Assembly: GCF_014174165.1 (NCBI RefSeq)
Contig: NZ_JABEQN010000023.1
Span: 1 to 64,000, forward strand
DNA from: Gluconacetobacter dulcium
GTDB lineage: Bacteria > Pseudomonadota > Alphaproteobacteria > Acetobacterales > Acetobacteraceae
Direction: 5' to 3'
Length of the DNA: 64,000 nt
Position 1 is the first letter of the stretch. Every line of letters begins with the position of its first letter. This document shows, piece by piece, positions 1 through 64,000 of the stretch. The notes beneath the pieces were generated by a model. It was not told the DNA's origin. It made no database searches and saw only the letters and a program-made list of their open reading frames with translations. The translations under genes were made by a program, and so were the position numbers.

Positions 1-472
1 TGTTCAGGGTTGAGCAAAGGCGGAAGGGACCCATGCTCCCAAACGGGCTCCAGACCCTCGGGGGGGACGGGCTCCCTTCCGCTATACATCCTCGCACATC
101 ACCAACAGACAAGGGGGGGGCAGAAGATAACGGGGCTCTGAAGCGAGGATTTTCATCTGGCGGATAGCAGATGATGTAGGGAACGGGGTCATACATAATA
201 AACGACAGTCGCGGCCGGCTATATGATGACCGGATCAGATCCTCCACCCGCCCCATGATTCGGTTGAGATGATGGACCTGCTCTTCTGTCGACAGGGATC
301 TAAAATCCTCCTTTTCGTCATCCGAAACCGGAGAGTGGTAGAAATCCACCGCCTTCAGGGCAGCTTGGCGCGCGTTCTCTGCGGCCTGATCGACCAGAAC
401 CTTCCGCATGGCCTGCTCGATCAGGTCCTTGAGAGCGATTTCGAGAGCGGGGGTGAGGGGGAAAGCGGTCAT
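1..472 (-). CDS. phage-element hypothetical protein, partial (C-terminus beyond left edge)
   Basis: The reading frame opens at an ATG at 472 and stays open for 157 codons to the left edge, so its stop lies outside the window. The start overlaps the stop of the upstream gene as ATGA, which supports translation as the third gene of a leftward operon behind the Cro-like gene. The first 70 residues look like charged amphipathic helices rich in Ala, Glu and Lys. The later part is rich in Pro, Ser and Tyr and has little secondary-structure character. I do not recognise the family. Its position, immediately downstream of cro in the rightward-arm equivalent of lambda, suggests an early phage function. 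Confidence 0.6.
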   Translation of the reverse strand, partial: MTAFPLTPALEIALKDLIEQAMRKVLVDQAAENARQAALKAVDFYHSPVSDDEKEDFRSLSTEEQVHHLNRIMGRVEDLIRSSYSRPRLSFIMYDPVPYIICYPPDENPRFRAPLSSAPPLSVGDVRGCIAEGSPSPPRVWSPFGSMGPFRLCSTLN

Positions 473-741
473 ACAGCATCTCCCGCCGACGGCGCCGAGG
501 CATCGACCCTCTTCATAACGAAGGCCACCAGCTTCTCCGCGTAGTCAAAAAGATCGTTTTCACGCCCCTTGCCGAGGACAACTCGCCCAAAGACGTAATC
601 TACGGCCCACATGCGCACGGCCTGTTCCGTCGATAGGTCCGCGTGGCATCGCACGTGGGCCGCATCCGACCGGATCGCCTCCGGGTGACCCGGAGCGTCC
701 TCGGCGGCATGTTGGGGAGTGTGAGGGACAGGAGGGGTCAT
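469..741 (-). CDS. small phage-element hypothetical protein
   Basis: This 90-residue protein starts at 741, overlapping the stop of the Cro-like gene by four bases, and its own stop overlaps the next start, so the three genes form a coupled leftward operon. The N-terminal 30 residues are Pro/His/Ala-rich and look disordered. Residues 37-80 contain a hydrophobic-aromatic stretch (around VRMWAVDYVFGRVVLG) followed by an acidic-basic helix. There is no signal peptide, cysteine motif or recognisable catalytic motif. Function unknown; it is likely expressed early with cro. Confidence 0.6.
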   Translation of the reverse strand: MTPPVPHTPQHAAEDAPGHPEAIRSDAAHVRCHADLSTEQAVRMWAVDYVFGRVVLGKGRENDLFDYAEKLVAFVMKRVDASAPSAGDAV

Positions 742-944
742 GCGGCTACTCCGCTAGGGAACAAATCCGGACGCAGTTTGCTTCGGTCGATTCCGGAGGC
801 TTTTTCAACCAGAACTACGCGCTCTGCTGGGATTTTTCCGCGTTTCTTCCAGCCGCATATGCTGGGAGGAGAGACGCCAATGGCCTTCGCCAAGGCGCAG
901 ACACCACCAGAACGCTTTATCGCGAGGTCGATCATGCTTTCCAT
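738..944 (-). CDS. Cro/YdaS-family HTH regulator
   Basis: The 68-residue protein is nearly all one helix-turn-helix unit. Residues 15-40 (ALAKAIGVSPPSICGWKKRG) match the Cro/YdaS pattern in which a short helix pair is followed by a G-W-K/R-R-G-x-I-P-A turn. In phages such proteins repress the CI gene and commit to lytic growth; in YdaS-YdaT loci they act as antitoxins. Divergent orientation from the repressor at 1037, with paired palindromes between them, argues for the Cro role. The promoter -10 element lies so close to the ATG that the mRNA may be leaderless; an internal ATG at 935 preceded by GGAAAG is an alternative start. Confidence 0.85.
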   Translation of the reverse strand: MESMIDLAIKRSGGVCALAKAIGVSPPSICGWKKRGKIPAERVVLVEKASGIDRSKLRPDLFPSGVAA

Positions 945-951
945 TTTGCGA

Positions 952-981
952 TAATTAGCACAGGGCTAATTTTCTGCGCAA
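952..981 (-). promoter_or_regulatory. candidate PR promoter for the cro operon
   Basis: Read on the minus strand, TTGCGC (981-976) is followed after 18 bases by TAATTA (957-952). The -10 box lies inside the inverted repeat at 953-971, so a bound repressor would block it. The layout parallels the promoter at 2229-2258 (TTGCGT-N18-TAATAA). Confidence 0.6.
953..971. promoter_or_regulatory. operator OR-1, perfect inverted repeat
   Basis: AATTAGC and GCTAATT are perfect 7-base inverted arms around a 5-base spacer (ACAGG). The core TTAGC-N5-GCTAA recurs at 989, 2206 and 2241, all next to divergent or early promoters, which is what repressor operators look like. It covers the -10 of the leftward cro promoter. 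Confidence 0.8.
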
Positions 982-988
982 GTGGACG

Positions 989-1003
989 TTAGCTACAGGC
1001 GAA
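989..1003. promoter_or_regulatory. operator OR-2, imperfect copy
   Basis: TTAGC, five bases (TACAG), then GCGAA: one mismatch from the consensus TTAGC-N5-GCTAA. Its centre lies 34 bases from OR-1. It lies between OR-1 and the repressor gene, where it could control the repressor's own promoter. Confidence 0.65.
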
Positions 1004-1036
1004 TATGAGAATGAAATTTTATGCCATTTTGGGGTT

Positions 1037-1360
1037 ATGAGTTTAGCAACGCGCTTGAGAACATTACGAGAACATGCAACCTTGGGTCAAGCCGAGGTTG
1101 CTGCCGCTCTCGACGTCTCCATACCGACGGTGAGTGAGTGGGAGTCCGGCAAGAAAAAGCCATCTCGACATAGGATTCCTGCGTTGGCCCGTCTCTTCGG
1201 TGTAAGCACTGATTACCTTTTGAGCGGCCAGGAGCTGCGTCTTCCAGATCGTGATGAAAATGGAGAAGAAGAATCTCTAGTGGCTTTATATAGAGCAGCA
1301 GACAGAGAGGTGAAAATTGCCGTTATGACGCTTCTCCGGGCAGCTTCTGATAAAAATTAG
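1037..1360 (+). CDS. CI-like XRE-family phage repressor
   Basis: The 107-residue protein has an N-terminal XRE helix-turn-helix (residues 6-60): LRTLREHATLGQAEVAAALD then SIPTVSEWESGKKKP, followed by the typical LARLFGVSTDYLLSG tail. It lacks the C-terminal peptidase domain of lambda CI, so it should dimerise by short C-terminal helices and would not be cleaved by RecA. It sits divergently to the Cro-like gene and is flanked on both sides by pairs of the same palindrome, making it the probable lysogeny repressor. Its last 38 bases overlap the convergent exonuclease gene. Base composition is lower in GC than the chromosome. Confidence 0.85.
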   Translation: MSLATRLRTLREHATLGQAEVAAALDVSIPTVSEWESGKKKPSRHRIPALARLFGVSTDYLLSGQELRLPDRDENGEEESLVALYRAADREVKIAVMTLLRAASDKN

Positions 1361-2156
1361 TTCGCTTAGTTACATTATTTCTTCTGGGTAGAATATCTGG
1401 GCGGCAAGGCGGCTCTATAAAGTTTTGCCATGACGGAAATTCAAAGTCCGACCGCGGTCTCTGACCCCTTACCCAGTAAAGCCAGATTGCCATACACATG
1501 AACGCATCTTCAAAAGCATCGTGCGTATCGCTCTTTCGATGTATGCCGATTCGTTCTGCGCAAGCCTTCAAAGAGGCAGGGTAAAAACCTTGGGCTCTAG
1601 CTTCTATCATTGTACAATATACTGGTTTTTCGGGCATCTCCTGCCTGCACATCTCGAATGATCTTTTTACAAATGGAATATCAAACGCAGCATTGTGCGC
1701 GATTATTGCATCGCACTCACTCAAGAAGTCTCGTATTTCGTCAAGTCTCTGTACGAATACCTCCTGATGCCTCAGCGTCCAGTCATCAATTCCATGTATG
1801 CGTTCGGCTTCTTTATGTGATTTTTTAAGTGGGTCAAATATAAGGTTTAAAATTTTCAAATTATTAGAGTGATCATTTTTTCTATTCACTAGTATCATTG
1901 AGAGACTTACAATTTGATCGGAACTATGTAGTCCTGTTGTTTCTATATCTATAAATAAAGGTCTATTTACGTCCTGAAGATAGCCTCCCGATCTCAGTGT
2001 ATCATTACCTTGTTTCTCCGAAGGCAACGACGTAGATGCAGCGGGCTGTATGGCTGCTGGAAGACTGTCGAACTGCTCGCATGAAGGCGGCGGCAATTTG
2101 ATCGGCTCGCTCGATTTTCTATCTTTCGATCCAAAGAGCCAGCGCCAAATTCCCAT
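1323..2156 (-). CDS. DEDD-family 3'-5' exonuclease (DnaQ-like), phage cargo
   Basis: The 277-residue protein has an N-terminal 65-residue Ser/Pro-rich linker and then a DnaQ-type exonuclease fold. Motifs are visible in order: FIDIETTGL (Exo I, about residue 68), IIAHNAAFD (Exo II) and THDAFEDA (Exo III), giving the four acidic residues and the histidine of the DEDDh class. The family removes nucleotides from 3' ends of DNA or RNA. The start at 2156 has a strong AGGAGGA site upstream. The gene is clearly more AT-rich than its neighbours and is transcribed against the repressor, as expected of a later-acquired cargo (moron) gene. Its substrate cannot be told from sequence. Confidence 0.85.
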   Translation of the reverse strand: MGIWRWLFGSKDRKSSEPIKLPPPSCEQFDSLPAAIQPAASTSLPSEKQGNDTLRSGGYLQDVNRPLFIDIETTGLHSSDQIVSLSMILVNRKNDHSNNLKILNLIFDPLKKSHKEAERIHGIDDWTLRHQEVFVQRLDEIRDFLSECDAIIAHNAAFDIPFVKRSFEMCRQEMPEKPVYCTMIEARAQGFYPASLKACAERIGIHRKSDTHDAFEDAFMCMAIWLYWVRGQRPRSDFEFPSWQNFIEPPCRPDILPRRNNVTKRTNFYQKLPGEAS

Positions 2157-2205
2157 TTGTTCCTCCTGATTGTTACATAAAATAACCGTCTCTGGCTGGA
2201 TGTGA

Positions 2206-2220
2206 TTAGCCTTAAGCTAA
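2206..2220. promoter_or_regulatory. operator OL-2, perfect inverted repeat
   Basis: TTAGC-CTTAA-GCTAA is a perfect copy of the palindrome at 953-971. It lies upstream of the rightward operon promoter, 35 bases (centre to centre) from the next copy. Confidence 0.8.
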
Positions 2221-2228
2221 AATTGCTC

Positions 2229-2258
2229 TTGCGTGATTAATTAGCTTGTAGCTAATAA
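2229..2258 (+). promoter_or_regulatory. candidate PL promoter for the operon starting at 2278
   Basis: TTGCGT (2229-2234), 18-base spacer, TAATAA (2253-2258). The -10 box overlaps operator 2241-2255. Transcription would begin near 2265, leaving about 13 bases before the ATG at 2278. Confidence 0.6.
2241..2255. promoter_or_regulatory. operator OL-1, perfect inverted repeat
   Basis: TTAGC-TTGTA-GCTAA, a perfect copy of the palindrome. It lies between the -35 and -10 of the candidate rightward promoter and runs into the -10. Confidence 0.8.
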
Positions 2259-2277
2259 TGACCATCGCCACCCCGCG

Positions 2278-2580
2278 ATGGAGGAACCGTTGCCCACCAC
2301 CCCACAGACCATCACCGTCACGCTAGGCTCGTCCTATGTGGACCGCGTTACCGGCTTCAGCGGTATCGCAACCGCCCGGACCGAGTATCTGACCGGCCGT
2401 AGCCGCGTCGAGCTTTCACCCAGCTTGCGCCCCGACGGCAGGTTGCCCCGGCCCGAGTGGTTCGATGAGGAGCGGCTGGACCGGGCTCAGCCCTGCAACC
2501 TCGGAGGTCGTCCGAAGAAGGACGAGACCAGTCAGGAGGCTTCCGAACGCCGGGCGCGTGAACGGGCGATCCAGGCATGA
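2278..2580 (+). CDS. small conserved phage protein, first gene of the early operon
   Basis: A 100-residue protein. Residues 14-65 follow a pattern I recall in short phage and prophage proteins, a beta-rich core with YVDRVTGFSGIATARTEYLTG and, later, EWFDEERL. The function of that group is not established. The C-terminal third is highly charged and probably unstructured. It is the first gene behind the operator-controlled promoter and is coupled to the next gene by an ATGA overlap. Confidence 0.65.
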   Translation: MEEPLPTTPQTITVTLGSSYVDRVTGFSGIATARTEYLTGRSRVELSPSLRPDGRLPRPEWFDEERLDRAQPCNLGGRPKKDETSQEASERRARERAIQA

Positions 2581-2864
2581 GCGCGCGTCGACCGAATGCT
2601 GCGCTGGAAACCGCGGTGATCCCGCGCGCGGAACTGGACGCACAGAACGCGCTGCTGGCCTTGGCCGATCGCGCCCTTGGCCTGGTGATAGATGGCGGCC
2701 CGCATGGCGAAATGGCGCTGCTCGATCTGGAGCGGGCCTATATCCTCGCCCGCACCGTGATCCGTAACGGGATCGACAGTCGGCCGGTGCGTTTTGCCCC
2801 GACAACGGTGATGCGACGCCCCAACCGTCCACGCCGCGCCTGCATCGGCAGCATCGCGTCATGA
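2577..2864 (+). CDS. phage-element hypothetical protein
   Basis: A 95-residue protein whose ATG overlaps the preceding stop. Residues 12-65 form Ala/Leu-rich helices, while the C-terminal 30 residues are strongly basic (several Arg and Pro), compatible with nucleic-acid contact. No family recognised. Kept because start and stop are both coupled to neighbours. Confidence 0.5.
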   Translation: MSARRPNAALETAVIPRAELDAQNALLALADRALGLVIDGGPHGEMALLDLERAYILARTVIRNGIDSRPVRFAPTTVMRRPNRPRRACIGSIAS

Positions 2865-3091
2865 GCAACATCGGCCGCCAAATCACGAAGCTAGTCGACG
2901 CGATCCTGGCGCACCCGCCGACAGACAACGCTGAGTTGCTGGGCGCTGCGACGCAGATAGAGCGCGATGCGGCGTCCCTTTCGGAGACCTGTCTTACCCA
3001 GGCGCGCCGCCTGCGCGATTACGCCGCCGTCCGCCAAGCGCAGATGGACGGCGCTCCCCCTGAAAACACAATCGCCCCGGATGCGCGATAG
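2861..3091 (+). CDS. phage-element hypothetical protein, helical
   Basis: A 76-residue protein that starts within the preceding stop (ATGA). It reads as two amphipathic helices, residues 1-20 and 30-60, with no Trp, no membrane segment and one Cys. The spacing of hydrophobic residues would allow a short coiled coil. No family recognised. It ends 22 bases before the next start. Confidence 0.5.
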   Translation: MSNIGRQITKLVDAILAHPPTDNAELLGAATQIERDAASLSETCLTQARRLRDYAAVRQAQMDGAPPENTIAPDAR

Positions 3092-3113
3092 CGCGCCGGG
3101 TAGGAGAGGCATC

Positions 3114-3401
3114 ATGCCCGCACCCCTGACCGAGGAACAGTTTTCCCGACTGCTGGGCCGATGCTCTTACGCCAAGCAGCGCCGGATTGCGAAGCTGGCG
3201 AAGGACATCGAATATCTTCAGCGCACGGCGGCAACGAGTCGCTTCATGGGCAACCCGGAGATGCACAAGGTGCTGACCGGCATCATCTGCGACAACGTGC
3301 TGGAGATCGAGCACATCCTGCTGCGCGATCCCGGCGTGCCCGAGATCCCGGCGCCGCCGGGTGGCTGCGTGATGCTGCCGCATTACGGGCGCGTGTCATG
3401 A
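3114..3401 (+). CDS. phage-element hypothetical protein
   Basis: The frame is open upstream, but the ATG at 3114 is preceded by GGAGAGG at ideal spacing, so this start is chosen over upstream ones, giving 95 residues. Residues 10-60 are basic and helical (YAKQRRIAKLAKDIEYL). The C-terminal 25 residues are Pro/Gly-rich. Unknown function. The stop overlaps the start of the next gene. Confidence 0.55.
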   Translation: MPAPLTEEQFSRLLGRCSYAKQRRIAKLAKDIEYLQRTAATSRFMGNPEMHKVLTGIICDNVLEIEHILLRDPGVPEIPAPPGGCVMLPHYGRVS

Positions 3402-3514
3402 GGGGCGTTGAACAGCCGAGCGTCAGCCCGTTTCGTGCGATCCTGATCGCGATCTGTGCCGGCATGCTGTTCTGGCTGGCCGTGGCTCTGACTGTCCTGT
3501 GGGGGCCGTCATGA
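3398..3514 (+). CDS. 38-residue single-pass membrane peptide
   Basis: Starts at ATG 3398 inside the preceding stop (ATGA) and encodes only 38 residues. Residues 13-35 are one uninterrupted hydrophobic segment (AILIAICAGMLFWLAVALTV), a convincing transmembrane helix after a short polar N-terminus. Tight coupling on both sides supports it as a real gene despite its size. Function unknown. Confidence 0.55.
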   Translation: MRGVEQPSVSPFRAILIAICAGMLFWLAVALTVLWGPS

Positions 3515-3765
3515 GCAAGCTGCAAGCGCCCAGCCATCCGATGCCGGATCAGGAAGGTCATTACTGGGCAAAATGGTGCATCGCTTCCGATGGCACGCGG
3601 GATGGCGACGAGCTGACCCCCAGCAACAAATGGGAAATCGTTCAGGTCAACGACAATAACGGCGAGGAAATGATGCGGTTTACTGTGTCTGTTCCCGGCG
3701 TCGAGGCAGCCCAATGGCTCGATTGCTTCGTGTGGGGGCCGCGCGTGCCGGAGTATCGCGGATGA
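3511..3765 (+). CDS. phage-element hypothetical protein, beta-rich
   Basis: The start at 3511 is chosen because it overlaps the previous stop as ATGA; an in-frame ATG lies 12 bases upstream. The 84-residue product is acidic with several Trp (GHYWAKW, AAQWLDCFVW) and a central beta-rich region around KWEIVQVNDNNG. It resembles small phage proteins annotated only as hypothetical. No catalytic motif seen. Confidence 0.55.
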   Translation: MSKLQAPSHPMPDQEGHYWAKWCIASDGTRDGDELTPSNKWEIVQVNDNNGEEMMRFTVSVPGVEAAQWLDCFVWGPRVPEYRG

Positions 3766-3977
3766 CCAATTCCCATATCCGGACGCCGATGATGTGCTGG
3801 CTCGCCATCATCATCGCCCTGCGCGCCTGCCGCGATTGCGCGGGCCGGGGCTGGATTCGCACCACCTGGTCGGGCGGCCGGGATCTGTTCGTTTTTCGGA
3901 GCGTCGATGCCTTGGCGATCTGTGCCGGTTGCGATGGTGACGGGCGGCAGGTCTGGGCGCGGGGAGGGGCGGCATGA
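3762..3977 (+). CDS. small putative zinc-ribbon protein
   Basis: The ATG at 3762 overlaps the stop of the previous gene. The 71-residue protein has a hydrophobic N-terminus (residues 9-21) and two CxxC pairs: CRDCAGRGW at about residues 24-32 and CAGCDGDG at about 54-61. The spacing resembles a DnaJ-type or phage zinc ribbon that could bind nucleic acid or a partner protein. The neighbour overlap on both sides supports the call. Confidence 0.55.
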   Translation: MTNSHIRTPMMCWLAIIIALRACRDCAGRGWIRTTWSGGRDLFVFRSVDALAICAGCDGDGRQVWARGGAA

Positions 3978-4525
3978 GCAAGCAGCGATACGCTTGGGTG
4001 CCGTCCGAAACCGGCGACGAGATGACGCTCATCGTGGACGGCAAACGTGCGGGCGCACTGATCCTGTGGGAAGACAACGAGGACCGTAGCCAAGGCTGGA
4101 CCTGTGTTGTGGTGACGGAAGACGGCGACGATCGGGAGCTTATGACGCCCGACGCATTTTGGACGCCTCTTGAGAAAGCGCAGCGGTTTTTGCTGGATGC
4201 AGTGGGGCTCGGTGATACCGATGCACCGGTATCGGAGGTACCGCAGGAGCCGGCGGTCACTCGGTTGGAACCTGGGCGTGAGGTCGCACTGACGTGCTCG
4301 ATCGCCGCAATGTTGCGCCGGGAGCGCGGGAAAAGCGGCATGAGCCAGCAGGATCTGGCTCGGGCAGTCGGGGTCAAGACCGATGTCGTAAAGGACTGGG
4401 AGGCGGCTTTGCGTCAGCCTCGCATGGCGCAACTGCTCGATGTCTTGTCGGTTCTCGGCGCGCTGCCTCGCGCGATGCACGAGATCCTTGCAGAAAATGC
4501 AAAGAATTGGGGAGCGCAGTCATGA
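3974..4525 (+). CDS. XRE-type HTH protein with N-terminal domain of unknown function
   Basis: In this 183-residue protein residues 1-80 form a beta-rich unit of unknown type, residues 85-105 are an acidic Pro-containing linker, and residues 108-165 form an XRE helix-turn-helix (MLRRERGKSGMSQQDLARAV, then TDVVKDWEAALRQP). It is coupled by overlaps to the zinc-ribbon gene before it and to the adenine methyltransferase after it. HTH proteins next to methyltransferases often regulate them (C-protein or XRE type), so control of the two methylases is a reasonable guess. It could also be an early phage regulator. Confidence 0.7.
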   Translation: MSKQRYAWVPSETGDEMTLIVDGKRAGALILWEDNEDRSQGWTCVVVTEDGDDRELMTPDAFWTPLEKAQRFLLDAVGLGDTDAPVSEVPQEPAVTRLEPGREVALTCSIAAMLRRERGKSGMSQQDLARAVGVKTDVVKDWEAALRQPRMAQLLDVLSVLGALPRAMHEILAENAKNWGAQS

Positions 4526-5382
4526 ACGCCATCTCGCGCCCCGCCCTCCGCTGGCATGGCGGCAAATGGCGTCTTGCCCCGTGGGTGATCGAGCATTTTC
4601 CGCCGCACGATTGCTATGTCGAGCCGTTCGGCGGCGCGGCATCCGTCCTGCTGCGCAAGCCGCGTGTCGGCGCCGAGGTCTATAACGACCTGGACGACGA
4701 CGTGGTCGGCTTGTTCCGGGTCCTCCGCGACGCCGAACAGGCGCAACGTCTGATCGCCCAGCTACGCCTGACCCCGTTCGCACGGGCCGAGGATGCCGAT
4801 TGTCGCCGGCCGGCGCCCGGTGCGGATCCGGTGGAGCGGGCGCGGCGAATGATCGCCCGGTCGTTTATGGGGTTCGGGAGCGACAGCAGCCGGCAGGACC
4901 GCACCACGGGCTTCCGCTCATCGACCAACCGAGACAGCGGGAAATCGACACCGGCCCGCGACTGGTCGAACTATCCGGATGCGTTGCGCCTGATCGTGGA
5001 TCGCCTACAGGCGGTCGTGATCGAGCATCGCGACGCGATCGAGGTCATGCGCCAACATGATCGGCCGACGACGCTGCATTACGTCGATCCGCCGTATCTG
5101 CCGGCGACGCGGCGCCTGTCGCATCGGGGTCATGGATACGTCCACGAACTGACGACAGAGGATCATAGCCGGCTGCTGGCCGCGCTGTGCGAGCTGACCG
5201 GCATGGTGGTCCTGAGCGGCTATCCGCACCGGTCCTATGACGCCGCGCTGCCTGGCTGGATGCGCGTCACCACCAGTACCCATGCCGACGGCGCCCAGCC
5301 GCGCGTCGAGGCGCTTTGGATCAATCCGGCTGCCCAGCAGGCCCTCGCGCAGCAGAGTTTGCCGTTTGGAGAGGTAGCATGA
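4522..5382 (+). CDS. Dam-like (D12 class) N6-adenine DNA methyltransferase
   Basis: Start at ATG 4522, overlapping the preceding stop; 286 residues, normal for the D12 family. It opens with LRWHGGKWRLAPWVIEHFP, the usual N-terminal signature that binds S-adenosylmethionine, followed by YVEPFGGAASVLL (motif I/X region) and, late in the protein, YVDPPYLP, the catalytic DPPY motif. It transfers a methyl group to the N6 of adenine in DNA. The phage context and absence of a neighbouring endonuclease suggest a solitary methylase protecting phage DNA from host restriction or adjusting gene expression. The target sequence cannot be read from the protein. Confidence 0.9.
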   Translation: MNAISRPALRWHGGKWRLAPWVIEHFPPHDCYVEPFGGAASVLLRKPRVGAEVYNDLDDDVVGLFRVLRDAEQAQRLIAQLRLTPFARAEDADCRRPAPGADPVERARRMIARSFMGFGSDSSRQDRTTGFRSSTNRDSGKSTPARDWSNYPDALRLIVDRLQAVVIEHRDAIEVMRQHDRPTTLHYVDPPYLPATRRLSHRGHGYVHELTTEDHSRLLAALCELTGMVVLSGYPHRSYDAALPGWMRVTTSTHADGAQPRVEALWINPAAQQALAQQSLPFGEVA

Positions 5383-7049
5383 ACGTGCTTGCCCCGATCG
5401 GCCGTTTGGCGCCGATGCAATGGTCCCTGGACACCGCTATCAACGTGGTTCTATTCGCGGGCCTCGGTGGCGCCTGTGCGGGCCTGGAGGATGCGGGCCT
5501 GCCGGTCCACGTCGCCAACAACCACGACCCGGTGGCGTTGGCCGCGCACGCCGCGCTGTTTCCGCACACGAGGCACGTCAAGGGCGATATCTTCGACGTC
5601 TGCCCGATCGCGGCGACTGGCGGCAGGGCTGTGAATTTTCTCTGGGCGTCCCCGGATTGCCGCGATCACTCGGTCGCCAAAGGCGCGGCCCCGCGATCGG
5701 CGCGGGTGCGCTCCCTGCCGTGGCAGGTCTGCCGCTGGATCGGCAAGACGCGGCCGGTGGCGGTCGGCATGGAAAACGTCCGGGAAATCCGTGGCTGGGG
5801 GCCGCTGATCGCCAAGCGGGACAAGGCGACCGGCCGCGTCCTCAAGCTGGACGGCACCGTGGCCGAGCGGGGCGAGCGCGTGCCGCGTCACCAGCAGCAG
5901 CTCGTCCGTGACAAGCGGCGTGCTGGCCGGAGCTACCGTGCGTTCGTCGCGCATATCCGGGGGCTGGGTTACGATTATCAGGACCGCGATCTGTGCTGCG
6001 CCGATTACGGCATCCCGACCAGCCGCCGACGCTGGTTCGCGGTGGCGCGGCGGGACGGCCAGCCGATCGAATGGCCCGAGCAGACGCACGCGCCGGCGGA
6101 CAAAGCCAAGGCCCTCGGCCTGCGGCCATGGGTGGGTGCCCACACGATCATCGACTGGTCGATCCCGATGCAGTCGATTTTCGACCGTGCCCGGCCGCTG
6201 GCCGCGAATACCAATCACCGGATCGCAGTCGGACTGCGGAAATTCGTTCTGGATTCGCCACGGCCGTTCATTTTGCCGCTTACCCATACAGGCGGTGTGC
6301 GCGTCCATGACATGCAGGAGCCTCTGCGGACGCTGACGACTGCGCATCGCGGCGAACTGGCGGTCGTGGCGCCGACGCTCGCGACACTTGCGCACGGCGA
6401 CTTCCCCGGCGAAATCCGGAGCCCAGTCGATATCCGGAAGCCTATCGGCACCCTGACTGCTGGTGGAAACAAGTTCGCCTTGGTCGCCACCTGGATGGTT
6501 CAGCACAATTTCACGGTCGCCGAAGGCGTGATCGGTGCCAGCATGGATCAGCCTCTTTCGACGTTGGTCACACGCGGCACACAGAAATACGTCGCGGCGG
6601 CCAGCCTGACGAAACTGCGTGGCACCAGCACGGCGGCTGACGTTCGAGATCCGGTACCGACGCTTTCGGCCGGCGGGAACCATGTCGCGGCGGTCGCGGC
6701 GTTCCTGACCAAGTATTACGGGCAGGGCGGCGTCGCCCAGGGCGTGGAGGATCCACTGCATACCCTGACCACACTGGCCCGGTACGGAGTCGTCACCGTC
6801 CAGTTCCAGGGCATGCCGCATGCGCTGTCCGACATCCTGATGCGGATGCTCGCCCCATCCGAGGCTGCCGCTGCGCATGAGCTGACGCTGCCGGAATGGA
6901 TCGAGATCGACGGAAAGCGCCGGCGCCTTACCAAATCGGAAAGCATGCGCCTGATCGGCAACAGCGTGCCCAAACGCATGGCCACCCTGCTGGCCCAGGC
7001 AAACCGCGTCACCGCCCTCGATCGGGCGGCGGTGATCGCTGCGGAGTGA
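5379..7049 (+). CDS. C5-cytosine DNA methyltransferase with repeat-containing recognition region
   Basis: The 556-residue protein (ATG 5379 overlapping the preceding stop) carries C5-methyltransferase motifs in order: LFAGLGGACAGLEDAG (I), ASPDCRDHS with the catalytic Cys (IV; PDC replaces the common PPC), MENVRE (VI), YGIPTSRRRWF (VIII), and IGNSVP (X). Between motifs VIII and X, where the target-recognition domain lies, about five degenerate repeats of the form xxPLxTLTT...V occur. It methylates C5 of cytosine in DNA. Next to the adenine methylase it forms a two-methylase block with no restriction gene. Confidence 0.9.
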   Translation: MNVLAPIGRLAPMQWSLDTAINVVLFAGLGGACAGLEDAGLPVHVANNHDPVALAAHAALFPHTRHVKGDIFDVCPIAATGGRAVNFLWASPDCRDHSVAKGAAPRSARVRSLPWQVCRWIGKTRPVAVGMENVREIRGWGPLIAKRDKATGRVLKLDGTVAERGERVPRHQQQLVRDKRRAGRSYRAFVAHIRGLGYDYQDRDLCCADYGIPTSRRRWFAVARRDGQPIEWPEQTHAPADKAKALGLRPWVGAHTIIDWSIPMQSIFDRARPLAANTNHRIAVGLRKFVLDSPRPFILPLTHTGGVRVHDMQEPLRTLTTAHRGELAVVAPTLATLAHGDFPGEIRSPVDIRKPIGTLTAGGNKFALVATWMVQHNFTVAEGVIGASMDQPLSTLVTRGTQKYVAAASLTKLRGTSTAADVRDPVPTLSAGGNHVAAVAAFLTKYYGQGGVAQGVEDPLHTLTTLARYGVVTVQFQGMPHALSDILMRMLAPSEAAAAHELTLPEWIEIDGKRRRLTKSESMRLIGNSVPKRMATLLAQANRVTALDRAAVIAAE

Positions 7050-7531
7050 TGATGGAACAACCTGTCAACGATAAGGCCGCAGCGTCGTTCTTCGCGATGC
7101 TCGACCTCCATGCAAACTCCATCAAGGCAACGGTAAGACCGGATGCCAAAGTGACGATCATCGTCCGAGCGCCCGAGGCGCTGCCTCATGAGGCGATGAT
7201 TTCGACCAATGATAACTTAGCCGTGGTGCGGGTGGCCGTTGCGCACTTCGCTGCGCAGGCCGATCGGCACCCTGCCGACGGCTCCTACGAGCGCGGTGTC
7301 CAGAATGGCCGCGAGGCCGGCATTACCATCGGCCGACATCAGGCGCAGGCGGTCATTGCTGCCGCGATCAAACTGGCTTGGTCAGAAGAGGGCACCGCAT
7401 CGATTCTGAATGGCAGGGATCCGGCCGCATTCGATCCATGGCCCGAGATGGATGCGCTCCTGACTGCACTGGAACAGGCGCGGCCGGGATGGCGGACCCA
7501 GGCGCGGATGGAAGGCACGCTCGATGGTTGA
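7049..7531 (+). CDS. phage-element hypothetical protein
   Basis: The start codon overlaps the stop of the cytosine methylase (TGATGATGG); the second ATG at 7052 is equally possible. The 160-residue protein is mildly acidic. Residues 35-75 form alternating beta and helix segments, and residues 95-115 are a helix rich in Ala and Gly. No cysteine motif, signal or recognised domain. It is coupled to the excisionase-like gene by an 8-base overlap. Confidence 0.55.
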   Translation: MMEQPVNDKAAASFFAMLDLHANSIKATVRPDAKVTIIVRAPEALPHEAMISTNDNLAVVRVAVAHFAAQADRHPADGSYERGVQNGREAGITIGRHQAQAVIAAAIKLAWSEEGTASILNGRDPAAFDPWPEMDALLTALEQARPGWRTQARMEGTLDG

Positions 7532-7892
7532 GGCACCCTACCTGAAGCTCGACCGCGTGCTTGCCGATTTACGGGGGATCGTGGGGCGCACGAAGCTCCT
7601 GGCGCACCTGAAAGCCATGCCGTCATTCAATGGTGCGCCCACGCATCGGAGGATCGGCAATAAGATTCTCTTTCGTCCCGAAGATATAAAATGCTTGCTT
7701 GAAAGTCTGGAATGCCCCTCGCCATCGTCAAGCGGAAAGGCCGCGAAACACTCTATGTCCGTGGAACCGTCCGAGGACAGGGCATATTCGAAAGCACAGG
7801 CACTACTGACCCGAAGCAGGCAGAGGCTTACAGAGCAAAACGCGAGGCGGAACTCTGGGAGGAGTCGGTCTATGGCAAGCGGGCTGTCGTAA
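7524..7892 (+). CDS. xis: excisionase-like winged-helix protein
   Basis: Residues 1-65 match the short HTH/excisionase proteins that precede integrases in alphaproteobacterial prophages: TKLLAHLKAMPSF, then the wing R-I-G-N-K-I-L-F-R-P-E-D-I and CPSPSSS. The C-terminal part (VEPSEDRAYSKAQALLTR) also looks like the family's usual tail, so I accept the full 122 residues even though the last 181 bases also encode the start of the integrase in another frame. Excisionases bend DNA at the attachment site and direct the integrase to excise. I know this family by pattern memory only. Confidence 0.7.
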   Translation: MVEAPYLKLDRVLADLRGIVGRTKLLAHLKAMPSFNGAPTHRRIGNKILFRPEDIKCLLESLECPSPSSSGKAAKHSMSVEPSEDRAYSKAQALLTRSRQRLTEQNARRNSGRSRSMASGLS

Positions 7893-8875
7893 CGTTCGCG
7901 AGTGCCGTAACCGCATATCTTGAGGCCGAGCAGAGGAGCGCAACGACGCTGACACATACAGACCGACTGTTGCGGCATTTTGGCACGCGCAAGGTCAACC
8001 AGATAGGCCAGGCTGATCTTGACCAGGCATACAAGGCGATCCTGACCAAGGGTGCCGAGACGTCGGCCGCAACCAAGATAAGGGCCGTCCTGACGCCACT
8101 GCGCGCCATCCTCGAGTTTTCAGCCATTCGCGGGTGGTGCTCCAAACCAGCGTTCGAGCGGCCCCGGATCACTCAAACCAAGATGCGGTTCCTGCGGCCC
8201 GATGAGGCGACCGATCTGGTCAACGCCGCCGCACCGCATGTGCGGCCGCTGCTGGTATTCCTGATCGCAACCGGTGCGCGGATGTCGGAGGCCCTGGAGC
8301 TGGAGTGGCAGGATGTCGATCTGGACGGGTGCCGGGCCGTTGTATGGCAAAAGCAGGGTGATGAGCGGCATATCGACCTGCCGCCTGTGGCGGTGTTGGC
8401 CTTGACCGGGATCGCTCACCGGACCGGCCGCGTGTTTCGCCCTGTTCGGAGCCGCCGCCCTGTTGGAGCTACAGCCGGCAAAGAGATCGGAGAGGGGTAT
8501 CACGACACGGGCCGAACGGGCGGGGGGCAGATCAAGAGCGCATGGGCTTTCGCCTGCAAGCGCGCGGGGCTGCCGGGTCACGAGCGCGTGTGGTTACCGA
8601 AGGGTAGCCGGTCGGAAAAGCGCCAGTTCGTGCCCGACCTGACGCCGCATAGCCTGCGTCACACGTTCGCCACCTGGCACTATTGCGTCCACAAGGACCT
8701 CCTGAAGCTCAAGGAGGATGGGGGCTGGCAGACCATCACTATGGTAACGCTCTATGCGAAAAAGATGCCGGATTACTATCGGGCGGCGATTCGGACTTGG
8801 CTCGCTCATACGGACTGGACAGACATCGCCGGATGTGTGCCAAATCCGTGCCAAGCGCGAGATGGTGATAAATAA
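7712..8875 (+). CDS. int: tyrosine-family site-specific integrase
   Basis: The 387-residue protein has an N-terminal basic arm-binding part (VKRKGRETLYVRGTVRG), a SAM-like core-binding domain (residues 60-150) and a catalytic domain. Active-site signatures are visible: GARMSEALELEW (first Arg), TPHSLRHTFATW (His-x-x-Arg), GGW, and LYAKKMP containing the nucleophilic Tyr. It cuts and rejoins DNA at att sites to insert or remove the element. The gene ends 33 bases before a tRNA-Val 3' fragment, its probable attachment site. The start at 7712 lies inside the excisionase-like gene. Confidence 0.95.
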   Translation: MPLAIVKRKGRETLYVRGTVRGQGIFESTGTTDPKQAEAYRAKREAELWEESVYGKRAVVTFASAVTAYLEAEQRSATTLTHTDRLLRHFGTRKVNQIGQADLDQAYKAILTKGAETSAATKIRAVLTPLRAILEFSAIRGWCSKPAFERPRITQTKMRFLRPDEATDLVNAAAPHVRPLLVFLIATGARMSEALELEWQDVDLDGCRAVVWQKQGDERHIDLPPVAVLALTGIAHRTGRVFRPVRSRRPVGATAGKEIGEGYHDTGRTGGGQIKSAWAFACKRAGLPGHERVWLPKGSRSEKRQFVPDLTPHSLRHTFATWHYCVHKDLLKLKEDGGWQTITMVTLYAKKMPDYYRAAIRTWLAHTDWTDIAGCVPNPCQARDGDK

Positions 8876-8907
8876 CCGAGAGATATCAATTTAATAAGCG
8901 GTCAGCC

Positions 8908-8959
8908 CGTCGCCTTCACACGGCGGGGGTCACAGGTTCAATCCCTGTCGCACCCACCA
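8908..8959 (+). other. attachment-site scar: 3' part of a tRNA-Val(CAC) gene
   Basis: From about 8908 the sequence reads as an anticodon stem-loop (TCGCC-TTCACAC-GGCGG, anticodon CAC), variable loop, T-arm (ACAGG-TTCAATC-CCTGT), acceptor 3' strand CGCACCC and discriminator plus CCA. The matching 5' acceptor strand (GGGTGCG) and D-arm are absent upstream, where integrase-proximal phage DNA begins. Integrases often use tRNA 3' ends: the complete tRNA is rebuilt at the far end of the element and a 3' fragment remains here. The far end is outside the window. Confidence 0.8.
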
Positions 8960-9063
8960 TCCGACCGGAAAAATCCCGTTTAAATCCTGCGATCTTGATC
9001 GCGTTCGATACGGCTATTGGGCCATGTCGGCCGTGGACGTGTGTTTGGCGTCGCGATTTTTTC

Positions 9064-9092
9064 TTGACACTTAAAAGTGATCTGAGCCATCA
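9064..9092 (+). promoter_or_regulatory. candidate promoter of the small RNA at 9099
   Basis: CTTGACA, the strong alphaproteobacterial -35 (TTGACA at 9064-9069), is followed after 17 bases by CCATCA (9087-9092), a poor -10. Transcription would start near 9099. The -10 is the weak point of this call. Confidence 0.4.
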
Positions 9093-9098
9093 AAATTG

Positions 9099-9180
9099 GG
9101 TTGCAGCGTTTCGTTTGAACGGCTGCTTCTTGGACGTTTCCTCCCTAAACTTGGCGGTGCTTCGGCACCGTCTTTTTTTT
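9099..9180 (+). ncRNA. candidate small regulatory RNA with anti-Shine-Dalgarno loop and intrinsic terminator
   Basis: About 80 bases with a compact layout: a hairpin at 9103-9126 (GCAGCGTT / AAC-bulge-GCTGC, loop TCGTTTG), an unpaired stretch containing TTTCCTCCCTAAAC, then a terminator hairpin (CGGTGC-TTCG-GCACCG, 9155-9170) with ten bases, nine of them T, at 9171-9180. The exposed CCTCCC (9140-9145) could pair with Shine-Dalgarno sequences, as in several trans-acting RNAs of alphaproteobacteria. It is not a leader of the gene at 9248 unless read-through occurs. I cannot name an RNA family for it. Confidence 0.6.
9155..9180 (+). terminator. strong intrinsic terminator
   Basis: Perfect 6-bp stem with a UUCG tetraloop (CGGTGC-TTCG-GCACCG), followed by TCTTTTTTTT. 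It ends the candidate small RNA and would also insulate the yidB gene at 9248 from transcription entering from the phage element or tRNA. Confidence 0.85.
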
Positions 9181-9247
9181 GTCCGGGCCCTTTGGCCGAT
9201 CCCTGGCGATCGGCCTCTACTGAACCAATCGGCATTGAAGGTGGATC

Positions 9248-9604
9248 ATGGCGGGACTTTTCGACGGACTGGTGAACAAGCTGACGGAACTGGCGGACAG
9301 CACGGGGCTGACCGATCAGGTGCATCAGCATCTGGCCGACCTGACGTCGGCCAACGGTATCTCGACCTTGCTGGCCCAGGCGGAACAGGCCGGGCTGGGG
9401 GACAAGGTGCGCTCTTGGATCGGCACTGGCGAGAACCTGCCGGTGTCGGCCGACCAGTTGCGTTCGATTCTCTCGAACCAGCAGGTGCAGGCGCTGGTCG
9501 ACAAGACGGGCCTGCCGGCGGCGACGATCCTGCCCGCGCTGGCGCAGTTTCTGCCGGCCGCGGTCGATCATCAGACACCGGGCGGCGCGCCCCCTTCCGC
9601 CTGA
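9248..9604 (+). CDS. yidB: YidB-family (DUF937) protein
   Basis: The 118-residue protein fits the YidB/DUF937 family: helical, with the conserved AEQAGLGDKVRSWIGTGENLPVSADQLRSIL split over residues 45-76 and a Pro/Ala-rich end. No signal peptide or membrane segment. Members are common in Proteobacteria and have no assigned biochemical role. It stands alone, directly downstream of the terminator at 9155-9180 and convergent with the amidohydrolase gene that follows. Confidence 0.8.
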   Translation: MAGLFDGLVNKLTELADSTGLTDQVHQHLADLTSANGISTLLAQAEQAGLGDKVRSWIGTGENLPVSADQLRSILSNQQVQALVDKTGLPAATILPALAQFLPAAVDHQTPGGAPPSA

Positions 9605-9632
9605 GCGCCTCCGCGCATTTTCGGTCAGGCTC

Positions 9633-10571
9633 TCAGCCCGTCCGGATGCCGGACGGGTGGGCCAGGTCGGTGGCGATGCCGGCCAGCGTGCGCAGCAATG
9701 CGGTCATGACGGTGCGGATGTCGCCGAACCCGGTATTCGGCGTCAGGCCGTTTTCATCCATGTAGAGCGCGCGGCCGATTTCGACCTGGAGCGCGTGGCA
9801 CCCCGTTGCGGGTCTGCCGTAATGGCGCGTGACGTAGCCGCCGGCATAGGGGGTGTTGCGGTTGGTCCGGAACCCGTGGGACCGCAGGCAGGCCTCGGCT
9901 GCCTCGGTGAGCGCGGCCGCGCAGGACGACCCCCAGGCGTCACCCAGCACGAAATCCGGCATGTCGTACGCGCGCAGGCCGGTGCCGGGCATCGAGTGGC
10001 AATCGACCAGCACGCAGACGCCATGGGCCGCGATCTGGGCCGCGATCAGGGCCGACAGGGCGGCGTGATAGGGAGCCCAGAAGCGGGCGATTCGGTCCGT
10101 TGCCTCCCGAAGCGGCAGGCGGGTGCGATAGATGGGCGCGCCGGATGCGGAGATGCGGGGAATGACGCCGAGGCCCGCGCGGACCCTCGGCGTGATGGTC
10201 GTGCGCTCGGGGGGCATGGACTCGGTGAACATCGTGGGGTCGAGTTCATCCGAATCGCGATTCACGTCGCAATAGATGCGCGGGAAGGTGGCGTGGATCA
10301 GGTGGGCGCCGACGCCGGGGGCGCCGGCCAGCAGTTCGTCGACGCGGAAATCCTCGCTGCGGCGCAGGAGCGTGCGGTCCAGGCGCGACAGGGTGAGGAA
10401 ATCCTGCGGGTAGGCGTGCCCTGAATGGGGGGAGGCGACGACCAGGGGCACGCCCGCGATCAGGGGCGGCACCAGCACGAAAGGGCTGAGAGGCGCTACC
10501 GATGTCGTGTCCGATATCATGTCCGATATCGTGTCCGATTCAGCGGGGACCGGGGAGGCCGTGTGCGTCAC
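9633..10571 (-). CDS. N-formylglutamate amidohydrolase family protein
   Basis: The 312-residue product shows family signatures: VVASPHSGHAYP near residue 45, a DVNRDSDELDP stretch, LVDCHSMPG in the middle, and a C-terminal VEIGRALYMDENG. Family members hydrolyse N-formyl-L-glutamate to formate and glutamate late in histidine breakdown (HutG), or related acyl amino acids; no hut genes lie nearby, so the substrate is open. The first 30 residues contain a threefold DNA repeat (SDTISDMISDT) that lies outside the conserved domain, so a start at the internal Met in that run is possible. A perfect 9-bp inverted repeat (9637-9657) covers its last codons. Confidence 0.85.
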   Translation of the reverse strand: MTHTASPVPAESDTISDMISDTTSVAPLSPFVLVPPLIAGVPLVVASPHSGHAYPQDFLTLSRLDRTLLRRSEDFRVDELLAGAPGVGAHLIHATFPRIYCDVNRDSDELDPTMFTESMPPERTTITPRVRAGLGVIPRISASGAPIYRTRLPLREATDRIARFWAPYHAALSALIAAQIAAHGVCVLVDCHSMPGTGLRAYDMPDFVLGDAWGSSCAAALTEAAEACLRSHGFRTNRNTPYAGGYVTRHYGRPATGCHALQVEIGRALYMDENGLTPNTGFGDIRTVMTALLRTLAGIATDLAHPSGIRTG

Positions 10572-10715
10572 GCGCGGCCATCCGGCGCGGTCGGAAGGAT
10601 ATTATCCTTATTTTTTAATGTGTTGGCGGAAACGGTCACTGGCTCGTCATTTTTTCCGTACGGATGGGTTGCGCAACGCCGGTTGCCCGGCTAGAAGCCT
10701 GTTCACCGAACGGAT

Positions 10716-10790
10716 GGGCGCATAGCTCAGCGGTAGAGCACTACCTTGACATGGTAGGGGTCACAGGTTCAATCCCTGTTGCGCCCACCA
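10716..10790 (+). tRNA. tRNA-Val(GAC)
   Basis: Complete cloverleaf including encoded CCA: acceptor GGGCGCA / TGCGCCC, D-arm with AGCTCAGCGGTAGAGC, anticodon loop TTGACAT (anticodon GAC), T-arm ACAGG-TTCAATC-CCTGT. Its 3' half is almost identical to the tRNA-Val(CAC) fragment at 8908-8959 but differs in the acceptor stem, so it is not the target of the integrated element. Confidence 0.97.
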
Positions 10791-10810
10791 TCCTTCGGGC
10801 TCCCTTTCTG

Positions 10811-10844
10811 AAAAAAACGATAGAGATCGTCTCAAAAGACGATC
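10811..10844 (-). terminator. intrinsic terminator of ruvX
   Basis: On the minus strand GATCGTC and GACGATC (10844-10825) form a perfect 7-bp stem, followed a few bases later by seven T residues (10817-10811). It lies 47 bases past the ruvX stop. Confidence 0.65.
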
Positions 10845-10890
10845 GCCGCGTGTGTGGGTCGCGGAAGCGGCGCATGGGGCGGGCGTGTTT

Positions 10891-11370
10891 TCAGGCAGGC
10901 TCCGATCGCGTGGTCGAGGCGTCCAGCGCCGCTTGCAGCATGTAGGCGGCCGCCAGCTTGTCCACCAGTTCGGCGCGGCGCTGGCGGGTGAGGTCGGCGT
11001 CCTGGATCAGCATGCGGTTCACCGCGCTGGAGGACAGGCGTTCGTCCCACATCGCGGCGGGCAGGCCGACCAGGGCCGACAGGTTCAGCATCCAGTCATG
11101 TGCCGCCTGGGCCGCCGGGCCGAAGCTGCCGTCCATTGACAGCGGCAGGCCGCAGACTAGGCCCCCGACGCCCTCACGCGTCGCGATCCGGCCGATTTCG
11201 GCGGCGATGGCGCCCAGCTTGCCGCGTTTGAGCGTGCCGTAGGACGAGGCCAGCATCAGCAGCGGGTCCGACAGGGCGAGGCCGATCGTCTTCTGGCCGG
11301 GATCGATGCCCAGCAGGCGTTGGCCGCGGCCCAACTGGGTGCGGATCTGGTGCATGTTGAACAGGGGCAT
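10891..11370 (-). CDS. ruvX: RuvX/YqgF, putative Holliday junction resolvase / rRNA processing nuclease
   Basis: The 159-residue protein has the RNase-H-like YqgF fold: LLGIDPGQKTIGLALSD (first metal Asp), LVCGLPLSMDGS in the middle and WDERLSSSAVNRML before the final DKLAAAYMLQAALD with the last acidic residue. YqgF is an essential protein in E. coli, linked to 16S rRNA 5'-end maturation; the resolvase role is from homology. It is transcribed away from gatCAB, and about 80 bases separate the divergent starts. Confidence 0.92.
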   Translation of the reverse strand: MPLFNMHQIRTQLGRGQRLLGIDPGQKTIGLALSDPLLMLASSYGTLKRGKLGAIAAEIGRIATREGVGGLVCGLPLSMDGSFGPAAQAAHDWMLNLSALVGLPAAMWDERLSSSAVNRMLIQDADLTRQRRAELVDKLAAAYMLQAALDASTTRSEPA

Positions 11371-11446
11371 GGTCTGGGTCTATGGTCCGCGCGGTATCCT
11401 GACCGGCAGGATATTCCCCCCAGATGATAATGGAAAGTTGTGCTTC

Positions 11447-11734
11447 ATGTCGCTTGACCCCGCGACGGTCCGACGTATCGCCAGATTGGCACGGATCGGT
11501 ATCGACGAGTCCGACCTGCCCGCCCTTCAGCGGGAACTGAACGGCATTCTCGGCTGGATCGAGCAATTGAACGAAGTCGATATCGACGGTGTCGAACCCA
11601 TGGTCGGCACCGGGCACGCCGCCCTGCGCATGCGCGAGGATGTGGTGACCGACGGCGGCGTACGCGATGCCGTGCTGTCGAACGCGCCCGATGCGGCGGG
11701 ACCGTACTATACCGTGCCGAAGGTGGTGGAATGA
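11447..11734 (+). CDS. gatC: Asp-tRNA(Asn)/Glu-tRNA(Gln) amidotransferase subunit C
   Basis: Start at ATG 11447; the frame is open further upstream, but [19 protein letters not shown] is the normal GatC N-terminus. The 95-residue protein includes the family's [19 protein letters not shown] and MREDVV segments and ends with the usual YYTVPKVVE. GatC wraps around GatA and GatB to stabilise the complex that converts misacylated Glu-tRNA(Gln) or Asp-tRNA(Asn) to the amide form. Its stop overlaps the gatA start. Confidence 0.95.
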
Positions 11735-13218
11735 TGCTGACTGAACTCACGATCGCCGCTGCCCAGGGGGGGCTGCGTCGCCGCGAATTCTCCGCCACGG
11801 AACTGGTGGGGGCGCATGTCGCGGCCATCGAGCGGCTGAACGGGCGGCTGAATGCCTTTATCACCGTCACGTCCGATCTGGCGCTGGATGCCGCGCGGCG
11901 GGCCGATGCGATCCTGGCCGGCGGCGAGGACGCGCCGGCGCTGACCGGGATTCCGCTGGGGATCAAGGACCTGTTCTGCACCGATGGCGTGCGGACGACG
12001 GCCGCCAGCCGGATGCTGGAAGACTTCGTGCCGCCCTATGAAAGCACGGTGACGGCGAACCTGCTGGCCGATGGCGCTGTTTTTGTCGGCAAGACGAACC
12101 TGGACGAGTTCGCCATGGGCTCGGCCAACATCACCTCGGCCTTCGGTTCGGTGGAGAATCCGTGGAAGCGGGCGGGGGATGAGGCGACCGTGCTGGTGCC
12201 CGGCGGGTCGTCCGGCGGGTCGGCGGCGGCGGTGGCCGCGCGGCTGGCCATGGGAGCGACCGGGACCGATACCGGCGGGTCGATCCGCCAGCCTGCCTCC
12301 TATTGCGGCATCGCGGGGATCAAGCCGACCTACGGACGGTGCAGCCGCTGGGGGACGATTGCCTTCGCCAGTTCGCTGGATCAGGCCGGACCGATGGCGC
12401 GTACGGTCGAGGACTGTGCCATCCTGCTGCAATCCATGGCCGGTTTCGATGTGCGGGACAGCACCAGCGTGGATATCGCGGTGCCGGATTATCGCGCGGC
12501 CTGCGGCCGGTCGCTGAAGGGCATGAAGGTGGGTATTCCCGCCGAATATCGTGTGGCGGGCATGCCTGCCGAGGTCGAGGCGGCGTGGGAACAGGGCATC
12601 GCGTGGCTGCGTGACGCGGGATGCGAGATCGTCGAGGTGTCGCTGCCTTACACGAAATACGGTCTGGCGACCTATTACATCGTGGCGCCGGCGGAATGTT
12701 CGTCGAATCTTGCGCGCTATGACGGTGTGCGATTCGGCCGCCGGGTGCCCGGTGAGTCGCTGGATGCGCTGTATGAGGCGACCCGGCGGGAAGGGTTCGG
12801 GGCCGAAGTGCGGCGCCGGATCCTGATGGGGACCTATGTGCTGTCGGCCGGCTATTATGACGCCTATTATCTGCGGGCGCAGAAGGTGCGGAACCTGATC
12901 CGCAAGGATTTCGAGAATGCGTTCCGGACGGTGGACGTGCTGCTGACGCCGACCGCGCCGTCGCCCGCCTTCGCGCAGGGCGAGAAGATGGATGATCCGG
13001 TGCAGATGTATCTGAACGACGTGTTTACCGTGCCGGCCAGCATGGCCGGCGTGCCGGCGATGTCGGTGCCTGCCGGGTTGAGTGCATTCGGCCTGCCGCT
13101 GGGCTTGCAGGTGATCGGCCGGTCGTTCGACGAGGAATCGGTTTTCGCGGCGGCCAGTGCCCTGGAGCGGGCGGCGGGCTTCACGCATCGTCCGGCCGTG
13201 CGCGCGGAGGTGGTGTGA
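11731..13218 (+). CDS. gatA: Asp-tRNA(Asn)/Glu-tRNA(Gln) amidotransferase subunit A
   Basis: The 495-residue amidase-signature enzyme releases ammonia from glutamine and channels it to GatB. The Ser-cisSer-Lys triad is visible: Lys in [12 protein letters not shown] (about residue 76), the two Ser in [11 protein letters not shown] and [12 protein letters not shown] (about residues 150-175). The start at 11731 (ATGATG) overlaps gatC, and the stop overlaps the gatB start, so all three subunits are co-translated. Presence of gatCAB implies that the organism makes Gln-tRNA and/or Asn-tRNA indirectly. Confidence 0.96.
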
Positions 13219-14666
13219 TGACCTATCTGATCGAAGGGCGCGACGGCCCGTGGGAACTGGTGGTGGGGCTGGAAGTCCATGCCCAGGTCATCAGCCAGTC
13301 CAAGCTGTTCTCGGGGGCTTCGGCCTCGTACGGTGGCGAGCCGAACACGCATGTCAGTCTGGTCGATGCCGGGTTTCCGGGCATGCTGCCGGTCATCAAC
13401 CGGGAGTGCGTGGCGCAGGCCGTGCGCACCGGGCTGGGGCTGAAGGCGCGGGTGAATCTGGAAAGCCGGTTCGACCGCAAGAATTATTTCTATGCGGACC
13501 TGCCGACGGGGTACCAGATCAGCCAGTTTACGCATCCGATCATCGGCGAGGGTGCGGTGGAGATCGAACTGGCTGACGGTTCGACGCGCATGATCGGCAT
13601 TACCCGCCTGCATCTGGAACAGGATGCTGGCAAGTCGATGCATGATCAGGACCCCGCGCGTTCGTTCATCGACCTGAACCGGGCGGGTGTCGCGCTGATG
13701 GAGATCGTCAGCGAGCCCGATATCCGCTCGCCGGAGGAAGCGGGGGCGTATCTGCGCAAGCTGCGCATGATCCTGCGGTATCTGGGCACCTGCGATGGCA
13801 ACATGGAAGAAGGCTCGATGCGTGCCGACGTGAACGTGTCGGTTCGCAAGGCCGGGGAGCCGTTCCGGACGCGCTGCGAGATCAAGAACGTCAACTCGAT
13901 CCGCTATGTCATGCAGGCGATCGAGGTCGAGGCCGTGCGGCAGGTGGAAATCTGGGAAAATGGCGGTTCGGTCGATCAGGAAACGCGCCTGTTTGACCCG
14001 GCGCGCTCCGAGACGCGCTCGCTGCGCAGCAAGGAAGATGCGCACGATTACCGCTATTTCCCCGACCCCGACCTGTTGCCGCTGGTGATCGAGGAGGCGT
14101 GGGTTCAGGATCTGGCCGGGAAGCTGCCGGAACTTCCGGATGCGAAGCGTCAGCGTTTTCAGGATGAATATGGCATTCCGCGCTATGACGCGGGTGTGCT
14201 GGTGGCCGAACAGGCGACGGCCGATTTCTATGAGACGGTGGCGCGCGGGCGTGATCCGCGGCTGGCAGCGAACTGGGTGATCGGTGATTTCTTCGCGGCC
14301 CTGAACCGCACCGGTCGCACGATTCAGGATAGTCCGATCAGTGCGGATGCGCTGGGCGGGATGCTGGACCTGATCACCGATGGCACCATCAACGGCAAGA
14401 TCGCCAAGGATGTGTTCGAGGAGATGCTGGAGACCGGTGAGGCGGCGGCGGAAATCGTCGAGCGCAAGGGGCTGCGGCAGGTGACCGATACGGGGGCGAT
14501 CGACGCTGCCGTGCAGGCGGTGCTGGACAAAAACCCTGACAAGCTGGCGGAATATCGCAGCGGCAAGGACAAGCTGTTCGGATTCTTCGTCGGGCAGGTC
14601 ATGAAGGCGATGGCCGGCAAAGGGAATCCGGCGCTGGTGAATGAGGCGCTGAAGAAAGTGTTGTAA
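13215..14666 (+). CDS. gatB: Asp-tRNA(Asn)/Glu-tRNA(Gln) amidotransferase subunit B
   Basis: The 483-residue subunit B has the kinase-like cradle domain that activates the tRNA-bound Glu/Asp ([12 protein letters not shown] at the start, then [30 protein letters not shown]-type [11 protein letters not shown]) and the C-terminal helical YqeY-like domain (from about residue 330) that binds the tRNA elbow. Length is normal. It is the last gene of gatCAB; a GC-rich hairpin follows at 14668, then tRNA-Ser. Confidence 0.96.
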
Positions 14667-14667
14667 T

Positions 14668-14690
14668 CGCCGGGGAACCGGCGGTTTGGG
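14668..14690 (+). terminator. hairpin after gatB, possible terminator
   Basis: CGCCGG-GGAA-CCGGCG (14668-14683) follows the gatB stop by two bases and is followed by GTTTGGG. The T tract is poor, so termination efficiency is uncertain. Confidence 0.45.
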
Positions 14691-14761
14691 GTTTGACGGC
14701 GCTGTGGTGACAGTCTACAAGCAGCGCTGCAAACGCCGTGTTGATAAACACGCTCCTCGGC

Positions 14762-14854
14762 GGAGGGGTGGCCGAGTGGCTGAAGGCGGCGGTTTGCTAA
14801 ACCGTTGTACGGTGTCAAGCCGTACCGTGGGTTCGAATCCCATCCCCTCCGCCA
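14762..14854 (+). tRNA. tRNA-Ser(GCT)
   Basis: Complete class II tRNA with encoded CCA: acceptor GGAGGGG / CCCCTCC, anticodon loop TTGCTAA (anticodon GCT), long variable arm (GTACGGTGTCAAGCCGTAC), T-arm GTGGG-TTCGAAT-CCCAT. It reads serine codons AGC/AGU. Confidence 0.97.
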
Positions 14855-15241
14855 ATTTCCTTTTCCTGAAAATAAATGCCGGTCTGACGCATGGTGTGCC
14901 TGTTTGGCATGCCGTTCTGCTGTTTTTCACGAATGGGTGAAAAACTCTGTCGGGCACGGCCGTGCTGCGTGATCCCAAAGATTGGGGAGGCAGGCGAAGA
15001 CTATGTCGGCTTTATGGGCCGACAGCCGGTCAGCGGCACGCTGCTGGAGGCGTTGGCGCTGTTTCCGGAATTCAACCCTGCCTGATCCGTCGTGAGACGC
15101 CTGTTGTCTGACGAATGGTTTTCGGAAGTGCGGATGATGAATGGACGCGCGTGATGCTCTGACATCGGGGCGGCGTGCTGCGTATGCGCGTTGCCCGTCG
15201 GGTGCTGAAACAATTCGTGCCGGTCGGTCTGGTCGCCAGGG
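14855..15241. other. intergenic region, no gene recognised
   Basis: About 390 bases without a convincing gene. It contains a perfect 8-bp hairpin TTTTTCAC-GAATGG-GTGAAAAA (14923-14944), which may end the tRNA-Ser transcript. A 64-codon frame at 14891-15085 has no ribosome-binding site I trust and no recognisable product. Confidence 0.4.
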
Positions 15242-16588
15242 ATGCGTGCGCGCCTGTATGGGGGACTACGAACGGGCAAGCGGCGTTATGTGGGGATGAT
15301 GGTTGATAAGGTAGGCGGGCGCCTGGGCGTGCCCGATGGCGTGATGCGCGGAATCGCCGTGGCGATGACCCTGATGTTGCCGTTCTTCCTGTTGCGGGGG
15401 CGGGCGATCAGCGACGGATTCATGACCGGCATCGCCGTGCTGTTTTTGCTGCATTGCGTGCGCGTGCGTGATCGCGGCTGGTGGCGGGGGTGGCCGGTGT
15501 TCGCCCTGGCGTTCTGGGGATGCGCGATCCTGTCGTCGGTGATGCATGGCACCGGCCATGCGGTGGCCGAGGCGTTCGTGCTGGGGCGGTTTCTGCTGTT
15601 CTGCGTGGCGCTGGAACGCTGGGTGCTGCGCGATGGCGCGGCGCGGCGCTGGCTGGGGGGGGCGGTGACGTTGGCCGCCCTGTGGCTGGTCGTGGAATGC
15701 TGGCAGCAATATCTGCTGGGGACCAATCTATGGGGGTATCCGCGCTGGGTGGATGGCGCGCTGACCGGGCCGTTCTACAAGCCGCGTGCGGGGGCGGCGC
15801 TGCTGATGGTCGTTTTTCCGGGCCTGATGGTTTTTGCCGTGCGATGGCTGGAGGCGCCGGCGTGGCGGACGCGGCTGGCCGGTGTCGGGCTGATCATGTT
15901 CCTGACATTGACGATGATTCTGATCGGGCAGCGTATGCCCGCGCTGCTGTTCGGCCTGGGGCTGGTCGTCATGGCCGTGCTGATCCGCCGGTTGCGCTGG
16001 CCGGTGCTGGCCGCCGGGTTGGTGGGCGCGGTGGGGCTGGCCCTGCTGCCCGTGCTGTCGCCGCCGGCCTATGCGAAGCTGGTGGTTCGTTTCATGGACC
16101 AGATGCAGCATTTTTCCGACAGCGCCTATGGGCAGATCTATATCCGTGCCGGGGTCATGCTGGAGGACCATCCCTGGCTGGGGGTGGGGGTGGATGGGTT
16201 CAGGAATGCCTGTGCCGACCCGGTCTATGTTCGCGATCTCGTGCTGTTCGGCCGGACATTCGCGAGCCGTGGCGTTGCGGTGGGGTGCAACATTCACCCG
16301 CACAATATCTATCTGGATGTGGCGACTACGGCGGGGCTGGTTGGGCTGGGCTGTTTCCTGGCCATGGTGGCGTGCTGGTTGTGGCGGATGATCCGGGCAC
16401 TGTCGCCGGTGCAGGCGCCGCAGCAGGCGATGCTGTGCGTGACGGCTTGTGTGATGCTGTGGCCGCTGGCGTCCAGCAGCGCGCTGTTTACGGCGCGCAC
16501 GGCGGGCTGGATCTTTCTGATGGTCGGCTGGGGGCTCGCGGCCTCGGCTGATATCGCGGGTGAGAGCCGGGGCGATCGTCGTTCGTGA
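15242..16588 (+). CDS. O-antigen ligase (WaaL/Wzy_C) family membrane protein
   Basis: The 448-residue protein has about ten to twelve hydrophobic segments and a large periplasmic loop carrying QMQHFSDSAYGQIYIRAG..., ending in the family signature NIHPHNIYLDVATTAGLVG (about residues 350-370). Members join polysaccharide chains to a lipid or protein carrier at the periplasmic face (WaaL, or protein O-ligases such as PglL). No other polysaccharide genes are adjacent, so the acceptor is unknown. The downstream start MMVDKVGG at 15299 is an alternative and would remove an unusually basic N-terminus. Confidence 0.85.
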   Translation: MRARLYGGLRTGKRRYVGMMVDKVGGRLGVPDGVMRGIAVAMTLMLPFFLLRGRAISDGFMTGIAVLFLLHCVRVRDRGWWRGWPVFALAFWGCAILSSVMHGTGHAVAEAFVLGRFLLFCVALERWVLRDGAARRWLGGAVTLAALWLVVECWQQYLLGTNLWGYPRWVDGALTGPFYKPRAGAALLMVVFPGLMVFAVRWLEAPAWRTRLAGVGLIMFLTLTMILIGQRMPALLFGLGLVVMAVLIRRLRWPVLAAGLVGAVGLALLPVLSPPAYAKLVVRFMDQMQHFSDSAYGQIYIRAGVMLEDHPWLGVGVDGFRNACADPVYVRDLVLFGRTFASRGVAVGCNIHPHNIYLDVATTAGLVGLGCFLAMVACWLWRMIRALSPVQAPQQAMLCVTACVMLWPLASSSALFTARTAGWIFLMVGWGLAASADIAGESRGDRRS

Positions 16589-16612
16589 TCGTGCCGGGCT
16601 CTCGTGGGGCGT

Positions 16613-17113
16613 TTATGCCGTCATGCGGCCTGTGGCTGCGTACTGGCGGCGGAAGGCCAGCGCCCAGCCCAGGAAGTAGCCTGCCAGCGCCCCGGACAGT
16701 GCGGCGCGCAGCAGGCCCAGTGCGAACCGTTCTTCCGGTCTCATCGCTATTGCCATGCCGATGGCGAATTGCGCGGCGAACAGGCTGACATTCCGCACCA
16801 GCGGCCATGGGGTGGCTGTGCGGTGCACGAGTGCGCGGGCGCGGTCGATCGTCATGTGTCGTGGCCCGATCCGGTAGCCGGCGGGTATCATGCTTGCCGC
16901 CGCCACCATCCAGGTCAGGGAGGGGACCATGCTTCCTTCGGATCGTGAGATCAGGCCCGAGAGGCCCCACAGGATGAACACGATCGGCACCAGCGCCACC
17001 CGGCGCAGCGGAATGGTATGGTCGGACAGGGCGCGGGAGCCCTGCCAGACCAGATAGGCCAGCAGCAGCCAGACCCAGAGCGGCACATGTGAGACGATCA
17101 TCGGGGCAGACAC
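16613..17113 (-). CDS. integral membrane protein, DUF6622-like
   Basis: The 166-residue protein starts MSAPMIVSHVPLWVWLLLAY and has four or five predicted transmembrane segments (residues about 10-28, 40-55, 68-82, 105-122, 130-150), with an Arg/His-rich loop (YRIGPRHMTIDRARAL) between the third and fourth. The pattern resembles small membrane proteins annotated as DUF6622 in Proteobacteria; this family name is from memory. No catalytic residues. It is convergent with the O-antigen-ligase-like gene and divergent from the LytTR gene. Confidence 0.65.
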   Translation of the reverse strand: MSAPMIVSHVPLWVWLLLAYLVWQGSRALSDHTIPLRRVALVPIVFILWGLSGLISRSEGSMVPSLTWMVAAASMIPAGYRIGPRHMTIDRARALVHRTATPWPLVRNVSLFAAQFAIGMAIAMRPEERFALGLLRAALSGALAGYFLGWALAFRRQYAATGRMTA

Positions 17114-17245
17114 GGGGTGCTCCGTTCATGGTTGGTGGTTCGACCACGTCATGTTGCGGAGATCGGACGGTGCGGGCAGGGCCGGTTTCGCCAGTGTCTC
17201 GCCGTTTTCGCGGATGGATGCTTATATGCCGTTCGCGAAGCGTGA

Positions 17246-18051
17246 ATGGGGGACGCCTTGGACGATGCGCTGGCGGCGGTGCCGTGCGAGCTGAAGCGGC
17301 GGGTCAGCTTTGCCTTTGCGACCGCCATCGCCATGACGTTCCTGGCCCCATGGGGCAGCGCGCATCTGCCGCTGCCGCGACGGGCGGTCGAATGGCTGGT
17401 CTGTATCGCGATTTGGGAAGCGGCGGTGTGGCTGGTGCGCGGTGGCGTGACGCGGCGGTTTGGTGGTGGGCGCGCGGGGGGGGGGCGGACATTCTTTCGC
17501 GGCTATCTGCTGACGCTGGGGCTTGCGTCCGTCCCCGCCGTGCCGTTGTGCATGCTTGTTATCAACGGGACCGTCGGCACCTTCGGCGACTTTGCCCTGT
17601 TCTATGCCGATGCGATGGGGCTGGGATTCATTCTGGCCGCTATTCGCTATGGGATATGGGGGCAGCGGTCTGCGACACGGGATGGTGTTTCCGCCGAGCT
17701 TGCGCCGGCGCGGGTGCCTGGCGCGGGTGGCGTGTCGTGCTGCGATTTCCTTGGACGCCATGCCCCGGATCTGGCGGGGGCGAGGCTGCTCGCGCTCGCG
17801 GCGGAGGATCATTATCTGCGGATTCATACCGACAGGGGGCAGGCGCTGGCGCTGCTGCGTCTGCGCGATGCGATCGACAGTCTGGGCGCCGAGGCGGGGC
17901 TACAGGTGCATCGTTCGTACTGGGTGCGATGCATGCGGCGCCCCGGGCCGCGCGCCGGGGGCAGTCCTGGCAACTGGAATTGCCCTCGGGGCTCAGTATT
18001 CCCGTCAGCAAGGCGCGTGTTGCGGCTTGCCGGGCGGTCGGCTGGTTGTAA
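17246..18051 (+). pseudogene. membrane-anchored LytTR-family regulator, frameshifted near its C-terminus
   Basis: From ATG 17246 the frame encodes four transmembrane helices (roughly residues 25-40, 48-65, 90-110, 118-138), then a LytTR DNA-binding domain with LLALAAEDHYLRIHTDRGQA and LQVHRSYWV. LytTR domains bind direct repeats and membrane versions sense unknown signals. After HRSYWV the frame goes wrong. The expected end (RRGQSWQLELPSGLSIPVSK..., then a stop at 18051) continues in another frame, and one extra G near 17924-17926 would restore a single protein ending in VGWL. This is either a true inactivating deletion or a sequencing error. In the shifted frame the ORF runs on without a stop into lysA, which is accidental. 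Confidence 0.75.
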
Positions 18052-18055
18052 AGCC

Positions 18056-18460
18056 TCAGGCTGTCGCCAGATCTTCGGGGCCGAAGGCGTCGGGCAGCAG
18101 TTCGGCCAGGGTGCGGACCAGCAGTACGTCGCCGGATGGGTTGACCATGCGGATTCTCAGGTCCGGCGCGCCGAATTCGCGGATTTTCTGGCGGCAGCCG
18201 CCGCAGGGTGCGCAGGCGCGGTCGCCGCCGCCGCAGATGACGATATCCGTGATGCGCCGGCCGCCGGCGGCCGCCATGGCCGAGATCGCCCCGCCTTCGG
18301 CGCAGATGCCCTCGGGGTAGGCGGCGTTTTCGGTATTGCAGCCGACGAACAGGCGGCCGTCGGCGTCATGCAGGGCGGCGCCGACCAGGAAGCGGGAATA
18401 GGGGGCGTAGGCGTTGGTGCGGACGGCGATCGCGGCGTCGATCAGCGTGTCGTCGGACAT
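18056..18460 (-). CDS. cdd: cytidine deaminase
   Basis: The 134-residue tetrameric-type enzyme has AYAPYSRFLVGAAL at the N-terminus, the catalytic CAEGGAIS segment (Cys-Ala-Glu; zinc ligand and proton-shuttle Glu) within NTENAAYPEGICAEGGAIS, and PCGGCRQKI with the other two zinc cysteines. It deaminates cytidine and deoxycytidine to uridine and deoxyuridine in pyrimidine salvage. It ends five bases from the regulator's end on the opposite strand and is divergent from lysA. Confidence 0.95.
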   Translation of the reverse strand: MSDDTLIDAAIAVRTNAYAPYSRFLVGAALHDADGRLFVGCNTENAAYPEGICAEGGAISAMAAAGGRRITDIVICGGGDRACAPCGGCRQKIREFGAPDLRIRMVNPSGDVLLVRTLAELLPDAFGPEDLATA

Positions 18461-18577
18461 TGTAGCCTCCCTGGTTTGTTCAAGCTGGTGAACCCTCTAT
18501 CGGATCGTATGGCGAAAGAACAGCGTGTGGGAGTTGTGGCGCTTGGAACCTGGGCGCCGTGCCGGTATTCTCGATCC

Positions 18578-19936
18578 ATGCTGGATCGCCCCTCTTCGCC
18601 TGCCGCGCAGGACCCGACCGTTGCCGACCTGCTGGCCGCGCGCCCGCATCTGTCGATGCATGCTCTTGACGGCCTGACGCTGGAGGACGTGCCGCTGAAT
18701 GCGATCGCGGATGCGGTCGGTACGCCCACATGGGTCATGGGGGCGGGGACGCTGCGGGCGCGCTATCGCCTGCTGGACGGCGCGATGCGCGGGGCGGGGC
18801 TGGCGCCGTCGATCCATTTCGCGGTGAAGGCGAACGATCATCTGGCCGTGCTGCGCGTTCTGGCGGCGGAAGGGGCCGGGGCCGATGTGGTCAGCGGTGG
18901 CGAACTGCGCCGTGCCCGTGCGGCGGGGGTGCCGGCGGGGCGGATCGTGTTTTCGGGCGTGGGCAAGACGCGCGAGGAAATGGCGCTGGCGCTCGCCGAG
19001 GGCATTGGGCACATCGCGGTCGAGAGTGCCGAGGAACTGGAGATTCTCTCCGCCGTCGCCGGGTCGTCCGGCCGGGTGGCGCCGATTACGCTGCGGGTGA
19101 ATCCGGACGTGGATGCCGGTACGCATGAGAAGATCACCACCGGGCTTTCGACCAACAAATTCGGCATTGCCTATGCCCGTGCGGCCGCGCTGTACGAGCG
19201 CGCGGCTTCGTTGCCGGGGCTGAAGCCGCTGGGGTTCTCGGTGCATATCGGCAGCCAGATTGGCGCCATGGCACCCTATCGGGCCGCGTTTGCCCGGGTG
19301 GCGGATCTGGTGCGCGCGGTGCGGGCGCGGGGGCTGTCGGTGAGTCTGGTGGATTGTGGCGGGGGGCTCGGCATCACCTATCGCGATGAGGTCGAGGGCG
19401 CGCCGGAGGCTCTGGCCGGGGCGATCCGGGCGGAACTGGGCGATCTGGATGTGCGGCTGGCGATCGAGCCGGGGCGCTGGCTGGCGGGGCCGGCCGGGTT
19501 ACTGCTGTCGCGGGTGATCCTGCGCAAGGTCGGTGAGGATGGGTTGCCGTCCTTCCTGATCCTGGATGCGGCGATGAACGATTTGATGCGGCCCAGCCTT
19601 TATGAGGCCTGGCATGGGATTCTGCCGGTTTCGGCGCGCGATGCGACGCGGCCGGCGGAGGCGGTGAATGTGGTCGGGCCGGTCTGCGAGAGCGCGGATT
19701 CCTTTGCTGATGGGCGGGTTCTGCCGCGTCTGGACGAGGGGGCGCGGGTGGCGCTGCTGGATACTGGTGCTTATGGGGCCGTCATGAGTTCCACTTATAA
19801 CGGCCGGCCGCTGGCAGCCCAGGTGCTGGTGGATGGCGGGCGCTGGTCGGTGATCCGTGCGCGCCAGCCTGTTGAGAGCCTGTGGGCGGCGGACCGGATT
19901 CCCGACTGGGTGATGCCCGTGCCGGAAGGCGGCTGA
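18578..19936 (+). CDS. lysA: diaminopimelate decarboxylase
   Basis: Start at ATG 18578 (the frame is open far upstream only by accident), giving 452 residues. PLP-dependent decarboxylase signatures: HFAVKANDHLAVL with the PLP Lys (about residue 90), GVGKTREE, FSVHIGSQIG, CGGGLGITY, IEPGRWL, and the C-terminal CESADSFA and DTGAYGAVMSSTYN that complete the active site across the dimer. It makes L-lysine from meso-diaminopimelate. The next gene begins eight bases after its stop. Confidence 0.95.
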   Translation: MLDRPSSPAAQDPTVADLLAARPHLSMHALDGLTLEDVPLNAIADAVGTPTWVMGAGTLRARYRLLDGAMRGAGLAPSIHFAVKANDHLAVLRVLAAEGAGADVVSGGELRRARAAGVPAGRIVFSGVGKTREEMALALAEGIGHIAVESAEELEILSAVAGSSGRVAPITLRVNPDVDAGTHEKITTGLSTNKFGIAYARAAALYERAASLPGLKPLGFSVHIGSQIGAMAPYRAAFARVADLVRAVRARGLSVSLVDCGGGLGITYRDEVEGAPEALAGAIRAELGDLDVRLAIEPGRWLAGPAGLLLSRVILRKVGEDGLPSFLILDAAMNDLMRPSLYEAWHGILPVSARDATRPAEAVNVVGPVCESADSFADGRVLPRLDEGARVALLDTGAYGAVMSSTYNGRPLAAQVLVDGGRWSVIRARQPVESLWAADRIPDWVMPVPEGG

Positions 19937-19943
19937 GCCCGGC

Positions 19944-22766
19944 ATGGCGGGCGGGTCCACATCCCTGGGGAATGACGGGGCGCCGGCGCCATCCGTCGTG
20001 CCGTTCGCGGTGCGTCTGGCGGCGGCGCGGCATCGGGCGCGGCTGGTCTTGTGGATCGAAGTGCTGCGGCCTGTCGTGCTGCCGGTGCTGGGGGTGTTGG
20101 CCGCCTATATGATCGCGGGCCTGCTGGGGATGCCGCAGGCGTTGTCCGACCTGTTGCGCGGGGTGATCCTGGCCTTGCTGGCCGGGGCCTGCGTGGGGTG
20201 GATCGTCTGGCGGGGGCGGCGGGTCGTGGCGCCGACGCCGGACGATATTGACCGGCGGATTGAGCGGGCGTCGGGGCTGGCGCATCGGCCATTGCAGACG
20301 TTGGGCGATCGTCCTGCGACGGACGGTACGGAACAGGCGGGATTGTGGGCCGCGCATCTGTGGCGCACGGGCCATGCGATCGGCCGGTTGCGGGCCGGGT
20401 GGCCGCGGCTGTGGGCTGGCGCGCAGGACCCCTGGCGTCTGGGGATCGTCTTGCCGGTGGCCCTGCTGGCGGCGCTGGGCTGGGCCGGGCCTGAGGTGCC
20501 GGGGCGGCTGGCGGCGGCGTTCTGGCCGGGGCTGGACGATCCGGGGGCGGCGCGGCCGCATATTCAGGCCTGGATTACGCTGCCGGCCTATGCGCCCGGC
20601 GCGCCGGTGTTTCTGGACGAGCGGACGGGGCAGGCGACGGTGCCTCAGGGTTCGGTCCTGAGTGTCAGCGTGACGGATCTGCATGGCCGGCCGAGCGTGC
20701 GTGTTGCACCGCTGGGGGCGGGGCCTGCGGTGGCGGACGAGCGGTTCCGCGCGCTGGGGCCGGGAAGCTGGTCGGCGGAAATCAAACTGCTGGGCAGTGC
20801 GACGCTGGCGCTGCGCGGGCGCGGGCGGACCTTCAGCGACTGGACCGTGACGGTTTTGCCCGACGCGGCGCCGACCGTGGCATGGGGTACGCGGCCGGGG
20901 AGCACGGCTGGCGAGTGGCGCACCCGGCTGCCTTATGCCGCCAAGCAGGCCTATGGCATCGCGTCGCTGCATGCCGAGTTGCGGCTGGCGCAGCAGGGCA
21001 AGGGGAATGCGGCCGGACGGGTGCTGAGCGTGCCGATTCCGCTGGATGGCCAGCCGCGCGATGCGTCCGGCGTGACCACGCCTGATCTTTCGGCCGATCC
21101 CTGGGCGGGCGAAGAGGTCGTGGGGCGGTTGGTGGCGACCAGCACCAGCGGGCAGCAGGGCACGAGCCCCGAGGCGCGATTCCGTCTTGGCGCGCGCAAG
21201 TTCACCAGTCCGGTGGCCAAGGCCGTGCTGGATATCAGGCGCCGGCTGGCGCTGGGGCGTGAAGGGGCGGCCGAGGGCGCTGCCGATCTGGCGGCGCTGG
21301 GGGAGATGCCTGATCCGTTTCAGGCCGATGCGGGGATGCTGCTGAATCTTGCTGCTGCGGCGGCTCTTCTGGAGAGCACCGATGTGGCGCATCAGGCGGC
21401 GCTGGATCAGGTGGTGGCGCGGCTGTGGTATCTGGCGCTGGAGATCGAGGACGTGCGGCATGGCGGGCAGGCCGGTGCCCAGGCGGCGCTGGATGTTCGC
21501 GCGGCGCAGGATGCCGTGACCGCGCAGTTGAACCGCATGCGGGCATTGGGAGCGCAGGGTCAGTCACCCGCCGAACAGAGCGAATTGCAGCGGCGGATGG
21601 AGGCGTTGCGTCAGGCGATTTCCCGCCGGATGCAGGCGCTGGCCCAGCAGGCGTTGCAGTCGCATACCGCGATCCCCGATCTGCCGGGGATGACCCAGGA
21701 TGGGGACCGCGCGTTGTCGAAGATGATGCAGCAGATGCAGGATGCGGCGAAGAACGGTCGGTCCGCCGAAGCGATGCAGATGATGCAGCGCATGGAAGAC
21801 ATGCTGGAACATATGCGCACGGCCTCGCCGCAGGATATGGCGAACCTGGCGGCGCAGATGATGGCGCGCCAGCAGGCCGCCGAGCAGCAGGCGGCGCTGC
21901 GGGACCTGATTGCCCGCCAGTCCGGCCTGCTGGATCACAGCCAGGCGCGGCTCGATCGCGTGCAGCGCGCGCGGGACAAGGCCGAGGCGGCGCGGCGGGC
22001 GAAGCAGGAGGAAGAGGCGGATTCGGATGGGGATCTGACCACGATGCCGGCGGCCGAACTGATGCGCCGCCTTGGCCTGCGGCCGTTGCCCGGCATGCAG
22101 GACGAGCAGTCCGGCCCGCAGGGCGGGCCGCCGCCGGGGAGTGCTTCGGCCGATGGGGCGAAAGGGGCGCCGTCGTCCGGGCCGGGCCAGCAGGGCGCGG
22201 ATATGCCGGGCGACGAGGCCGCGCGAGGGAGTGACCGGGCCATGCAGCGCGCGCTGGGGCGGGCGTTGGGTGAGTTGGGGCGTGAATTCAAGGGCCTGAC
22301 GGGGAAGGACGCGCCGTCCGGTTTTACCGACGCGGGGCAGTCGATCAAGAACGCGCGCACCGCGCTGGCCGGCGGCGATGACGCGGCGGCGGCGGCGGCG
22401 CAGCGCAAGGCCCTGGCCGACCTCCAGAAGGGCGACCAGCAGATGCATCAGGCGATGAAGGGATCGGGCGGCGGCGGCATGACCAGTTTCCTGCCGGGCT
22501 TCTCGAACAGTTCCGGCGGCGGCAAGCCGGGCGACGGCGAGGATTCCAGCGAGAGCGCGCAGGAAGACGAAAAGGGGGACCGCGATCCGCTGGGCCGGCG
22601 GACTGGCGAGGGCAAGGAGGGAATTGATGCCGATACCCATGTGCCCGATGCGATGTCGCGCGAGCGTGCCCGCGAGATCGAGCAGGAATTGCGTCGCCGG
22701 GATTCCGACCGCACCCGTCCGCGCGACGAACTGGATTATCTGGATCGCCTGCTGAAGCCGTTCTGA
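19944..22766 (+). CDS. DUF4175 / TIGR02302-family membrane protein
   Basis: The 940-residue protein has two or three transmembrane helices near the N-terminus (residues about 30-95) and another near 165-185. It also has the family's DDIDRRIERASGLAHRPL segment, a long beta-rich periplasmic region, a Gln/Met-rich coiled-coil stretch (about 530-720) and a Gly/Ser-rich linker. The conserved tail is DADTHVPDAMSRERAREIE...RP-RDELDYLDRLLKPF. The family is confined to alphaproteobacteria and has no assigned function. It follows lysA by eight bases, so co-transcription is likely. Confidence 0.85.
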   Translation: MAGGSTSLGNDGAPAPSVVPFAVRLAAARHRARLVLWIEVLRPVVLPVLGVLAAYMIAGLLGMPQALSDLLRGVILALLAGACVGWIVWRGRRVVAPTPDDIDRRIERASGLAHRPLQTLGDRPATDGTEQAGLWAAHLWRTGHAIGRLRAGWPRLWAGAQDPWRLGIVLPVALLAALGWAGPEVPGRLAAAFWPGLDDPGAARPHIQAWITLPAYAPGAPVFLDERTGQATVPQGSVLSVSVTDLHGRPSVRVAPLGAGPAVADERFRALGPGSWSAEIKLLGSATLALRGRGRTFSDWTVTVLPDAAPTVAWGTRPGSTAGEWRTRLPYAAKQAYGIASLHAELRLAQQGKGNAAGRVLSVPIPLDGQPRDASGVTTPDLSADPWAGEEVVGRLVATSTSGQQGTSPEARFRLGARKFTSPVAKAVLDIRRRLALGREGAAEGAADLAALGEMPDPFQADAGMLLNLAAAAALLESTDVAHQAALDQVVARLWYLALEIEDVRHGGQAGAQAALDVRAAQDAVTAQLNRMRALGAQGQSPAEQSELQRRMEALRQAISRRMQALAQQALQSHTAIPDLPGMTQDGDRALSKMMQQMQDAAKNGRSAEAMQMMQRMEDMLEHMRTASPQDMANLAAQMMARQQAAEQQAALRDLIARQSGLLDHSQARLDRVQRARDKAEAARRAKQEEEADSDGDLTTMPAAELMRRLGLRPLPGMQDEQSGPQGGPPPGSASADGAKGAPSSGPGQQGADMPGDEAARGSDRAMQRALGRALGELGREFKGLTGKDAPSGFTDAGQSIKNARTALAGGDDAAAAAAQRKALADLQKGDQQMHQAMKGSGGGGMTSFLPGFSNSSGGGKPGDGEDSSESAQEDEKGDRDPLGRRTGEGKEGIDADTHVPDAMSRERAREIEQELRRRDSDRTRPRDELDYLDRLLKPF

Positions 22767-22788
22767 AAGCTGCCAGCGTCATGGCGGA

Positions 22789-23018
22789 CATCGAAGCGGA
22801 GCGGCCGAAAGGCCGTGAACGCCAGACCGTTTCCCGGTGGGCGTGAGACTCGGAATTTGTGGGGGGAAACGTGGGCTGGTGAGCGAGAGCGGCCCGCAGG
22901 GCCGCGGCCGGTGTGTGTGTTTCCGAGCACCGGAGCGGAGCGGCCTTGACGGCCGTGAGCACCGGAGCACAGGAAACGCGCATCGGATCGCCACCAGCGC
23001 GCGTTTCCCCCGACAAAT
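22789..23018. repeat. structured intergenic repeat, copy 1 (with an adjoining partial core)
   Basis: The unit 22866-23008 has outer arms GAAACGTGGGCTGGTGAGCG and, in reverse complement, GAAACGCGCGCTGGTGGCG, enclosing a core with TTTCCGAGCACCGGAGCGG, GGCCTTGACGGCC and CAGGAAACGCG. The same unit recurs at 34277-34416. A partial core (GAAGCGGAGCGGCC...GGCCGTGAACGC) sits at 22793-22829. It lies just past the end of lptM. Confidence 0.7.
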
Positions 23019-23183
23019 TTAGTCGGGCATGGGGTAGGTGCGGGGATACGTCATATGCGAGGTTGGGCCGGGGGCGGAGGGGGAGCCTTTCTTGCCGCAG
23101 GCCGCGAGGCCCGTCAGCAGAAGGGCGAGGCCCAGCGCGGTGCCCAACGCGGTGCCCAGGGGGCGCATCAGGCGCCGGGTCAT
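23019..23183 (-). CDS. lptM: LptM-like small lipoprotein
   Basis: A 54-residue protein with a signal peptide and lipobox ([15 protein letters not shown], Cys at residue 29), the hallmark of the YifL/LptM group. In E. coli LptM stabilises the LptD/E lipopolysaccharide translocon at the outer membrane. Its start overlaps the stop of argH (TCATGGTG region), and argH-lptM pairing is usual in Proteobacteria. Only the lipobox and length support the name. Confidence 0.75.
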
Positions 23184-24610
23184 GGTGTATCGCCCAGGGC
23201 GGCCAGCCAGCGTTCGGCCTGCGCGCGGACATTGGCGGGGGCGGTGCCGCCCTCGCTGGTGCGGGAGGCGAGCGAGGCTTCGACGGTGAGGACCGAGAAG
23301 ATGTCCTGCGTGATGCCGGGCTCTTCGGCCTGCATGTCGGCCAGGGACAGGTCGGCGAGGTCCACGTTGCGGCTCTCCGCCAGCGCGACCAGACGGCCGG
23401 TGACGTGGTGGGCGGTGCGGAAGGGAAGCTTGAGCACCCGCACCAGCCAGTCCGCGAGGTCGGTGGCGGTGGAGAAGCCGGAGCCCGCATAGGCGCGCAT
23501 GCGCTCGGTATTGGGCTTGAGGTCGCGGATCATGCCGTCGCAGGCCGCCAGAGACAGGGCGGCGGCGTCGGTGGCGGCGAAGACCGGTTCCTTGTCCTCC
23601 TGCATGTCCTTGGCGTAGGCCAGCGGCAGGCCCTTCATGACCGTCAGCAGCCCGACCAGCGCACCGCCGATGCGGCCGATCTTGGCACGCACCAGTTCCG
23701 CCGCGTCGGGGTTGCGCTTCTGCGGCATGATCGACGAGCCGGTGGTGAAGGCGTCGGACAGGCGGATGAAGGCGAAGGGGGCCGAGCACCAGATCACGAT
23801 TTCCTCGGACAGGCGCGACAGGTGCATGGCCATGATCGACAGGGCCGAGAGATATTCCAGCGCGAAATCGCGGTCGGACACGGCGTCGAGCGAATTGGCG
23901 GTCGGGCGGTCGAAGCCCAGGGCGCTGGCCGTCATCCGCCGGTCGATCGGGAAGGAGGTGCCGGCCAGGGCCGCCGAGCCGAGCGGGCATTCGTTCAGGC
24001 GGCGGCGGGTGTCGGCCAGGCGGCCGCGATCGCGGGCCAGCATTTCCACATAGGCCATCAGGTGATGGCCGAAGGTAACGGGCTGGGCGGTTTGCAGGTG
24101 GGTGAAGCCCGGCATGGGGTCGGCCGCGTGTTCGCGCGCGCGGCGGGCGAGGGCGCGCATCAGGGATGCGATCTGGCCGTCCAGCCCGTCGATGGCGTCG
24201 CGCACCCAGAGGCGGAAATCGGTCGCGACCTGATCGTTGCGCGAGCGCGCGGTGTGCAGGCGCTTGCCGGCCTCGCCGATCCGGTCGGACAGGCGGGCCT
24301 CGATATTCATGTGGATGTCTTCCAGCCGGGGGCTGAAATCGAACCGGCCGGCTTCGATCTCCTCGCCGATGCCGGTCAGGCCGCGTCGGATCTCGGCTTC
24401 GTCTTCGGCGCTGATGATGCCGGTTTTCGCCAGCATGGCGGCGTGGGCCAGCGAGCCCGCGATATCCTGCCGCCACAGGGCCTTGTCGAAGCCGATCGAG
24501 GCGTTGATGTCCTGCATGATGGCCGAGGGGCCACCCGCGAACCGACCGCCCCACTGGACATTCGCCCGTGCGGAGTCATTGTCGGTCGCATGTTCTTCGT
24601 TCACAGACAT
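23180..24610 (-). CDS. argH: argininosuccinate lyase
   Basis: The 476-residue enzyme belongs to the fumarase/aspartase superfamily: [13 protein letters not shown] at the N-terminus, [30 protein letters not shown] and the signature loop [15 protein letters not shown] (about residues 290-305) with the catalytic Ser. It splits argininosuccinate into arginine and fumarate, the last step of arginine synthesis. Transcribed divergently from the tlpA-like gene, whose start is only three bases away from its own, so the promoters must overlap. Confidence 0.96.
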
Positions 24611-24613
24611 GCC

Positions 24614-25204
24614 ATGCCCCAGATCCTGTCGAAAACCGTCGGTCGGCGAGCGTTGCTCGCAGATGGCGGCACCCTACTGGCCGCGTGGGCCGGGTGCAAT
24701 TCCATCCTTGCGCCGCCGGCGCGGGCGGAAGGGCCGGTGCCGGTAGACCTGCCGGCGCATCGCACGGCCGCGCCGCGCGCGCTGCCGGACCTGAGCTTTG
24801 TGGATGACGCGGGGGCGACGCGGCATCTGGCCGACTGGCGTGGGCGGATCGTGGTGCTGAATCTGTGGGCGACCTGGTGCCAGCCCTGTGTGGCGGAGAT
24901 GCCGGCGCTGGCCGCGCTGGCGCGGCAGGTGGCGCCGGCGGGGGATATCGCGGTGCTGCCGGTTTCGATCGACCATGGAGGGGTGGACCTGGTGCGGCGA
25001 TTCTATCGCACCCATGGCATTGCCGGCCTGCCGGTGCTGTGCGACCCGCACATGCAGATCCCGACCGCGCTGCGCGAGGATGGAGTGCCGGTGACGCTGG
25101 TGATCGACCGGGCGGGGCGCGAGGTGGCGCGGGTCGTCGGCCCGGTGCGCTGGGACCCGGCATCGACGCCGGAGCGGGTGCGGGGGCTGGCGGCCGGCGG
25201 TTGA
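24614..25204 (+). CDS. TlpA-family thiol:disulfide protein, exported
   Basis: Start at ATG 24614 gives 196 residues. The N-terminus ([20 protein letters not shown]) could be a Tat-type signal or a lipobox with Cys 28. A thioredoxin fold follows, with [20 protein letters not shown] (redox pair CQPC) and [12 protein letters not shown] containing the cis-Pro. Such proteins reduce cysteines in the periplasm, often for cytochrome c or oxidase assembly. No cytochrome genes are adjacent. The start lies within three bases of the divergent argH start. Confidence 0.85.
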
Positions 25205-25304
25205 GGGGCTGCGGTATGAGGCTGTGGTGCGGGCTGTGGCTTTCGTGCCGGCGGGGGGCGCGGTAGAACCGGCCGGAATCGGCATATCAGGTAAGGATGA
25301 CAGA

Positions 25305-26081
25305 ATGCGACAGGATGGACCGCTGCTGGGCGCGGACGATCCGCAGCCGGTGCGGGTGCATGGCCGGGGGAGCCTGTCGCCATTCGTTCTGGTCAGCGAC
25401 CATGCGGGGCGGGCGGTGCCGGCCCGGCTGGGCGATCTGGGCGTGTCGGCGCCGGACTGGGAACGGCATATCGCCTGGGATATCGGCATGGCCGGCATGG
25501 GGCGGCTGCTGGCCGAACGGCTGGAGACGATTCTGGTCGAGCAGGTCTATTCGCGGCTGGTGATCGACTGCAATCGCGCGCCGGGGCACCCGACCTCGAT
25601 CGTGCGGGCCAGTGACGGGACCGTGGTGCCGCGCAATGCGGCGCTGGATGCGGCGGCGGAGACGGAGCGGGTGGAGCGGATTTTCCAGCCCTATCACGAC
25701 CGGATTACCGAGGAACTGGATGCGCGCCTGACGCGGGGGCAGCCGACGGTGCTGGTGTCGCTGCATAGTTTCACGCCCGAGATGGATAACGTGGCGCGCC
25801 CGTGGCATGCGGGCATCCTGCATAATCATGGCCCGCGTTTCGGGCTGATCCTGAAGGATCTGCTGGAGCGGGAACCGGGCCTGCTGGTGGGGGACAATGA
25901 GCCCTATGCGTTGACCGATACCAGCGATTTCACGGTGCCGTTCCATGGCGAGAGGCGCGACCTGCCGCATGTGGAACTGGAGATAAGGCAGGACCTGGTC
26001 GCCGATGCGGCGGGGCAGCGCGAATGGGCGGACCGGCTGGCGCGGCTGCTGCCGCTGGCCTGGGCGCGCTACACGGCATGA
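25305..26081 (+). CDS. N-formylglutamate amidohydrolase family protein (second copy)
   Basis: Start at ATG 25305, preceded by GTAAGGA; 258 residues. Shared motifs with the family: FVLVSDHAGRAVP (metal-binding His-Ala-Gly), VIDCNRAPG, VLVSLHSFTP and VELEIRQDL near the end. It belongs to a shorter subgroup than the protein at 9633-10571 and is not a recent duplicate. Zinc-dependent hydrolysis of an N-acyl amino acid is expected; the true substrate is unknown. Its stop overlaps the aroE start. Confidence 0.85.
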   Translation: MRQDGPLLGADDPQPVRVHGRGSLSPFVLVSDHAGRAVPARLGDLGVSAPDWERHIAWDIGMAGMGRLLAERLETILVEQVYSRLVIDCNRAPGHPTSIVRASDGTVVPRNAALDAAAETERVERIFQPYHDRITEELDARLTRGQPTVLVSLHSFTPEMDNVARPWHAGILHNHGPRFGLILKDLLEREPGLLVGDNEPYALTDTSDFTVPFHGERRDLPHVELEIRQDLVADAAGQREWADRLARLLPLAWARYTA

Positions 26082-26998
26082 AGGCGGAAATGGACGACGT
26101 GGTGGCGCATCCTTCCTTGGCGCGGGTGGCGCCCGGCCGGCTGACGATTCGCGGGACGACCGCGCTGGCCGGGGTGATCGGGTGGCCGGTGGCGCATTCG
26201 CGCTCGCCGCTGCTGCATAATTTCTGGCTGGCCCGGTATGGGATCGACGGTGCCTATGTGCCGCTGCCGGTGGCGCCCGGCGCGTTCGACGTGGCGGTGC
26301 ATGGCCTGCGCGCCGCGGGGTTCCGGGGGGCGAACGTGACCATTCCGCACAAGGAGGCGGCGTTTGCGATTGCCGACCGGCTGCATCGCTCCGCCGTGCG
26401 CTCCGGGTCGGTCAATACGCTGGTCTTCGGGCAGGATGGGACGATCGAGGCGCATTCGACCGATGGCGACGGGTTCGTCGCCAGCCTGGAGGCGAAGGGC
26501 GTGGATGTGACGCGGGGGCCGGTGCTGCTGCTGGGCGCCGGAGGCGCCGCGCGGGCGGTTGCCGCCAGCCTGCTGGATCGCGGGGTCGCGGTTTCGGTGG
26601 CCAATCGCACGGCCGCTCGGTCTGTCGCATTGGCCGAGGCGCTGTCGGCGGACGGGCAGGTGCCGGTTTCGGTGATCGACTGGGCGGACTGGACGGACCG
26701 TCTGCCGGGGCATGCGCTGCTGGTGAATACCACGTCGCTGGGCATGCATGGCGGGCCGGACGACGTGTTTACGCCCGACCTGTCGCGGGCGCCCGATGAC
26801 ATGGTGGTGTCGGACATCGTGTATGTGCCGCGCATGACGCCGCTGCTGACCGCCGCCGTGGCGCGGGGGCTGCGGGTGGTGGACGGCACGGGGATGCTGC
26901 TGCATCAGGCGCGGCTGGGGTTCAAATGCTGGTTCGGGGTCGATCCGGAGGTCGATGCCGATATCCAGGCGCTGTTCGACGCCGACCTCGCGCGGTGA
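26078..26998 (+). CDS. aroE: shikimate dehydrogenase
   Basis: The 306-residue enzyme reduces 3-dehydroshikimate to shikimate with NADPH for aromatic amino acid synthesis. Motifs: GVIGWPVAHSRSPLLHNFWL (substrate Ser pair), GANVTIPHKEAA with the catalytic Lys, STDGDGFV with the catalytic Asp, and the Rossmann loop LLLGAGGAARAVAASLL with NRT for NADP. Start at 26078 overlaps the preceding stop (ATGA). It leads directly into coaE, and a decayed relative of this family lies at 42285-42832. Confidence 0.95.
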   Translation: MKAEMDDVVAHPSLARVAPGRLTIRGTTALAGVIGWPVAHSRSPLLHNFWLARYGIDGAYVPLPVAPGAFDVAVHGLRAAGFRGANVTIPHKEAAFAIADRLHRSAVRSGSVNTLVFGQDGTIEAHSTDGDGFVASLEAKGVDVTRGPVLLLGAGGAARAVAASLLDRGVAVSVANRTAARSVALAEALSADGQVPVSVIDWADWTDRLPGHALLVNTTSLGMHGGPDDVFTPDLSRAPDDMVVSDIVYVPRMTPLLTAAVARGLRVVDGTGMLLHQARLGFKCWFGVDPEVDADIQALFDADLAR

Positions 26999-27000
26999 CG

Positions 27001-27675
27001 ATGCGCATTCTCGGCCTGACCGGCGGGATCGGCATGGGCAAGTCGACGGTGGCGCGGATGCTGCGGCGCGCCGGCTTTCCGGTGTTCGATGCCGATGCGG
27101 CGGTCCATGCGTTGCAGGCGCCCGGTGGCCGGGCGCTGCCGGCGATCGGGCGGCTGGTGCCGGATGCGGTGCGGGACGGGGTGCTGGATCGCGCGGTGCT
27201 GCGGCGCGCGGCCATTGCCGATGGGGCGGTGATGAAGGGGCTGGAGCGCATTCTGCACCCCATGGTGCGGCAGGAGCGAGACCGGTTTCTGGCGCGGGCG
27301 CGGCGGGCTGGGCATTCCTGGGCGGTACTGGATATTCCCCTGCTGTTCGAGACGGGGGGGGACCGGTTGTGCGACCGGGTCGCGGTGGTGTCGGCGCCGC
27401 CGGATGTGCAGATCCATCGCGTGGCCAGGAGGCGGGGCATGGCGCCCGGCGAGGTGGCGGCGGTGATCGCGCGCCAGATGCCCGACCGCGAGAAGCGGCG
27501 GCGGGCGGATGATGTGATCTGTACCGGGTTGTCGCGGAATGATACCGTGCGCCGGGTGCGGCGACTGGTCGCGCGGATGCGCGCGGATGCCGAAATGCGG
27601 ATGCGCGCGGATGCCGGAACGCGGTTGTGCGTGGATGCTGGAACGCGGTTGTGCGCGGAAGGGAAGACGCCATGA
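27001..27675 (+). CDS. coaE: dephospho-CoA kinase
   Basis: The 224-residue kinase has the P-loop GLTGGIGMGKST at residues 5-16, FDADAAVHAL with the catalytic Asp, LDIPLLFETGG and the Arg-rich lid (IARQMPDREKRRRADDVI). It phosphorylates dephospho-CoA to coenzyme A. The conserved domain ends near residue 190; the last 30 residues come from a DNA tandem repeat (MRADAEMRMRADAGTRL) and are unlikely to matter for catalysis. It starts two bases after the aroE stop and overlaps dnaQ. Confidence 0.95.
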   Translation: MRILGLTGGIGMGKSTVARMLRRAGFPVFDADAAVHALQAPGGRALPAIGRLVPDAVRDGVLDRAVLRRAAIADGAVMKGLERILHPMVRQERDRFLARARRAGHSWAVLDIPLLFETGGDRLCDRVAVVSAPPDVQIHRVARRRGMAPGEVAAVIARQMPDREKRRRADDVICTGLSRNDTVRRVRRLVARMRADAEMRMRADAGTRLCVDAGTRLCAEGKTP

Positions 27676-28352
27676 AGCGAACGATTCTGTTCGATACGGA
27701 GACGACTGGCCTGGACCCGAAGAAGGGGGACCGGGTTATCGAAATCGCCGCGCTGGAACTGATCGACGATCTGCCGACCGGGCAGAATTTCCATGTGCTG
27801 ATCCATCCCGAGCGCGATATTCCCGAGGAGGCGACGAAAGTTCACGGCTTCAAGCTGGCGGATCTGGAGGGCAAGCCCCGGTTTCATGAAATCGCGGATG
27901 CGTTTCTGGCGTTTATCGGGCCGGACGAGATGATCGCCCATAATGCGCGCTTCGATTTCGGCTTCCTGAACGCGGAACTGGAGCGTGCCGGCCGGCCGGT
28001 GCTGTCGCTGGACCGGATGGTCGATACGCTGGATATCGCGCGCGAACGCTATCCGGGCCTGCCGAACAGCCTGGATGCCCTGTGCCGGCGTTTTGAGATC
28101 GATCTCTCGGCCCGCACCACCCATAATGCGCTGCTCGACTGCCGGCTGCTGGCCGAGGTCTATCTGGAACTGATGGGGGGGCGCCAGCGCGGACTGGGCC
28201 TGATGATGGAAGACGGGGCCGGCGGGCCGGCGGCGCACAGCTACGCGCGGGTCACGAACCGCACGCCGCGCCCGATCGTGCCGACGCCCGAGGAACTGGC
28301 GGCGCACAGCCGCTTTCTGGAGAAGGTCAAGGAGCCGATCTGGTCTCTGTAA
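27672..28352 (+). CDS. dnaQ: DNA polymerase III epsilon subunit (proofreading exonuclease)
   Basis: The 226-residue protein starts in the coaE stop (ATGA). DEDDh motifs: LFDTETTGLDP (Exo I), MIAHNARFDFGFLN (Exo II) and THNALLDCRLLAEVY (Exo III), followed by a C-terminal segment that binds the polymerase alpha subunit. It removes misincorporated nucleotides during replication. The aroE-coaE-dnaQ order is common in alphaproteobacteria. Confidence 0.95.
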   Translation: MKRTILFDTETTGLDPKKGDRVIEIAALELIDDLPTGQNFHVLIHPERDIPEEATKVHGFKLADLEGKPRFHEIADAFLAFIGPDEMIAHNARFDFGFLNAELERAGRPVLSLDRMVDTLDIARERYPGLPNSLDALCRRFEIDLSARTTHNALLDCRLLAEVYLELMGGRQRGLGLMMEDGAGGPAAHSYARVTNRTPRPIVPTPEELAAHSRFLEKVKEPIWSL

Positions 28353-28384
28353 CGGGGCGGGGGGGCTGGTAGGCATCTCGCGGG

Positions 28385-30784
28385 TTGGTTTTTGTGGCGC
28401 GTGTATCCTATCGTAACAGGCAGCCGTCGTGCGCTCCGGGCCAACAGATCGGGAAGAGATCATTGAACGCTGACGAGATCGTGGACCCCGCCGATGCCCG
28501 TTCCGATCAGGTCAGGCGTTTTCTGCTGCATGTCGGTGTGCCCATTTTCGGCGTCGTGCTGGTGGTGGCCGTCATCGCCGGAATCGGGCTGCATTCCTAT
28601 CGCTCGATCCGCTCGGGCGCGCTGGCGCTGACCCACGACCTGCTGGTCAGCGAGCAGAACTACATCGCGCAGGAAGTCGGCGATTACCTTGGCCCGGCCA
28701 CGGCGGGAACGGTGATTGCGCGCGATATGCTGGAGCATGGCTCGCAGGCCGCCATCATCAAGATCTTCAATTCCTACGGCGGCAGCATGCTGCGGCATGT
28801 GCCGCAGGTTCATTCCTTCTATCTGGCCGATTCCGACGGGCATTTCGACCTGATCGAACGCGACCCGAAGGGCAAGGGGCTGGAGACGACGCAACTGACC
28901 GGCGAGGGGGCCGGGGCGCAGTTCGTCCATCAGTTTCGCGACGAGAAGGGCAACTTGCTGCGGACGGAGAGCAATCCGACCGGCAATTTTGACCCACGGA
29001 CCCGCGAGTGGTTCAGGGGGACGGCGGAGTCCGGCAAGCTTTACTGGTCGGCGCCCTATCTGATCAGCCAGACCGGCCAGATGATCATCACGGCCTCGAT
29101 CGTCTATCAGGGGCTGGATGGCAAGACATTCGTCTTCGCCGTCAATCTGTCGATGAACGAGCTGACGAATTTTCTGGATTCCCTCAAGATCGGCAAGAAC
29201 GGCCATGCGCTGATCGTCGATCAGGACGGGCATCTTCTGGCCGGACGGCACATGCTGGATGTGGCGAAGAAAGCCAACTGGGACCCGTCGAAGATGGTGC
29301 TGGACCCCCAGACCTATCCGGCGCTGGCGCAGGCGTTCGACGTGTATCGCGTGCTGGGATACGGGCCGCATGCGATTCGCAGCGGCAAGCGTAATTTCGT
29401 GACCATGGCGGCCCCGCTGCCCTCGACGGCGAAGAAATGGGTGCTGATCCTGGTTGCGCCGGAAAGCGATTTCGCCAATTTCGCGATGGTGGACGGCCGG
29501 CAGAACCTGCTGTTCTCGCTGATGATCGTGGCGCTTGCCGCGCTGCTGGGGGGGCTGCTGTTCCGCCAGGGGCGGCGGACCGACCGGGTGGCGGCGGAAC
29601 TGGCGGGCCTGCGTGCGGTTTCGGGGCGCGAGAGCCAGGCATTGCGGGCGGTGGCCGGCTATCCGGCGCTGTTCGACCCGACCGACGAGGCGCTGATCCT
29701 GACGCGCAGCCTGGCGGAGATGACGCTGGCGCGGCGGGCCTCGGTCTGGCGGCTGATGCATGACGGCGCCACGTTGCTGTGCGTCGATTCCTACGATGCG
29801 CGGCACGATGCCCATTCGGGCGGTTTCGAACTGTCGCGCACCGACCTCCAGGCTTTTTTCGACCTGGTGACGCATGGCGATGCGATTACGGTGCCCGATG
29901 CGGGGGCGGACGAGCGGACGGTCAGTTTCCATCGGCTGTTCATGCGGACCTTCGGCAGCCGCAGCCTGTTCCTGGCGCCCATTCTGGGGGCGTCGGGGCC
30001 GATCGGCATGATCACGCTGGAGGATGCGCCGCGTGCCGGGCTGGTGTCGCATTTCGTCGCCATGATCGGCGGGGTGGTGTCGGCGCGTTTTTCCGCCCAG
30101 CATTACAGCGCCGTTGCCGCCGCCGCCGAGGAACTGGCCGCGCCGCCGGCGGAGGAGGCCGAACATTCGCTGGGCGACGGTTTCCTGATTCCGCCGGGCA
30201 GCACGCAGGCTGACGGGCATGGGGGGCCGGTGGAAGGGCTGTTCCCGGCCGTGGCGGTCATGGTCATTACCTTTGCCGATATCATTACGTCCTCGCGGGA
30301 CGATCCGGCGCGGATCATCGCGCTGGTGGAGGCGCTGGCGCTTCAGCTCCAGACCGTGGCGCGGGACCATGGGCTGTATTCCATCAAGATGCTGGGCCAT
30401 CGGCTGGTCTGCGTGGCCGGGTGTACGCACACGCCCGATCCGGCGGCCGCCGAGCGGATGGCGAACGCGGCGCTGGTGATGCGCGAGGCGTCGCTCTCGA
30501 TCCTGTCGCGCGCCGACCTGGACCCGGTCTTTCGCATGGGGATCGATGTCGGGCCGGTGTTCGGCGGGTTGCTCGGTGACGACCCGAAAGTGTTCAACCT
30601 GTGGGGCGATGCCATCGGCATGGCCGAGATGATGGCCCAGGGGGCGCCGGATGTCGGCACCATCCAGGTGTCGGATGAGGTGTATCAGCTTCTGCGCGGG
30701 CGGTTCCTGTTCCGTGAACGCGGGCGCTTCTTCGTGCCGCATGCGGGAATGACGCGCACCTATGTTCTGGCGGGGCGCCGGTGA
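28385..30784 (+). CDS. membrane sensor with Cache, GAF and degenerate nucleotide-cyclase domains
   Basis: Taking ATG 28385 gives 799 residues; a TTG at 28463 behind GGGAAGAG would drop the first 26 and is equally likely. Layout: transmembrane helix (about 47-69), periplasmic double-Cache-type region (70-370, with FDPRTREWFRG), second helix (376-394), GAF domain (415-575), class III cyclase-like domain (623-795). In the cyclase domain TFADIITSS keeps the first metal Asp, but the usual GD with the second metal Asp reads LGHRL. NLWGDAIGMAEMM replaces the usual GDAVNLAAR, losing Asn and Arg. It is therefore probably not an active cyclase. It is coupled (GTGA overlap) to the lipid-transport genes. 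Confidence 0.8.
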   Translation: MVFVARVSYRNRQPSCAPGQQIGKRSLNADEIVDPADARSDQVRRFLLHVGVPIFGVVLVVAVIAGIGLHSYRSIRSGALALTHDLLVSEQNYIAQEVGDYLGPATAGTVIARDMLEHGSQAAIIKIFNSYGGSMLRHVPQVHSFYLADSDGHFDLIERDPKGKGLETTQLTGEGAGAQFVHQFRDEKGNLLRTESNPTGNFDPRTREWFRGTAESGKLYWSAPYLISQTGQMIITASIVYQGLDGKTFVFAVNLSMNELTNFLDSLKIGKNGHALIVDQDGHLLAGRHMLDVAKKANWDPSKMVLDPQTYPALAQAFDVYRVLGYGPHAIRSGKRNFVTMAAPLPSTAKKWVLILVAPESDFANFAMVDGRQNLLFSLMIVALAALLGGLLFRQGRRTDRVAAELAGLRAVSGRESQALRAVAGYPALFDPTDEALILTRSLAEMTLARRASVWRLMHDGATLLCVDSYDARHDAHSGGFELSRTDLQAFFDLVTHGDAITVPDAGADERTVSFHRLFMRTFGSRSLFLAPILGASGPIGMITLEDAPRAGLVSHFVAMIGGVVSARFSAQHYSAVAAAAEELAAPPAEEAEHSLGDGFLIPPGSTQADGHGGPVEGLFPAVAVMVITFADIITSSRDDPARIIALVEALALQLQTVARDHGLYSIKMLGHRLVCVAGCTHTPDPAAAERMANAALVMREASLSILSRADLDPVFRMGIDVGPVFGGLLGDDPKVFNLWGDAIGMAEMMAQGAPDVGTIQVSDEVYQLLRGRFLFRERGRFFVPHAGMTRTYVLAGRR

Positions 30785-31683
30785 CGGGCGGGACGGTTGC
30801 ACCGGGGCCGCCCGACCTGTCGGAAGACGGGTCGCCGGAGGGGCTGCCTGAGGGGCTGCCGGACGGGCCGTCGGGCTGGCTGAAGGCGCGGCTGGCGCGT
30901 ATCAGGCCCGCCCTGGCCTGGATCGGGCGGCTGACGCGCCATCAGGTCCGGTTCGTGCTGGTGCTGATCGGGTCGGCGTGGGGGGTGGTGCGCGAGAGCA
31001 TGCGCCCCAATTCCTGGCGGCGGACGGTGCGGGAGGAATTCCGCCTGTGCCTGCGCCAGGTGGTGGGCGGCGGGTTTCTGAGCACCATCGTGACCGCCAC
31101 GCTGGCGGGGCTGATGGTGGTGTCGCAGGCGGTCTACTGGCTTGGTTTTGCCGGCATGGCGCAGATGACGGGCTCGATCCTGGTGTCGGTGCTGGTGCGC
31201 GAGATCTCGCCGGTGCTGGTGGGGATCATCCTGCTGGGGCGCAGCGGCATGCTGGTGCTGACGGAAATCGGCATGCTGACGCTGGGGGGGCAGATCCGCG
31301 CCCTCCAGGCGCAGGGCATGGACCCGTTCCTGCTGCTGGTGCTGCCGCGCACCTGCGCGTTCATGGTCGGCGGCTTTACGCTGGGCATCCTGTTCGCCAC
31401 CAATGCGCTGCTGATGGGCTTCATCATCACCCATGCCTCGGGCGTGATCACGACATCGGTGTGGACGTTCTTCGCCAATGTGCTGGCCGCGATGTCGTCG
31501 TGGGATTTTCTGGTCATTCCGCTGAAATTCATTCTGGTCGGGTTCTTCGTGGGCCTGGGGGCCTGCATGACCGGCCTGCTGGTGGATGCCGACGATACGA
31601 TCGCGACCCTGATGCCGCGCGGGTTCGCGCGCGGCATCATGACGGTGATGGTCGTCAATATCCTGTTCATCCTGGGGGGCTGA
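30781..31683 (+). CDS. MlaE-family permease of an MCE lipid transporter
   Basis: The start is GTG 30781, overlapping the sensor stop. The 300-residue protein has a polar 60-residue N-terminal extension and then the MlaE permease domain with about five to six transmembrane segments: VSQAVYWLGFAGMA, LVREISPVLVGIILLGRSG (the conserved coupling region), ALQAQGMDPF, and a final LMPRGFARGIMTVMVVNILF. In Mla systems this subunit moves phospholipid between membranes. Three bases separate it from the ATPase-like gene. Confidence 0.9.
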   Translation: MTGGTVAPGPPDLSEDGSPEGLPEGLPDGPSGWLKARLARIRPALAWIGRLTRHQVRFVLVLIGSAWGVVRESMRPNSWRRTVREEFRLCLRQVVGGGFLSTIVTATLAGLMVVSQAVYWLGFAGMAQMTGSILVSVLVREISPVLVGIILLGRSGMLVLTEIGMLTLGGQIRALQAQGMDPFLLLVLPRTCAFMVGGFTLGILFATNALLMGFIITHASGVITTSVWTFFANVLAAMSSWDFLVIPLKFILVGFFVGLGACMTGLLVDADDTIATLMPRGFARGIMTVMVVNILFILGG

Positions 31684-31686
31684 GCG

Positions 31687-32382
31687 ATGGCGAACGAGGG
31701 AGCGATCCTGGAACTTCGCGCCGCCCAGCCGTCGTTCGACGAAAGCGGCATGGCGCCGGTGCCGATCGACCTGCGGCTGATGCCCGGTGACTGCGCGGTG
31801 GTGGAATGCCGGGATTCCGCGCGGGCGACGCTGTTTGCCGATCTGTGCTGCGGCATGATCTCGCTGGCCTCGGGCAACGTGCGGTTCATGGGGCTGGACT
31901 GGGCCGAACTGGGAGACCGCCAGTTTTACGCCCTGCGGGGGCGGATCGGGCGGATTACCCGGCGCGGATCGTGGCTGGACCTGTTCGGCACGCACCAGAA
32001 CATCATTCTCCAGCAACTGCACCACACGACGCGGCCGACGGCGGACGTGGTGGCGGATGCGATGGCGCTGGGGCTGGCATTCGGCTTTCCCGGCCTGCCG
32101 GTGACCAGTCCGGGGCATCTGTCGGCGGCCGATCTGGCGCGCGCCGCCTGTGTGCGGGCTTTTCTCGGCCGGCCCGACCTGCTGGTGCTGGAGGATATCT
32201 CCGACGTGCTGCCGGCGGACGCGGCGGTCGCGTTTCTGGAGGCGATCACGGCGGCGCGCGACCGGGGCGCGGCGGTGATCTGGTTCGTACGCCATGCCGC
32301 CACCTGGGCCGATTACCGGTCGGCGGTGAATGTTCATCTGCGCCTTCTCGATGAAGGTCTTTTCCCGGTGCGGGGGGTCTGA
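31687..32382 (+). CDS. ABC-transporter ATPase-like protein (MlaF position) with degenerate nucleotide-binding motifs
   Basis: The 231-residue protein occupies the MlaF place and has ABC-ATPase spacing, but its motifs are eroded. The Walker A region reads ECRDSARATLF (residues 40-50) with no GxxGxGKS/T and no Lys; the signature is LSAADLARAACVRA instead of LSGGQ; Walker B reads LLVLEDIS without the usual DE pair; the H-loop His survives (VRHAATW). ATP hydrolysis as in MlaF is unlikely. It starts three bases after the permease and overlaps the MCE gene by one base. It may be a structural partner of another ATPase. Confidence 0.8.
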   Translation: MANEGAILELRAAQPSFDESGMAPVPIDLRLMPGDCAVVECRDSARATLFADLCCGMISLASGNVRFMGLDWAELGDRQFYALRGRIGRITRRGSWLDLFGTHQNIILQQLHHTTRPTADVVADAMALGLAFGFPGLPVTSPGHLSAADLARAACVRAFLGRPDLLVLEDISDVLPADAAVAFLEAITAARDRGAAVIWFVRHAATWADYRSAVNVHLRLLDEGLFPVRGV

Positions 32383-33338
32383 TGGCCAAGGATCAAGTAA
32401 AGGGCCTGGCGCGGCAATTGGTGCGGGTGCGCTATGCCGACGAATGGGTCGGGCTGCTGGTGCTGGTGGCGCTGCTGATCTGTGCGGCGGCGGTGATTGA
32501 GGCGGGTGTGCTGCATAACTGGCTGACGCCGGCCGGTCGGTTGCAGATCGTGCTGCCTGACGGCGGCGTCAGCGGGCTGGCGCCGGGCGACGATGTCGAG
32601 GTGGTGGGTATTCATGCCGGCACCATCCGGCGCATCCGCATCAATCCGAGCGGCGGGATGTACGCGATCGCGGATATCGACCCGGATATCGAACCCTTCG
32701 TGCGTCGTGACAGCACCGCCACCATCCGACGGCGCTTCGTGGTGGCCGGGGCGAACTATATCGACATCACGCGCGGCACCGGGGAGGTGATGGACTGGCA
32801 TTACGCGGTGCTGACCGCGCATTCGGCACCCAATCCGGCCGACATGATCACCCAGACATTCGCCGATATTCGCGCGCGGGTGATGCCGGTGCTGGATAGT
32901 GCGCAGCATATGATGTCGATGCTGGATGCCACGGTGACGGACCTGCATGCCGGCAAGGGCACCGCCGGGCAGTTGATGACCGACGACAAGCTGATCCGTC
33001 AGGCCGAGACGCTGGTGACATCGCTGAACGATGCGGTTGCCCATCTGACGCCGATCGAGCGGCAATTGTCGTCGGTCATGGCGAAGGCCGATGCCAGCAT
33101 GGCCAATGTCCGCGCCATGTCGGGCGATCTGCGCAAGGCCACCCCGAACATGCCGGCGATTACGCGCAACCTCCAGGAGACGTCGGCCGAGCTGCCGGTG
33201 CTGCTGACGCAGGCGCAGACCACCGCCGCCAGCCTCCAGAAGCTGACCGACCAGTTGCGCGGCCTGTGGCTGCTGGGCGGTGGCGGGACGAAGGCCCCCG
33301 CGTCGAACCGCTTGCCGGCGGGGAGGATCGCGCCATGA
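32382..33338 (+). CDS. MlaD-like MCE-domain protein
   Basis: The 318-residue protein has one N-terminal transmembrane helix (about residues 22-42) and an MCE domain (about 50-130: VSGLAPGDDVEVVGIHAGTIRRI ... FVVAGANYIDIT), then a long helical tail with heptad-like repeats (150-290) and a Gly/Pro-rich end. MCE proteins form hexameric rings or tubes that bind lipid in the periplasm. The long helical region suggests a needle-like extension as in PqiB/YebT-type proteins. Coupled to both neighbours. Confidence 0.9.
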   Translation: MAKDQVKGLARQLVRVRYADEWVGLLVLVALLICAAAVIEAGVLHNWLTPAGRLQIVLPDGGVSGLAPGDDVEVVGIHAGTIRRIRINPSGGMYAIADIDPDIEPFVRRDSTATIRRRFVVAGANYIDITRGTGEVMDWHYAVLTAHSAPNPADMITQTFADIRARVMPVLDSAQHMMSMLDATVTDLHAGKGTAGQLMTDDKLIRQAETLVTSLNDAVAHLTPIERQLSSVMAKADASMANVRAMSGDLRKATPNMPAITRNLQETSAELPVLLTQAQTTAASLQKLTDQLRGLWLLGGGGTKAPASNRLPAGRIAP

Positions 33339-34183
33339 AGGCTCGGTACACGCGCGCGGCCCTGCTGCTGGTGCTGGCCATGCCGGCATTGGCCGGGTGT
33401 GGGGGCGGCAGGGTGGCGCCCGCCGGCGATGCCGTGCTGGACCAGGCGATGGAGAGCGGGCGCCAGTCGGCGGGACTGGAGCGGCTGGCGGTCGCGGAAG
33501 GCCAGTATCGGCAGGCCGGCACGCGTGCGCTGGCGCGCGACGATGCCGGGGCGATCGGCGATGCCGGCTATAATCTGGCGGTGGTGCAACTGGCGCAGGA
33601 CAAGCCGGCCGATGCGCTCTCGACCCTTGCGGCCACGCGGGCCGCGCTGGCGGTGCGGGGGCGGTCGGGCACCGATGCGGGATTGGACCTGACGCAGGCC
33701 GCGGCCCTGCATCGGCTGTCGCGGGACCGCGAGGCGGCGCCGTTGGCCGCCGGGGCGATGGCGAGCCCCGATCCGGCGATTGCCGAACAGGCCAGCCTGC
33801 TGACCGGGCTGATCGCGGATGGGGTGGGCGACCGCGCGATGCTGGGGCAGGCAGTGGCGCATCTGGCCCATAGGCGCCCCGTGGCTGCGAAATGGCAGGC
33901 GGACGAGGATGAATTGCAGGCCCGGATGCGCTTGCCCCATGACCCGGCGGGGGCGCGGGACCTGGCTGTGCAGGCTGCCGATCTGCGGCGGCAGATGGTG
34001 GATTATCGCGGCATGGCGCGGGCGCTGACCCTGGCGGCCCGCGCGGCGGGGCAGGCGGGGGATGCCGCCGGCGCGGCGGCCCTGACGCTACAGGCCGGGC
34101 AGAGCCTTCATGCGCAATCGCCGAGTGCCGCGCCTGCTGTCGGGGCGCCCGACCCGTTTGCGGCGCCGGCGCCGCCGGTCTGA
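33335..34183 (+). CDS. lipoprotein with helical repeats, last gene of the MCE operon
   Basis: Start at ATG 33335 (GGGAGG upstream, overlapping the previous stop); 282 residues. Signal peptide with lipobox LAMPALAGC (Cys 22). The mature part is Ala-rich helices with TPR-like periodicity (AGYNLAVVQLAQDKPADAL, AIAEQASLLTGLIADG), and the last 35 residues are Pro/Ala-rich. An outer-membrane-anchored lipoprotein at the end of an MCE operon is a plausible partner for the periplasmic lipid path (as PqiC is for PqiB), but there is no clear PqiC similarity. Confidence 0.75.
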   Translation: MKARYTRAALLLVLAMPALAGCGGGRVAPAGDAVLDQAMESGRQSAGLERLAVAEGQYRQAGTRALARDDAGAIGDAGYNLAVVQLAQDKPADALSTLAATRAALAVRGRSGTDAGLDLTQAAALHRLSRDREAAPLAAGAMASPDPAIAEQASLLTGLIADGVGDRAMLGQAVAHLAHRRPVAAKWQADEDELQARMRLPHDPAGARDLAVQAADLRRQMVDYRGMARALTLAARAAGQAGDAAGAAALTLQAGQSLHAQSPSAAPAVGAPDPFAAPAPPV

Positions 34184-34276
34184 GGGGGGGCTCGGGGAAC
34201 GGGGCTGGACATGGGGGCTGTTCGCGGAGTCGGCTCCGTCGGTCTGAGGCGTGTGGTGCCTCGGAGAACGGGGCTG

Positions 34277-34416
34277 GAAATGTGGGCTGGCGAGCGAGAG
34301 TGCCGCGCAGCGGCACGGCCGTCGTGTGTTTCCGAGCATCGGAGCGGAGCGGCCTTGATGGCCGCGAGCACCGAAGCGCAGGAAACGCGCGTCGGATCGC
34401 CGCCAGCGCGCATTTA
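34277..34416. repeat. structured intergenic repeat, copy 2
   Basis: Close copy of 22866-23008: outer arm GAAATGTGGGCTGGCGAGCG pairs with the reverse complement of CGCCAGCGCGCATTT; core TTTCCGAGCATCGGAGCGG, GGCCTTGATGGCC, CAGGAAACGCG. Several arm differences are compensated so that the long hairpin is kept. It overlaps the stop codon of the SulP gene. Confidence 0.75.
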
Positions 34417-35904
34417 CAGCCCCGTTCTGAGGTCCGAATGGCGGGTGATGAGGGTCGCGCTGGCCGTGTTCAGGCCCGCGAGTTCGACCGCGAGACCGTG
34501 GCTTTCCATTCGCGCGACGATGTCGCGCAGGGTGCCGACGGCCGTGATGTCCCAGAAATGGGCGTGGCGCAGGTCGATGCGGATGTGGCGGGCGGTGTCG
34601 TGCGTGTCGAACGCCTCGGCGAACAGGTCGGCGGAGGCGAAGAAGAGCTGGCCCGTTACGCTGTAGGTCCGGGTGTCGGTGGCGGCGTCGTACCGGGCTG
34701 CGACCGTGACCAGTCGCGAGACGCTGGCGGCGAAGAGCAGGCCGCTGAGCAGCACGCCCACCAGCACGCCCGCCGCCAGATTGTGGGTGACGACGACCAC
34801 CGCCACCGTTGCCAGCATGACCAGGCTGGCGCCGCGCGGGTGGGTGCGCAGGTCGCGCAGCGACGACCAGGAAAAGGTGCTGGCCGAGACCATGATCATG
34901 ATCGCCACCAGGGCGGCGACGGGTACGCGGGCGACCCATGGCCGCAGCGCCACCATCAGCAGCAGGAGGAAGGCGCCGGCGATGAAGGTGGAGAGACGGC
35001 CGCGCCCGCCATAGCGGAGATTGCCCACCGTCTGGCCGATCATGCCGCAGCCGGCGATGCCGCCGAACAGGCCGGCGGCGACATTGGCCAGGCCGAGGCC
35101 GACGCATTCGGTGCGTTTGCTGCTGTGGGTTTCCGTCATGTCGTCGACGACGCTGGCGGTCATCATCGATTCCAGCAGGCCGACCATGGCCATGGCGGCG
35201 GCGAAGGGCAGGATGATGTCCAGCGTGGCGAGGGAGAACGGCACCCGTGGCCAGACCAGGTGCGGCAGGCTGTCGGGCAGGCGGCCCAGATCGGCCACCG
35301 TATGCACCGGCATGGGCCAGATGGTGGCGACGGCCGTGAGGGCCAGGATGCAGATCAGCGGTGAAGGGATGGCGGTGAACAGGCGCGGCACGCCGTAGAT
35401 GATGGCCAGGCCCAGCGCGATCAGGGCGTAGGTGTGCCATGTGACATGGAACATGTGCGGCAGTTGCGCGGAGAAGATCAGGATGGCCAGCGCGTTGACG
35501 AAGCCGGTGCGGACGGGGCGCGAGACGTAGCGCATGAGCAGGTGCAGCCGTGCCGCGCCGGCCAGCATCTGCAACAGTCCGGCCAGCAGGGTGGCGGCCA
35601 GCAGGTATTGCACGCCATGCGCGCGGACCAGCGCCGCCGCCACCAGGGCGACCGAGCCGGCGGCGCCGGAGATCATGGCCGGGCGGCCGCCCGCGATGGC
35701 GATGACGACGCTGATGACGAACGACGCATACAGCCCGACCTCCGGATCGACCCCGGCGGCGAAGGAGAAGGCGATGACTTCGGGGATCAGCGCGAAGGTG
35801 CCGACCATGCCGGCCAGGATCTCGCGCGCCGGATTGGCCGCCCATTCGGCGCGGTAGCGGGCGAGGCCGGAGAGCGGGGCGGCGGAAAGGGCGGATTCGG
35901 ACAT
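34414..35904 (-). CDS. SulP-family anion transporter with STAS domain
   Basis: The 496-residue protein has about eleven hydrophobic segments (residues 25-400), including GTFALIPEVIAFSFAAGVDPEVGLYASF near the start, which is the SulP signature. A C-terminal STAS domain (about 415-490, HIRIDLRHAHFWDITAVGTL) follows. SulP proteins take up sulfate, bicarbonate or dicarboxylates by proton or sodium coupling; the substrate is not predictable. It lies downstream of queD on the same strand with seven bases between, so it may be read from the que promoter. Confidence 0.9.
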   Translation of the reverse strand: MSESALSAAPLSGLARYRAEWAANPAREILAGMVGTFALIPEVIAFSFAAGVDPEVGLYASFVISVVIAIAGGRPAMISGAAGSVALVAAALVRAHGVQYLLAATLLAGLLQMLAGAARLHLLMRYVSRPVRTGFVNALAILIFSAQLPHMFHVTWHTYALIALGLAIIYGVPRLFTAIPSPLICILALTAVATIWPMPVHTVADLGRLPDSLPHLVWPRVPFSLATLDIILPFAAAMAMVGLLESMMTASVVDDMTETHSSKRTECVGLGLANVAAGLFGGIAGCGMIGQTVGNLRYGGRGRLSTFIAGAFLLLLMVALRPWVARVPVAALVAIMIMVSASTFSWSSLRDLRTHPRGASLVMLATVAVVVVTHNLAAGVLVGVLLSGLLFAASVSRLVTVAARYDAATDTRTYSVTGQLFFASADLFAEAFDTHDTARHIRIDLRHAHFWDITAVGTLRDIVARMESHGLAVELAGLNTASATLITRHSDLRTGL

Positions 35905-35911
35905 TGCCGGG

Positions 35912-36439
35912 TCAGGCGTCGGCGATGCTGTCGTCGGCGCGCCGCCACCAGCATTGTCCGGCCGGGCGGGGGGCGGGCAGCATGTCCAGCGGGTCGCCTT
36001 CGTAGCGGACGGTGTTGGTCGGGGTCTCCTGCAAGGTGATCTCCGCGCAGCGCAGCAGGGCGCCGTCGGCGTCGAGCAGCGCGTTGAGTTTGGCCATCAT
36101 CAGGCAGGCCATCAGTTCCGTGGTCGGGTCGCCGGGCGTGACGATGATGCGGCGGGCGCGTTCGGGCTCGTGCGCGCGGAACCAGGCCAGGAGGGGATCG
36201 TCCTCGGCCAGTTGCAGGGCGTGGTCCAGCCGTTCGTCCACGAAGCGGTGCCAGCGCGACTTGGCGCGCTGGAAGGACACGACCATGTTGCCGGCCCCGT
36301 CGAGCCGGCGGGGAGCGGTGGGGCGCAGGCGCACGGTGACGAATTCGTTGTGGCCGTGGGGCAGGGCGCAGCTTTCGCTGGCGCCGTGGATCAGCCGGTG
36401 GCCCATCGAGAAACGGCGGGTGAAGACCAGATCAAGCAT
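35912..36439 (-). CDS. queD: 6-carboxytetrahydropterin synthase-like protein
   Basis: Start at ATG 36439, matching [16 protein letters not shown], the normal QueD beginning; 175 residues, longer than the usual 120-140. Zinc His residues appear in SMGHRLIHG and LPHGHNEF, with the catalytic Cys between ([10 protein letters not shown]). The conserved late Glu lies near [15 protein letters not shown]. It converts 7,8-dihydroneopterin triphosphate to 6-carboxytetrahydropterin in queuosine synthesis. The extra length comes from an insertion around residues 60-120. The start overlaps the queC stop. Confidence 0.88.
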
Positions 36440-37169
36440 TCTTGCGCCCCGCCATGTAGCGTTCCCAGCCATTGCGGCGCAGGTCGCAGGCCGGGCAGGT
36501 GCCGCAGCCATGGCCCCAGGGGTGCATCGTCTCGCGCGTACCCAGATAGCAGCTATGGCTCTCGCGGTTGATCAGGGCGACCAGATCGGGGCCGCCCAGG
36601 CTTTCGGCCAGGCGCCAGGTATCGGCCTTGTCGATCCACATCAGCGGCGTGTGCAGGACCAGGCGGCTGGCCATGCCGAGGTTCAGCGCCACCTGCATGG
36701 CCTTGATCGTGTCGTCGCGGCAATCGGGGTAGCCGGAATAATCGGTCTCGCACATGCCGCCGATGATGTGGCGGGCGCCCCGGCGGGCGGCCAGGGCGGC
36801 GGCGAAGGTGAGGAAGATCAGGTTGCGGCCGGGCACGAAGGTGCTGGGCAGGCCGTTCTCGTTCATCGTGATGGCGGCGTCGCGGGTCAGCGCGGTGTCG
36901 GAGACCGCGCCCAGGGCGTCGAGCGCCAGCGTGTGGTCCTCGCCCAGGCGGGCCGCCCAGGCCGGGTCGTGCGCCGCCATGCCCGCGCGCAATGTGTCGC
37001 GGCATTCCAGTTCCACCGCGTGGCGCTGGCCGTAGGCGAAGCCCAGCGTCTCGACGCGGCCGAAGCGCGACAGCGCCCAGGCGAGGCAGGTCGCGGAATC
37101 CTGGCCGCCGGAGAACAGGACGATCGCGCTTTCCTGCTTCGGGTCGGTGGGGGTGAGGGATGCGGCCAT
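36432..37169 (-). CDS. queC: 7-cyano-7-deazaguanine synthase
   Basis: The 245-residue enzyme has the PP-loop [17 protein letters not shown] near the N-terminus, [27 protein letters not shown], and the C-terminal zinc cysteines SCYLG and [14 protein letters not shown]. It uses ATP and ammonia to turn 7-carboxy-7-deazaguanine into preQ0, a queuosine intermediate. It follows queE by one base and overlaps queD by eight. Confidence 0.95.
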
Positions 37170-37170
37170 G

Positions 37171-37806
37171 TCAGGGAATCCCGATCAGCTTGTGGGTCTG
37201 CAACGAGAGGCGCCAGCGTGGGTGGGTGCGGCAGTAGGCGACCGCCTGTTCGGTATTGCGGGCCTGGTCGGGGCCGTCCATCGGCTGGAGCCAGAATTGC
37301 TGGAAATCGAGATCGGCGACGGTTTCGGGCAGTCGCTCCGGCTGGGGGAAAACCAGTTTCAGTTCGTGGCCGGTGCGCTGGACGAGCGGTGCGTCGGCCT
37401 TGGGGCTGACGCAGATCCAGTCGATGCCCTCCGGGGCCGGGAGGGTGCCGTTGGTTTCGATGGCGATTTCGAAGCCGCGCGCATGGACCGCCGCGATGAG
37501 GGGGGCGTCGAGTTGCAGCAGGGGTTCGCCGCCGGTGAAGACGACGAAGGCGTGCTCCATGTTCGGTGCGGCCCAGGTGGCGGCGATGGCGTCGGCCAGG
37601 GTGCCGGCGTCGGCGAAGCGGCCGCCGCCTTCGCCGTCGGTGCCGACGAAATCGGTGTCGCAGAAACGACAGGTCGCGCCCGCGCGATCGGCCTCCCGCC
37701 CCGACCAGAGATTGCATCCGGCGAAACGGCAGAATACGGCGGCGCGGCCGGCATGCGCGCCCTCACCCTGGAGGGTCGCGAACATCTCCTTGATCATATA
37801 GGCCAT
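37171..37806 (-). CDS. queE: 7-carboxy-7-deazaguanine synthase
   Basis: The start at 37806 ([16 protein letters not shown]) agrees with the family. The 211-residue radical-SAM enzyme converts 6-carboxytetrahydropterin to 7-carboxy-7-deazaguanine. Its iron-sulfur motif is C-x14-C-x2-C (CNLWSG...[10 protein letters not shown]) instead of the classical CxxxCxxC, which is known for one QueE subgroup. [11 protein letters not shown] and the [12 protein letters not shown] segment follow. It leads the queE-queC-queD run; the step before it (FolE) and later steps are not in the window. Confidence 0.93.
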
Positions 37807-37865
37807 GCGGCGTGATTTCGGACAGGCTGTGCCCGGACGCAAGCCTTAAATCGTGCTGTCGGTGT

Positions 37866-37893
37866 CTGCCGGCCGCATGGAGGCGGCCGGCAG
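37866..37893. terminator. strong hairpin between bioB and queE
   Basis: CTGCCGGCCGC and GCGGCCGGCAG form a perfect 11-bp stem with a 6-base loop (ATGGAG), six bases past the bioB stop. There is no T tract on the minus strand, so it may be a weak terminator or a 3'-end stabiliser. Confidence 0.5.
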
Positions 37894-37898
37894 CCTGT

Positions 37899-38912
37899 TC
37901 AGGACGCCTGAACCAGAGACGTATGCATGCCCAGGCGAGCCAGCAGGCGGGCGTCGCGGCTGGCTTCGGGGTTGGGGGTGGTCAGCAGCTTTTCGCCGTA
38001 GAAGATCGAGTTGGCGCCGGCCAGGAAGCACAGGGTCTGGGCTTCGTCCGTCATGTCCTCGCGGCCGGCGGCCAGGCGCACGCGGCTGGCGGGCATGGCG
38101 ATGCGGGCGGCGGCGATGATGCGCACGAAATCGATCGGGTCGACCGCCTCGGCCTCGGCCAGCGGGGTGCCGGCGACGCGCACCAGCAGGTTGATCGGCA
38201 CGCTCTCGGGGTGTTTGGGCAGGCTGGCCAGGCTGGCGATGAGGCCCGCGCGGTCGCTTTCGTCCTCGCCCATGCCGACGATGCCGCCGCAGCAGACATT
38301 GATCCCGGCGTCACGAACATTGGACAGCGTGTCCAGCCGGTCCTGATAGGTGCGCGTGGAGATGATGTTGCCGTAATGCTCGGGCGACGTGTCGAGATTG
38401 TGGTTGTAGTAGTCCAGCCCGGCATCGCGCAGGCGCTGGGCCTGGCGGGCATCGAGCATGCCCAGGGTGACGCAGCTTTCCAGCCCCAGGGCCTTCACGC
38501 CCTCGACCATCGCGCAGACGGTTTCGAGGTCATGATCCTTGGGGGAGCGCCAGGCGGCGCCCATGCAGAAGCGGGCGGCCCCGGCATCACGCGCGGCGCG
38601 AGCTTCCTTCAGCACGGCGTCCACCGCCATCAGGCGGCTGGCCTTGACGCCGCCATCCTCGTGCATCGCGCTCTGCGGGCAGTAGGCGCAGTCTTCCGGG
38701 CAGCCGCCGGTCTTGATCGAGAGCAGGGTGGAGATCTGCACCTCGGTGGGGTCGAAGCGGGCGCGATGCACGCTCTGGGCCCGGAACAGCAGTTCGGGGA
38801 AGGGCAGGGCGATCAGCGCCGCGATTTCGTCTCGCGTCCAGTCGGTACGGACCGGCGGAAGGGACGGATCGGCGAAAGCGGGCGATGCGGCCGGCATGAG
38901 ACCATCGGGCAT
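37899..38912 (-). CDS. bioB: biotin synthase
   Basis: The 337-residue radical-SAM enzyme inserts sulfur into dethiobiotin. The CPEDCAYC cluster motif (CxxxCxxC) lies at about residue 70, with [17 protein letters not shown], then [30 protein letters not shown] and RLAAGRE, all typical. No other biotin genes are adjacent. No BirA-type operator is recognisable in the 227 bases upstream. Confidence 0.96.
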
Positions 38913-39139
38913 CGGGCAGGTTCCTGGATTGTCGGCGATAAGGGAGAACGCTGTGCCACAGAAGCGGGGGGGATGTCACCCATGTCGCGCCGACAGGGCT
39001 TGTTGGGGTGCGCCATGGGATAGAGGAGAGAGGGTGTGGATTTAAAAAATCATTGACCGTTGAATAGCGGAAATGGCCACTACGGAGGCGCCCTTTTTGA
39101 CCGAGGGCGCGGTTCAGACGCAGGGACTGCACGTTCGCC

Positions 39140-40396
39140 ATGCCTATTTCAGACAATCGTGCCGCGCTCAAACTCTCGCCCGATCGTGAGCTGACGGAGG
39201 AACAGGAGCGGCTGGTGGGCCGGATCGTGGATTTCTGCCGGCTGCATGCAGGGGGGCGTGGCGGCGTGCTGGTGCTGGAGGGCGCTGCCGGCACGGGCAA
39301 GAGCATCGTCATGAATGCTGCGTTCGCCAGGCTGCGGCAGGCGGCGGGGCGTTGCAGCGGGGATGCCCTGTCGGGCCGGAGCATGATGTTTCTGGTCAAT
39401 CACCCGGAGATGATCAAGCTGTACCGCCGGATTGCCGAGGGCTCCGCGATCCTGCGCAAACGCGATTATGAGCGGCCGACCAACTTCATCAACCAGGCGC
39501 ACAAGAGCGGGCAGGGGACGGATATCGTGTTCGTCGACGAGGCGCATCTGCTGTTGAGCCGCCGGGATGCCTATAATCGTTTTCTTCAGGACAATCAGTT
39601 GGAGGAGATTATCCGGGCCAGCCGCGTCGTCGTCATGGTCTTCGATCCGCGGCAGGTTCTGAAATTCAAGAGTTTCTGGGATGAGGCGTCGCTGCGTCGG
39701 CTGCTGGGGGATCGGCCAGCCGTCTTCGAGCGGCTGACGACCCAGTTGCGCATGCACGCCCATGATGACGTACCGCGCTGGATCGAGGCGTTCTGCCGGC
39801 GGGAACTGCTGCCGCTGCCGGCGCCCCAGCCGTTCGATTTCCGCCTCTTCGACGATGCGCAGGCGATGTACGCGCTGATCCGCCGGCATGAGGACGCGGT
39901 TGGGCTGTGCCGGATGCTGGCGACTTATGATTATCCTTATGTTCTCGACGGACATGATCATTTCATCACCGAGGGGCGCTTTCACCTGCGATGGGATCGG
40001 GCGTTGCCGCAGGCGCGGCTGCCGTGGGCGGAGCGGGCCGATACCATTGACGAAGTGGGATCGGTTTATACCGTGCAGGGGTTCGACCTGAATTATGCCG
40101 GGGTCATTCTCGGCTCGAGCGTCGATTATGACGCGGCGACGGATCGGATCACCATCGATGCGGCGCGCTATGAGGATGGCGCCGCGTTTGCCGGGAAAGG
40201 GACGATTGCCGACCCGGAGGGCGCGCGCGAACAGATCATGCTGAACGCGATCAGCGTGCTGATGACGCGGCCGATGCGGGGGCTTTATCTCTATGCCAGC
40301 CGGCCGGCCCTGCGGGCACGGTTGATGACATTGTGGCGTCAGCGTGAATCGTGCCCGACCGCCGCTTTGCCGGGTTTTTCATCAGGGAACGAATAG
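39140..40396 (+). CDS. DUF2075-type SF1 helicase-like ATPase
   Basis: The 418-residue protein has Walker A (VLEGAAGTGKSIVMN, about residue 50), Walker B (IVFVDEAHLLL, about 130-140), a sensor-like RVVVMVFDPRQVL and the C-terminal VGSVYTVQGFDLNYAGVILG and RPMRGLYLYASRPALR, the arrangement of DUF2075 proteins related to superfamily 1 helicases. The family is found in defence islands and next to nucleases, but here it stands alone; the activity is inferred only from the ATPase motifs. The upstream 227 bases contain an AT-rich stretch (GGATTTAAAAAATCATTGACCG) that may hold its promoter. Confidence 0.8.
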   Translation: MPISDNRAALKLSPDRELTEEQERLVGRIVDFCRLHAGGRGGVLVLEGAAGTGKSIVMNAAFARLRQAAGRCSGDALSGRSMMFLVNHPEMIKLYRRIAEGSAILRKRDYERPTNFINQAHKSGQGTDIVFVDEAHLLLSRRDAYNRFLQDNQLEEIIRASRVVVMVFDPRQVLKFKSFWDEASLRRLLGDRPAVFERLTTQLRMHAHDDVPRWIEAFCRRELLPLPAPQPFDFRLFDDAQAMYALIRRHEDAVGLCRMLATYDYPYVLDGHDHFITEGRFHLRWDRALPQARLPWAERADTIDEVGSVYTVQGFDLNYAGVILGSSVDYDAATDRITIDAARYEDGAAFAGKGTIADPEGAREQIMLNAISVLMTRPMRGLYLYASRPALRARLMTLWRQRESCPTAALPGFSSGNE

Positions 40397-40452
40397 GAAA
40401 CCCGATCCGGCGGTGCTAGGATTTGGACTTGACACTGAAAAAGGACGATCTG

Positions 40453-41097
40453 GTGCCGATCCATCATACTCCGCTCAGCCGTCGCCGGGGGCGGCCGGCG
40501 AAGGGAACACCTGCGGCGCGTGACGCCATGCTGGGCGCGGCCCTGCATTGTTTCTCGCGCAAGGGGTATGACGGAGCGGGATTGCGGGAGATCGCGGCGG
40601 AGGCGGGGGTCGATCCCGCGCTGATTTCCCATCAGTTCGGGTCGAAATTCGCGCTGTGGAAAGCGGTGGTGGACGAGATTGCGCTGCGTCTGGCTGCGGC
40701 GCGCCATTCGATCGAGGAACTGCATGGTGGCTCGAGCTCGACCGAGGAGCGGGTAAGGGAAGGGCTGACGCGCTTCATCACCGCCAATTGCGATATTCCC
40801 GAACTGGCGAAATTTCTCTCCGACGAACTGAGCCTGCCCGGTGAGCGGCAGGATTATATCCTGCGTGAAATCTGGGAACCCTACCAGGAGGCCATGCTGC
40901 CCCTGTTGCAGGAGGCGCGTGAGGATGGATTGCTGCGGCATGACGGGTCGCCCGAACTGACGCTGATGATGGTGATGGGGGCCGTCATGCTGCCGCTGCT
41001 GATGATGCGGCTGAAGGGGCTTTCGAAGCGGGACGAGGCCGAGCTTTCCCGGCGGCTGGTGTCGGACGTGTTGCCGATGGTGCTGGCGGCGGCCTGA
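40453..41097 (+). CDS. TetR-family transcriptional regulator
   Basis: GTG 40453 with AAAAAGGACG upstream is the preferred start (214 residues); a TTG at 40423 would add ten residues. Residues 12-20 are basic (RRRGRPAKG), followed by the TetR DNA-binding HTH (MLGAALHCFSRKGYDGAGLREIAAEAGVDPALISHQFGSK). The C-terminal ligand domain has a Met/Leu-rich helix near residues 180-195. TetR proteins usually repress a neighbouring gene; no efflux pump lies here, so the target is unknown. A TTGACA sits at 40429, just upstream. Confidence 0.88.
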   Translation: MPIHHTPLSRRRGRPAKGTPAARDAMLGAALHCFSRKGYDGAGLREIAAEAGVDPALISHQFGSKFALWKAVVDEIALRLAAARHSIEELHGGSSSTEERVREGLTRFITANCDIPELAKFLSDELSLPGERQDYILREIWEPYQEAMLPLLQEAREDGLLRHDGSPELTLMMVMGAVMLPLLMMRLKGLSKRDEAELSRRLVSDVLPMVLAAA

Positions 41098-41101
41098 GAG
41101 C

Positions 41102-41151
41102 CTGAATGAAAATGTGGGCCGGCGGCGACCCGACGCGCGTTTTCAATCAGG
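41102..41151. repeat. short derivative of the intergenic repeat (copy 3), terminator-like
   Basis: CCTGA-at-GAAAATGTGGG ... GCGCGTTTTC-aa-TCAGG forms a hairpin just after the TetR stop. It matches the outer arms and CGACCCGACGCGCG segment of the other two copies (in reverse orientation) but lacks their core. Confidence 0.6.
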
Positions 41152-41212
41152 CTTTGATGGGGAGCGCAGCCAGGCTGTTGCATCAGGACGCTGCGTGATG
41201 TTCCGCTGGAGC

Positions 41213-41695
41213 TTAAGACGATAGAATCGGTGCCAGGATGGCGTTGGCGGCCACGCGTGCGTCTTCCGGCGTGATCTTTACGACCAGGCCCCGCTCCCCG
41301 GCATTGATGTAGATATGCTCCTTGCCGGACGCTGTTTCGTCGATCACGATCGGTACCGATGTTCTCTGGCCGAACGGGCTGATGCCCCCAACCTGAAAGC
41401 CGGTCAGGGCCTCGGCCTCTTCGGCCGGGATCATCCGGGCATTGCGGCCGTCGAACAGGGCGGCAACGGCCTTGAGGTTGACCTTGCCGGCGGCGGGAAC
41501 GATCAGGCAGACGGGTTTTTCGCGATCGACCCGCACCATCAGGGTTTTGAAGACGCATGCCGGGTCCTCGCCCATGGCGGTGGCTGCCTGCATGCCGATC
41601 AGCGCGCCTGCCGGGTTGTAGTCGTAGCGATGGACGCTGAAGGGCACGCCGTGCTCCGCGAGGGCGGCCGTGGCCGCCGTTTCATTCTGCTGCAC
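41213..41695 (-). CDS. ybaK: YbaK/ProX-family Cys-tRNA(Pro) deacylase
   Basis: The 160-residue protein fits the YbaK family of trans-acting editing enzymes: ALAEHGVPFSVHRYDYNP, CVFKTLMVRVD with the key Lys, AAGKVNLKAVAALF, and GGISPFGQRTSVPIVIDE. It hydrolyses cysteine wrongly attached to tRNA-Pro. It is a single gene, convergent with the TetR gene across the copy 3 repeat. Confidence 0.92.
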   Translation of the reverse strand: MQQNETAATAALAEHGVPFSVHRYDYNPAGALIGMQAATAMGEDPACVFKTLMVRVDREKPVCLIVPAAGKVNLKAVAALFDGRNARMIPAEEAEALTGFQVGGISPFGQRTSVPIVIDETASGKEHIYINAGERGLVVKITPEDARVAANAILAPILSS

Positions 41696-41849
41696 GCGGG
41701 TGCGTCCTCATGTGCATTAAATCATCGTCTTATGAATATAAGGCGTGTGGTGGTGCGTCAAGGAAATGGGGGCATGTGGCTTCTGCCTCCGGATTTATAT
41801 TCATCGTGTTTTGATTAAATGTCATCCGTCTGGTAGGTCGGGCCGGGAT

Positions 41850-42248
41850 ATGATTGTACGAGATTTCGCCTTCCACGCCGACATGCCGGACGACATGCGC
41901 TACCTGCGCCGGCCGGATGGTGTGCAGAGATTCATCGAAAAGGACATGATTTTTCTTCTTCCCGAACGTCTCAAGGATTTTCGGAAGGATCTGTATCATG
42001 TGTGCCGGATCAACAGCTCGGACAGTGCCTTGTATGGTCCGCTTTTTCAGGTGCGGTGCGTGATCGCCGATGGGGCGGCGGTGGAGGGGTTCGACGGACC
42101 CTGCGACGTTTTTCCGTTTTATGAAAAGGTCGCGCGCAACAAGCGTCATTATCGCGATTATTATGTGCTGTTCCTGTTTCGGCATCAGGCCGATTATCGG
42201 AAATATCGCCGGCTTTGCCGAGAGCCGGAGCGGTGTCGGGATATCTGA
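41850..42248 (+). CDS. hypothetical protein, AT-richer than its surroundings
   Basis: From ATG 41850 (GGCCGGGAT upstream) 132 residues follow. The protein is rich in Asp, Arg, Tyr and Phe (YEKVARNKRHYRDYYVLFLFRHQADYRKYRRL at the C-terminus), with no membrane segment, signal or known motif. Codon use is less GC-biased than in neighbouring genes, and it lies directly upstream of a decayed aroE-like gene, so it may have come in with foreign DNA or be a gene remnant. I do not recognise the family. Confidence 0.5.
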   Translation: MIVRDFAFHADMPDDMRYLRRPDGVQRFIEKDMIFLLPERLKDFRKDLYHVCRINSSDSALYGPLFQVRCVIADGAAVEGFDGPCDVFPFYEKVARNKRHYRDYYVLFLFRHQADYRKYRRLCREPERCRDI

Positions 42249-42284
42249 TGTCCCTGGCGTGAGGATTATCCGGAGGGGTGATAT

Positions 42285-42832
42285 GTCCTGGAATTGTGCC
42301 GGGATCTGACGCCCCGTGCCAGACTGGCGGGGGCGGTCAATGTGCTGCGCCGGGTTGGCGAGGATGCGTTTGCGGGTGACATGCTGGATGGCGAGGGTTT
42401 TGTCGCGGGGCTGGCCGCCGCCGGGCATTCGGTGGCCGGGCGACGGATCTGCATCGTCGGGGCGGGCGGGGCGGCCAGTGCGACCTCGGTGGCGCTGGCC
42501 GAGCGGGGGCCTGCGCGGCTGACGCTGATCAATCGCTCGCGAGAGCGGCTGCTGGCGCTCCATGAGCGGGATGTCGGCGGGCATGATCTGGTCGTCAATG
42601 CGACCTCGCTTGGCCTGCGTGCGGACGATCCGTTGCCTTTCGGCCCGGAACGGGTCGGACCGGGCGTTCTGGCGGTCGAGGTGATTATGACCCCGGAGAT
42701 GACGCCGATCCTGCATGCGGCCGCTGGGCGGGGGCGGCGATCCATCCGGGACGGGCCATGCTGGATGGCCAGTTGGAGGCGATTTTTCGGTATTTTTCCG
42801 CAGACGGGCGGATCGGCCGCTGGCAGGTGTGA
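42285..42832 (+). pseudogene. decayed shikimate/quinate dehydrogenase-like gene
   Basis: The frame begins mid-protein (LCRDLTPRARLAGAVNVLRR) with the substrate-binding N-terminal third missing. It retains the NADP-binding Rossmann loop ICIVGAGGAASATSVAL and INRSRERLLAL, then drops about 25-30 residues before DLVVNATSLGLR. After AVEVIMTPEMTPILHAAAGRG the frame shifts near 42730: the expected AIHPGRAMLDGQLEAIF continues in another frame to a stop at 42832. Truncation, internal deletion and frameshift mark it as dead. The intact aroE is at 26078. Confidence 0.8.
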
Positions 42833-42834
42833 TC

Positions 42835-42860
42835 GGTCCGCCCCTTGGGTGGGGCGGACC
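42835..42860. terminator. hairpin between the pseudogene and sucD
   Basis: GGTCCGCCCC and GGGGCGGACC form a perfect 10-bp stem with loop TTGGGT, ten bases past the sucD stop on the minus strand. No T tract on either side, so it may act with Rho or only stabilise the 3' end. Confidence 0.5.
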
Positions 42861-42870
42861 GGGTGGGGTG

Positions 42871-43751
42871 TTAGAAACTGCCTGACAGGACGTCGAGCAG
42901 TGTCTGGCCCAGCAGGGCGGGGCTGGTGGAGATGTGGATTCCGGCGTCGCGCAGGGCTTCGATCTTGGCGGCCGCCGTCTCGTGCCCGCCGGTGATGACG
43001 GCGCCGGCATGGCCCATGCGGCGGCCCGGCGGGGCGGTGGCGCCAGCGATGAAGCCCACGACCGGCTTCTTCGTCCCGCTGTCGCGGATCAGGGTGGCGC
43101 CGTCGATTTCCGAGGTTCCGCCGATCTCGCCGATCATGATGATCGAGTCGGTGTCGGGGTCGGCGATGAAGCGTTCCAGCACATCGGTGAAATCCATGCC
43201 CTTGACCGGGTCGCCGCCGATGCCGACGCAGGTGCTCTGCCCCAGTCCGACGGCGGTGGTCTGGGCCACGGCCTCGTAGGTCAGGGTGCCGGAGCGCGAG
43301 ACGATGCCGACCTTGCCGGGGCGGTGGATCGCGCCGGGCATGATGCCGATCTTGCATTCGCCCGGCGTGATGATGCCGGGGCAGTTGGGGCCGATCAGCA
43401 GGCTGTCCGACCGGTGCAGCACCTGCTGCACGCGCACCATGTCCAGCACCGGAATGCCCTCGGTGATGCAGACGATCAGGGGCACGCCGGCGGCGATGGC
43501 CTCGAGGATCGCATCGGCCGCGCCGGCGGGCGGCACGTAGATGACGCTGGCATCGACCCGCGTGGCCGCGCACGCCTGGGCGACCGTGTCGAAGACCGGC
43601 AGGCCGAGATGGGTTTCGCCGCCACGGCCGGGGGTGACGCCGCCGACCAGTTTGGTGCCATAGGCCAGGGCCTGTTCGGAGTGGAAGGTGCCCTGGGCGC
43701 CGGTGAAGCCCTGGGTGATGACGCGGGTATCGCTATGGACGAGGATGGACA

Positions 43752-43752
<1 letters not shown>
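42871..43752 (-). CDS. sucD: succinyl-CoA synthetase alpha subunit
   Basis: The 293-residue subunit carries the CoA-binding Rossmann domain ([21 protein letters not shown] at the start) and the phosphohistidine region [14 protein letters not shown], with [16 protein letters not shown] near residue 245 holding the active His. With SucC it makes ATP or GTP from succinyl-CoA in the citric acid cycle. Start overlaps the sucC stop by one base. Several acetic acid bacteria replace this step with an acetate CoA-transferase. Confidence 0.95.
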
Positions 43753-44954
<1,202 letters not shown>

Positions 44955-45167
44955 ACGGTTATGATCCGCGTTTGTTGTCGTTGCGTCTCGGGAAGCCCGG
45001 ACGGTGCACCGGCCGCGTATGCGTCAGCGATCGTCTGCATGGCATAATCGGCCGGTTTATGCCATCTCGGATGCTGAAAAGGACTTGTTCAGGCTTCGTA
45101 TATGCCCTTCCGCATGGAAGGACGGGAAAGAGGGAAGCGGGGCGGATGGCATGAAAGACGGAGTACG

Positions 45168-45992
45168 ATGAAACATTGGCGCCTTGAGCAGATGGATTGG
45201 GACTGTTTCGATCCGGCGCGCGTCGACCCCGATATCGTCCAGTTGGTCAAGGCGGCGTCGGTCGTCGAGCGGAACGGCGTGGATTATGCGCATTATCTGA
45301 ACAATGTGTTCTTCGACGACCCGGCCTTTCGCGCGGCGGCGGACAATTGGGCGATCGAGGAAGTGCAGCATGGCGACGCGCTGGGGCGGTGGGCGATGCT
45401 GGCGGACCCGTCATGGGACTATCCGCTGGCGTTCGAACGGTATCGCGCGTCGTACAAGCTGGAACTGGAGGTCGATCGGTCCATTCGCGGATCGCGCACC
45501 GGCGAGCTGATTGCCCGCTGCATGGTCGAGACGGGGACGTCATCCTTCTATACCGCCCTGGCCGATGCCACGGACGAGCCGCTGCTGAAGGCGATCTGTC
45601 GGCAGATCGCGGCGGACGAATACAGGCATTTCAAGCTGTTCTACGACCACATGAACCGCTACCTGAAGCGCGAGAAGCTGGGTGTGTGGCAGCGCATGCG
45701 CATTGCGCTGGGTCGGGTGACGGAAAGCGAGGATGACGAACTCGCCTCGGCCTATCATACGACCAACGATCCGGTTGGCCTGCCGTACGACCATGGCCGC
45801 TGCATTGCGGCTTATATGGCGCGGGCGATGCGCTATTATCAGCCCCGGCACACTGTGCGCGTGACCGGGATGATCCTGAAGACGATCGGGATCGCGCCGC
45901 ATGGCTGGGTGCATGAACTGGTCGCGCGGGGCATGTATTATCTGATTCGCATACGCCAGAAGAAATTCGCGCGTCAGGCGGCGTTGGCCTGA
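45168..45992 (+). CDS. ferritin-like diiron protein
   Basis: Start at ATG 45168 (GGAGTACG just upstream); 274 residues. Two diiron half-sites are visible: WAIEEVQHGDAL (EExxH, about residue 65) and IAADEYRHFKLF (DExxH, about residue 150), with extra Glu residues in LELEVD and MVETGTSS. This is the four-helix ferritin-like fold seen in acyl-ACP desaturases and other oxidases. The protein is soluble except for a hydrophobic C-terminal helix, and the substrate is unknown. Confidence 0.8.
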   Translation: MKHWRLEQMDWDCFDPARVDPDIVQLVKAASVVERNGVDYAHYLNNVFFDDPAFRAAADNWAIEEVQHGDALGRWAMLADPSWDYPLAFERYRASYKLELEVDRSIRGSRTGELIARCMVETGTSSFYTALADATDEPLLKAICRQIAADEYRHFKLFYDHMNRYLKREKLGVWQRMRIALGRVTESEDDELASAYHTTNDPVGLPYDHGRCIAAYMARAMRYYQPRHTVRVTGMILKTIGIAPHGWVHELVARGMYYLIRIRQKKFARQAALA

Positions 45993-46019
45993 CGGGGCGG
46001 GAACCAGGAGGGAGTGACG

Positions 46020-46640
46020 ATGTTGGTGCGCAAAATGATCGCGGCCGCGAGCCTCGGCCTGACCGTGGCGGCGCTGTCGCCGACGGCGGCCGCGCTGGCC
46101 GATCCGTATTCTCTGCCGATCGCGACATCGCCCGCGACGCCGCCGCCGCCCGATGCCGCCGCCGTCGCGGTGCAGCAGGATCTGGCCCAGGTCGGGGTTG
46201 CCGCCTTTACCGCGCCCGGATTTCGCCCGGCCCTGATCCGGCATGTGGTGCTGTTCCGCTTCCTCAAGAGTGTGACGCCGTTCCAGAAGGCGGAGGTGGC
46301 CCGGCGCTTTCTGGAACTGGCGGTCGATTCCCGTCGTCCGGATGGCCGTCCGGTGGTCGAGTCGATCGAGACCGGCTTTCAGAACAGCGGCGAGGGCACG
46401 GACGAGGGATACCAGATGGGCTTTCTGGTGAGTTTTCGCTCGGAAGGGGACCGGAATTATTATGTCGGCCGGCCGGTCGTGACCCAGCCGGGCTTCTTCG
46501 ATCCCGCGCATGATGCGTTCAAGGCGTTCGCGGCACCGTATCTGGCCGGCGTCCTGTGTTTCGACTATCGCGTGGCCGCGCTGGCGCGTCCGCCGGAGCC
46601 TGTGAAAGCGACCGCGGCACGGGCTGGGCACCGCAAATAA
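46020..46640 (+). CDS. exported Dabb (stress-responsive A/B barrel) domain protein
   Basis: ATG 46020 with GGAGGGAG upstream gives 206 residues: a signal peptide (MIAAASLGLTVAALSPTAAALA), a Pro/Ala linker and a Dabb domain (about residues 72-180) with the family's IRHVVLFRFLKSV and YYVGRPVV...FDPAHDAFKAFAAPYL. Dabb domains are dimeric alpha-beta barrels, some with heme or enzymatic roles; the periplasmic location is unusual for them. It follows the diiron gene by 27 bases and is probably co-transcribed. Confidence 0.8.
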   Translation: MLVRKMIAAASLGLTVAALSPTAAALADPYSLPIATSPATPPPPDAAAVAVQQDLAQVGVAAFTAPGFRPALIRHVVLFRFLKSVTPFQKAEVARRFLELAVDSRRPDGRPVVESIETGFQNSGEGTDEGYQMGFLVSFRSEGDRNYYVGRPVVTQPGFFDPAHDAFKAFAAPYLAGVLCFDYRVAALARPPEPVKATAARAGHRK

Positions 46641-46686
46641 ACCGTTCTACCGTAACCCGTTTGTAACAGAATTTCGAGGCAACGGG

Positions 46687-48789
46687 ATGTCGGATTTCAG
46701 ACGGTATGGCCGGCGTGGCTGGCTGTGCGGCGCGGCCCTGCTGGTGGCCGTGAGCTGGGGCGGTGGGGCGGTGGCGGCCGATCAGGCCGCCGCCGCGAAG
46801 GCGCCCGATGGGATCGATGCCCCGTCTTACGGCGCATGGGGCTTCGATATGGACGGGCGCGACCTGTCGATCGCGCCGGGCAATAATTTCTTCGGTTACG
46901 CGAATGGCCGGGCGGTACACGATATCGTCATTCCGCCCGACATGACGGCCTATGGGCCGTTCAACATGCTCCATGAACTGTCGCGCAAGCGCGTGCAGGA
47001 TATCCTGAACGAGCTGGCGGCCCATCCGGTGGCCGATCCCGTGACGGTCGACCAGAAGCTGGGCACGTTCTACGCCACCTTCATGGACGAAAAGGGGATC
47101 GAAGCGCGGGGGACCACGCCGCTCGCCGCCGACCTGGACGCCGTTCGCGCGGTGGGAGACCGGAGCGCCTTTGCCGCCCTGCTGGGACATGCGCAGACGG
47201 GGTTCCAGCATTCGCTGTTCGGCATGGGCATCCAGCCGGATGCCAAGGACCCGACGGTCTATGCGCTGACGCTGGACCAGGGCGGGCTGGGCCTGCCGGA
47301 TCGCGATTATTACCTGAAGCCCGCGCTGGCGGCGAAGAAGACCGCCTATCAGGCTTATGTCCAGCAGGTCCTGACCCTGATCGGATGGCCGGATGCCGCG
47401 AAGCAGGCCCAGGCCATCGTGGCGTTCGAGACCCGGCTGGCGGAGGTTCACTGGGCGCGGCAGGACATGCGCGACCCCGACAAGACCTATAACCCCATCA
47501 ATGTTGCCGATCTGGCCAGGCGTGCGCCCGGCTTCGACTGGGCGGCTTATCTGACGGGCGCCGAACTGCCCGAGACGATCGTGAAATCGGGCACGCTGAT
47601 CGTCGGCGAGCCCGACGCCGTGGTCGGCGAGGCGAAGATTGCGTCGGAAACGCCGTTGGACACGCTGCGGGCGTGGCTGGCCTTTCATCTGGCGGGCAGC
47701 GCCGCGCATTACCTGCCCAAGGCGTTCGTGCAGGCATCGTTCGATTTCAACGACCGGACGCTGGGCGGCCAGCCGCAATTGCCCGACCGGTGGAAGCGCG
47801 GCGTGACCGCGACCGGCCATGCGATGGGCATGGCGCTGGGACAGACCTATGTCGCGCGCTATTTCCCGCCGGAATACCGGCGGATGATGGAATCGCTGAC
47901 CACCGAACTGAAAGCGGCCTTCCGGGTGCGGTTGCAGCATAATACATGGATGGGGGCGCAGACCCGCGCCGCCGCCGTGCAGAAGCTGGACCATTTCACC
48001 ATCCAGATCGGTTACCCCAAACGCTGGCGGGATTATTCGACCCTCGTCGTCAGGCAGGGGGACGCCTATGGCAATGCCGCCCGCGCCGAAGCCTTCGAAT
48101 GGCGGTACTGGCTGGGTCATCTGGGCCACCCGGTCGATCGGGACGAGTGGGACATGACCCCGCAGACGGTCAATGCCTACAATAACCCCCTGTTCAACGA
48201 GGTGGTGTTTCCGGCCGCCATTCTCCAGCCGCCCTTCTTCAACCCCAAGGCGGACCCGGCGGTCAATTACGGTGCGATCGGCGGCGTGATCGGCCATGAG
48301 ATGACGCATTCCTTCGACGATGAAGGGCGCAAGTTCGACTATATGGGCCGCCTGAAGGAATGGTGGACCAAGGACGACGCGGCACGCTTCAACACGCTCG
48401 CCGATCGCTTCGGCAAGCAGTACGACGCCTTCGAGGTGTTGCCGGGCGTGCATGTGAACGGCAAGCTGACGATGGGCGAGAACATCGCCGATCTGGGGGG
48501 GCTGACGCTGGCGCTGGATGCCTATCATGCCTCGCTGCACGGCAAGCCGGCCCCGGTGATCGGTGGCCTGACGGGGGACCAGCGCGTGTTCCTCGGCTGG
48601 GCGCAGGTCTGGCGGCAGAAACTGCGTGACGACACCATCCGCCAGCGCGTGATGACGGACCCGCATTCGCCGCCGCAGGCGCGGGTGAATATTCCGATGC
48701 ACAATATTGATGCCTGGTACAAGGCCTGGAACGTCAAGCCGGGCGACACGCTGTATCTGAAGCCTGAAGAGCGGGTGAAGATCTGGTGA
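46687..48789 (+). CDS. pepO: M13-family zinc metallopeptidase (PepO/neprilysin type), exported
   Basis: The 700-residue protein has an N-terminal signal segment (GWLCGAALLVAVSWGGGAVAA), an M13 N-terminal helical domain (ISIAPGNNFFGYANG region) and the catalytic domain with VIGHEMTHSFDDEG (HExxH), the third ligand in MGENIADLGGLTLAL, and the family's final N-x-DAWYKAWNV. Members cut short peptides in the periplasm. Length is normal. It stands between the Dabb gene and a hairpin at 48818. Confidence 0.94.
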   Translation: MSDFRRYGRRGWLCGAALLVAVSWGGGAVAADQAAAAKAPDGIDAPSYGAWGFDMDGRDLSIAPGNNFFGYANGRAVHDIVIPPDMTAYGPFNMLHELSRKRVQDILNELAAHPVADPVTVDQKLGTFYATFMDEKGIEARGTTPLAADLDAVRAVGDRSAFAALLGHAQTGFQHSLFGMGIQPDAKDPTVYALTLDQGGLGLPDRDYYLKPALAAKKTAYQAYVQQVLTLIGWPDAAKQAQAIVAFETRLAEVHWARQDMRDPDKTYNPINVADLARRAPGFDWAAYLTGAELPETIVKSGTLIVGEPDAVVGEAKIASETPLDTLRAWLAFHLAGSAAHYLPKAFVQASFDFNDRTLGGQPQLPDRWKRGVTATGHAMGMALGQTYVARYFPPEYRRMMESLTTELKAAFRVRLQHNTWMGAQTRAAAVQKLDHFTIQIGYPKRWRDYSTLVVRQGDAYGNAARAEAFEWRYWLGHLGHPVDRDEWDMTPQTVNAYNNPLFNEVVFPAAILQPPFFNPKADPAVNYGAIGGVIGHEMTHSFDDEGRKFDYMGRLKEWWTKDDAARFNTLADRFGKQYDAFEVLPGVHVNGKLTMGENIADLGGLTLALDAYHASLHGKPAPVIGGLTGDQRVFLGWAQVWRQKLRDDTIRQRVMTDPHSPPQARVNIPMHNIDAWYKAWNVKPGDTLYLKPEERVKIW

Positions 48790-48817
48790 CGGCGGGAAAC
48801 CGCGTAGTCTGAGAACA

Positions 48818-48848
48818 GGGGCGGGGCGGTTTTTTGCCGTTCCGCCCC
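48818..48848 (+). terminator. hairpin after pepO
   Basis: GGGGCGGGGCGG pairs with CCGTTCCGCCCC around a TTTTTTG loop, forming a 12-bp stem with two G-T pairs, 29 bases past the stop. No T tract follows the stem. Confidence 0.45.
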
Positions 48849-48903
48849 TTGCGCAAACGGGTGCCACCTGCTGGAACCACCCTCGTGATCGGGGAGAGGT
48901 GCG

Positions 48904-49662
48904 ATGACGACGGTGACGCTTGGCCATCCGGAAACCATCCTGCACGCGGCCGCTGCCGCGGCAGTCGTGCGTGTGCTGGAAGCTTATGACCTGGACGTCG
49001 AATACGTTACCGGTAGCCGGGACGAGCTGACGGCGGCCATGAAGGCGGGCGGGATCGACCTGTTCGTGTCCGCGTGGCTGCCCGATGTCGATGCCGTGTG
49101 GGCGGACCCGTCGCTGGGCATGGACCCGCTGGGTGAGTTGTACAAGCCTGTTTTCGGCTGGTTCATGCCTGAAGGCTGCGCGCCGGGCGTGGTTTCGATC
49201 GCTGATCTGGGGCTGGATGACGGAGTGGTCAACCGCAACATCGTGGCGGCGGAATCGGTGCTGGAACGGGTGCGGCTCGGCGTCGGGTCCTATGGGCTGA
49301 CGGAGCGCGGCTTCACCATCGATGCCCGTCCGGATGAAGAGGCCTGGCGATATGCCGCGAAGGCGATCGAGACCGGCGAGGCGGCGGTCCTGCCGCTGTG
49401 GCAGCCGCATTTCCTGCACCATGGCGGCCGGCTGCGGTCGCTGGAAGACCCCAGGACCGTGCTGGCCGGCGAGCAGGCGGCCCGGATGCTGGTGCGTCGC
49501 GAGGCGCGGGCGGAACTGGATTCCGACCTGCTGGATGAGCTGGACGAGCTGATGCTGGGCCACAAGGTGGTGAGCGCGCTGGAATATGCGGTGCGCTGCG
49601 ACGGCATGACCGGCGATGAGGCGGCCGAGGCCTGGCAGCGCGGAAAGCTGCTGCCCCGATAG
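48904..49662 (+). CDS. orphan OpuAC-type substrate-binding protein without signal peptide
   Basis: The 252-residue protein matches the glycine betaine/choline-binding (OpuAC) fold: TLGHPETILHAAAAAAVVRVLE, SRDELTAAMKAGGIDLFVSAWLPDVDAVW and WRYAAKAIETGEAAVLPLWQPHFLHHGGRL. It starts directly with the mature domain, GCGATG behind GGGAGAGG, and has no signal peptide or lipobox, and no permease or ATPase gene is near. It may therefore bind a ligand in the cytoplasm. Five bases separate it from the next gene. Confidence 0.75.
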   Translation: MTTVTLGHPETILHAAAAAAVVRVLEAYDLDVEYVTGSRDELTAAMKAGGIDLFVSAWLPDVDAVWADPSLGMDPLGELYKPVFGWFMPEGCAPGVVSIADLGLDDGVVNRNIVAAESVLERVRLGVGSYGLTERGFTIDARPDEEAWRYAAKAIETGEAAVLPLWQPHFLHHGGRLRSLEDPRTVLAGEQAARMLVRREARAELDSDLLDELDELMLGHKVVSALEYAVRCDGMTGDEAAEAWQRGKLLPR

Positions 49663-49666
49663 GGCC

Positions 49667-50551
49667 ATGGTGCATGCATCCTCTCTGACGACTGGATCGG
49701 CCGGTGATCCGCGTGAAGTCGATTACTGGCTGTTCGGGGCCTTGCGGCCGCGCTCCCGCGCGCTGCGCGTGCTGGTGGCCGGGGGCGATGCGGCGCGTGC
49801 GGCGCGACTGACGGAGAGCCTGGAGGCGGAGGGGCGACCGGGGGAGGTCGGGTTTCTCGCTGCCGATGCGCCGCTCCCGTCTTCTGTTTACGATTATATT
49901 GATTGCGACCTAAGCGCGGAGGCGGAGCCGGGGGCTCGGCTGGAGGCCCTGGGCGGGGTGCTGGCGCCGGGCGGCGGCATCCGCGTGGTGATGCCCGCAT
50001 CGGATGGGCGCGGTGGTGGCTGCGCTGTCGGTGGGCTGTTCGACCTGCTGGCGGCGGCGGGGCTGGCGCCTGTCTGCCTGATGGCGCCGCTGGAATATGA
50101 GCCGGCGCTTCTGGAGGCGGACCCGGCCTTTTGCACCGATCTCGACTTCCTGCCCGATCGCGCGCGGGCCGGTCTGGCCGAGTTGCTTGGGGTAGGGCGG
50201 GCGTTTCAGGTGGCTTATGTTCGCCGGGCGGGTGAGGTCGTGGGGCGGGCCGATCCGATGGACCCGGCGTGTGTGCCGGTGCTGCGGGGCCTGGACGGGT
50301 TGGGTCTCTCGCGGCTGATGCGGCCCGATAATCGGTTGCCGGTCCGTCTGGCGGGGCGTGAAGTGCTGGTGCCGGTCATTTCGCAGGCGCGCGGGCTGCT
50401 GCCGCTGGTCGATGGCAGGCGCACGGTGGGCGAACTGGCCGCGCTCCTGGATAATCGGGGCGTCGATGCCGCGCAGTTCCGGCAGGTGTGGCGGATAACC
50501 TTCGCCACCTTCGCCGGGCTGAACCAGCTTCTGCTTCAGGCGCCGTTGTGA
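49667..50551 (+). CDS. methyltransferase-fold protein with degenerate SAM motif
   Basis: ATG 49667 gives 294 residues. Residues 15-120 have the order of a class I methyltransferase (REVDYWLFGALRPRSRALRVLVAGGDAARAARL; later GVLAPGGGIRVVMPAS), but motif I is VAGGDAARA instead of DxGxGxG and the acidic SAM residue is missing. The C-terminal 80 residues (ARGLLPLVDGRRTVGELAALLDN) resemble the winged-helix module attached to some methyltransferases. An active enzyme is doubtful. It overlaps the next gene. Confidence 0.6.
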   Translation: MVHASSLTTGSAGDPREVDYWLFGALRPRSRALRVLVAGGDAARAARLTESLEAEGRPGEVGFLAADAPLPSSVYDYIDCDLSAEAEPGARLEALGGVLAPGGGIRVVMPASDGRGGGCAVGGLFDLLAAAGLAPVCLMAPLEYEPALLEADPAFCTDLDFLPDRARAGLAELLGVGRAFQVAYVRRAGEVVGRADPMDPACVPVLRGLDGLGLSRLMRPDNRLPVRLAGREVLVPVISQARGLLPLVDGRRTVGELAALLDNRGVDAAQFRQVWRITFATFAGLNQLLLQAPL

Positions 50552-51078
50552 ACGGGCGGCCGGATGCGCCGCTCGCCATCGTGATCTTCGGGGCCGCGGT
50601 TCATCCCGACGGCACACCTTCCGCGACATTATGCCGCCGGGTCGCGGCGGCCGAGGCTTTCGGGCGGACCTGCGCGGCGCCGCTGTTCGTGCCGACCGGC
50701 GGCAGCCTGGGTGGGCGCCCGGCCGAGGCGCCCGTGATGGCGGAATTGCTGCGCCGGGCCGGGGTGCCGGACTCGGCGATCCTGATCGAGGCGACGGCGC
50801 GGGATACGCTGGACTCGGTGCTGGCGTGCTCCGTGCTGCTGCGGGCGCGTGGTTATCGCGGCGCCGTCGCGGTTGCCAGCAGCGGCTATCACCTGCCGCG
50901 CTGTCTGGTGCTGATGCGGCTGGCGGGCTGGCGGGTGGTACGGGTGCCCCCGCCCCAGGTGCCGGCGGCCCGGAGCCTGCTGCGGCGCTGGTTCTGGCGC
51001 CTGCGCGAAGTCGCGGCCCTGCCATGGGACGCCCTGCTGCTGGCGCTCCGTCGCCGTGAGGCCATGCCGCGCGATTGA
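50548..51078 (+). CDS. YdcF-like DUF218 protein
   Basis: GTG 50548 overlaps the previous stop (GTGA); 176 residues. DUF218 signatures: IVIFGAAVHPDGTPS, FVPTGGSLGGRPAEAPVMAELL, ATARDTLDSVLACSVLL and ASSGYHLPRCLVLMRL. The family includes SanA, ElyC and YdcF, linked to envelope integrity; the biochemical activity is not settled. Unlike SanA or ElyC it lacks an N-terminal membrane anchor. Its stop is about 70 bases before fabD. Confidence 0.8.
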   Translation: MNGRPDAPLAIVIFGAAVHPDGTPSATLCRRVAAAEAFGRTCAAPLFVPTGGSLGGRPAEAPVMAELLRRAGVPDSAILIEATARDTLDSVLACSVLLRARGYRGAVAVASSGYHLPRCLVLMRLAGWRVVRVPPPQVPAARSLLRRWFWRLREVAALPWDALLLALRRREAMPRD

Positions 51079-51146
51079 CAGGCGCCGCGTCCTGTCGGCA
51101 TTTCGCGGGCCGGAACGTGAGATTTCTTTTGGATAATGAGGACAGC

Positions 51147-52118
51147 ATGACCGTTCACGCCTTCATCTTCCCCGGTCAGGGTAGCCAGTCCGTCGGGATG
51201 GGCGCCGAACTGGCCGCAGCCTTCGCCCCGGCGCGCGAAGTGTTCCAGGAAGTCGACGATGCGCTGAACCAGAAGCTTTCCGCCCTGATCTTCGAGGGGC
51301 CGATGGAGGATCTGACCCGCACCGAAAATACCCAGCCTGCCCTGATGGCGGTGTCGCTGGCGGTGCTGCGGGTGCTGGAGAAGGAAGGCGGGCTGGAGCT
51401 GAAGCGCGTGGCCGCGCTGGTGGCCGGGCATTCGCTGGGCGAATATTCGGCGCTGGCGGCGGCGGGGTCGTTCGGGATCGCGCAGACGGCGCGCCTGCTG
51501 CGCCTGCGCGGCACGGCGATGCAGAAGGCGGTGCCGGCAGGCGAGGGCGGGATGGCGGCGCTGATCGGCGTGGATCTGGACGAGGCGCGCGCGATCTGCG
51601 CCGAGGCCGCGATCGTGCGTGTGGAAGGCGAGCCGGACCGCACGGAAATCATCGAAGTGGCCAACGATAATGGCGGCGGACAGATCGTCATTTCGGGCCG
51701 GGCGACGGCGATCGAGCGGGCGATTCCGATTGCCAAGGCGCGCGGGGTGAAGCGGGCGGTGGTGCTGCCGGTGTCGGCGCCGTTTCATTGCTCGCTGATG
51801 GCCCCGGCGGCCGATGCGATGGGCGAGGCGCTGGAGCGGGCCGAAATTACGCCGCCGGTGGTGCCGCTGGTGGCCAATGTCTCGGCGGCCAAGGTGACTG
51901 ACCCGCAGGCGATTCGCGACCTGCTGGTGCGGCAGGTGACCGGCACCGTGCGCTGGCGCGAGAGTGTCGAGGCGATGGCGGCGATGGGCGTCGACAGTTT
52001 TGTCGAACTGGGGGCCGGCAAGGTGCTGTCCGGGCTGGTGCGGCGCATCGCGCCCGATGCGGCGGCCCGTTCGGTCGGCACCCCGGCGGATATCGAGGCG
52101 TTTCTCGCGTCGTTATAA
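51147..52118 (+). CDS. fabD: malonyl-CoA:ACP transacylase
   Basis: ATG 51147 with GAGGA upstream begins MTVHAFIFPGQGSQSVGMG, the normal start, giving 323 residues. The nucleophile Ser is in VAGHSLGEYSALAAAG (about residue 97), the active-site Arg and His in RLRGTAMQKAV and APFHCSLM, with a final FVELGAGKVLSGLV. It loads malonyl groups onto ACP. It opens the fabD-fabG-acpP-fabF-mltG cluster. Confidence 0.96.
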   Translation: MTVHAFIFPGQGSQSVGMGAELAAAFAPAREVFQEVDDALNQKLSALIFEGPMEDLTRTENTQPALMAVSLAVLRVLEKEGGLELKRVAALVAGHSLGEYSALAAAGSFGIAQTARLLRLRGTAMQKAVPAGEGGMAALIGVDLDEARAICAEAAIVRVEGEPDRTEIIEVANDNGGGQIVISGRATAIERAIPIAKARGVKRAVVLPVSAPFHCSLMAPAADAMGEALERAEITPPVVPLVANVSAAKVTDPQAIRDLLVRQVTGTVRWRESVEAMAAMGVDSFVELGAGKVLSGLVRRIAPDAAARSVGTPADIEAFLASL

Positions 52119-52147
52119 GAGATGGTTTTTCAGGCAAGGACGGGCTG

Positions 52148-52897
52148 ATGTTCAGGTTGGATGGCAAGACCGCGCTGGTGACGGGCGCATCGGGGGGAAT
52201 CGGTGCCGCGATCGCGCGGACCCTGCATGCCCAGGGGGCGCGGGTGGTGCTTTCCGGCACGCGCGAGGCGGTGCTGGCCGCCGTGGCCAGCGAGATCGCG
52301 CCCGACGGCGAGCGGGTCCATGTGTGCCCCGCCGACCTGTCGGACCCCAAGGCGGCCGATGCGCTGGTGGCCGCCGCCGAGGTCGCGGCCGGCGCGCCGC
52401 TGGATATCCTGGTCAATAATGCCGGCCTGACGCGGGACGGGCTGGCGATTCGCATGAAGGACGAGGACTGGAACCGCGTGATGGACGTGGATCTGGCCGC
52501 GCCCTTCCGCCTGTGCCGCGCCGCGCTGAAGGGCATGCTGCGCCGCCGGGCCGGGCGAATCGTCAGCATCGCCTCGATCGTCGGGGTGACCGGCAATGCC
52601 GGCCAGGCGAATTATGCGGCGGCCAAGGCGGGCATGATCGGCATGAGCAAATCCCTGGCGCAGGAAGCCGGGTCGCGCGGCGTGACCGTCAATGTCGTGG
52701 CGCCGGGCTTTATCCAGACCGCGATGACCGATGTGCTGCCCGAGGCGCAGCGCGAGAAGCTGCTGGGTGGCATTCCGCTGGGACGGATGGGCAAACCCGA
52801 GGATATCGCGGCTTCCGTCGCCTATCTGGCATCGGACGAGGCCGGGTGGATCACGGGCACGACGCTGAACGTCAATGGCGGGATGGCGATGCCCTGA
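52148..52897 (+). CDS. fabG: 3-oxoacyl-ACP reductase
   Basis: The 249-residue short-chain dehydrogenase has the NADPH loop VTGASGGIGAAIA (residues 12-24), NNAGLTRDGL, and the Ser-Tyr-Lys triad in SIASIVGVTGNAGQANYAAAKAG (about residues 140-162), ending in ITGTTLNVNGGMAMP. It reduces 3-oxoacyl-ACP in each round of chain elongation. It lies 29 bases after fabD; the 276 bases before acpP contain no gene. Confidence 0.96.
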   Translation: MFRLDGKTALVTGASGGIGAAIARTLHAQGARVVLSGTREAVLAAVASEIAPDGERVHVCPADLSDPKAADALVAAAEVAAGAPLDILVNNAGLTRDGLAIRMKDEDWNRVMDVDLAAPFRLCRAALKGMLRRRAGRIVSIASIVGVTGNAGQANYAAAKAGMIGMSKSLAQEAGSRGVTVNVVAPGFIQTAMTDVLPEAQREKLLGGIPLGRMGKPEDIAASVAYLASDEAGWITGTTLNVNGGMAMP

Positions 52898-53173
52898 TCG
52901 GCGGGGAACACGCTGATTCCGCTGGACGCAGGCCGGGATATGGCGGACAACAGGCCGATTTCGCGAAGGCGGATTTCAGGTTTTGGCAGCGGATTATGAC
53001 GGAAAGAAGGTCCGCCGCCTTGGCGAGTGCCGAGGAACCGTGCTAATCCGCCGCTGCTTCGTCCGGAAGCGGGCTGGGCATGGTCCGGCAGTTCCGTTTC
53101 GCGGGACGTCAGACAGGACGAATGAATTTCGAACCGCCCGTATCTCATTGGGGCAGACAGGAAGCGAAGACAG
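52898..53173. other. non-coding stretch upstream of acpP
   Basis: About 276 bases between fabG and acpP. No gene is convincing. A separate acpP promoter and leader are expected here because acpP usually needs much higher expression; a GGAAGCGAAGAC stretch just before the ATG holds the ribosome-binding site. I could not settle on a promoter. Confidence 0.35.
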
Positions 53174-53413
53174 ATGAGCGAAATCGCTGACAAGGTTAAG
53201 AAGATCGTGGTCGAGCACCTCGGCGTCGAGGAAAGCAAGGTCACGCCGGAGGCCTCCTTCATCGACGATCTGGGCGCGGACAGCCTGGATACGGTCGAGC
53301 TGGTGATGGCCTTCGAAGAGGCTTTCAGCGTCGAGATCCCGGAAGATGCAGCCGAGAAGATCGCGACCGTGAAGGACGCCATCGACTACATCGAGAAGCA
53401 GAAGGCCGCCTGA
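53174..53413 (+). CDS. acpP: acyl carrier protein
   Basis: The 79-residue acidic protein carries the phosphopantetheine site [15 protein letters not shown] with Ser 37, and the helix III region [16 protein letters not shown]. It holds growing acyl chains for the Fab enzymes and for lipid A and other acyltransferases. Its place between fabG and fabF is the classical order. Confidence 0.98.
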
Positions 53414-53440
53414 GGCTGCTTCTACGGAACGTCGGATTTT

Positions 53441-54748
53441 GTGATCAGGGAGCGGTGCGGGTTGATACAATCTGCCGGAGGAGCGCCGGGACGTCGGCGC
53501 GTTGTTGTTACCGGTATGGGCATTGTCAGCCCGCTCGGGCTGGGGCTCGAACATAACTGGTCGCGCCTGATCGCCGGCGAAAGCGGGATCGGCCGCATTG
53601 CCTCGTTCGATCCCTCGGACCTGCCGGCGCATGTCGCCGGCGAGGTACCGGCCGGGCCGACCGAGGCGGGCTGCCTGACCCTGTCCGACTGGGTGCCGGT
53701 CAAGGACCAGAAGAAGATGGATCGCTTCATCCATCTGGGTCTGGTCGCGGCGACCGAGGCGGTCGAGGATTCCGGGTGGAAGCCCGAATCCGAGGAAGAC
53801 CGCTGCCGGACCGGCGTGATGATCGGTTCGGGCATCGGCGGACTCCAGACGATTTACGATGCGTCGATCACGGTGCATGAGGGGCGGGCGCGTCGCCTGT
53901 CGCCCTTCTTCATTCCGTCGGCGCTGATCAATCTGGTCTCCGGCCATGTTTCGATCAAATACGGCTTTAAAGGCCCCAATCATTCGGTTGTGACCGCGTG
54001 CGCCTCTGGCGTGCATGCGATCGGCGATGCCTCGCGCCTGATCATGCTCGGCGATGCCGATGTGATGGTGGCCGGCGGCGCCGAAGCGGCCGTGTGCCCG
54101 TTGGGCATTGCCGGGTTCAGCTCGGCCCGTGCGCTCTCCACCGCGTTCAACGCCGAGCCGGAGAAAGCCTCGCGTCCCTGGGATCGCGATCGCGACGGCT
54201 TCGTCATGGGCGAGGGCGCCGGCATCGTGGTGCTGGAAGAATACGAGCACGCGAAGGCGCGCGGCGCCAAGATCTATGGCGAGATCATCGGATACGGCAT
54301 GTCGGGCGATGCGTACCACATCACCGCGCCGGCCGAGGGGCATGAGGGTGCCTATCGCGCCATGCAGGCCGCCGTGCGCAGCGCCGGCATCGCGGTTTCC
54401 GATATCGGCTATGTGAATGCCCATGGCACGTCGACCATGGCCGATGACCTGGAATTGCAGGCAGTCGAGCGTCTGTTCGGCGATGCGGCGAGCCAGGTCG
54501 CGATGTCGTCGACCAAATCCGCGATCGGCCATCTGCTGGGTGCGGCGGGTGCCGTCGAGGCGATTTTCTCGATCCTGGCGATCCGCGACAATGTCGCGCC
54601 GCCGACGCTGAACCTGGACAATCCGTCCACCGAAAGCGCGATCGACCGCGTGGCGCATGAGGCCCAGCGCCGCAAGATCGATATCGCCCTGTCGAACAGT
54701 TTCGGGTTCGGCGGCACCAACGCCAGCATCATCGTTCGCGGCGTCTGA
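53441..54748 (+). CDS. fabF: 3-oxoacyl-ACP synthase II
   Basis: Taking GTG 53441 gives 435 residues with about 20 extra at the N-terminus; the conserved part begins RRVVVTGMGIVSPLGLG. The condensing triad is visible: Cys in VVTACASGVHAIGDA (about residue 185), His in VNAHGTSTMADD and His in KSAIGHLLGAAGAVE, and the final SNSFGFGGTNASIIVR. It condenses malonyl-ACP with acyl-ACP, including the step that sets cis-vaccenate length. It lies 28 bases after acpP. Confidence 0.96.
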   Translation: MIRERCGLIQSAGGAPGRRRVVVTGMGIVSPLGLGLEHNWSRLIAGESGIGRIASFDPSDLPAHVAGEVPAGPTEAGCLTLSDWVPVKDQKKMDRFIHLGLVAATEAVEDSGWKPESEEDRCRTGVMIGSGIGGLQTIYDASITVHEGRARRLSPFFIPSALINLVSGHVSIKYGFKGPNHSVVTACASGVHAIGDASRLIMLGDADVMVAGGAEAAVCPLGIAGFSSARALSTAFNAEPEKASRPWDRDRDGFVMGEGAGIVVLEEYEHAKARGAKIYGEIIGYGMSGDAYHITAPAEGHEGAYRAMQAAVRSAGIAVSDIGYVNAHGTSTMADDLELQAVERLFGDAASQVAMSSTKSAIGHLLGAAGAVEAIFSILAIRDNVAPPTLNLDNPSTESAIDRVAHEAQRRKIDIALSNSFGFGGTNASIIVRGV

Positions 54749-54763
54749 GCCTGCGCGGAATGA

Positions 54764-54808
54764 CGGATCGGGCGCCTGCCTGATCCGCTTCCGGGGGCCT
54801 TGTTTTTG
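54764..54808 (+). terminator. possible attenuating hairpin between fabF and mltG
   Basis: CGGATC-G-GGC-GCCT-GCC-T-GATCCG (54764-54787) is followed, after a G-rich gap, by TTGTTTTTG. It lies in the 65-base gap between fabF and mltG and could reduce read-through into mltG. Confidence 0.35.
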
Positions 54809-54813
54809 ACATC

Positions 54814-55827
54814 GTGACGCGGAAAAAGAGCATCATGCTCAAGCGTCTTCTGATTTTCAGCCTGAGCCTGCTGCTGGTGGTGTGCGCGGCGGGCGGGGGC
54901 ATTGCCGCCTGGGGATGGTGGCAATATGGCGCGCCGGGACCGGCGCCCGAGGCCCGCGCGGTGGTCGTTGCCCGTGGTGGCCTGGCCAGCACGGCGGCGA
55001 CCTTGCAGCGTGCAGGGGTGATCGCGCCGGGGCGGGCCAGCGACCTGCTGTTTCGCGTGGCTGTGCATCTGACCCGCCAGGATGGTGTTCTGCACGCGGC
55101 CGAACTTGAATTTCCCGCCCATGCCTCGCTCCGCGACGTGCTGTTCGTGCTGCGCCATGCCAAGCCGGTGGTGCATCGGCTGACCGTGCCCGAAGGGTTC
55201 TCCGCCCTTCAGGTGGCCGATCTGATCGACCGGGCGCCGGTGCTGACGGGGCCGCCGCCTGGGCCGCCGGCCGAGGGCAGCGTTCTGCCGCAGACCTATG
55301 ATTATGAATGGGGGACAGCGCGGGCCGCGCTGCTGGCGCGGATGCAGGCGGCCATGGAGGCGACGCTGGAGACCGTCTGGCGCGAGCGGGTGCCTTTGCC
55401 CGAGATTCCCGATCGGCGGACGCTGGTCGTGCTGGCCTCGATGGTGGAGCGTGAGACCGCGATTGCGGCGGAGCGTCCGCTGGTGGCCCGTGTTTTTCTC
55501 AACCGGCTGCGCCTGGGTATGCGGCTGCAATCCGATCCGACCGTGGTCTATGGGATCAATCGTGGGGCCGGGCCGCTGGGCCATGGCCTGACGCGGGCCG
55601 AACTGGACGCGCCGGGTGCCTATAACACCTACACATTGCCGGGCCTGCCGGCCGGGCCGATCTGTGCGCCGGGCCTGGCGTCACTGGAAGCCGTGGCGCA
55701 TCCCGCCGAGAGCGACGCGCTGTATTTCGTCGCCGATGGCAGCGGTGGGCATGCCTTCGCCGGCAGCCTGGCGGAGCATAACCGCAATGTCGGTGCCTGG
55801 CGTGCGCGCCAGGCACCGGGCAAGTGA
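54814..55827 (+). CDS. mltG: endolytic murein transglycosylase MltG
   Basis: GTG 54814 gives 337 residues, or ATG 54835 gives 330; the membrane helix (LLIFSLSLLLVVCAAGGGIAAWGWW) is present in both. The YceG domain has VTVPEG-type LTVPEGFSALQVADLI and the catalytic Glu in VVLASMVERETAIAAERPLVARVFLNRL, then QSDPTVVYG and YNTYTLPGLPAGPICAPG. It cuts nascent glycan strands in the periplasm to set their length. mltG after fabF is a common arrangement. Confidence 0.95.
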   Translation: MTRKKSIMLKRLLIFSLSLLLVVCAAGGGIAAWGWWQYGAPGPAPEARAVVVARGGLASTAATLQRAGVIAPGRASDLLFRVAVHLTRQDGVLHAAELEFPAHASLRDVLFVLRHAKPVVHRLTVPEGFSALQVADLIDRAPVLTGPPPGPPAEGSVLPQTYDYEWGTARAALLARMQAAMEATLETVWRERVPLPEIPDRRTLVVLASMVERETAIAAERPLVARVFLNRLRLGMRLQSDPTVVYGINRGAGPLGHGLTRAELDAPGAYNTYTLPGLPAGPICAPGLASLEAVAHPAESDALYFVADGSGGHAFAGSLAEHNRNVGAWRARQAPGK

Positions 55828-55829
55828 GT

Positions 55830-55847
55830 CTGACCGCGTACGGTCAG
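55830..55847. terminator. small hairpin between convergent mltG and SYLF genes
   Basis: CTGACCG-CGTA-CGGTCAG, a perfect 7-bp stem in the 24 bases between the two stops. No T tract on either strand, so its role as a bidirectional terminator is uncertain. Confidence 0.4.
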
Positions 55848-55851
55848 GCTG

Positions 55852-56676
55852 TCACGGGGGAGAGAGGGGCTGGCTGCTGACCGGGCCGGACGAGGGGACC
55901 GCGACCTGTGAGGGTTCGGCGCCGGAACCGGGCTGGGCGTAGGCGGGCGAGGCTGCCGCGGGTGCGCCGGCCGTGGCCTGGGCCTGGACTTCGCTCAAGG
56001 CGGCGCGCAGGGGGTCGGCGCCAGGATTGTTGACCCGCATCGAGATGACGATGTCCTCGGGGCCGACGATCTGGTTGTAGTAGGCGCGGTTCGCGCTGCT
56101 GTTGACCGTCAGTTTCGAGCCGCCCAGCGCGGCACCGGCGAACAGGCCCTCGGATTTCTGCAACGCCATGATGTCGGTATTGCGCTGGCCGGCCGTGCCG
56201 CTCTCGATGCCGGAGCCCATGGTCGCGAAGGAGGCGGAGGCATTGGCGCCGAACTGGAACTGGCTGTCCAGCAATGCTTGCAGCCCGCGATCGGTCATGA
56301 CGAAGAACATCATCTGGGAGTCCTGCATGCCGAGCTGGATACCCACATTGGCCGAACTGAGCGTGTAGAAGGCCGGATCGGACCAGGAACCGCGCGCGTC
56401 GCGCGAGAGCAGAACGCAGCCGCCGCCCGCGCCGCCGAAGCCGATCGACATGCGGAAGATGGACGGGCAGACCATGACCGCGCGCGCCTGGCTCATGTAA
56501 CGGGTGATCTTGCTGTCCGGGCGGGCGCCGCTGAACATCTCGCGCACGGTCAGGGTGGCGCGGTCCACCAGGGTCTGCTGCCGTTCGCCCGCAGCCAGGG
56601 CCGGCGCCGCCGGCAGCGCCAGCGCAATGACCGTCAGGGCCAGGGTTGTGCGGGAAAGACCGTCTCGCAAGGGCAT
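55852..56676 (-). CDS. exported SYLF-domain (Ysc84-type) lipid-binding protein
   Basis: Start at ATG 56676 gives 274 residues with a signal peptide (LSRTTLALTVIALALPAAPALAA). The SYLF domain spans about residues 40-215: ARAVMVCPSIFRMSIGFGGAGGGCVLLSRD and GSWSDPAFYTLSSANVGIQLGMQDSQMMFFVMTDRGL, matching the eukaryotic and bacterial Ysc84/SH3YL1 lipid-binding module. The last 55 residues are Pro/Ala/Ser-rich and disordered. Periplasmic or surface location is predicted; the function in bacteria is unclear. Confidence 0.85.
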   Translation of the reverse strand: MPLRDGLSRTTLALTVIALALPAAPALAAGERQQTLVDRATLTVREMFSGARPDSKITRYMSQARAVMVCPSIFRMSIGFGGAGGGCVLLSRDARGSWSDPAFYTLSSANVGIQLGMQDSQMMFFVMTDRGLQALLDSQFQFGANASASFATMGSGIESGTAGQRNTDIMALQKSEGLFAGAALGGSKLTVNSSANRAYYNQIVGPEDIVISMRVNNPGADPLRAALSEVQAQATAGAPAAASPAYAQPGSGAEPSQVAVPSSGPVSSQPLSPP

Positions 56677-56873
56677 GCTCCATAATTTTCGGCATCGCGC
56701 GACCTTCGGACCGTCCGTGCCGCAGAATGCCGAGCAGATCGTATCGCTGTCGCGCGGCCGGAAATGCCCGGCTACGCGACCGTGAAGCAGGAGTGGGCGC
56801 GTGGCCGGCATTCCGGCCCGCGCCTTGTCTCCTGCCGGATTTTTATGGCGTAACCATGGCTGGTGGCAGCCGC

Positions 56874-57665
56874 TCAGTCCAGCGGTACTGCGAGCGCCAC
56901 CGACAGATCGGTGGCGATTCCCGGTGCCGTCGCAAGCAGGGTGATGCCGCGATCGAGTCCGCCGTCGCGCAGGAAGGGGGAGAATCTGGCCCCGGTTTCC
57001 TCCAGCAGCACCAGCGCGGCCGCGACGTCCCACAGATTGATGACCATTTCCAGGTAGCCGTCCAGCCGGCCGCACGCGACATCGGCCAGGGCCAGCGCGC
57101 CGGAGCCACCGGAACGGGGCATGGCGCCCAGTTCCAGGATCGCGGCCATTTTCGCCGCGTAGATGCCGTCGGGCACCTTGTTGCTCCAGCCCATTTCGAC
57201 CATCGCGGATCGGGTGTCGGTGACCGGCGAAGCCTTGATCGGCCGGCCGTTGAGGAACGCGCCATGGCCGCGCACGGCGGTATAGGTCTCGTGCAGTGCC
57301 GGGGCCTGGATGATGCCGGCGACCGGCTGGTCGCCATCCATCAGGCCCAGCGAGACGCACCAGCGCGACCGGCCGCGCGCGTAGTTCGACGTGCCGTCGA
57401 TCGGGTCGACCACCCAGCGCAGGCGCCCGGTGCGGGTGCGCCCTTCTTCCTCGCCCTGGAAGCCGTCCTCGGGGAACAGGGCGCCGATCCGTTCGGAGAT
57501 CAGGGCCTCGACCGCGCCGTCGGCTTCGGTCAGCCAGTCCTGGGCGCTTTTCTGCTTGCCTGACGGGCCGCCCGGCGGCGGGCGCATCGCCATGGCCAGG
57601 TCGGCCGCGTCACGGACGATGGAGCGCGCGGCCTCGAAACGGCACAGGATGGCGGCATCGGACAT
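56874..57665 (-). CDS. inositol monophosphatase family protein
   Basis: The 263-residue enzyme has the metal-binding motifs of the family: GEEEG (about residue 72), WVVDPIDGTSNYARG (about residues 84-98) and a late VINLWDVAAALVLLEETGA. Members hydrolyse inositol-1-phosphate, 3'-phosphoadenosine phosphates or histidinol phosphate; the last is well known in actinobacteria and some proteobacteria. No his or cys genes are adjacent, so the substrate is open. It ends 197 bases from the SYLF gene. Confidence 0.88.
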   Translation of the reverse strand: MSDAAILCRFEAARSIVRDAADLAMAMRPPPGGPSGKQKSAQDWLTEADGAVEALISERIGALFPEDGFQGEEEGRTRTGRLRWVVDPIDGTSNYARGRSRWCVSLGLMDGDQPVAGIIQAPALHETYTAVRGHGAFLNGRPIKASPVTDTRSAMVEMGWSNKVPDGIYAAKMAAILELGAMPRSGGSGALALADVACGRLDGYLEMVINLWDVAAALVLLEETGARFSPFLRDGGLDRGITLLATAPGIATDLSVALAVPLD

Positions 57666-57702
57666 CGGGGAACCTTTCAGCGTGGGGGAGAAGGAAATGG
57701 CA

Positions 57703-58212
57703 TCATTCGACCCGGCGGGCTGTGCGCAGGGCGGTCGTGATGGCGGGGTCGTCCAGGCGGGCCAGCCGTCCGGCCGCCTGGGTGGCGAACAGCCATGTCA
57801 GCTTACGCCGGCGGGCGGCGGCCAGGGCGGTCGGGACGGGAGAGCGCAGGATGGCGGCTTCGGCGATCACGTTCAGGCCGGCGGGCACCGTATCGGTGTC
57901 CGCGACCATGATCCCGGTCGCCTCGGGCAGCAGGGAGAGGGGAAAGGTGCGATCGACGGCGAAGAAAAGCTGGTCGCACCAATCGTGGTAGCAGGTCCAT
58001 TTCTGGTCGGTGAGAAAATCGCGCGGGCCGGATTTGATCTCGATACACACGAATCCGTTGTCCGGCCGCAGGGCCATGACATCCGCGCGGCGGCCGTCCG
58101 GCAGGACCAGTTCGTTCAGCGCCGCCCAGCCCATCTGGCCGCAGAGATGATTGACCGCGCGACGGATGGCGATCTGGTTCTGTACGGGGTCGATGGGCAT
58201 CGGGGGCACCAT
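57703..58212 (-). CDS. mmcB: MmcB-family DNA repair protein
   Basis: The start at 58212 (MVPPMPIDPVQ) avoids overlap with the divergent gene at 58310 and gives 169 residues; an upstream start at 58338 is possible but carries an unconserved tail. The PD-(D/E)xK-like core shows LPDGRRADVMAL, FVCIEIKSGPRDFLTDQKW and CDQLFFAVDRTFPLSLLPEATGIMVAD, typical of MmcB, a nuclease-like protein associated in alphaproteobacteria with the DNA damage response. Neighbours are unrelated. Confidence 0.85.
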   Translation of the reverse strand: MVPPMPIDPVQNQIAIRRAVNHLCGQMGWAALNELVLPDGRRADVMALRPDNGFVCIEIKSGPRDFLTDQKWTCYHDWCDQLFFAVDRTFPLSLLPEATGIMVADTDTVPAGLNVIAEAAILRSPVPTALAAARRRKLTWLFATQAAGRLARLDDPAITTALRTARRVE

Positions 58213-58309
58213 GCCACGGGTGGGGCGGCGCGTCACGACCGGCGCGGTTTGCGAACCGGGCCTGATGGGATAGACCGCTGGGAGGCCGTCACCGGGGCGG
58301 CATTGCAGC

Positions 58310-59239
58310 ATGGGAGCGGGCATGGGCCTCCTGCGCACCGATATCTGGCGGACGGGTATTCTGTCCTGCCCGATGTCCGAGATCCTGACGCATGGCGACG
58401 TCGCCGGGTTGCCGGTGACCTGGTTGCCTGATCCGGGGCCGTTCCGTTTTCTCGCCGATCCGTTCGGGCTGTGGCGGGATGATCGGCTGTATCTGTTCGT
58501 CGAGGCTTATGATTACCGGGTCCGGATCGGTCGGATCGATGTTTTCGTCTTCGATCGCGGTATGCGGCTTCTGGAGGTCCGGCCCGTGTTGTCCGAGCCG
58601 TGGCATCTGTCCTACCCGGTGGTGATCGCCGAGGGAGACGAGATCTATCTGCTGCCCGAAGCCTATCGCTCTGGCCGGCTGACGCTGTATCGCGCGGTCT
58701 CCTTTCCCGATCGCTGGGAAAGGGTTCCGGAGTTCGTCTTTCCCGAAGCGGCGATCGACGCTTCGCCGGTGCACATCGATGGCCGGTGGTGGATGTTCTA
58801 CAGCCCCTCCGGCGGGTCGGGCGAGGACAGGCAGAGCCTGCTGCATGTGGCCTGGGCGGACAGGCTGCGGGGACCGTGGCATCCGCATCCCGGTAATCCG
58901 GTCCGGCGGGATCGTCGCAGTGCGCGGCCGGGGGGCACGCCGCTGCTGGTCGATGGGCGGGTCATTCTGCCGACCCAGGATTGCACAGGCACGTATGGCG
59001 GGGCGATCGTGCCGCTGACGGTGACCGATCTGGCGACGACGCATTTCGCCGCCCAGGCTGGAGCCCCGATCGTCGCGGCGTCGGAGTGGGCGCCCTATAC
59101 CGACGGGTTGCACACTTTGTCCGCAGCCGGGGAGGTGACGCTGGTGGATGCCAAGCGGATCAGCCGGTCTCCGCGCCGGATTGCGATCGAGCTGGACCGT
59201 CTGGGCCGGCGCATGGTCGGGAGGGGCGCGGGCGGGTAG
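58310..59239 (+). CDS. beta-propeller protein resembling the N-terminal domain of glycolipid glycosyltransferase GINT1
   Basis: ATG 58310 (or 58322) gives 309 residues with repeating blade-like units: FLADPFGLWRDDRLYLFVEAYDYRVRIG, SYPVVIAEGDEIYLLPEAY, SPVHIDGRWWMFYSPSG and GGTPLLVDGRVILPTQDCTGTYGGAI. This five-bladed pattern is found at the N-terminus of plant glucosamine inositolphosphorylceramide transferase and in bacterial polysaccharide and glycolipid clusters, where the catalytic role is unclear. It is convergent with a GT4 glycosyltransferase, next to lipid genes. The family assignment is from memory. Confidence 0.6.
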   Translation: MGAGMGLLRTDIWRTGILSCPMSEILTHGDVAGLPVTWLPDPGPFRFLADPFGLWRDDRLYLFVEAYDYRVRIGRIDVFVFDRGMRLLEVRPVLSEPWHLSYPVVIAEGDEIYLLPEAYRSGRLTLYRAVSFPDRWERVPEFVFPEAAIDASPVHIDGRWWMFYSPSGGSGEDRQSLLHVAWADRLRGPWHPHPGNPVRRDRRSARPGGTPLLVDGRVILPTQDCTGTYGGAIVPLTVTDLATTHFAAQAGAPIVAASEWAPYTDGLHTLSAAGEVTLVDAKRISRSPRRIAIELDRLGRRMVGRGAGG

Positions 59240-59246
59240 AACGCGC

Positions 59247-60332
59247 TCAGCCGCGTGGCTGTACGGCGATACGCTCCAGGATGGCCAGGCCGGCGGCGTC
59301 GAACCGTTCGGGGGCGAACAGGTCCTGCACGCGGGTGCGCGCGGCGTGGCCCATGGTGGCGAGTGAATGGGGGTGGCGCAGCATGCTGGCCAGCGCGTGG
59401 GCTAACGCTGCGGGGTCGAGAGGTGGCACCAGCAGGCCGGAGATGCCGTCCTGCACCGTGTGGCGGATTTCGCCGACGGCCGAGGCGACCGGCGCCAGTC
59501 CGGCCTGCATGGCCTGATGCACGCCGATGCACAATCCTTCATGCCGCGAGGGCTGGACGTAGCCGTGCTGGGTGGCGAGGAAGTCCGGCACCGCGCTGGT
59601 GAAGCCTGCCAGATGCAGCGTGGTCAGGCCGTGTTCGCGGATCAGGCTCTCGATGTGGGGGCGGGCGTCGCCTTCTCCGGCAATGGTGACCGTAAAGGGC
59701 GGGAGCGACGGGTCGGTCTTCAGCAGCGCCAGGGCGTGGCACAGGATATCGTAGCCCTTGACCGGGTGCAGGCGCCCTAGCGAGCCGATCCGCACGATCT
59801 CGCCCGCCTGCCATGGGCGGGCGGTCGGGCAGGTTGGATCGGCGCGGAAGATCGGCCACAAGGCGGCGCGGTCGGCCGGGATGTGCAGCCGGTCGCGCAT
59901 GAAATCCAGCACGCAGGTGGAGTCGGCGACCCACATCCGACTCAGGCGGCGGGTGCCGCGCAGGAGGCGGGCGTTGGCGGGGCTCAATCCGGCGGAGTGC
60001 TGCCAGCTTACGACCGGGATACGGCGCCGCAGCCCGACGATCTGGCCCATCACCGTCGCCCTGGTGAGGGAGGTCCAGATCAGGTCGGGGGGCCATTGGG
60101 CGATCTGGTGGTTCAGCCAGCGCAGGGCGGCCAGGTGGTCGCGCCGCCCGGCGGGACAGAGTGCGACCGGCAGGCCGGCTGCCTGCAACGTCGGCAAGGC
60201 GCGGCCATCGCGGCGTTGCAGCGCGAAGACGGCGACTTCGTGCCCGGCGCGGCGGAGGACATCGGCGATGTCGGGCACGGGGAAGGCTGCGCCGCCGCCC
60301 TCCAGGGAGTTGATGATATAGGCGATGCGCAT
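59247..60332 (-). CDS. GT4-family glycosyltransferase
   Basis: Start at ATG 60332 (MRIAYIINSLEGGGAAFPVPDIAD) gives 361 residues. GT-B fold features: the N-terminal GGGA nucleotide loop, RIGSLGRLHPVKGYDILCHAL, and the C-terminal SRHEGLCIGVHQAMQAGLAPVASAVGEIRHTV with the conserved E-x7-E-type sugar-nucleotide contact. It should transfer a sugar to a lipid or oligosaccharide acceptor at the inner face of the membrane. It starts four bases after the nucleotidyltransferase stop. Confidence 0.88.
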   Translation of the reverse strand: MRIAYIINSLEGGGAAFPVPDIADVLRRAGHEVAVFALQRRDGRALPTLQAAGLPVALCPAGRRDHLAALRWLNHQIAQWPPDLIWTSLTRATVMGQIVGLRRRIPVVSWQHSAGLSPANARLLRGTRRLSRMWVADSTCVLDFMRDRLHIPADRAALWPIFRADPTCPTARPWQAGEIVRIGSLGRLHPVKGYDILCHALALLKTDPSLPPFTVTIAGEGDARPHIESLIREHGLTTLHLAGFTSAVPDFLATQHGYVQPSRHEGLCIGVHQAMQAGLAPVASAVGEIRHTVQDGISGLLVPPLDPAALAHALASMLRHPHSLATMGHAARTRVQDLFAPERFDAAGLAILERIAVQPRG

Positions 60333-60336
60333 CGGG

Positions 60337-61128
60337 TCAGGCGGCGGCGGGATTCCGGAGCAGGGATTCGACCAGGAGCAGGTCGGCGGGCTTGTCGACA
60401 TCCACGGCGGCGCGGCCGTCGGGCAGGGAGACCAGCTTGACCGACGCCTGGCTCAGGCTGCCCACCCGCGCGCACAGGGCGGAGCGGGTGAGGCCGCCGG
60501 TTATGTAGCGCAGCAAGGTTCCAACCCCCAGCAGGCGCGCCATGCGGATCGGTCGTTTGCGCTCCTGCTCGATCCGCTGCCACAGTTCCACGACGCCGAT
60601 CGAGGCGGGCGTGCGGAACAGGAACAGGTTGCAGCCGGAAAAGGCGCCGTCGGCCAGGCGGATCATCGTGCGTTTCGTGCCGGGGACATCGCGCGTGATG
60701 TCGGCCTCCATCGCGACGGCCGCGGCCATGTCGCAGTGCGCATCGACGGAATCGAGGAAGGTTTCGATCCATTCCGGGCGGAGCAGGGCATGGTCGGCGG
60801 TGGTGACCAGCAGGGGGGTGCCGAGCGTGCGCAGGGCCGCCATCACGCTGGCGCTGGGGCCGGCGGCCGGCGGCAGGAAATCCACCGGATGGTCGAGTTC
60901 CAGCCCCTCCAGAATGCCGGGGGTTTCGATACTGATGACGATGCGGCCGATGCGGGGGCAGGCGGCGAGCGCGTCGAGCACGCGCGCGATCATCGGCCGG
61001 CCGGCCACGGGCAGGATCGCCTTGTGCGAGACGTTGGCGGCGGTGGCCATCGGGTCCGCCGCGCCCGCGCGGGTGCCGGCCAGGACCAGGACGGTCAGCG
61101 GGCCGGGCGCGGGTTGGGTGGAGGTCAC
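60337..61128 (-). CDS. MobA-like nucleotidyltransferase
   Basis: The 263-residue protein begins LTVLVLAGTRAGAADPMATA and continues VSHKAILPVAGRPMIARVLDAL, the nucleotide-binding signature of the NTP-transferase family, with LLVTTADHALL (metal Asp) and FSGCNLFLF later. Such proteins couple a sugar phosphate, phosphoalcohol or polyol phosphate to CTP or another NTP. Its stop lies close to the glycosyltransferase start and its start overlaps the hydroxylase stop, so the three are one operon. The substrate is unknown. Confidence 0.85.
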   Translation of the reverse strand: MTSTQPAPGPLTVLVLAGTRAGAADPMATAANVSHKAILPVAGRPMIARVLDALAACPRIGRIVISIETPGILEGLELDHPVDFLPPAAGPSASVMAALRTLGTPLLVTTADHALLRPEWIETFLDSVDAHCDMAAAVAMEADITRDVPGTKRTMIRLADGAFSGCNLFLFRTPASIGVVELWQRIEQERKRPIRMARLLGVGTLLRYITGGLTRSALCARVGSLSQASVKLVSLPDGRAAVDVDKPADLLLVESLLRNPAAA

Positions 61129-61904
61129 GCCGCGTTTCGCGAGGTCGCGCCGTCGGGCCGGTCGCGCGGCGGGGCGCCGGTCTGTTCCATCACCCAGGGG
61201 TAGCGGTTGGCTTCTTCCAGATCGTAGCCCAGGTTGAAGACATGCGGGCTGCGCGTCCGCGCGCGGGCGTCGGCGTAATAGGTGCCGAAGGCGCGGTCGA
61301 CGACGAAGCTGGTGATGCCGTAATTGCCGTCCTCATCATGGAAATGATGCAGGACGTGGCGCTGCTTCATCTTCTGGATCCAGCGCATCCGCGGCTTGTA
61401 GTTGAGGTGCTGGATGCAGTGGAAGAATTCGTAGATGCAGGTAATGACCAGCCCGGTGCCCAGGGCTGCCGCGGCACCGCCGACATTGCCGATCAGGTAG
61501 CCGATCGGCAGGGTGATGATGGCGATGGTGGGAATCGTGTTCAGCGGCGAGCCGAACAGTACGTCCAGCAGGTGCGGGTCCTGATGATGGTCGAAATGGA
61601 TGCGCTTCCACAGCGTTGCCGTCCACTTCATCCGGTAGAGGAAGCGGCCGTGCAGGATGAAGCGATGGATCATGTACCACGCCAGCGGATAGACCGCGAT
61701 GACGGCGCCGGCGGCGATGAGGGTCGGGCCGATGCCGGGGAAATTCCGCGCCAGGACGACGAAGCTGATCACGGCCAGAACGATGTAGAGCAGGATCGTC
61801 GGATAGGTCAGGTAGGCGATCCACAACTGGCGGAGATTCATCTTCCCCAGGTCGAAGCTCCGACCGGTGCGCAGAGACGTGTTGTGTAGGGTCGTGCCGA
61901 TCAT
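61125..61904 (-). CDS. fatty acid hydroxylase / sterol desaturase superfamily protein
   Basis: The 259-residue membrane protein has four or five transmembrane helices and the histidine boxes of the superfamily: HRFILHG, HFDHHQDPH, HCIQHLNYKP and HVLHHFHDEDGNYG, which bind a diiron centre. Members hydroxylate or desaturate acyl chains, sterols or sphingoid bases. Its operon with an LptF/G pair and a nucleotidyltransferase suggests a hydroxylated membrane lipid, perhaps a sphingolipid, which acetic acid bacteria are known to make. It overlaps the LptG-like gene by four bases. Confidence 0.88.
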   Translation of the reverse strand: MIGTTLHNTSLRTGRSFDLGKMNLRQLWIAYLTYPTILLYIVLAVISFVVLARNFPGIGPTLIAAGAVIAVYPLAWYMIHRFILHGRFLYRMKWTATLWKRIHFDHHQDPHLLDVLFGSPLNTIPTIAIITLPIGYLIGNVGGAAAALGTGLVITCIYEFFHCIQHLNYKPRMRWIQKMKQRHVLHHFHDEDGNYGITSFVVDRAFGTYYADARARTRSPHVFNLGYDLEEANRYPWVMEQTGAPPRDRPDGATSRNAA

Positions 61905-63007
61905 CTCTCTTCAATCCTCAACACCAGGGCACAGACGGCGAGCGTAAAGATGACGATGCCGGGTAGCGTCGCCGCCGGGGCGGGCAGCGTGCCGGCATTG
62001 CCCAGTGCCCGCAGCATGCCCTGGAAGACCACGAACAGCAGGCCGGCGCCCAGGCACCAGACCGGCAGCCAGCTCCGCGTTCCGCTTCGTGGTGGGATAT
62101 AGACCACCGGCAGGGCCAATAACAGCATTACCGCAAAGCTGAAGGGGGTGAGCAGCCGTGCCAGCAGCGCGGTGCGCAGGGCCGCCGCCGGCTGGGACGC
62201 GGCTGCGTGCCCGCGCAGGATCGCGATGATGGTGGCGACGGAAAGCGGGGGCGTGTCCATCGACAGTCGGATCATGTCCGTGGGGCGCAGCCCGGCCGGC
62301 CAGCCGTGGTCCTGAGCCGGTGCGGGGGTTAGCGTGGCCGTGCGGACGGTCGCCCCCGTCGGCTCCAGGCTGCGGCCGCCGTCGTCGGTCCAGGTGCCGT
62401 GCGCATAGCGAAGCGTGTTCAGGTGAACGGTGCGGAGCAGCCGGCCGTTCGGGTCGCGCTGATACAGGTCGGCGTGGACGACGGTCGCGCCGCCTTGCGC
62501 GACATAGCCGATATCCGCCAGCGTCATGCCTGAGCGGAACCAGAAGCCGCGCCCGGATTCGGGATGGGGGTCGGTGCGGTTCCACCAGCTTGCCAGCGCC
62601 CGTTCGGTGCGCGGGGTGATCTGGTCGTCGACCACGGCGCCGGCAACGCCGAGCGCGAGGATCGCCGGCAGCATCAGGCGGGTCAGGCCGGGGGTGGTCA
62701 GGCCGGCGGCGCGCAGGATCGCGATCTCGCTGCCGGTCGTCATCTGTATCAGCAGGACCAGAGAGCCGATCAGGACCGCCAGCGGGAGGGTGCCGCCCAC
62801 CAGCAGCGGTGCGTGCAGCAGCATGTAATAGGCGATGCCGCGTGCGCCCTGGTGCCGCTCCAGGATCGGGGTCAATTGTTCCAGCAGCGCCAGGACTTCC
62901 ATCAGCGCCAGCAGGATCGCAGCCGTCGTCAGGATTCGCCCGAGCAGTTCGCGGGTGAGATAGCCGAGCAGGACGTGGCGTGTCGGCGATGGAGGAAGCG
63001 GGCTCAT
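61901..63007 (-). CDS. lptG: LptG-like permease of the LptF/LptG (YjgP/YjgQ) family
   Basis: Start at 63007 (MSPLPPSPTRHVLLGYLTREL) overlaps the stop of the upstream LptF-like gene; 368 residues. Six transmembrane helices flank a periplasmic beta-jellyroll-like region (SGMTLADIGYVAQGG ... SMDTPPLSVATIIAIL), with IAILRAAGLTTPGLTRLMLP in the coupling loop. In the canonical system LptF and LptG extract lipopolysaccharide from the inner membrane with the ATPase LptB. Related pairs also occur in sphingolipid clusters (from memory), so the cargo here is uncertain. Confidence 0.85.
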   Translation of the reverse strand: MSPLPPSPTRHVLLGYLTRELLGRILTTAAILLALMEVLALLEQLTPILERHQGARGIAYYMLLHAPLLVGGTLPLAVLIGSLVLLIQMTTGSEIAILRAAGLTTPGLTRLMLPAILALGVAGAVVDDQITPRTERALASWWNRTDPHPESGRGFWFRSGMTLADIGYVAQGGATVVHADLYQRDPNGRLLRTVHLNTLRYAHGTWTDDGGRSLEPTGATVRTATLTPAPAQDHGWPAGLRPTDMIRLSMDTPPLSVATIIAILRGHAAASQPAAALRTALLARLLTPFSFAVMLLLALPVVYIPPRSGTRSWLPVWCLGAGLLFVVFQGMLRALGNAGTLPAPAATLPGIVIFTLAVCALVLRIEER

Positions 63008-64000
63008 GAGGACGGGCTGGCCGCCGGGCAGGGCCGCGGCCGCGCGAAGGGGCGCCGCCGGAGCGGGCCGGCCCCCGCCGATCCGGAGCGTTGCGCGATC
63101 AGCCAGATGCAGCACCCGCAGAACAGGACGAACGGCCCCCATATGACCAGCCAGGGTGACATGGCGCGGCTGGCGACGAGGCTCAGCCCCAGTTGCAGCG
63201 CGTGATCGAAGCCGACCAGGCTGATGGCGGCGATGGCCAGGCCCAGATTGCGTCGCTGGCGTTTGGCCATGCCTGCCAGCGCGCAGGCGAGGATCGGGAT
63301 GAAGGGAATGGCCAATGCGCGGGCGAGGCGGAAATGGAGTTCGGCCACCAGATGGGGGCGGCGGATCGTCGGGTCGCGGGTGTGCAGGTCGTGCAGCAGT
63401 TCGAACAGGGTCAGTTCCCGCTCGTCATTGCCGCGAAGGCGGAAGGCGTGGGTCTGGGAGACGGTATTGAACAGGCGGGTGGTGGTGTCGAACAGCACCA
63501 GCGTCGGTGTTTCGCCCTCCCGCTCGGTGACGATGATGCCGTGCTTCAGGTCCAGCCGGACCGAGGTGCGGTCGTCGGCGATCCGCAAGGTTCCGCTCTC
63601 GGCGGAAATGTCGCGTTCCAGCCCCTCGCTCCGGTCGCGGATGAAGACGTGGTGCAGGTGGGTGCCGGCGCCTTCGACCCGGTCCGCCGTCAGCATCAGC
63701 GTACTGGAGGGGGTGGCGAACATGCCGCTTTGCAGGTGGGGCGCCCAGCCCGCATGGGCGGCGAAATACATCGCCTGCCGGAAATCGTAGCGGGCATAGG
63801 GCTGGATGAAGCCATAGAGGCTGAAGCCCATCAGGCCCATGACCGCACCCACGAGGATGAAGGGGCGTGCGATGCGCAGCAGCGAGACGCCGCTGGCCAT
63901 CAGGGCGTCGATCTCGTTGTTCTGGCTCATCCGCCGCACGACGGCGAAGACGCTGACACAGATCGCCGCCGGCAGGGCCAGGCCCAGATAATGGGGGATC
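63004..64000 (-). CDS. lptF: LptF-like permease, 5' end beyond right edge
   Basis: The frame is open to the right edge, and upstream of the internal GTG at 63939 it still reads as LptF (HYLGLALPAAICVSVFAVVRRMSQ), so the true start lies outside the window. Visible features: NNEIDALMASGVSLLRIARPF, a periplasmic region (FATPSSTLMLTADRVEG) and a final hydrophobic pair of helices, then an unusual Arg/Pro-rich tail (AGAGPLRRRPFARPRPCP). It precedes the LptG-like gene by a four-base overlap and should form a heterodimer with it. Confidence 0.85.
   Translation of the reverse strand, partial: IPHYLGLALPAAICVSVFAVVRRMSQNNEIDALMASGVSLLRIARPFILVGAVMGLMGFSLYGFIQPYARYDFRQAMYFAAHAGWAPHLQSGMFATPSSTLMLTADRVEGAGTHLHHVFIRDRSEGLERDISAESGTLRIADDRTSVRLDLKHGIIVTEREGETPTLVLFDTTTRLFNTVSQTHAFRLRGNDERELTLFELLHDLHTRDPTIRRPHLVAELHFRLARALAIPFIPILACALAGMAKRQRRNLGLAIAAISLVGFDHALQLGLSLVASRAMSPWLVIWGPFVLFCGCCIWLIAQRSGSAGAGPLRRRPFARPRPCPAASPSS

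Follow-up and report, generated by a model that had tools for sequence, protein, structure and literature searches.

Background

In phage lambda, two operator clusters flank the cI gene and the outward promoters are repressed. One site lies at about -42 of the leaderless cI promoter, and the cargo rex is found in the same interval. The closest known system to the locus described here is prophage CP-933P of E. coli O157:H7, in which the small repressor PaaR2 has no peptidase motif, YdaS acts as Cro, the PaaR2 and YdaS sites overlap at PRM/PR, and a second promoter, PL, is also repressed, so that both OR and OL are present (PMC8630535). The paaR2 gene is transcribed without a leader, and its product assembles into octamers (PMC8630535). 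Because CP-933P combines OR and OL with PaaR2/YdaS, the two-sided design with a non-cleavable repressor is already known from experiment (PMC8630535). RacR/YdaS of Rac has the repeats TTAGGC/GCCTAA (PMC5700373). In the open literature searched, no repressor operator was described from prophages carried by acetic acid bacteria and their relatives.

We analyzed a window of 64,000 nucleotides from Gluconacetobacter dulcium (positions 1 to 64,000 of contig NZ_JABEQN010000023.1), which begins within a prophage (1-471), the left arm being outside the window. Near this end we find what would be a prophage immunity switch with four CI operators, combining repression from the proximal sites and probable activation from the distal sites, with a YdaS-type Cro counterpart. 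We give this reading a probability of about 0.8.

Paired palindromes in the intergenic regions

The original prediction, made from the letters of the window, listed three perfect copies of TTAGC-N5-GCTAA and one copy with a single mismatch, forming two pairs with centre spacings of 34 and 35 bp. Both the coordinates and the spacings were confirmed. The perfect copies are the proximal operator on the cro side (955-969), which is kept in five relatives, and the distal (2206-2220) and proximal (2241-2255) operators on the early-operon side. The distal operator on the cI side (989-1003) carries the mismatch and its centre is 41 bp 5' of the cI ATG. The distance from proximal site to proximal site is 1286 bp, and in the relatives the pairs are about 480 to 1306 bp apart. 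A genome search for additional copies, proposed together with the prediction, found perfect palindromes in 3 places, all at this locus, versus 5 for the reversed control pattern (4,412,138 bp, 76 contigs). Allowing one mismatch added 7 places, including the site at 989, compared with 101 for the reversed control. None of 20,000 shuffles of both intergenic regions yielded as many as three identical 5-5-5 inverted repeats. Matches with two mismatches are not above chance in the window (6 observed, 6.8 expected); for this reason only perfect or near-perfect paired sites were given weight. This last count is what would be expected if the four palindromes were chance products of an AT-rich stretch, but that explanation is refuted by the genome-wide uniqueness of the perfect sites, by the shuffles and by the spacing and promoter register that are kept among the loci, and its probability is negligible. 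The palindromes are with high probability real and functional. A third candidate site (1043-1057), with two mismatches and within the start of cI, was dismissed as chance.

Outward promoters

Each proximal operator overlaps the -10 box of a predicted promoter directed outward, as had been claimed. On the minus strand, Pcro is TTGCGC-N18-TAATTA (981-976 and 957-952), with the -35 box at 976-981 and the -10 box at 952-957. On the plus strand, the rightward early promoter, Pearly, is TTGCGT-N18-TAATAA, with the -35 box at 2229-2234 in the conserved register and the -10 box at 2253-2258. A generic sigma-70 scan listed neither of them, and they were therefore judged by their conserved register. In 12/12 outward promoters from six loci, Pcro included, 19 bp separate the start of the -35 TTG from the downstream centre of the proximal operator, and this register scores 39.7 bits, versus 5.8 for the next one. 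The -10 box is at +5 from the same centre, in Pcro as in the six loci as a whole. The end of the -10 box is 6-8 bp from the cro ATG (8 bases in the window), so the cro message is predicted to be leaderless.

Related loci with the same layout

Relatives were drawn from IMG/VR, GTDB contigs and genomes of the family Acetobacteraceae. Five of them share one order with the window: Cro (minus strand), paired sites, cI (plus strand), an optional cargo gene, paired sites and early operon (plus strand). In L034, CI is 65% identical and the cargo is an exonuclease 45% identical over 207 residues to that of the window. L053, from Acetobacter okinawensis, has a CI 70% identical, and its cargo is a gene of 121 aa that does not encode an exonuclease. 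In L005, from Roseomonas acroporae, CI is 55% identical over the HTH and has another C-terminal domain, and in L037 it is 52% identical; both lack cargo. The palindrome itself is changed to GTAGC-N5-GCTAC in L037 and to GTACC-N5-GGTAC in L193 (genome G107), which also has two sites on each side. Even so, the spacing of the paired sites is 33-36 bp in all six loci. The layout and promoter register bear out the comparison with lambda OL/OR made by the original prediction, as a mirror image, with operators on both sides of cI at two outward promoters. The reading of the sites as repressor operators, with a pair at an outward promoter on either side, is strongly supported by the conserved layout, the geometry and the covariation described below.

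The paired motif was found in 2/397 Acetobacteraceae genomes, both times at the cI locus, and a Megablast search of phage records with the end of the prophage gave no match. Since only two relatives were recovered by a profile scan of GTDB contigs, and searching the whole family by profile added few, the close series is limited to six loci. Arrays similar to TAGC-N5-GCTA, with a spacing of 41-42 bp, are located directly upstream of a CI-like gene in L038, L042 and L049.

CI-like repressor and Cro-like protein

The CI-like repressor (1037-1360, plus strand) is an HTH protein of 107 aa (Pfam HTH_31/HTH_3), predicted to be translated from a leaderless message. An AlphaFold2 model built on an alignment of five sequences (pLDDT 79.6) has the HTH followed by two C-terminal helices, the latter modelled at moderate confidence. 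The HTH resembles those of P22 c2, ImmR and the 434 repressor. No Pfam match to an S24 peptidase domain was found in the 107 residues and the model does not have it either, in agreement with the prediction of a repressor without cleavable C-terminal domain. CI is thus a small Xre repressor without peptidase domain, as in PaaR2/YdaS-type regions. The Cro-like regulator (738-944, minus strand) has 68 aa and belongs to the YdaS/P22-Cro family (PF15943, 56.7 bits, cut-off 30), also as in PaaR2/YdaS-type regions; its PDB match is the Xylella Cro 3bd1 (E 6e-11). The two genes are divergent and have a common operator region, as in lambdoid phages. The gene after cro (469-741, minus strand) has no significant family match. 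The contig begins at base 1 and further genes are missing; contigs C25 and C3 of this genome have terminase-like matches.

Palindromes shared with S24-type phages and covariation with CI

When IMG/VR was scanned for exact paired sites, 29 loci were found with TTAGC, 12 with GTAGC, 4 with ATAGC and 17 with CTAGC. The ATAGC and CTAGC loci were set aside as they have no convincing CI neighbour, and the CTAGC pairs are often part of tandem arrays. In L060, L094, L110, L130 and L144, arrays of CTAGC-N5-GCTAG have a period of about 33 bp and no repressor neighbour was detected.

Fifteen of the 29 TTAGC loci (among them L061, L063, L064, L087, L139, L161, L172 and L174) encode a different repressor, of S24 type (Peptidase_S24 confirmed by Pfam in L174), and have their four sites arranged on two sides in the same order, the pairs being 1172-3095 bp apart. 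Their Cro is mostly homologous to that of the window (about 31-39% identity over 53-56 residues). The distance from the Cro operator to the ATG is nearly equal and the early pair is likewise spaced by 34-35 bp. In contrast, the repressor is cleavable and has about 230-260 aa, the cI-side spacing is 47-59 bp and, in the loci examined for it, the cargo has the same orientation as cI. Use of the same operator code by an unrelated self-cleaving repressor suggests that the repressor type may be exchangeable and the operator/cro scaffold fixed. As these loci were found by motif search, the shared palindrome may reflect convergence rather than descent.

These phages also bear on the possibility that the palindromes serve chiefly the YdaS-family Cro-like protein, with CI binding elsewhere. 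In agreement with it, phages having the same palindrome carry Cro homologues at the corresponding place, and their CI proteins are not significantly similar to that of the window (E at least 0.06). However, shared Cro sites are expected anyway, as in lambda and CP-933P, and the outer base of the operator covaries with CI residue 29 in three repressor lineages. We consider this alternative improbable.

The covariation concerns a short CI motif, which reads SIPTVSEW or STPTVSEW with TTAGC operators (SIPTVSEW in the window), SRPTVSEW with GTAGC (as in L037) and SRPTVTQW with GTACC (L193). Wherever CI was identified at a GTAGC locus, it has Arg29 (10 loci, 3 lineages), whereas Arg29 is present at none of the TTAGC loci (5 lineages; lineage-level Fisher p=0.018). 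Independent lineages are few, however, and the comparison was made partly by eye, the helices of the S24-type proteins having been aligned in this way on a conserved Trp and Gly. A looser scan found one counterexample, L128, with Arg at the aligned position and T-type sites. Position 29 of CI aligns with Gln28 of the 434 repressor, which contacts the outermost operator base pair. L085 (6056-6546) has GTAGC-type pairs at two positions close to an HTH protein that carries Arg at the aligned residue, and constitutes a third Arg/G lineage. The strongest evidence that CI reads these palindromes comes from this covariation. The loci form a natural recoding series (TTAGC/GTAGC/GTACC), which provides testable residue-to-base predictions for small Xre repressors.

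Distal sites and predicted inward promoters

The distal operators, overlooked in this respect by the original prediction, probably have a second job besides repression, judging by their position. The distal operator centre is 41 bp 5' of the cI ATG in 5/6 loci, the exception being L037 (56 bp), where CI has a longer N-terminus. The distance from the other distal centre to the predicted start of the exonuclease cargo is likewise 41 bp, and this position is occupied by the exonuclease in the window and by a different gene in Acetobacter. The predicted -10 boxes of the cI maintenance promoter (CATTTT, 1025-1030, plus strand) and of the cargo promoter (TATTTT, 2179-2184, minus strand) are both in register 29 from the distal operator centre. 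This is the top -10 register for cI (n=5) and, separately, for cargo (n=3, since L005, L037 and L193 have no cargo promoter). The joint score of the cI and cargo boxes at register 29 was reached in 0/3000 shuffles, and the single sets in 1/3000 (cI) and 55/3000 (cargo); these counts are somewhat favourable, as the spacings were spotted by eye before testing. In five loci the spacing of the cI box is maintained despite differing spacer sequences, and the box is at a fitting distance from the ATG for a message predicted to be leaderless. In 6/6 loci the cI-side distal site is a poorer match to the palindrome than the proximal site, a likeness to OR2 versus OR1 of lambda. We take the position of the distal operator to be that of OR2 relative to PRM. 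Given this activating geometry, CI is probably an activator of both its own gene and the cargo.

It is also possible, though we think it rather unlikely, that the four palindromes are plain sites of CI/Cro repression, the distal ones merely raising occupancy, and that cI and cargo are not activated at all. The operators overlap or abut promoters and many Xre repressors act solely as repressors. Moreover, the inward promoters were predicted from the -10 register, no conserved -35 box having been established for them, and their boxes are individually weak (2.1 bits for CATTTT of cI in the window, -1.7 bits for TACTTC of the L034 cargo). Against this, the register-29 spacing is kept in five loci for the cI box and in three for the cargo box, and in the closest known system low PaaR2 raises PRM933P (PMC8630535). 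A wider form of the activation reading is a mirror-symmetric switch of four operators, in which the proximal sites repress both outward promoters, the distal sites at -41 activate both inward promoters, and the repressor type can be exchanged; we regard this form as tentative, at somewhat less than even odds.

Cargo and early operon

The exonuclease (1323-2156, minus strand) is a protein of 277 aa of the DEDDh 3'-5' type (PF00929, 66.7 bits), encoded convergently with cI. Its active-site-type residues D70, E72, D159, H212 and D217 are identical in L034. The claim that the operator pairs flank the repressor and exonuclease genes stands as regards the flanking. The exonuclease itself is, judging from the related loci, a replaceable cargo outside the core of the switch, its place being taken by another gene in L053. 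That gene (L053:3285-3650) encodes an apparently secreted protein of 121 aa without Pfam match. A search with the exonuclease gave no additional locus of this type.

The rightward operon extends from 2278 through to the tyrosine integrase, its last gene (7712-8875, plus strand, PF00589). The first early gene (2278-2580, plus strand; PHROG 16275) is of unknown function and its true start may be the TTG at 2290. At its predicted 5' end the early mRNA would form a hairpin (2262-2281, plus strand), the 3' arm of which lies next to the Shine-Dalgarno sequence or takes it into the stem. The hairpin is kept in L034, L053, L005, L037, L063 and L061 with differing stem sequences, and its z-score is -2.1 to -5.5 in the window and relatives, that of L161 not being significant. 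Translational control of the first early gene is possible. Adenine (D12) and C5-cytosine DNA methyltransferases are encoded by the early operon at 4294-7049. Beyond the integrase there are host-like genes, named from their translations as ruvX-like, gatA and gatB.

Proposed mechanism

From the reality and conservation of the sites, their promoter geometry and the covariation, all seen by comparison of loci, we infer binding, activation and competition by Cro as follows. CI on the proximal sites (955 and 2241) would block RNA polymerase at Pcro and Pearly, since these sites lie between the -35 and -10 boxes, and CI on the distal sites (989 and 2206) would activate the cI and cargo messages in the lysogen. 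The YdaS-type Cro would compete for the same sites and flip the switch. As CI has no self-cleaving domain, self-cleavage cannot be the means of induction, which must take another route, such as an antirepressor. In L005, the first gene past the early promoter (2200-3021) encodes a Rha-ANT antirepressor (PF09669, PF03374), which makes this route plausible in that locus and suggests induction independent of SOS. No antirepressor was identified in the window.

The two pairs could also be joined by a DNA loop, which the original prediction thought their distance would allow, through a repressor oligomer, as for lambda CI or as suggested for the octameric PaaR2. Two-sided pairs are kept in six loci, and also in the 15 S24-type phage loci over the distances given above. 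However, the distance between the pairs varies among the relatives, no oligomerisation domain was identified in CI, whose C-terminal helices are modelled at the moderate confidence already mentioned, and two promoters to be controlled already demand sites on two sides. We therefore see looping as doubtful. On the wider activation reading given above, a gene of whatever kind would be expressed in the lysogen once it lies between cI and the second pair, and the layout suggests a simple rule for how temperate phages confine cargo genes to lysogenic expression, namely by locating them inward of the second operator pair.

Comparison with known systems

In the literature on known systems we found no description of this operator sequence, of the paired spacing, of a cargo promoter spaced from an operator or of the recoding series. 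As in lambda, there are two clusters around cI, outward promoters and cargo in the interval. Unlike lambda, there are two sites per cluster instead of three, with wider spacing, the repressor has no cleavable domain, cro is predicted to be leaderless and the cargo lies on the other strand, where a separate promoter is predicted for it.

The likeness to CP-933P is closer. Both have a small repressor without self-cleavage peptidase, and in both the Cro is of the YdaS family and encoded on the other strand. There are sites at PRM/PR and again at a promoter beyond the cargo genes (PL in CP-933P), the repressor gene is leaderless (by prediction here), and in CP-933P low PaaR2 raises PRM (PMC8630535). 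However, the inverted-repeat consensus of CP-933P is GTTTAGTAA, and it has three to four close repeats, whereas here two sites are 34-35 bp apart (PMC8630535). In CP-933P the cargo, a toxin-antitoxin pair, belongs to the operon of the repressor (PMC8630535), whereas here it is convergent with cI and has a predicted promoter of its own, spaced from an operator. In CP-933P, YdaT follows ydaS (PMC8630535); here none was detected after cro, the contig edge being nearby. In the available part of the account of Rac, the repressor and YdaS genes are also divergent and the repeats are near the half-sites found here, but three repeats are located in one intergenic region and that part describes no second side (PMC5700373). 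The present locus provides candidate control sites in the prophages of acetic acid bacteria and their relatives, and from its sequence it would almost certainly be a lambda-like switch of a known kind, in a new and unusually symmetrical form.
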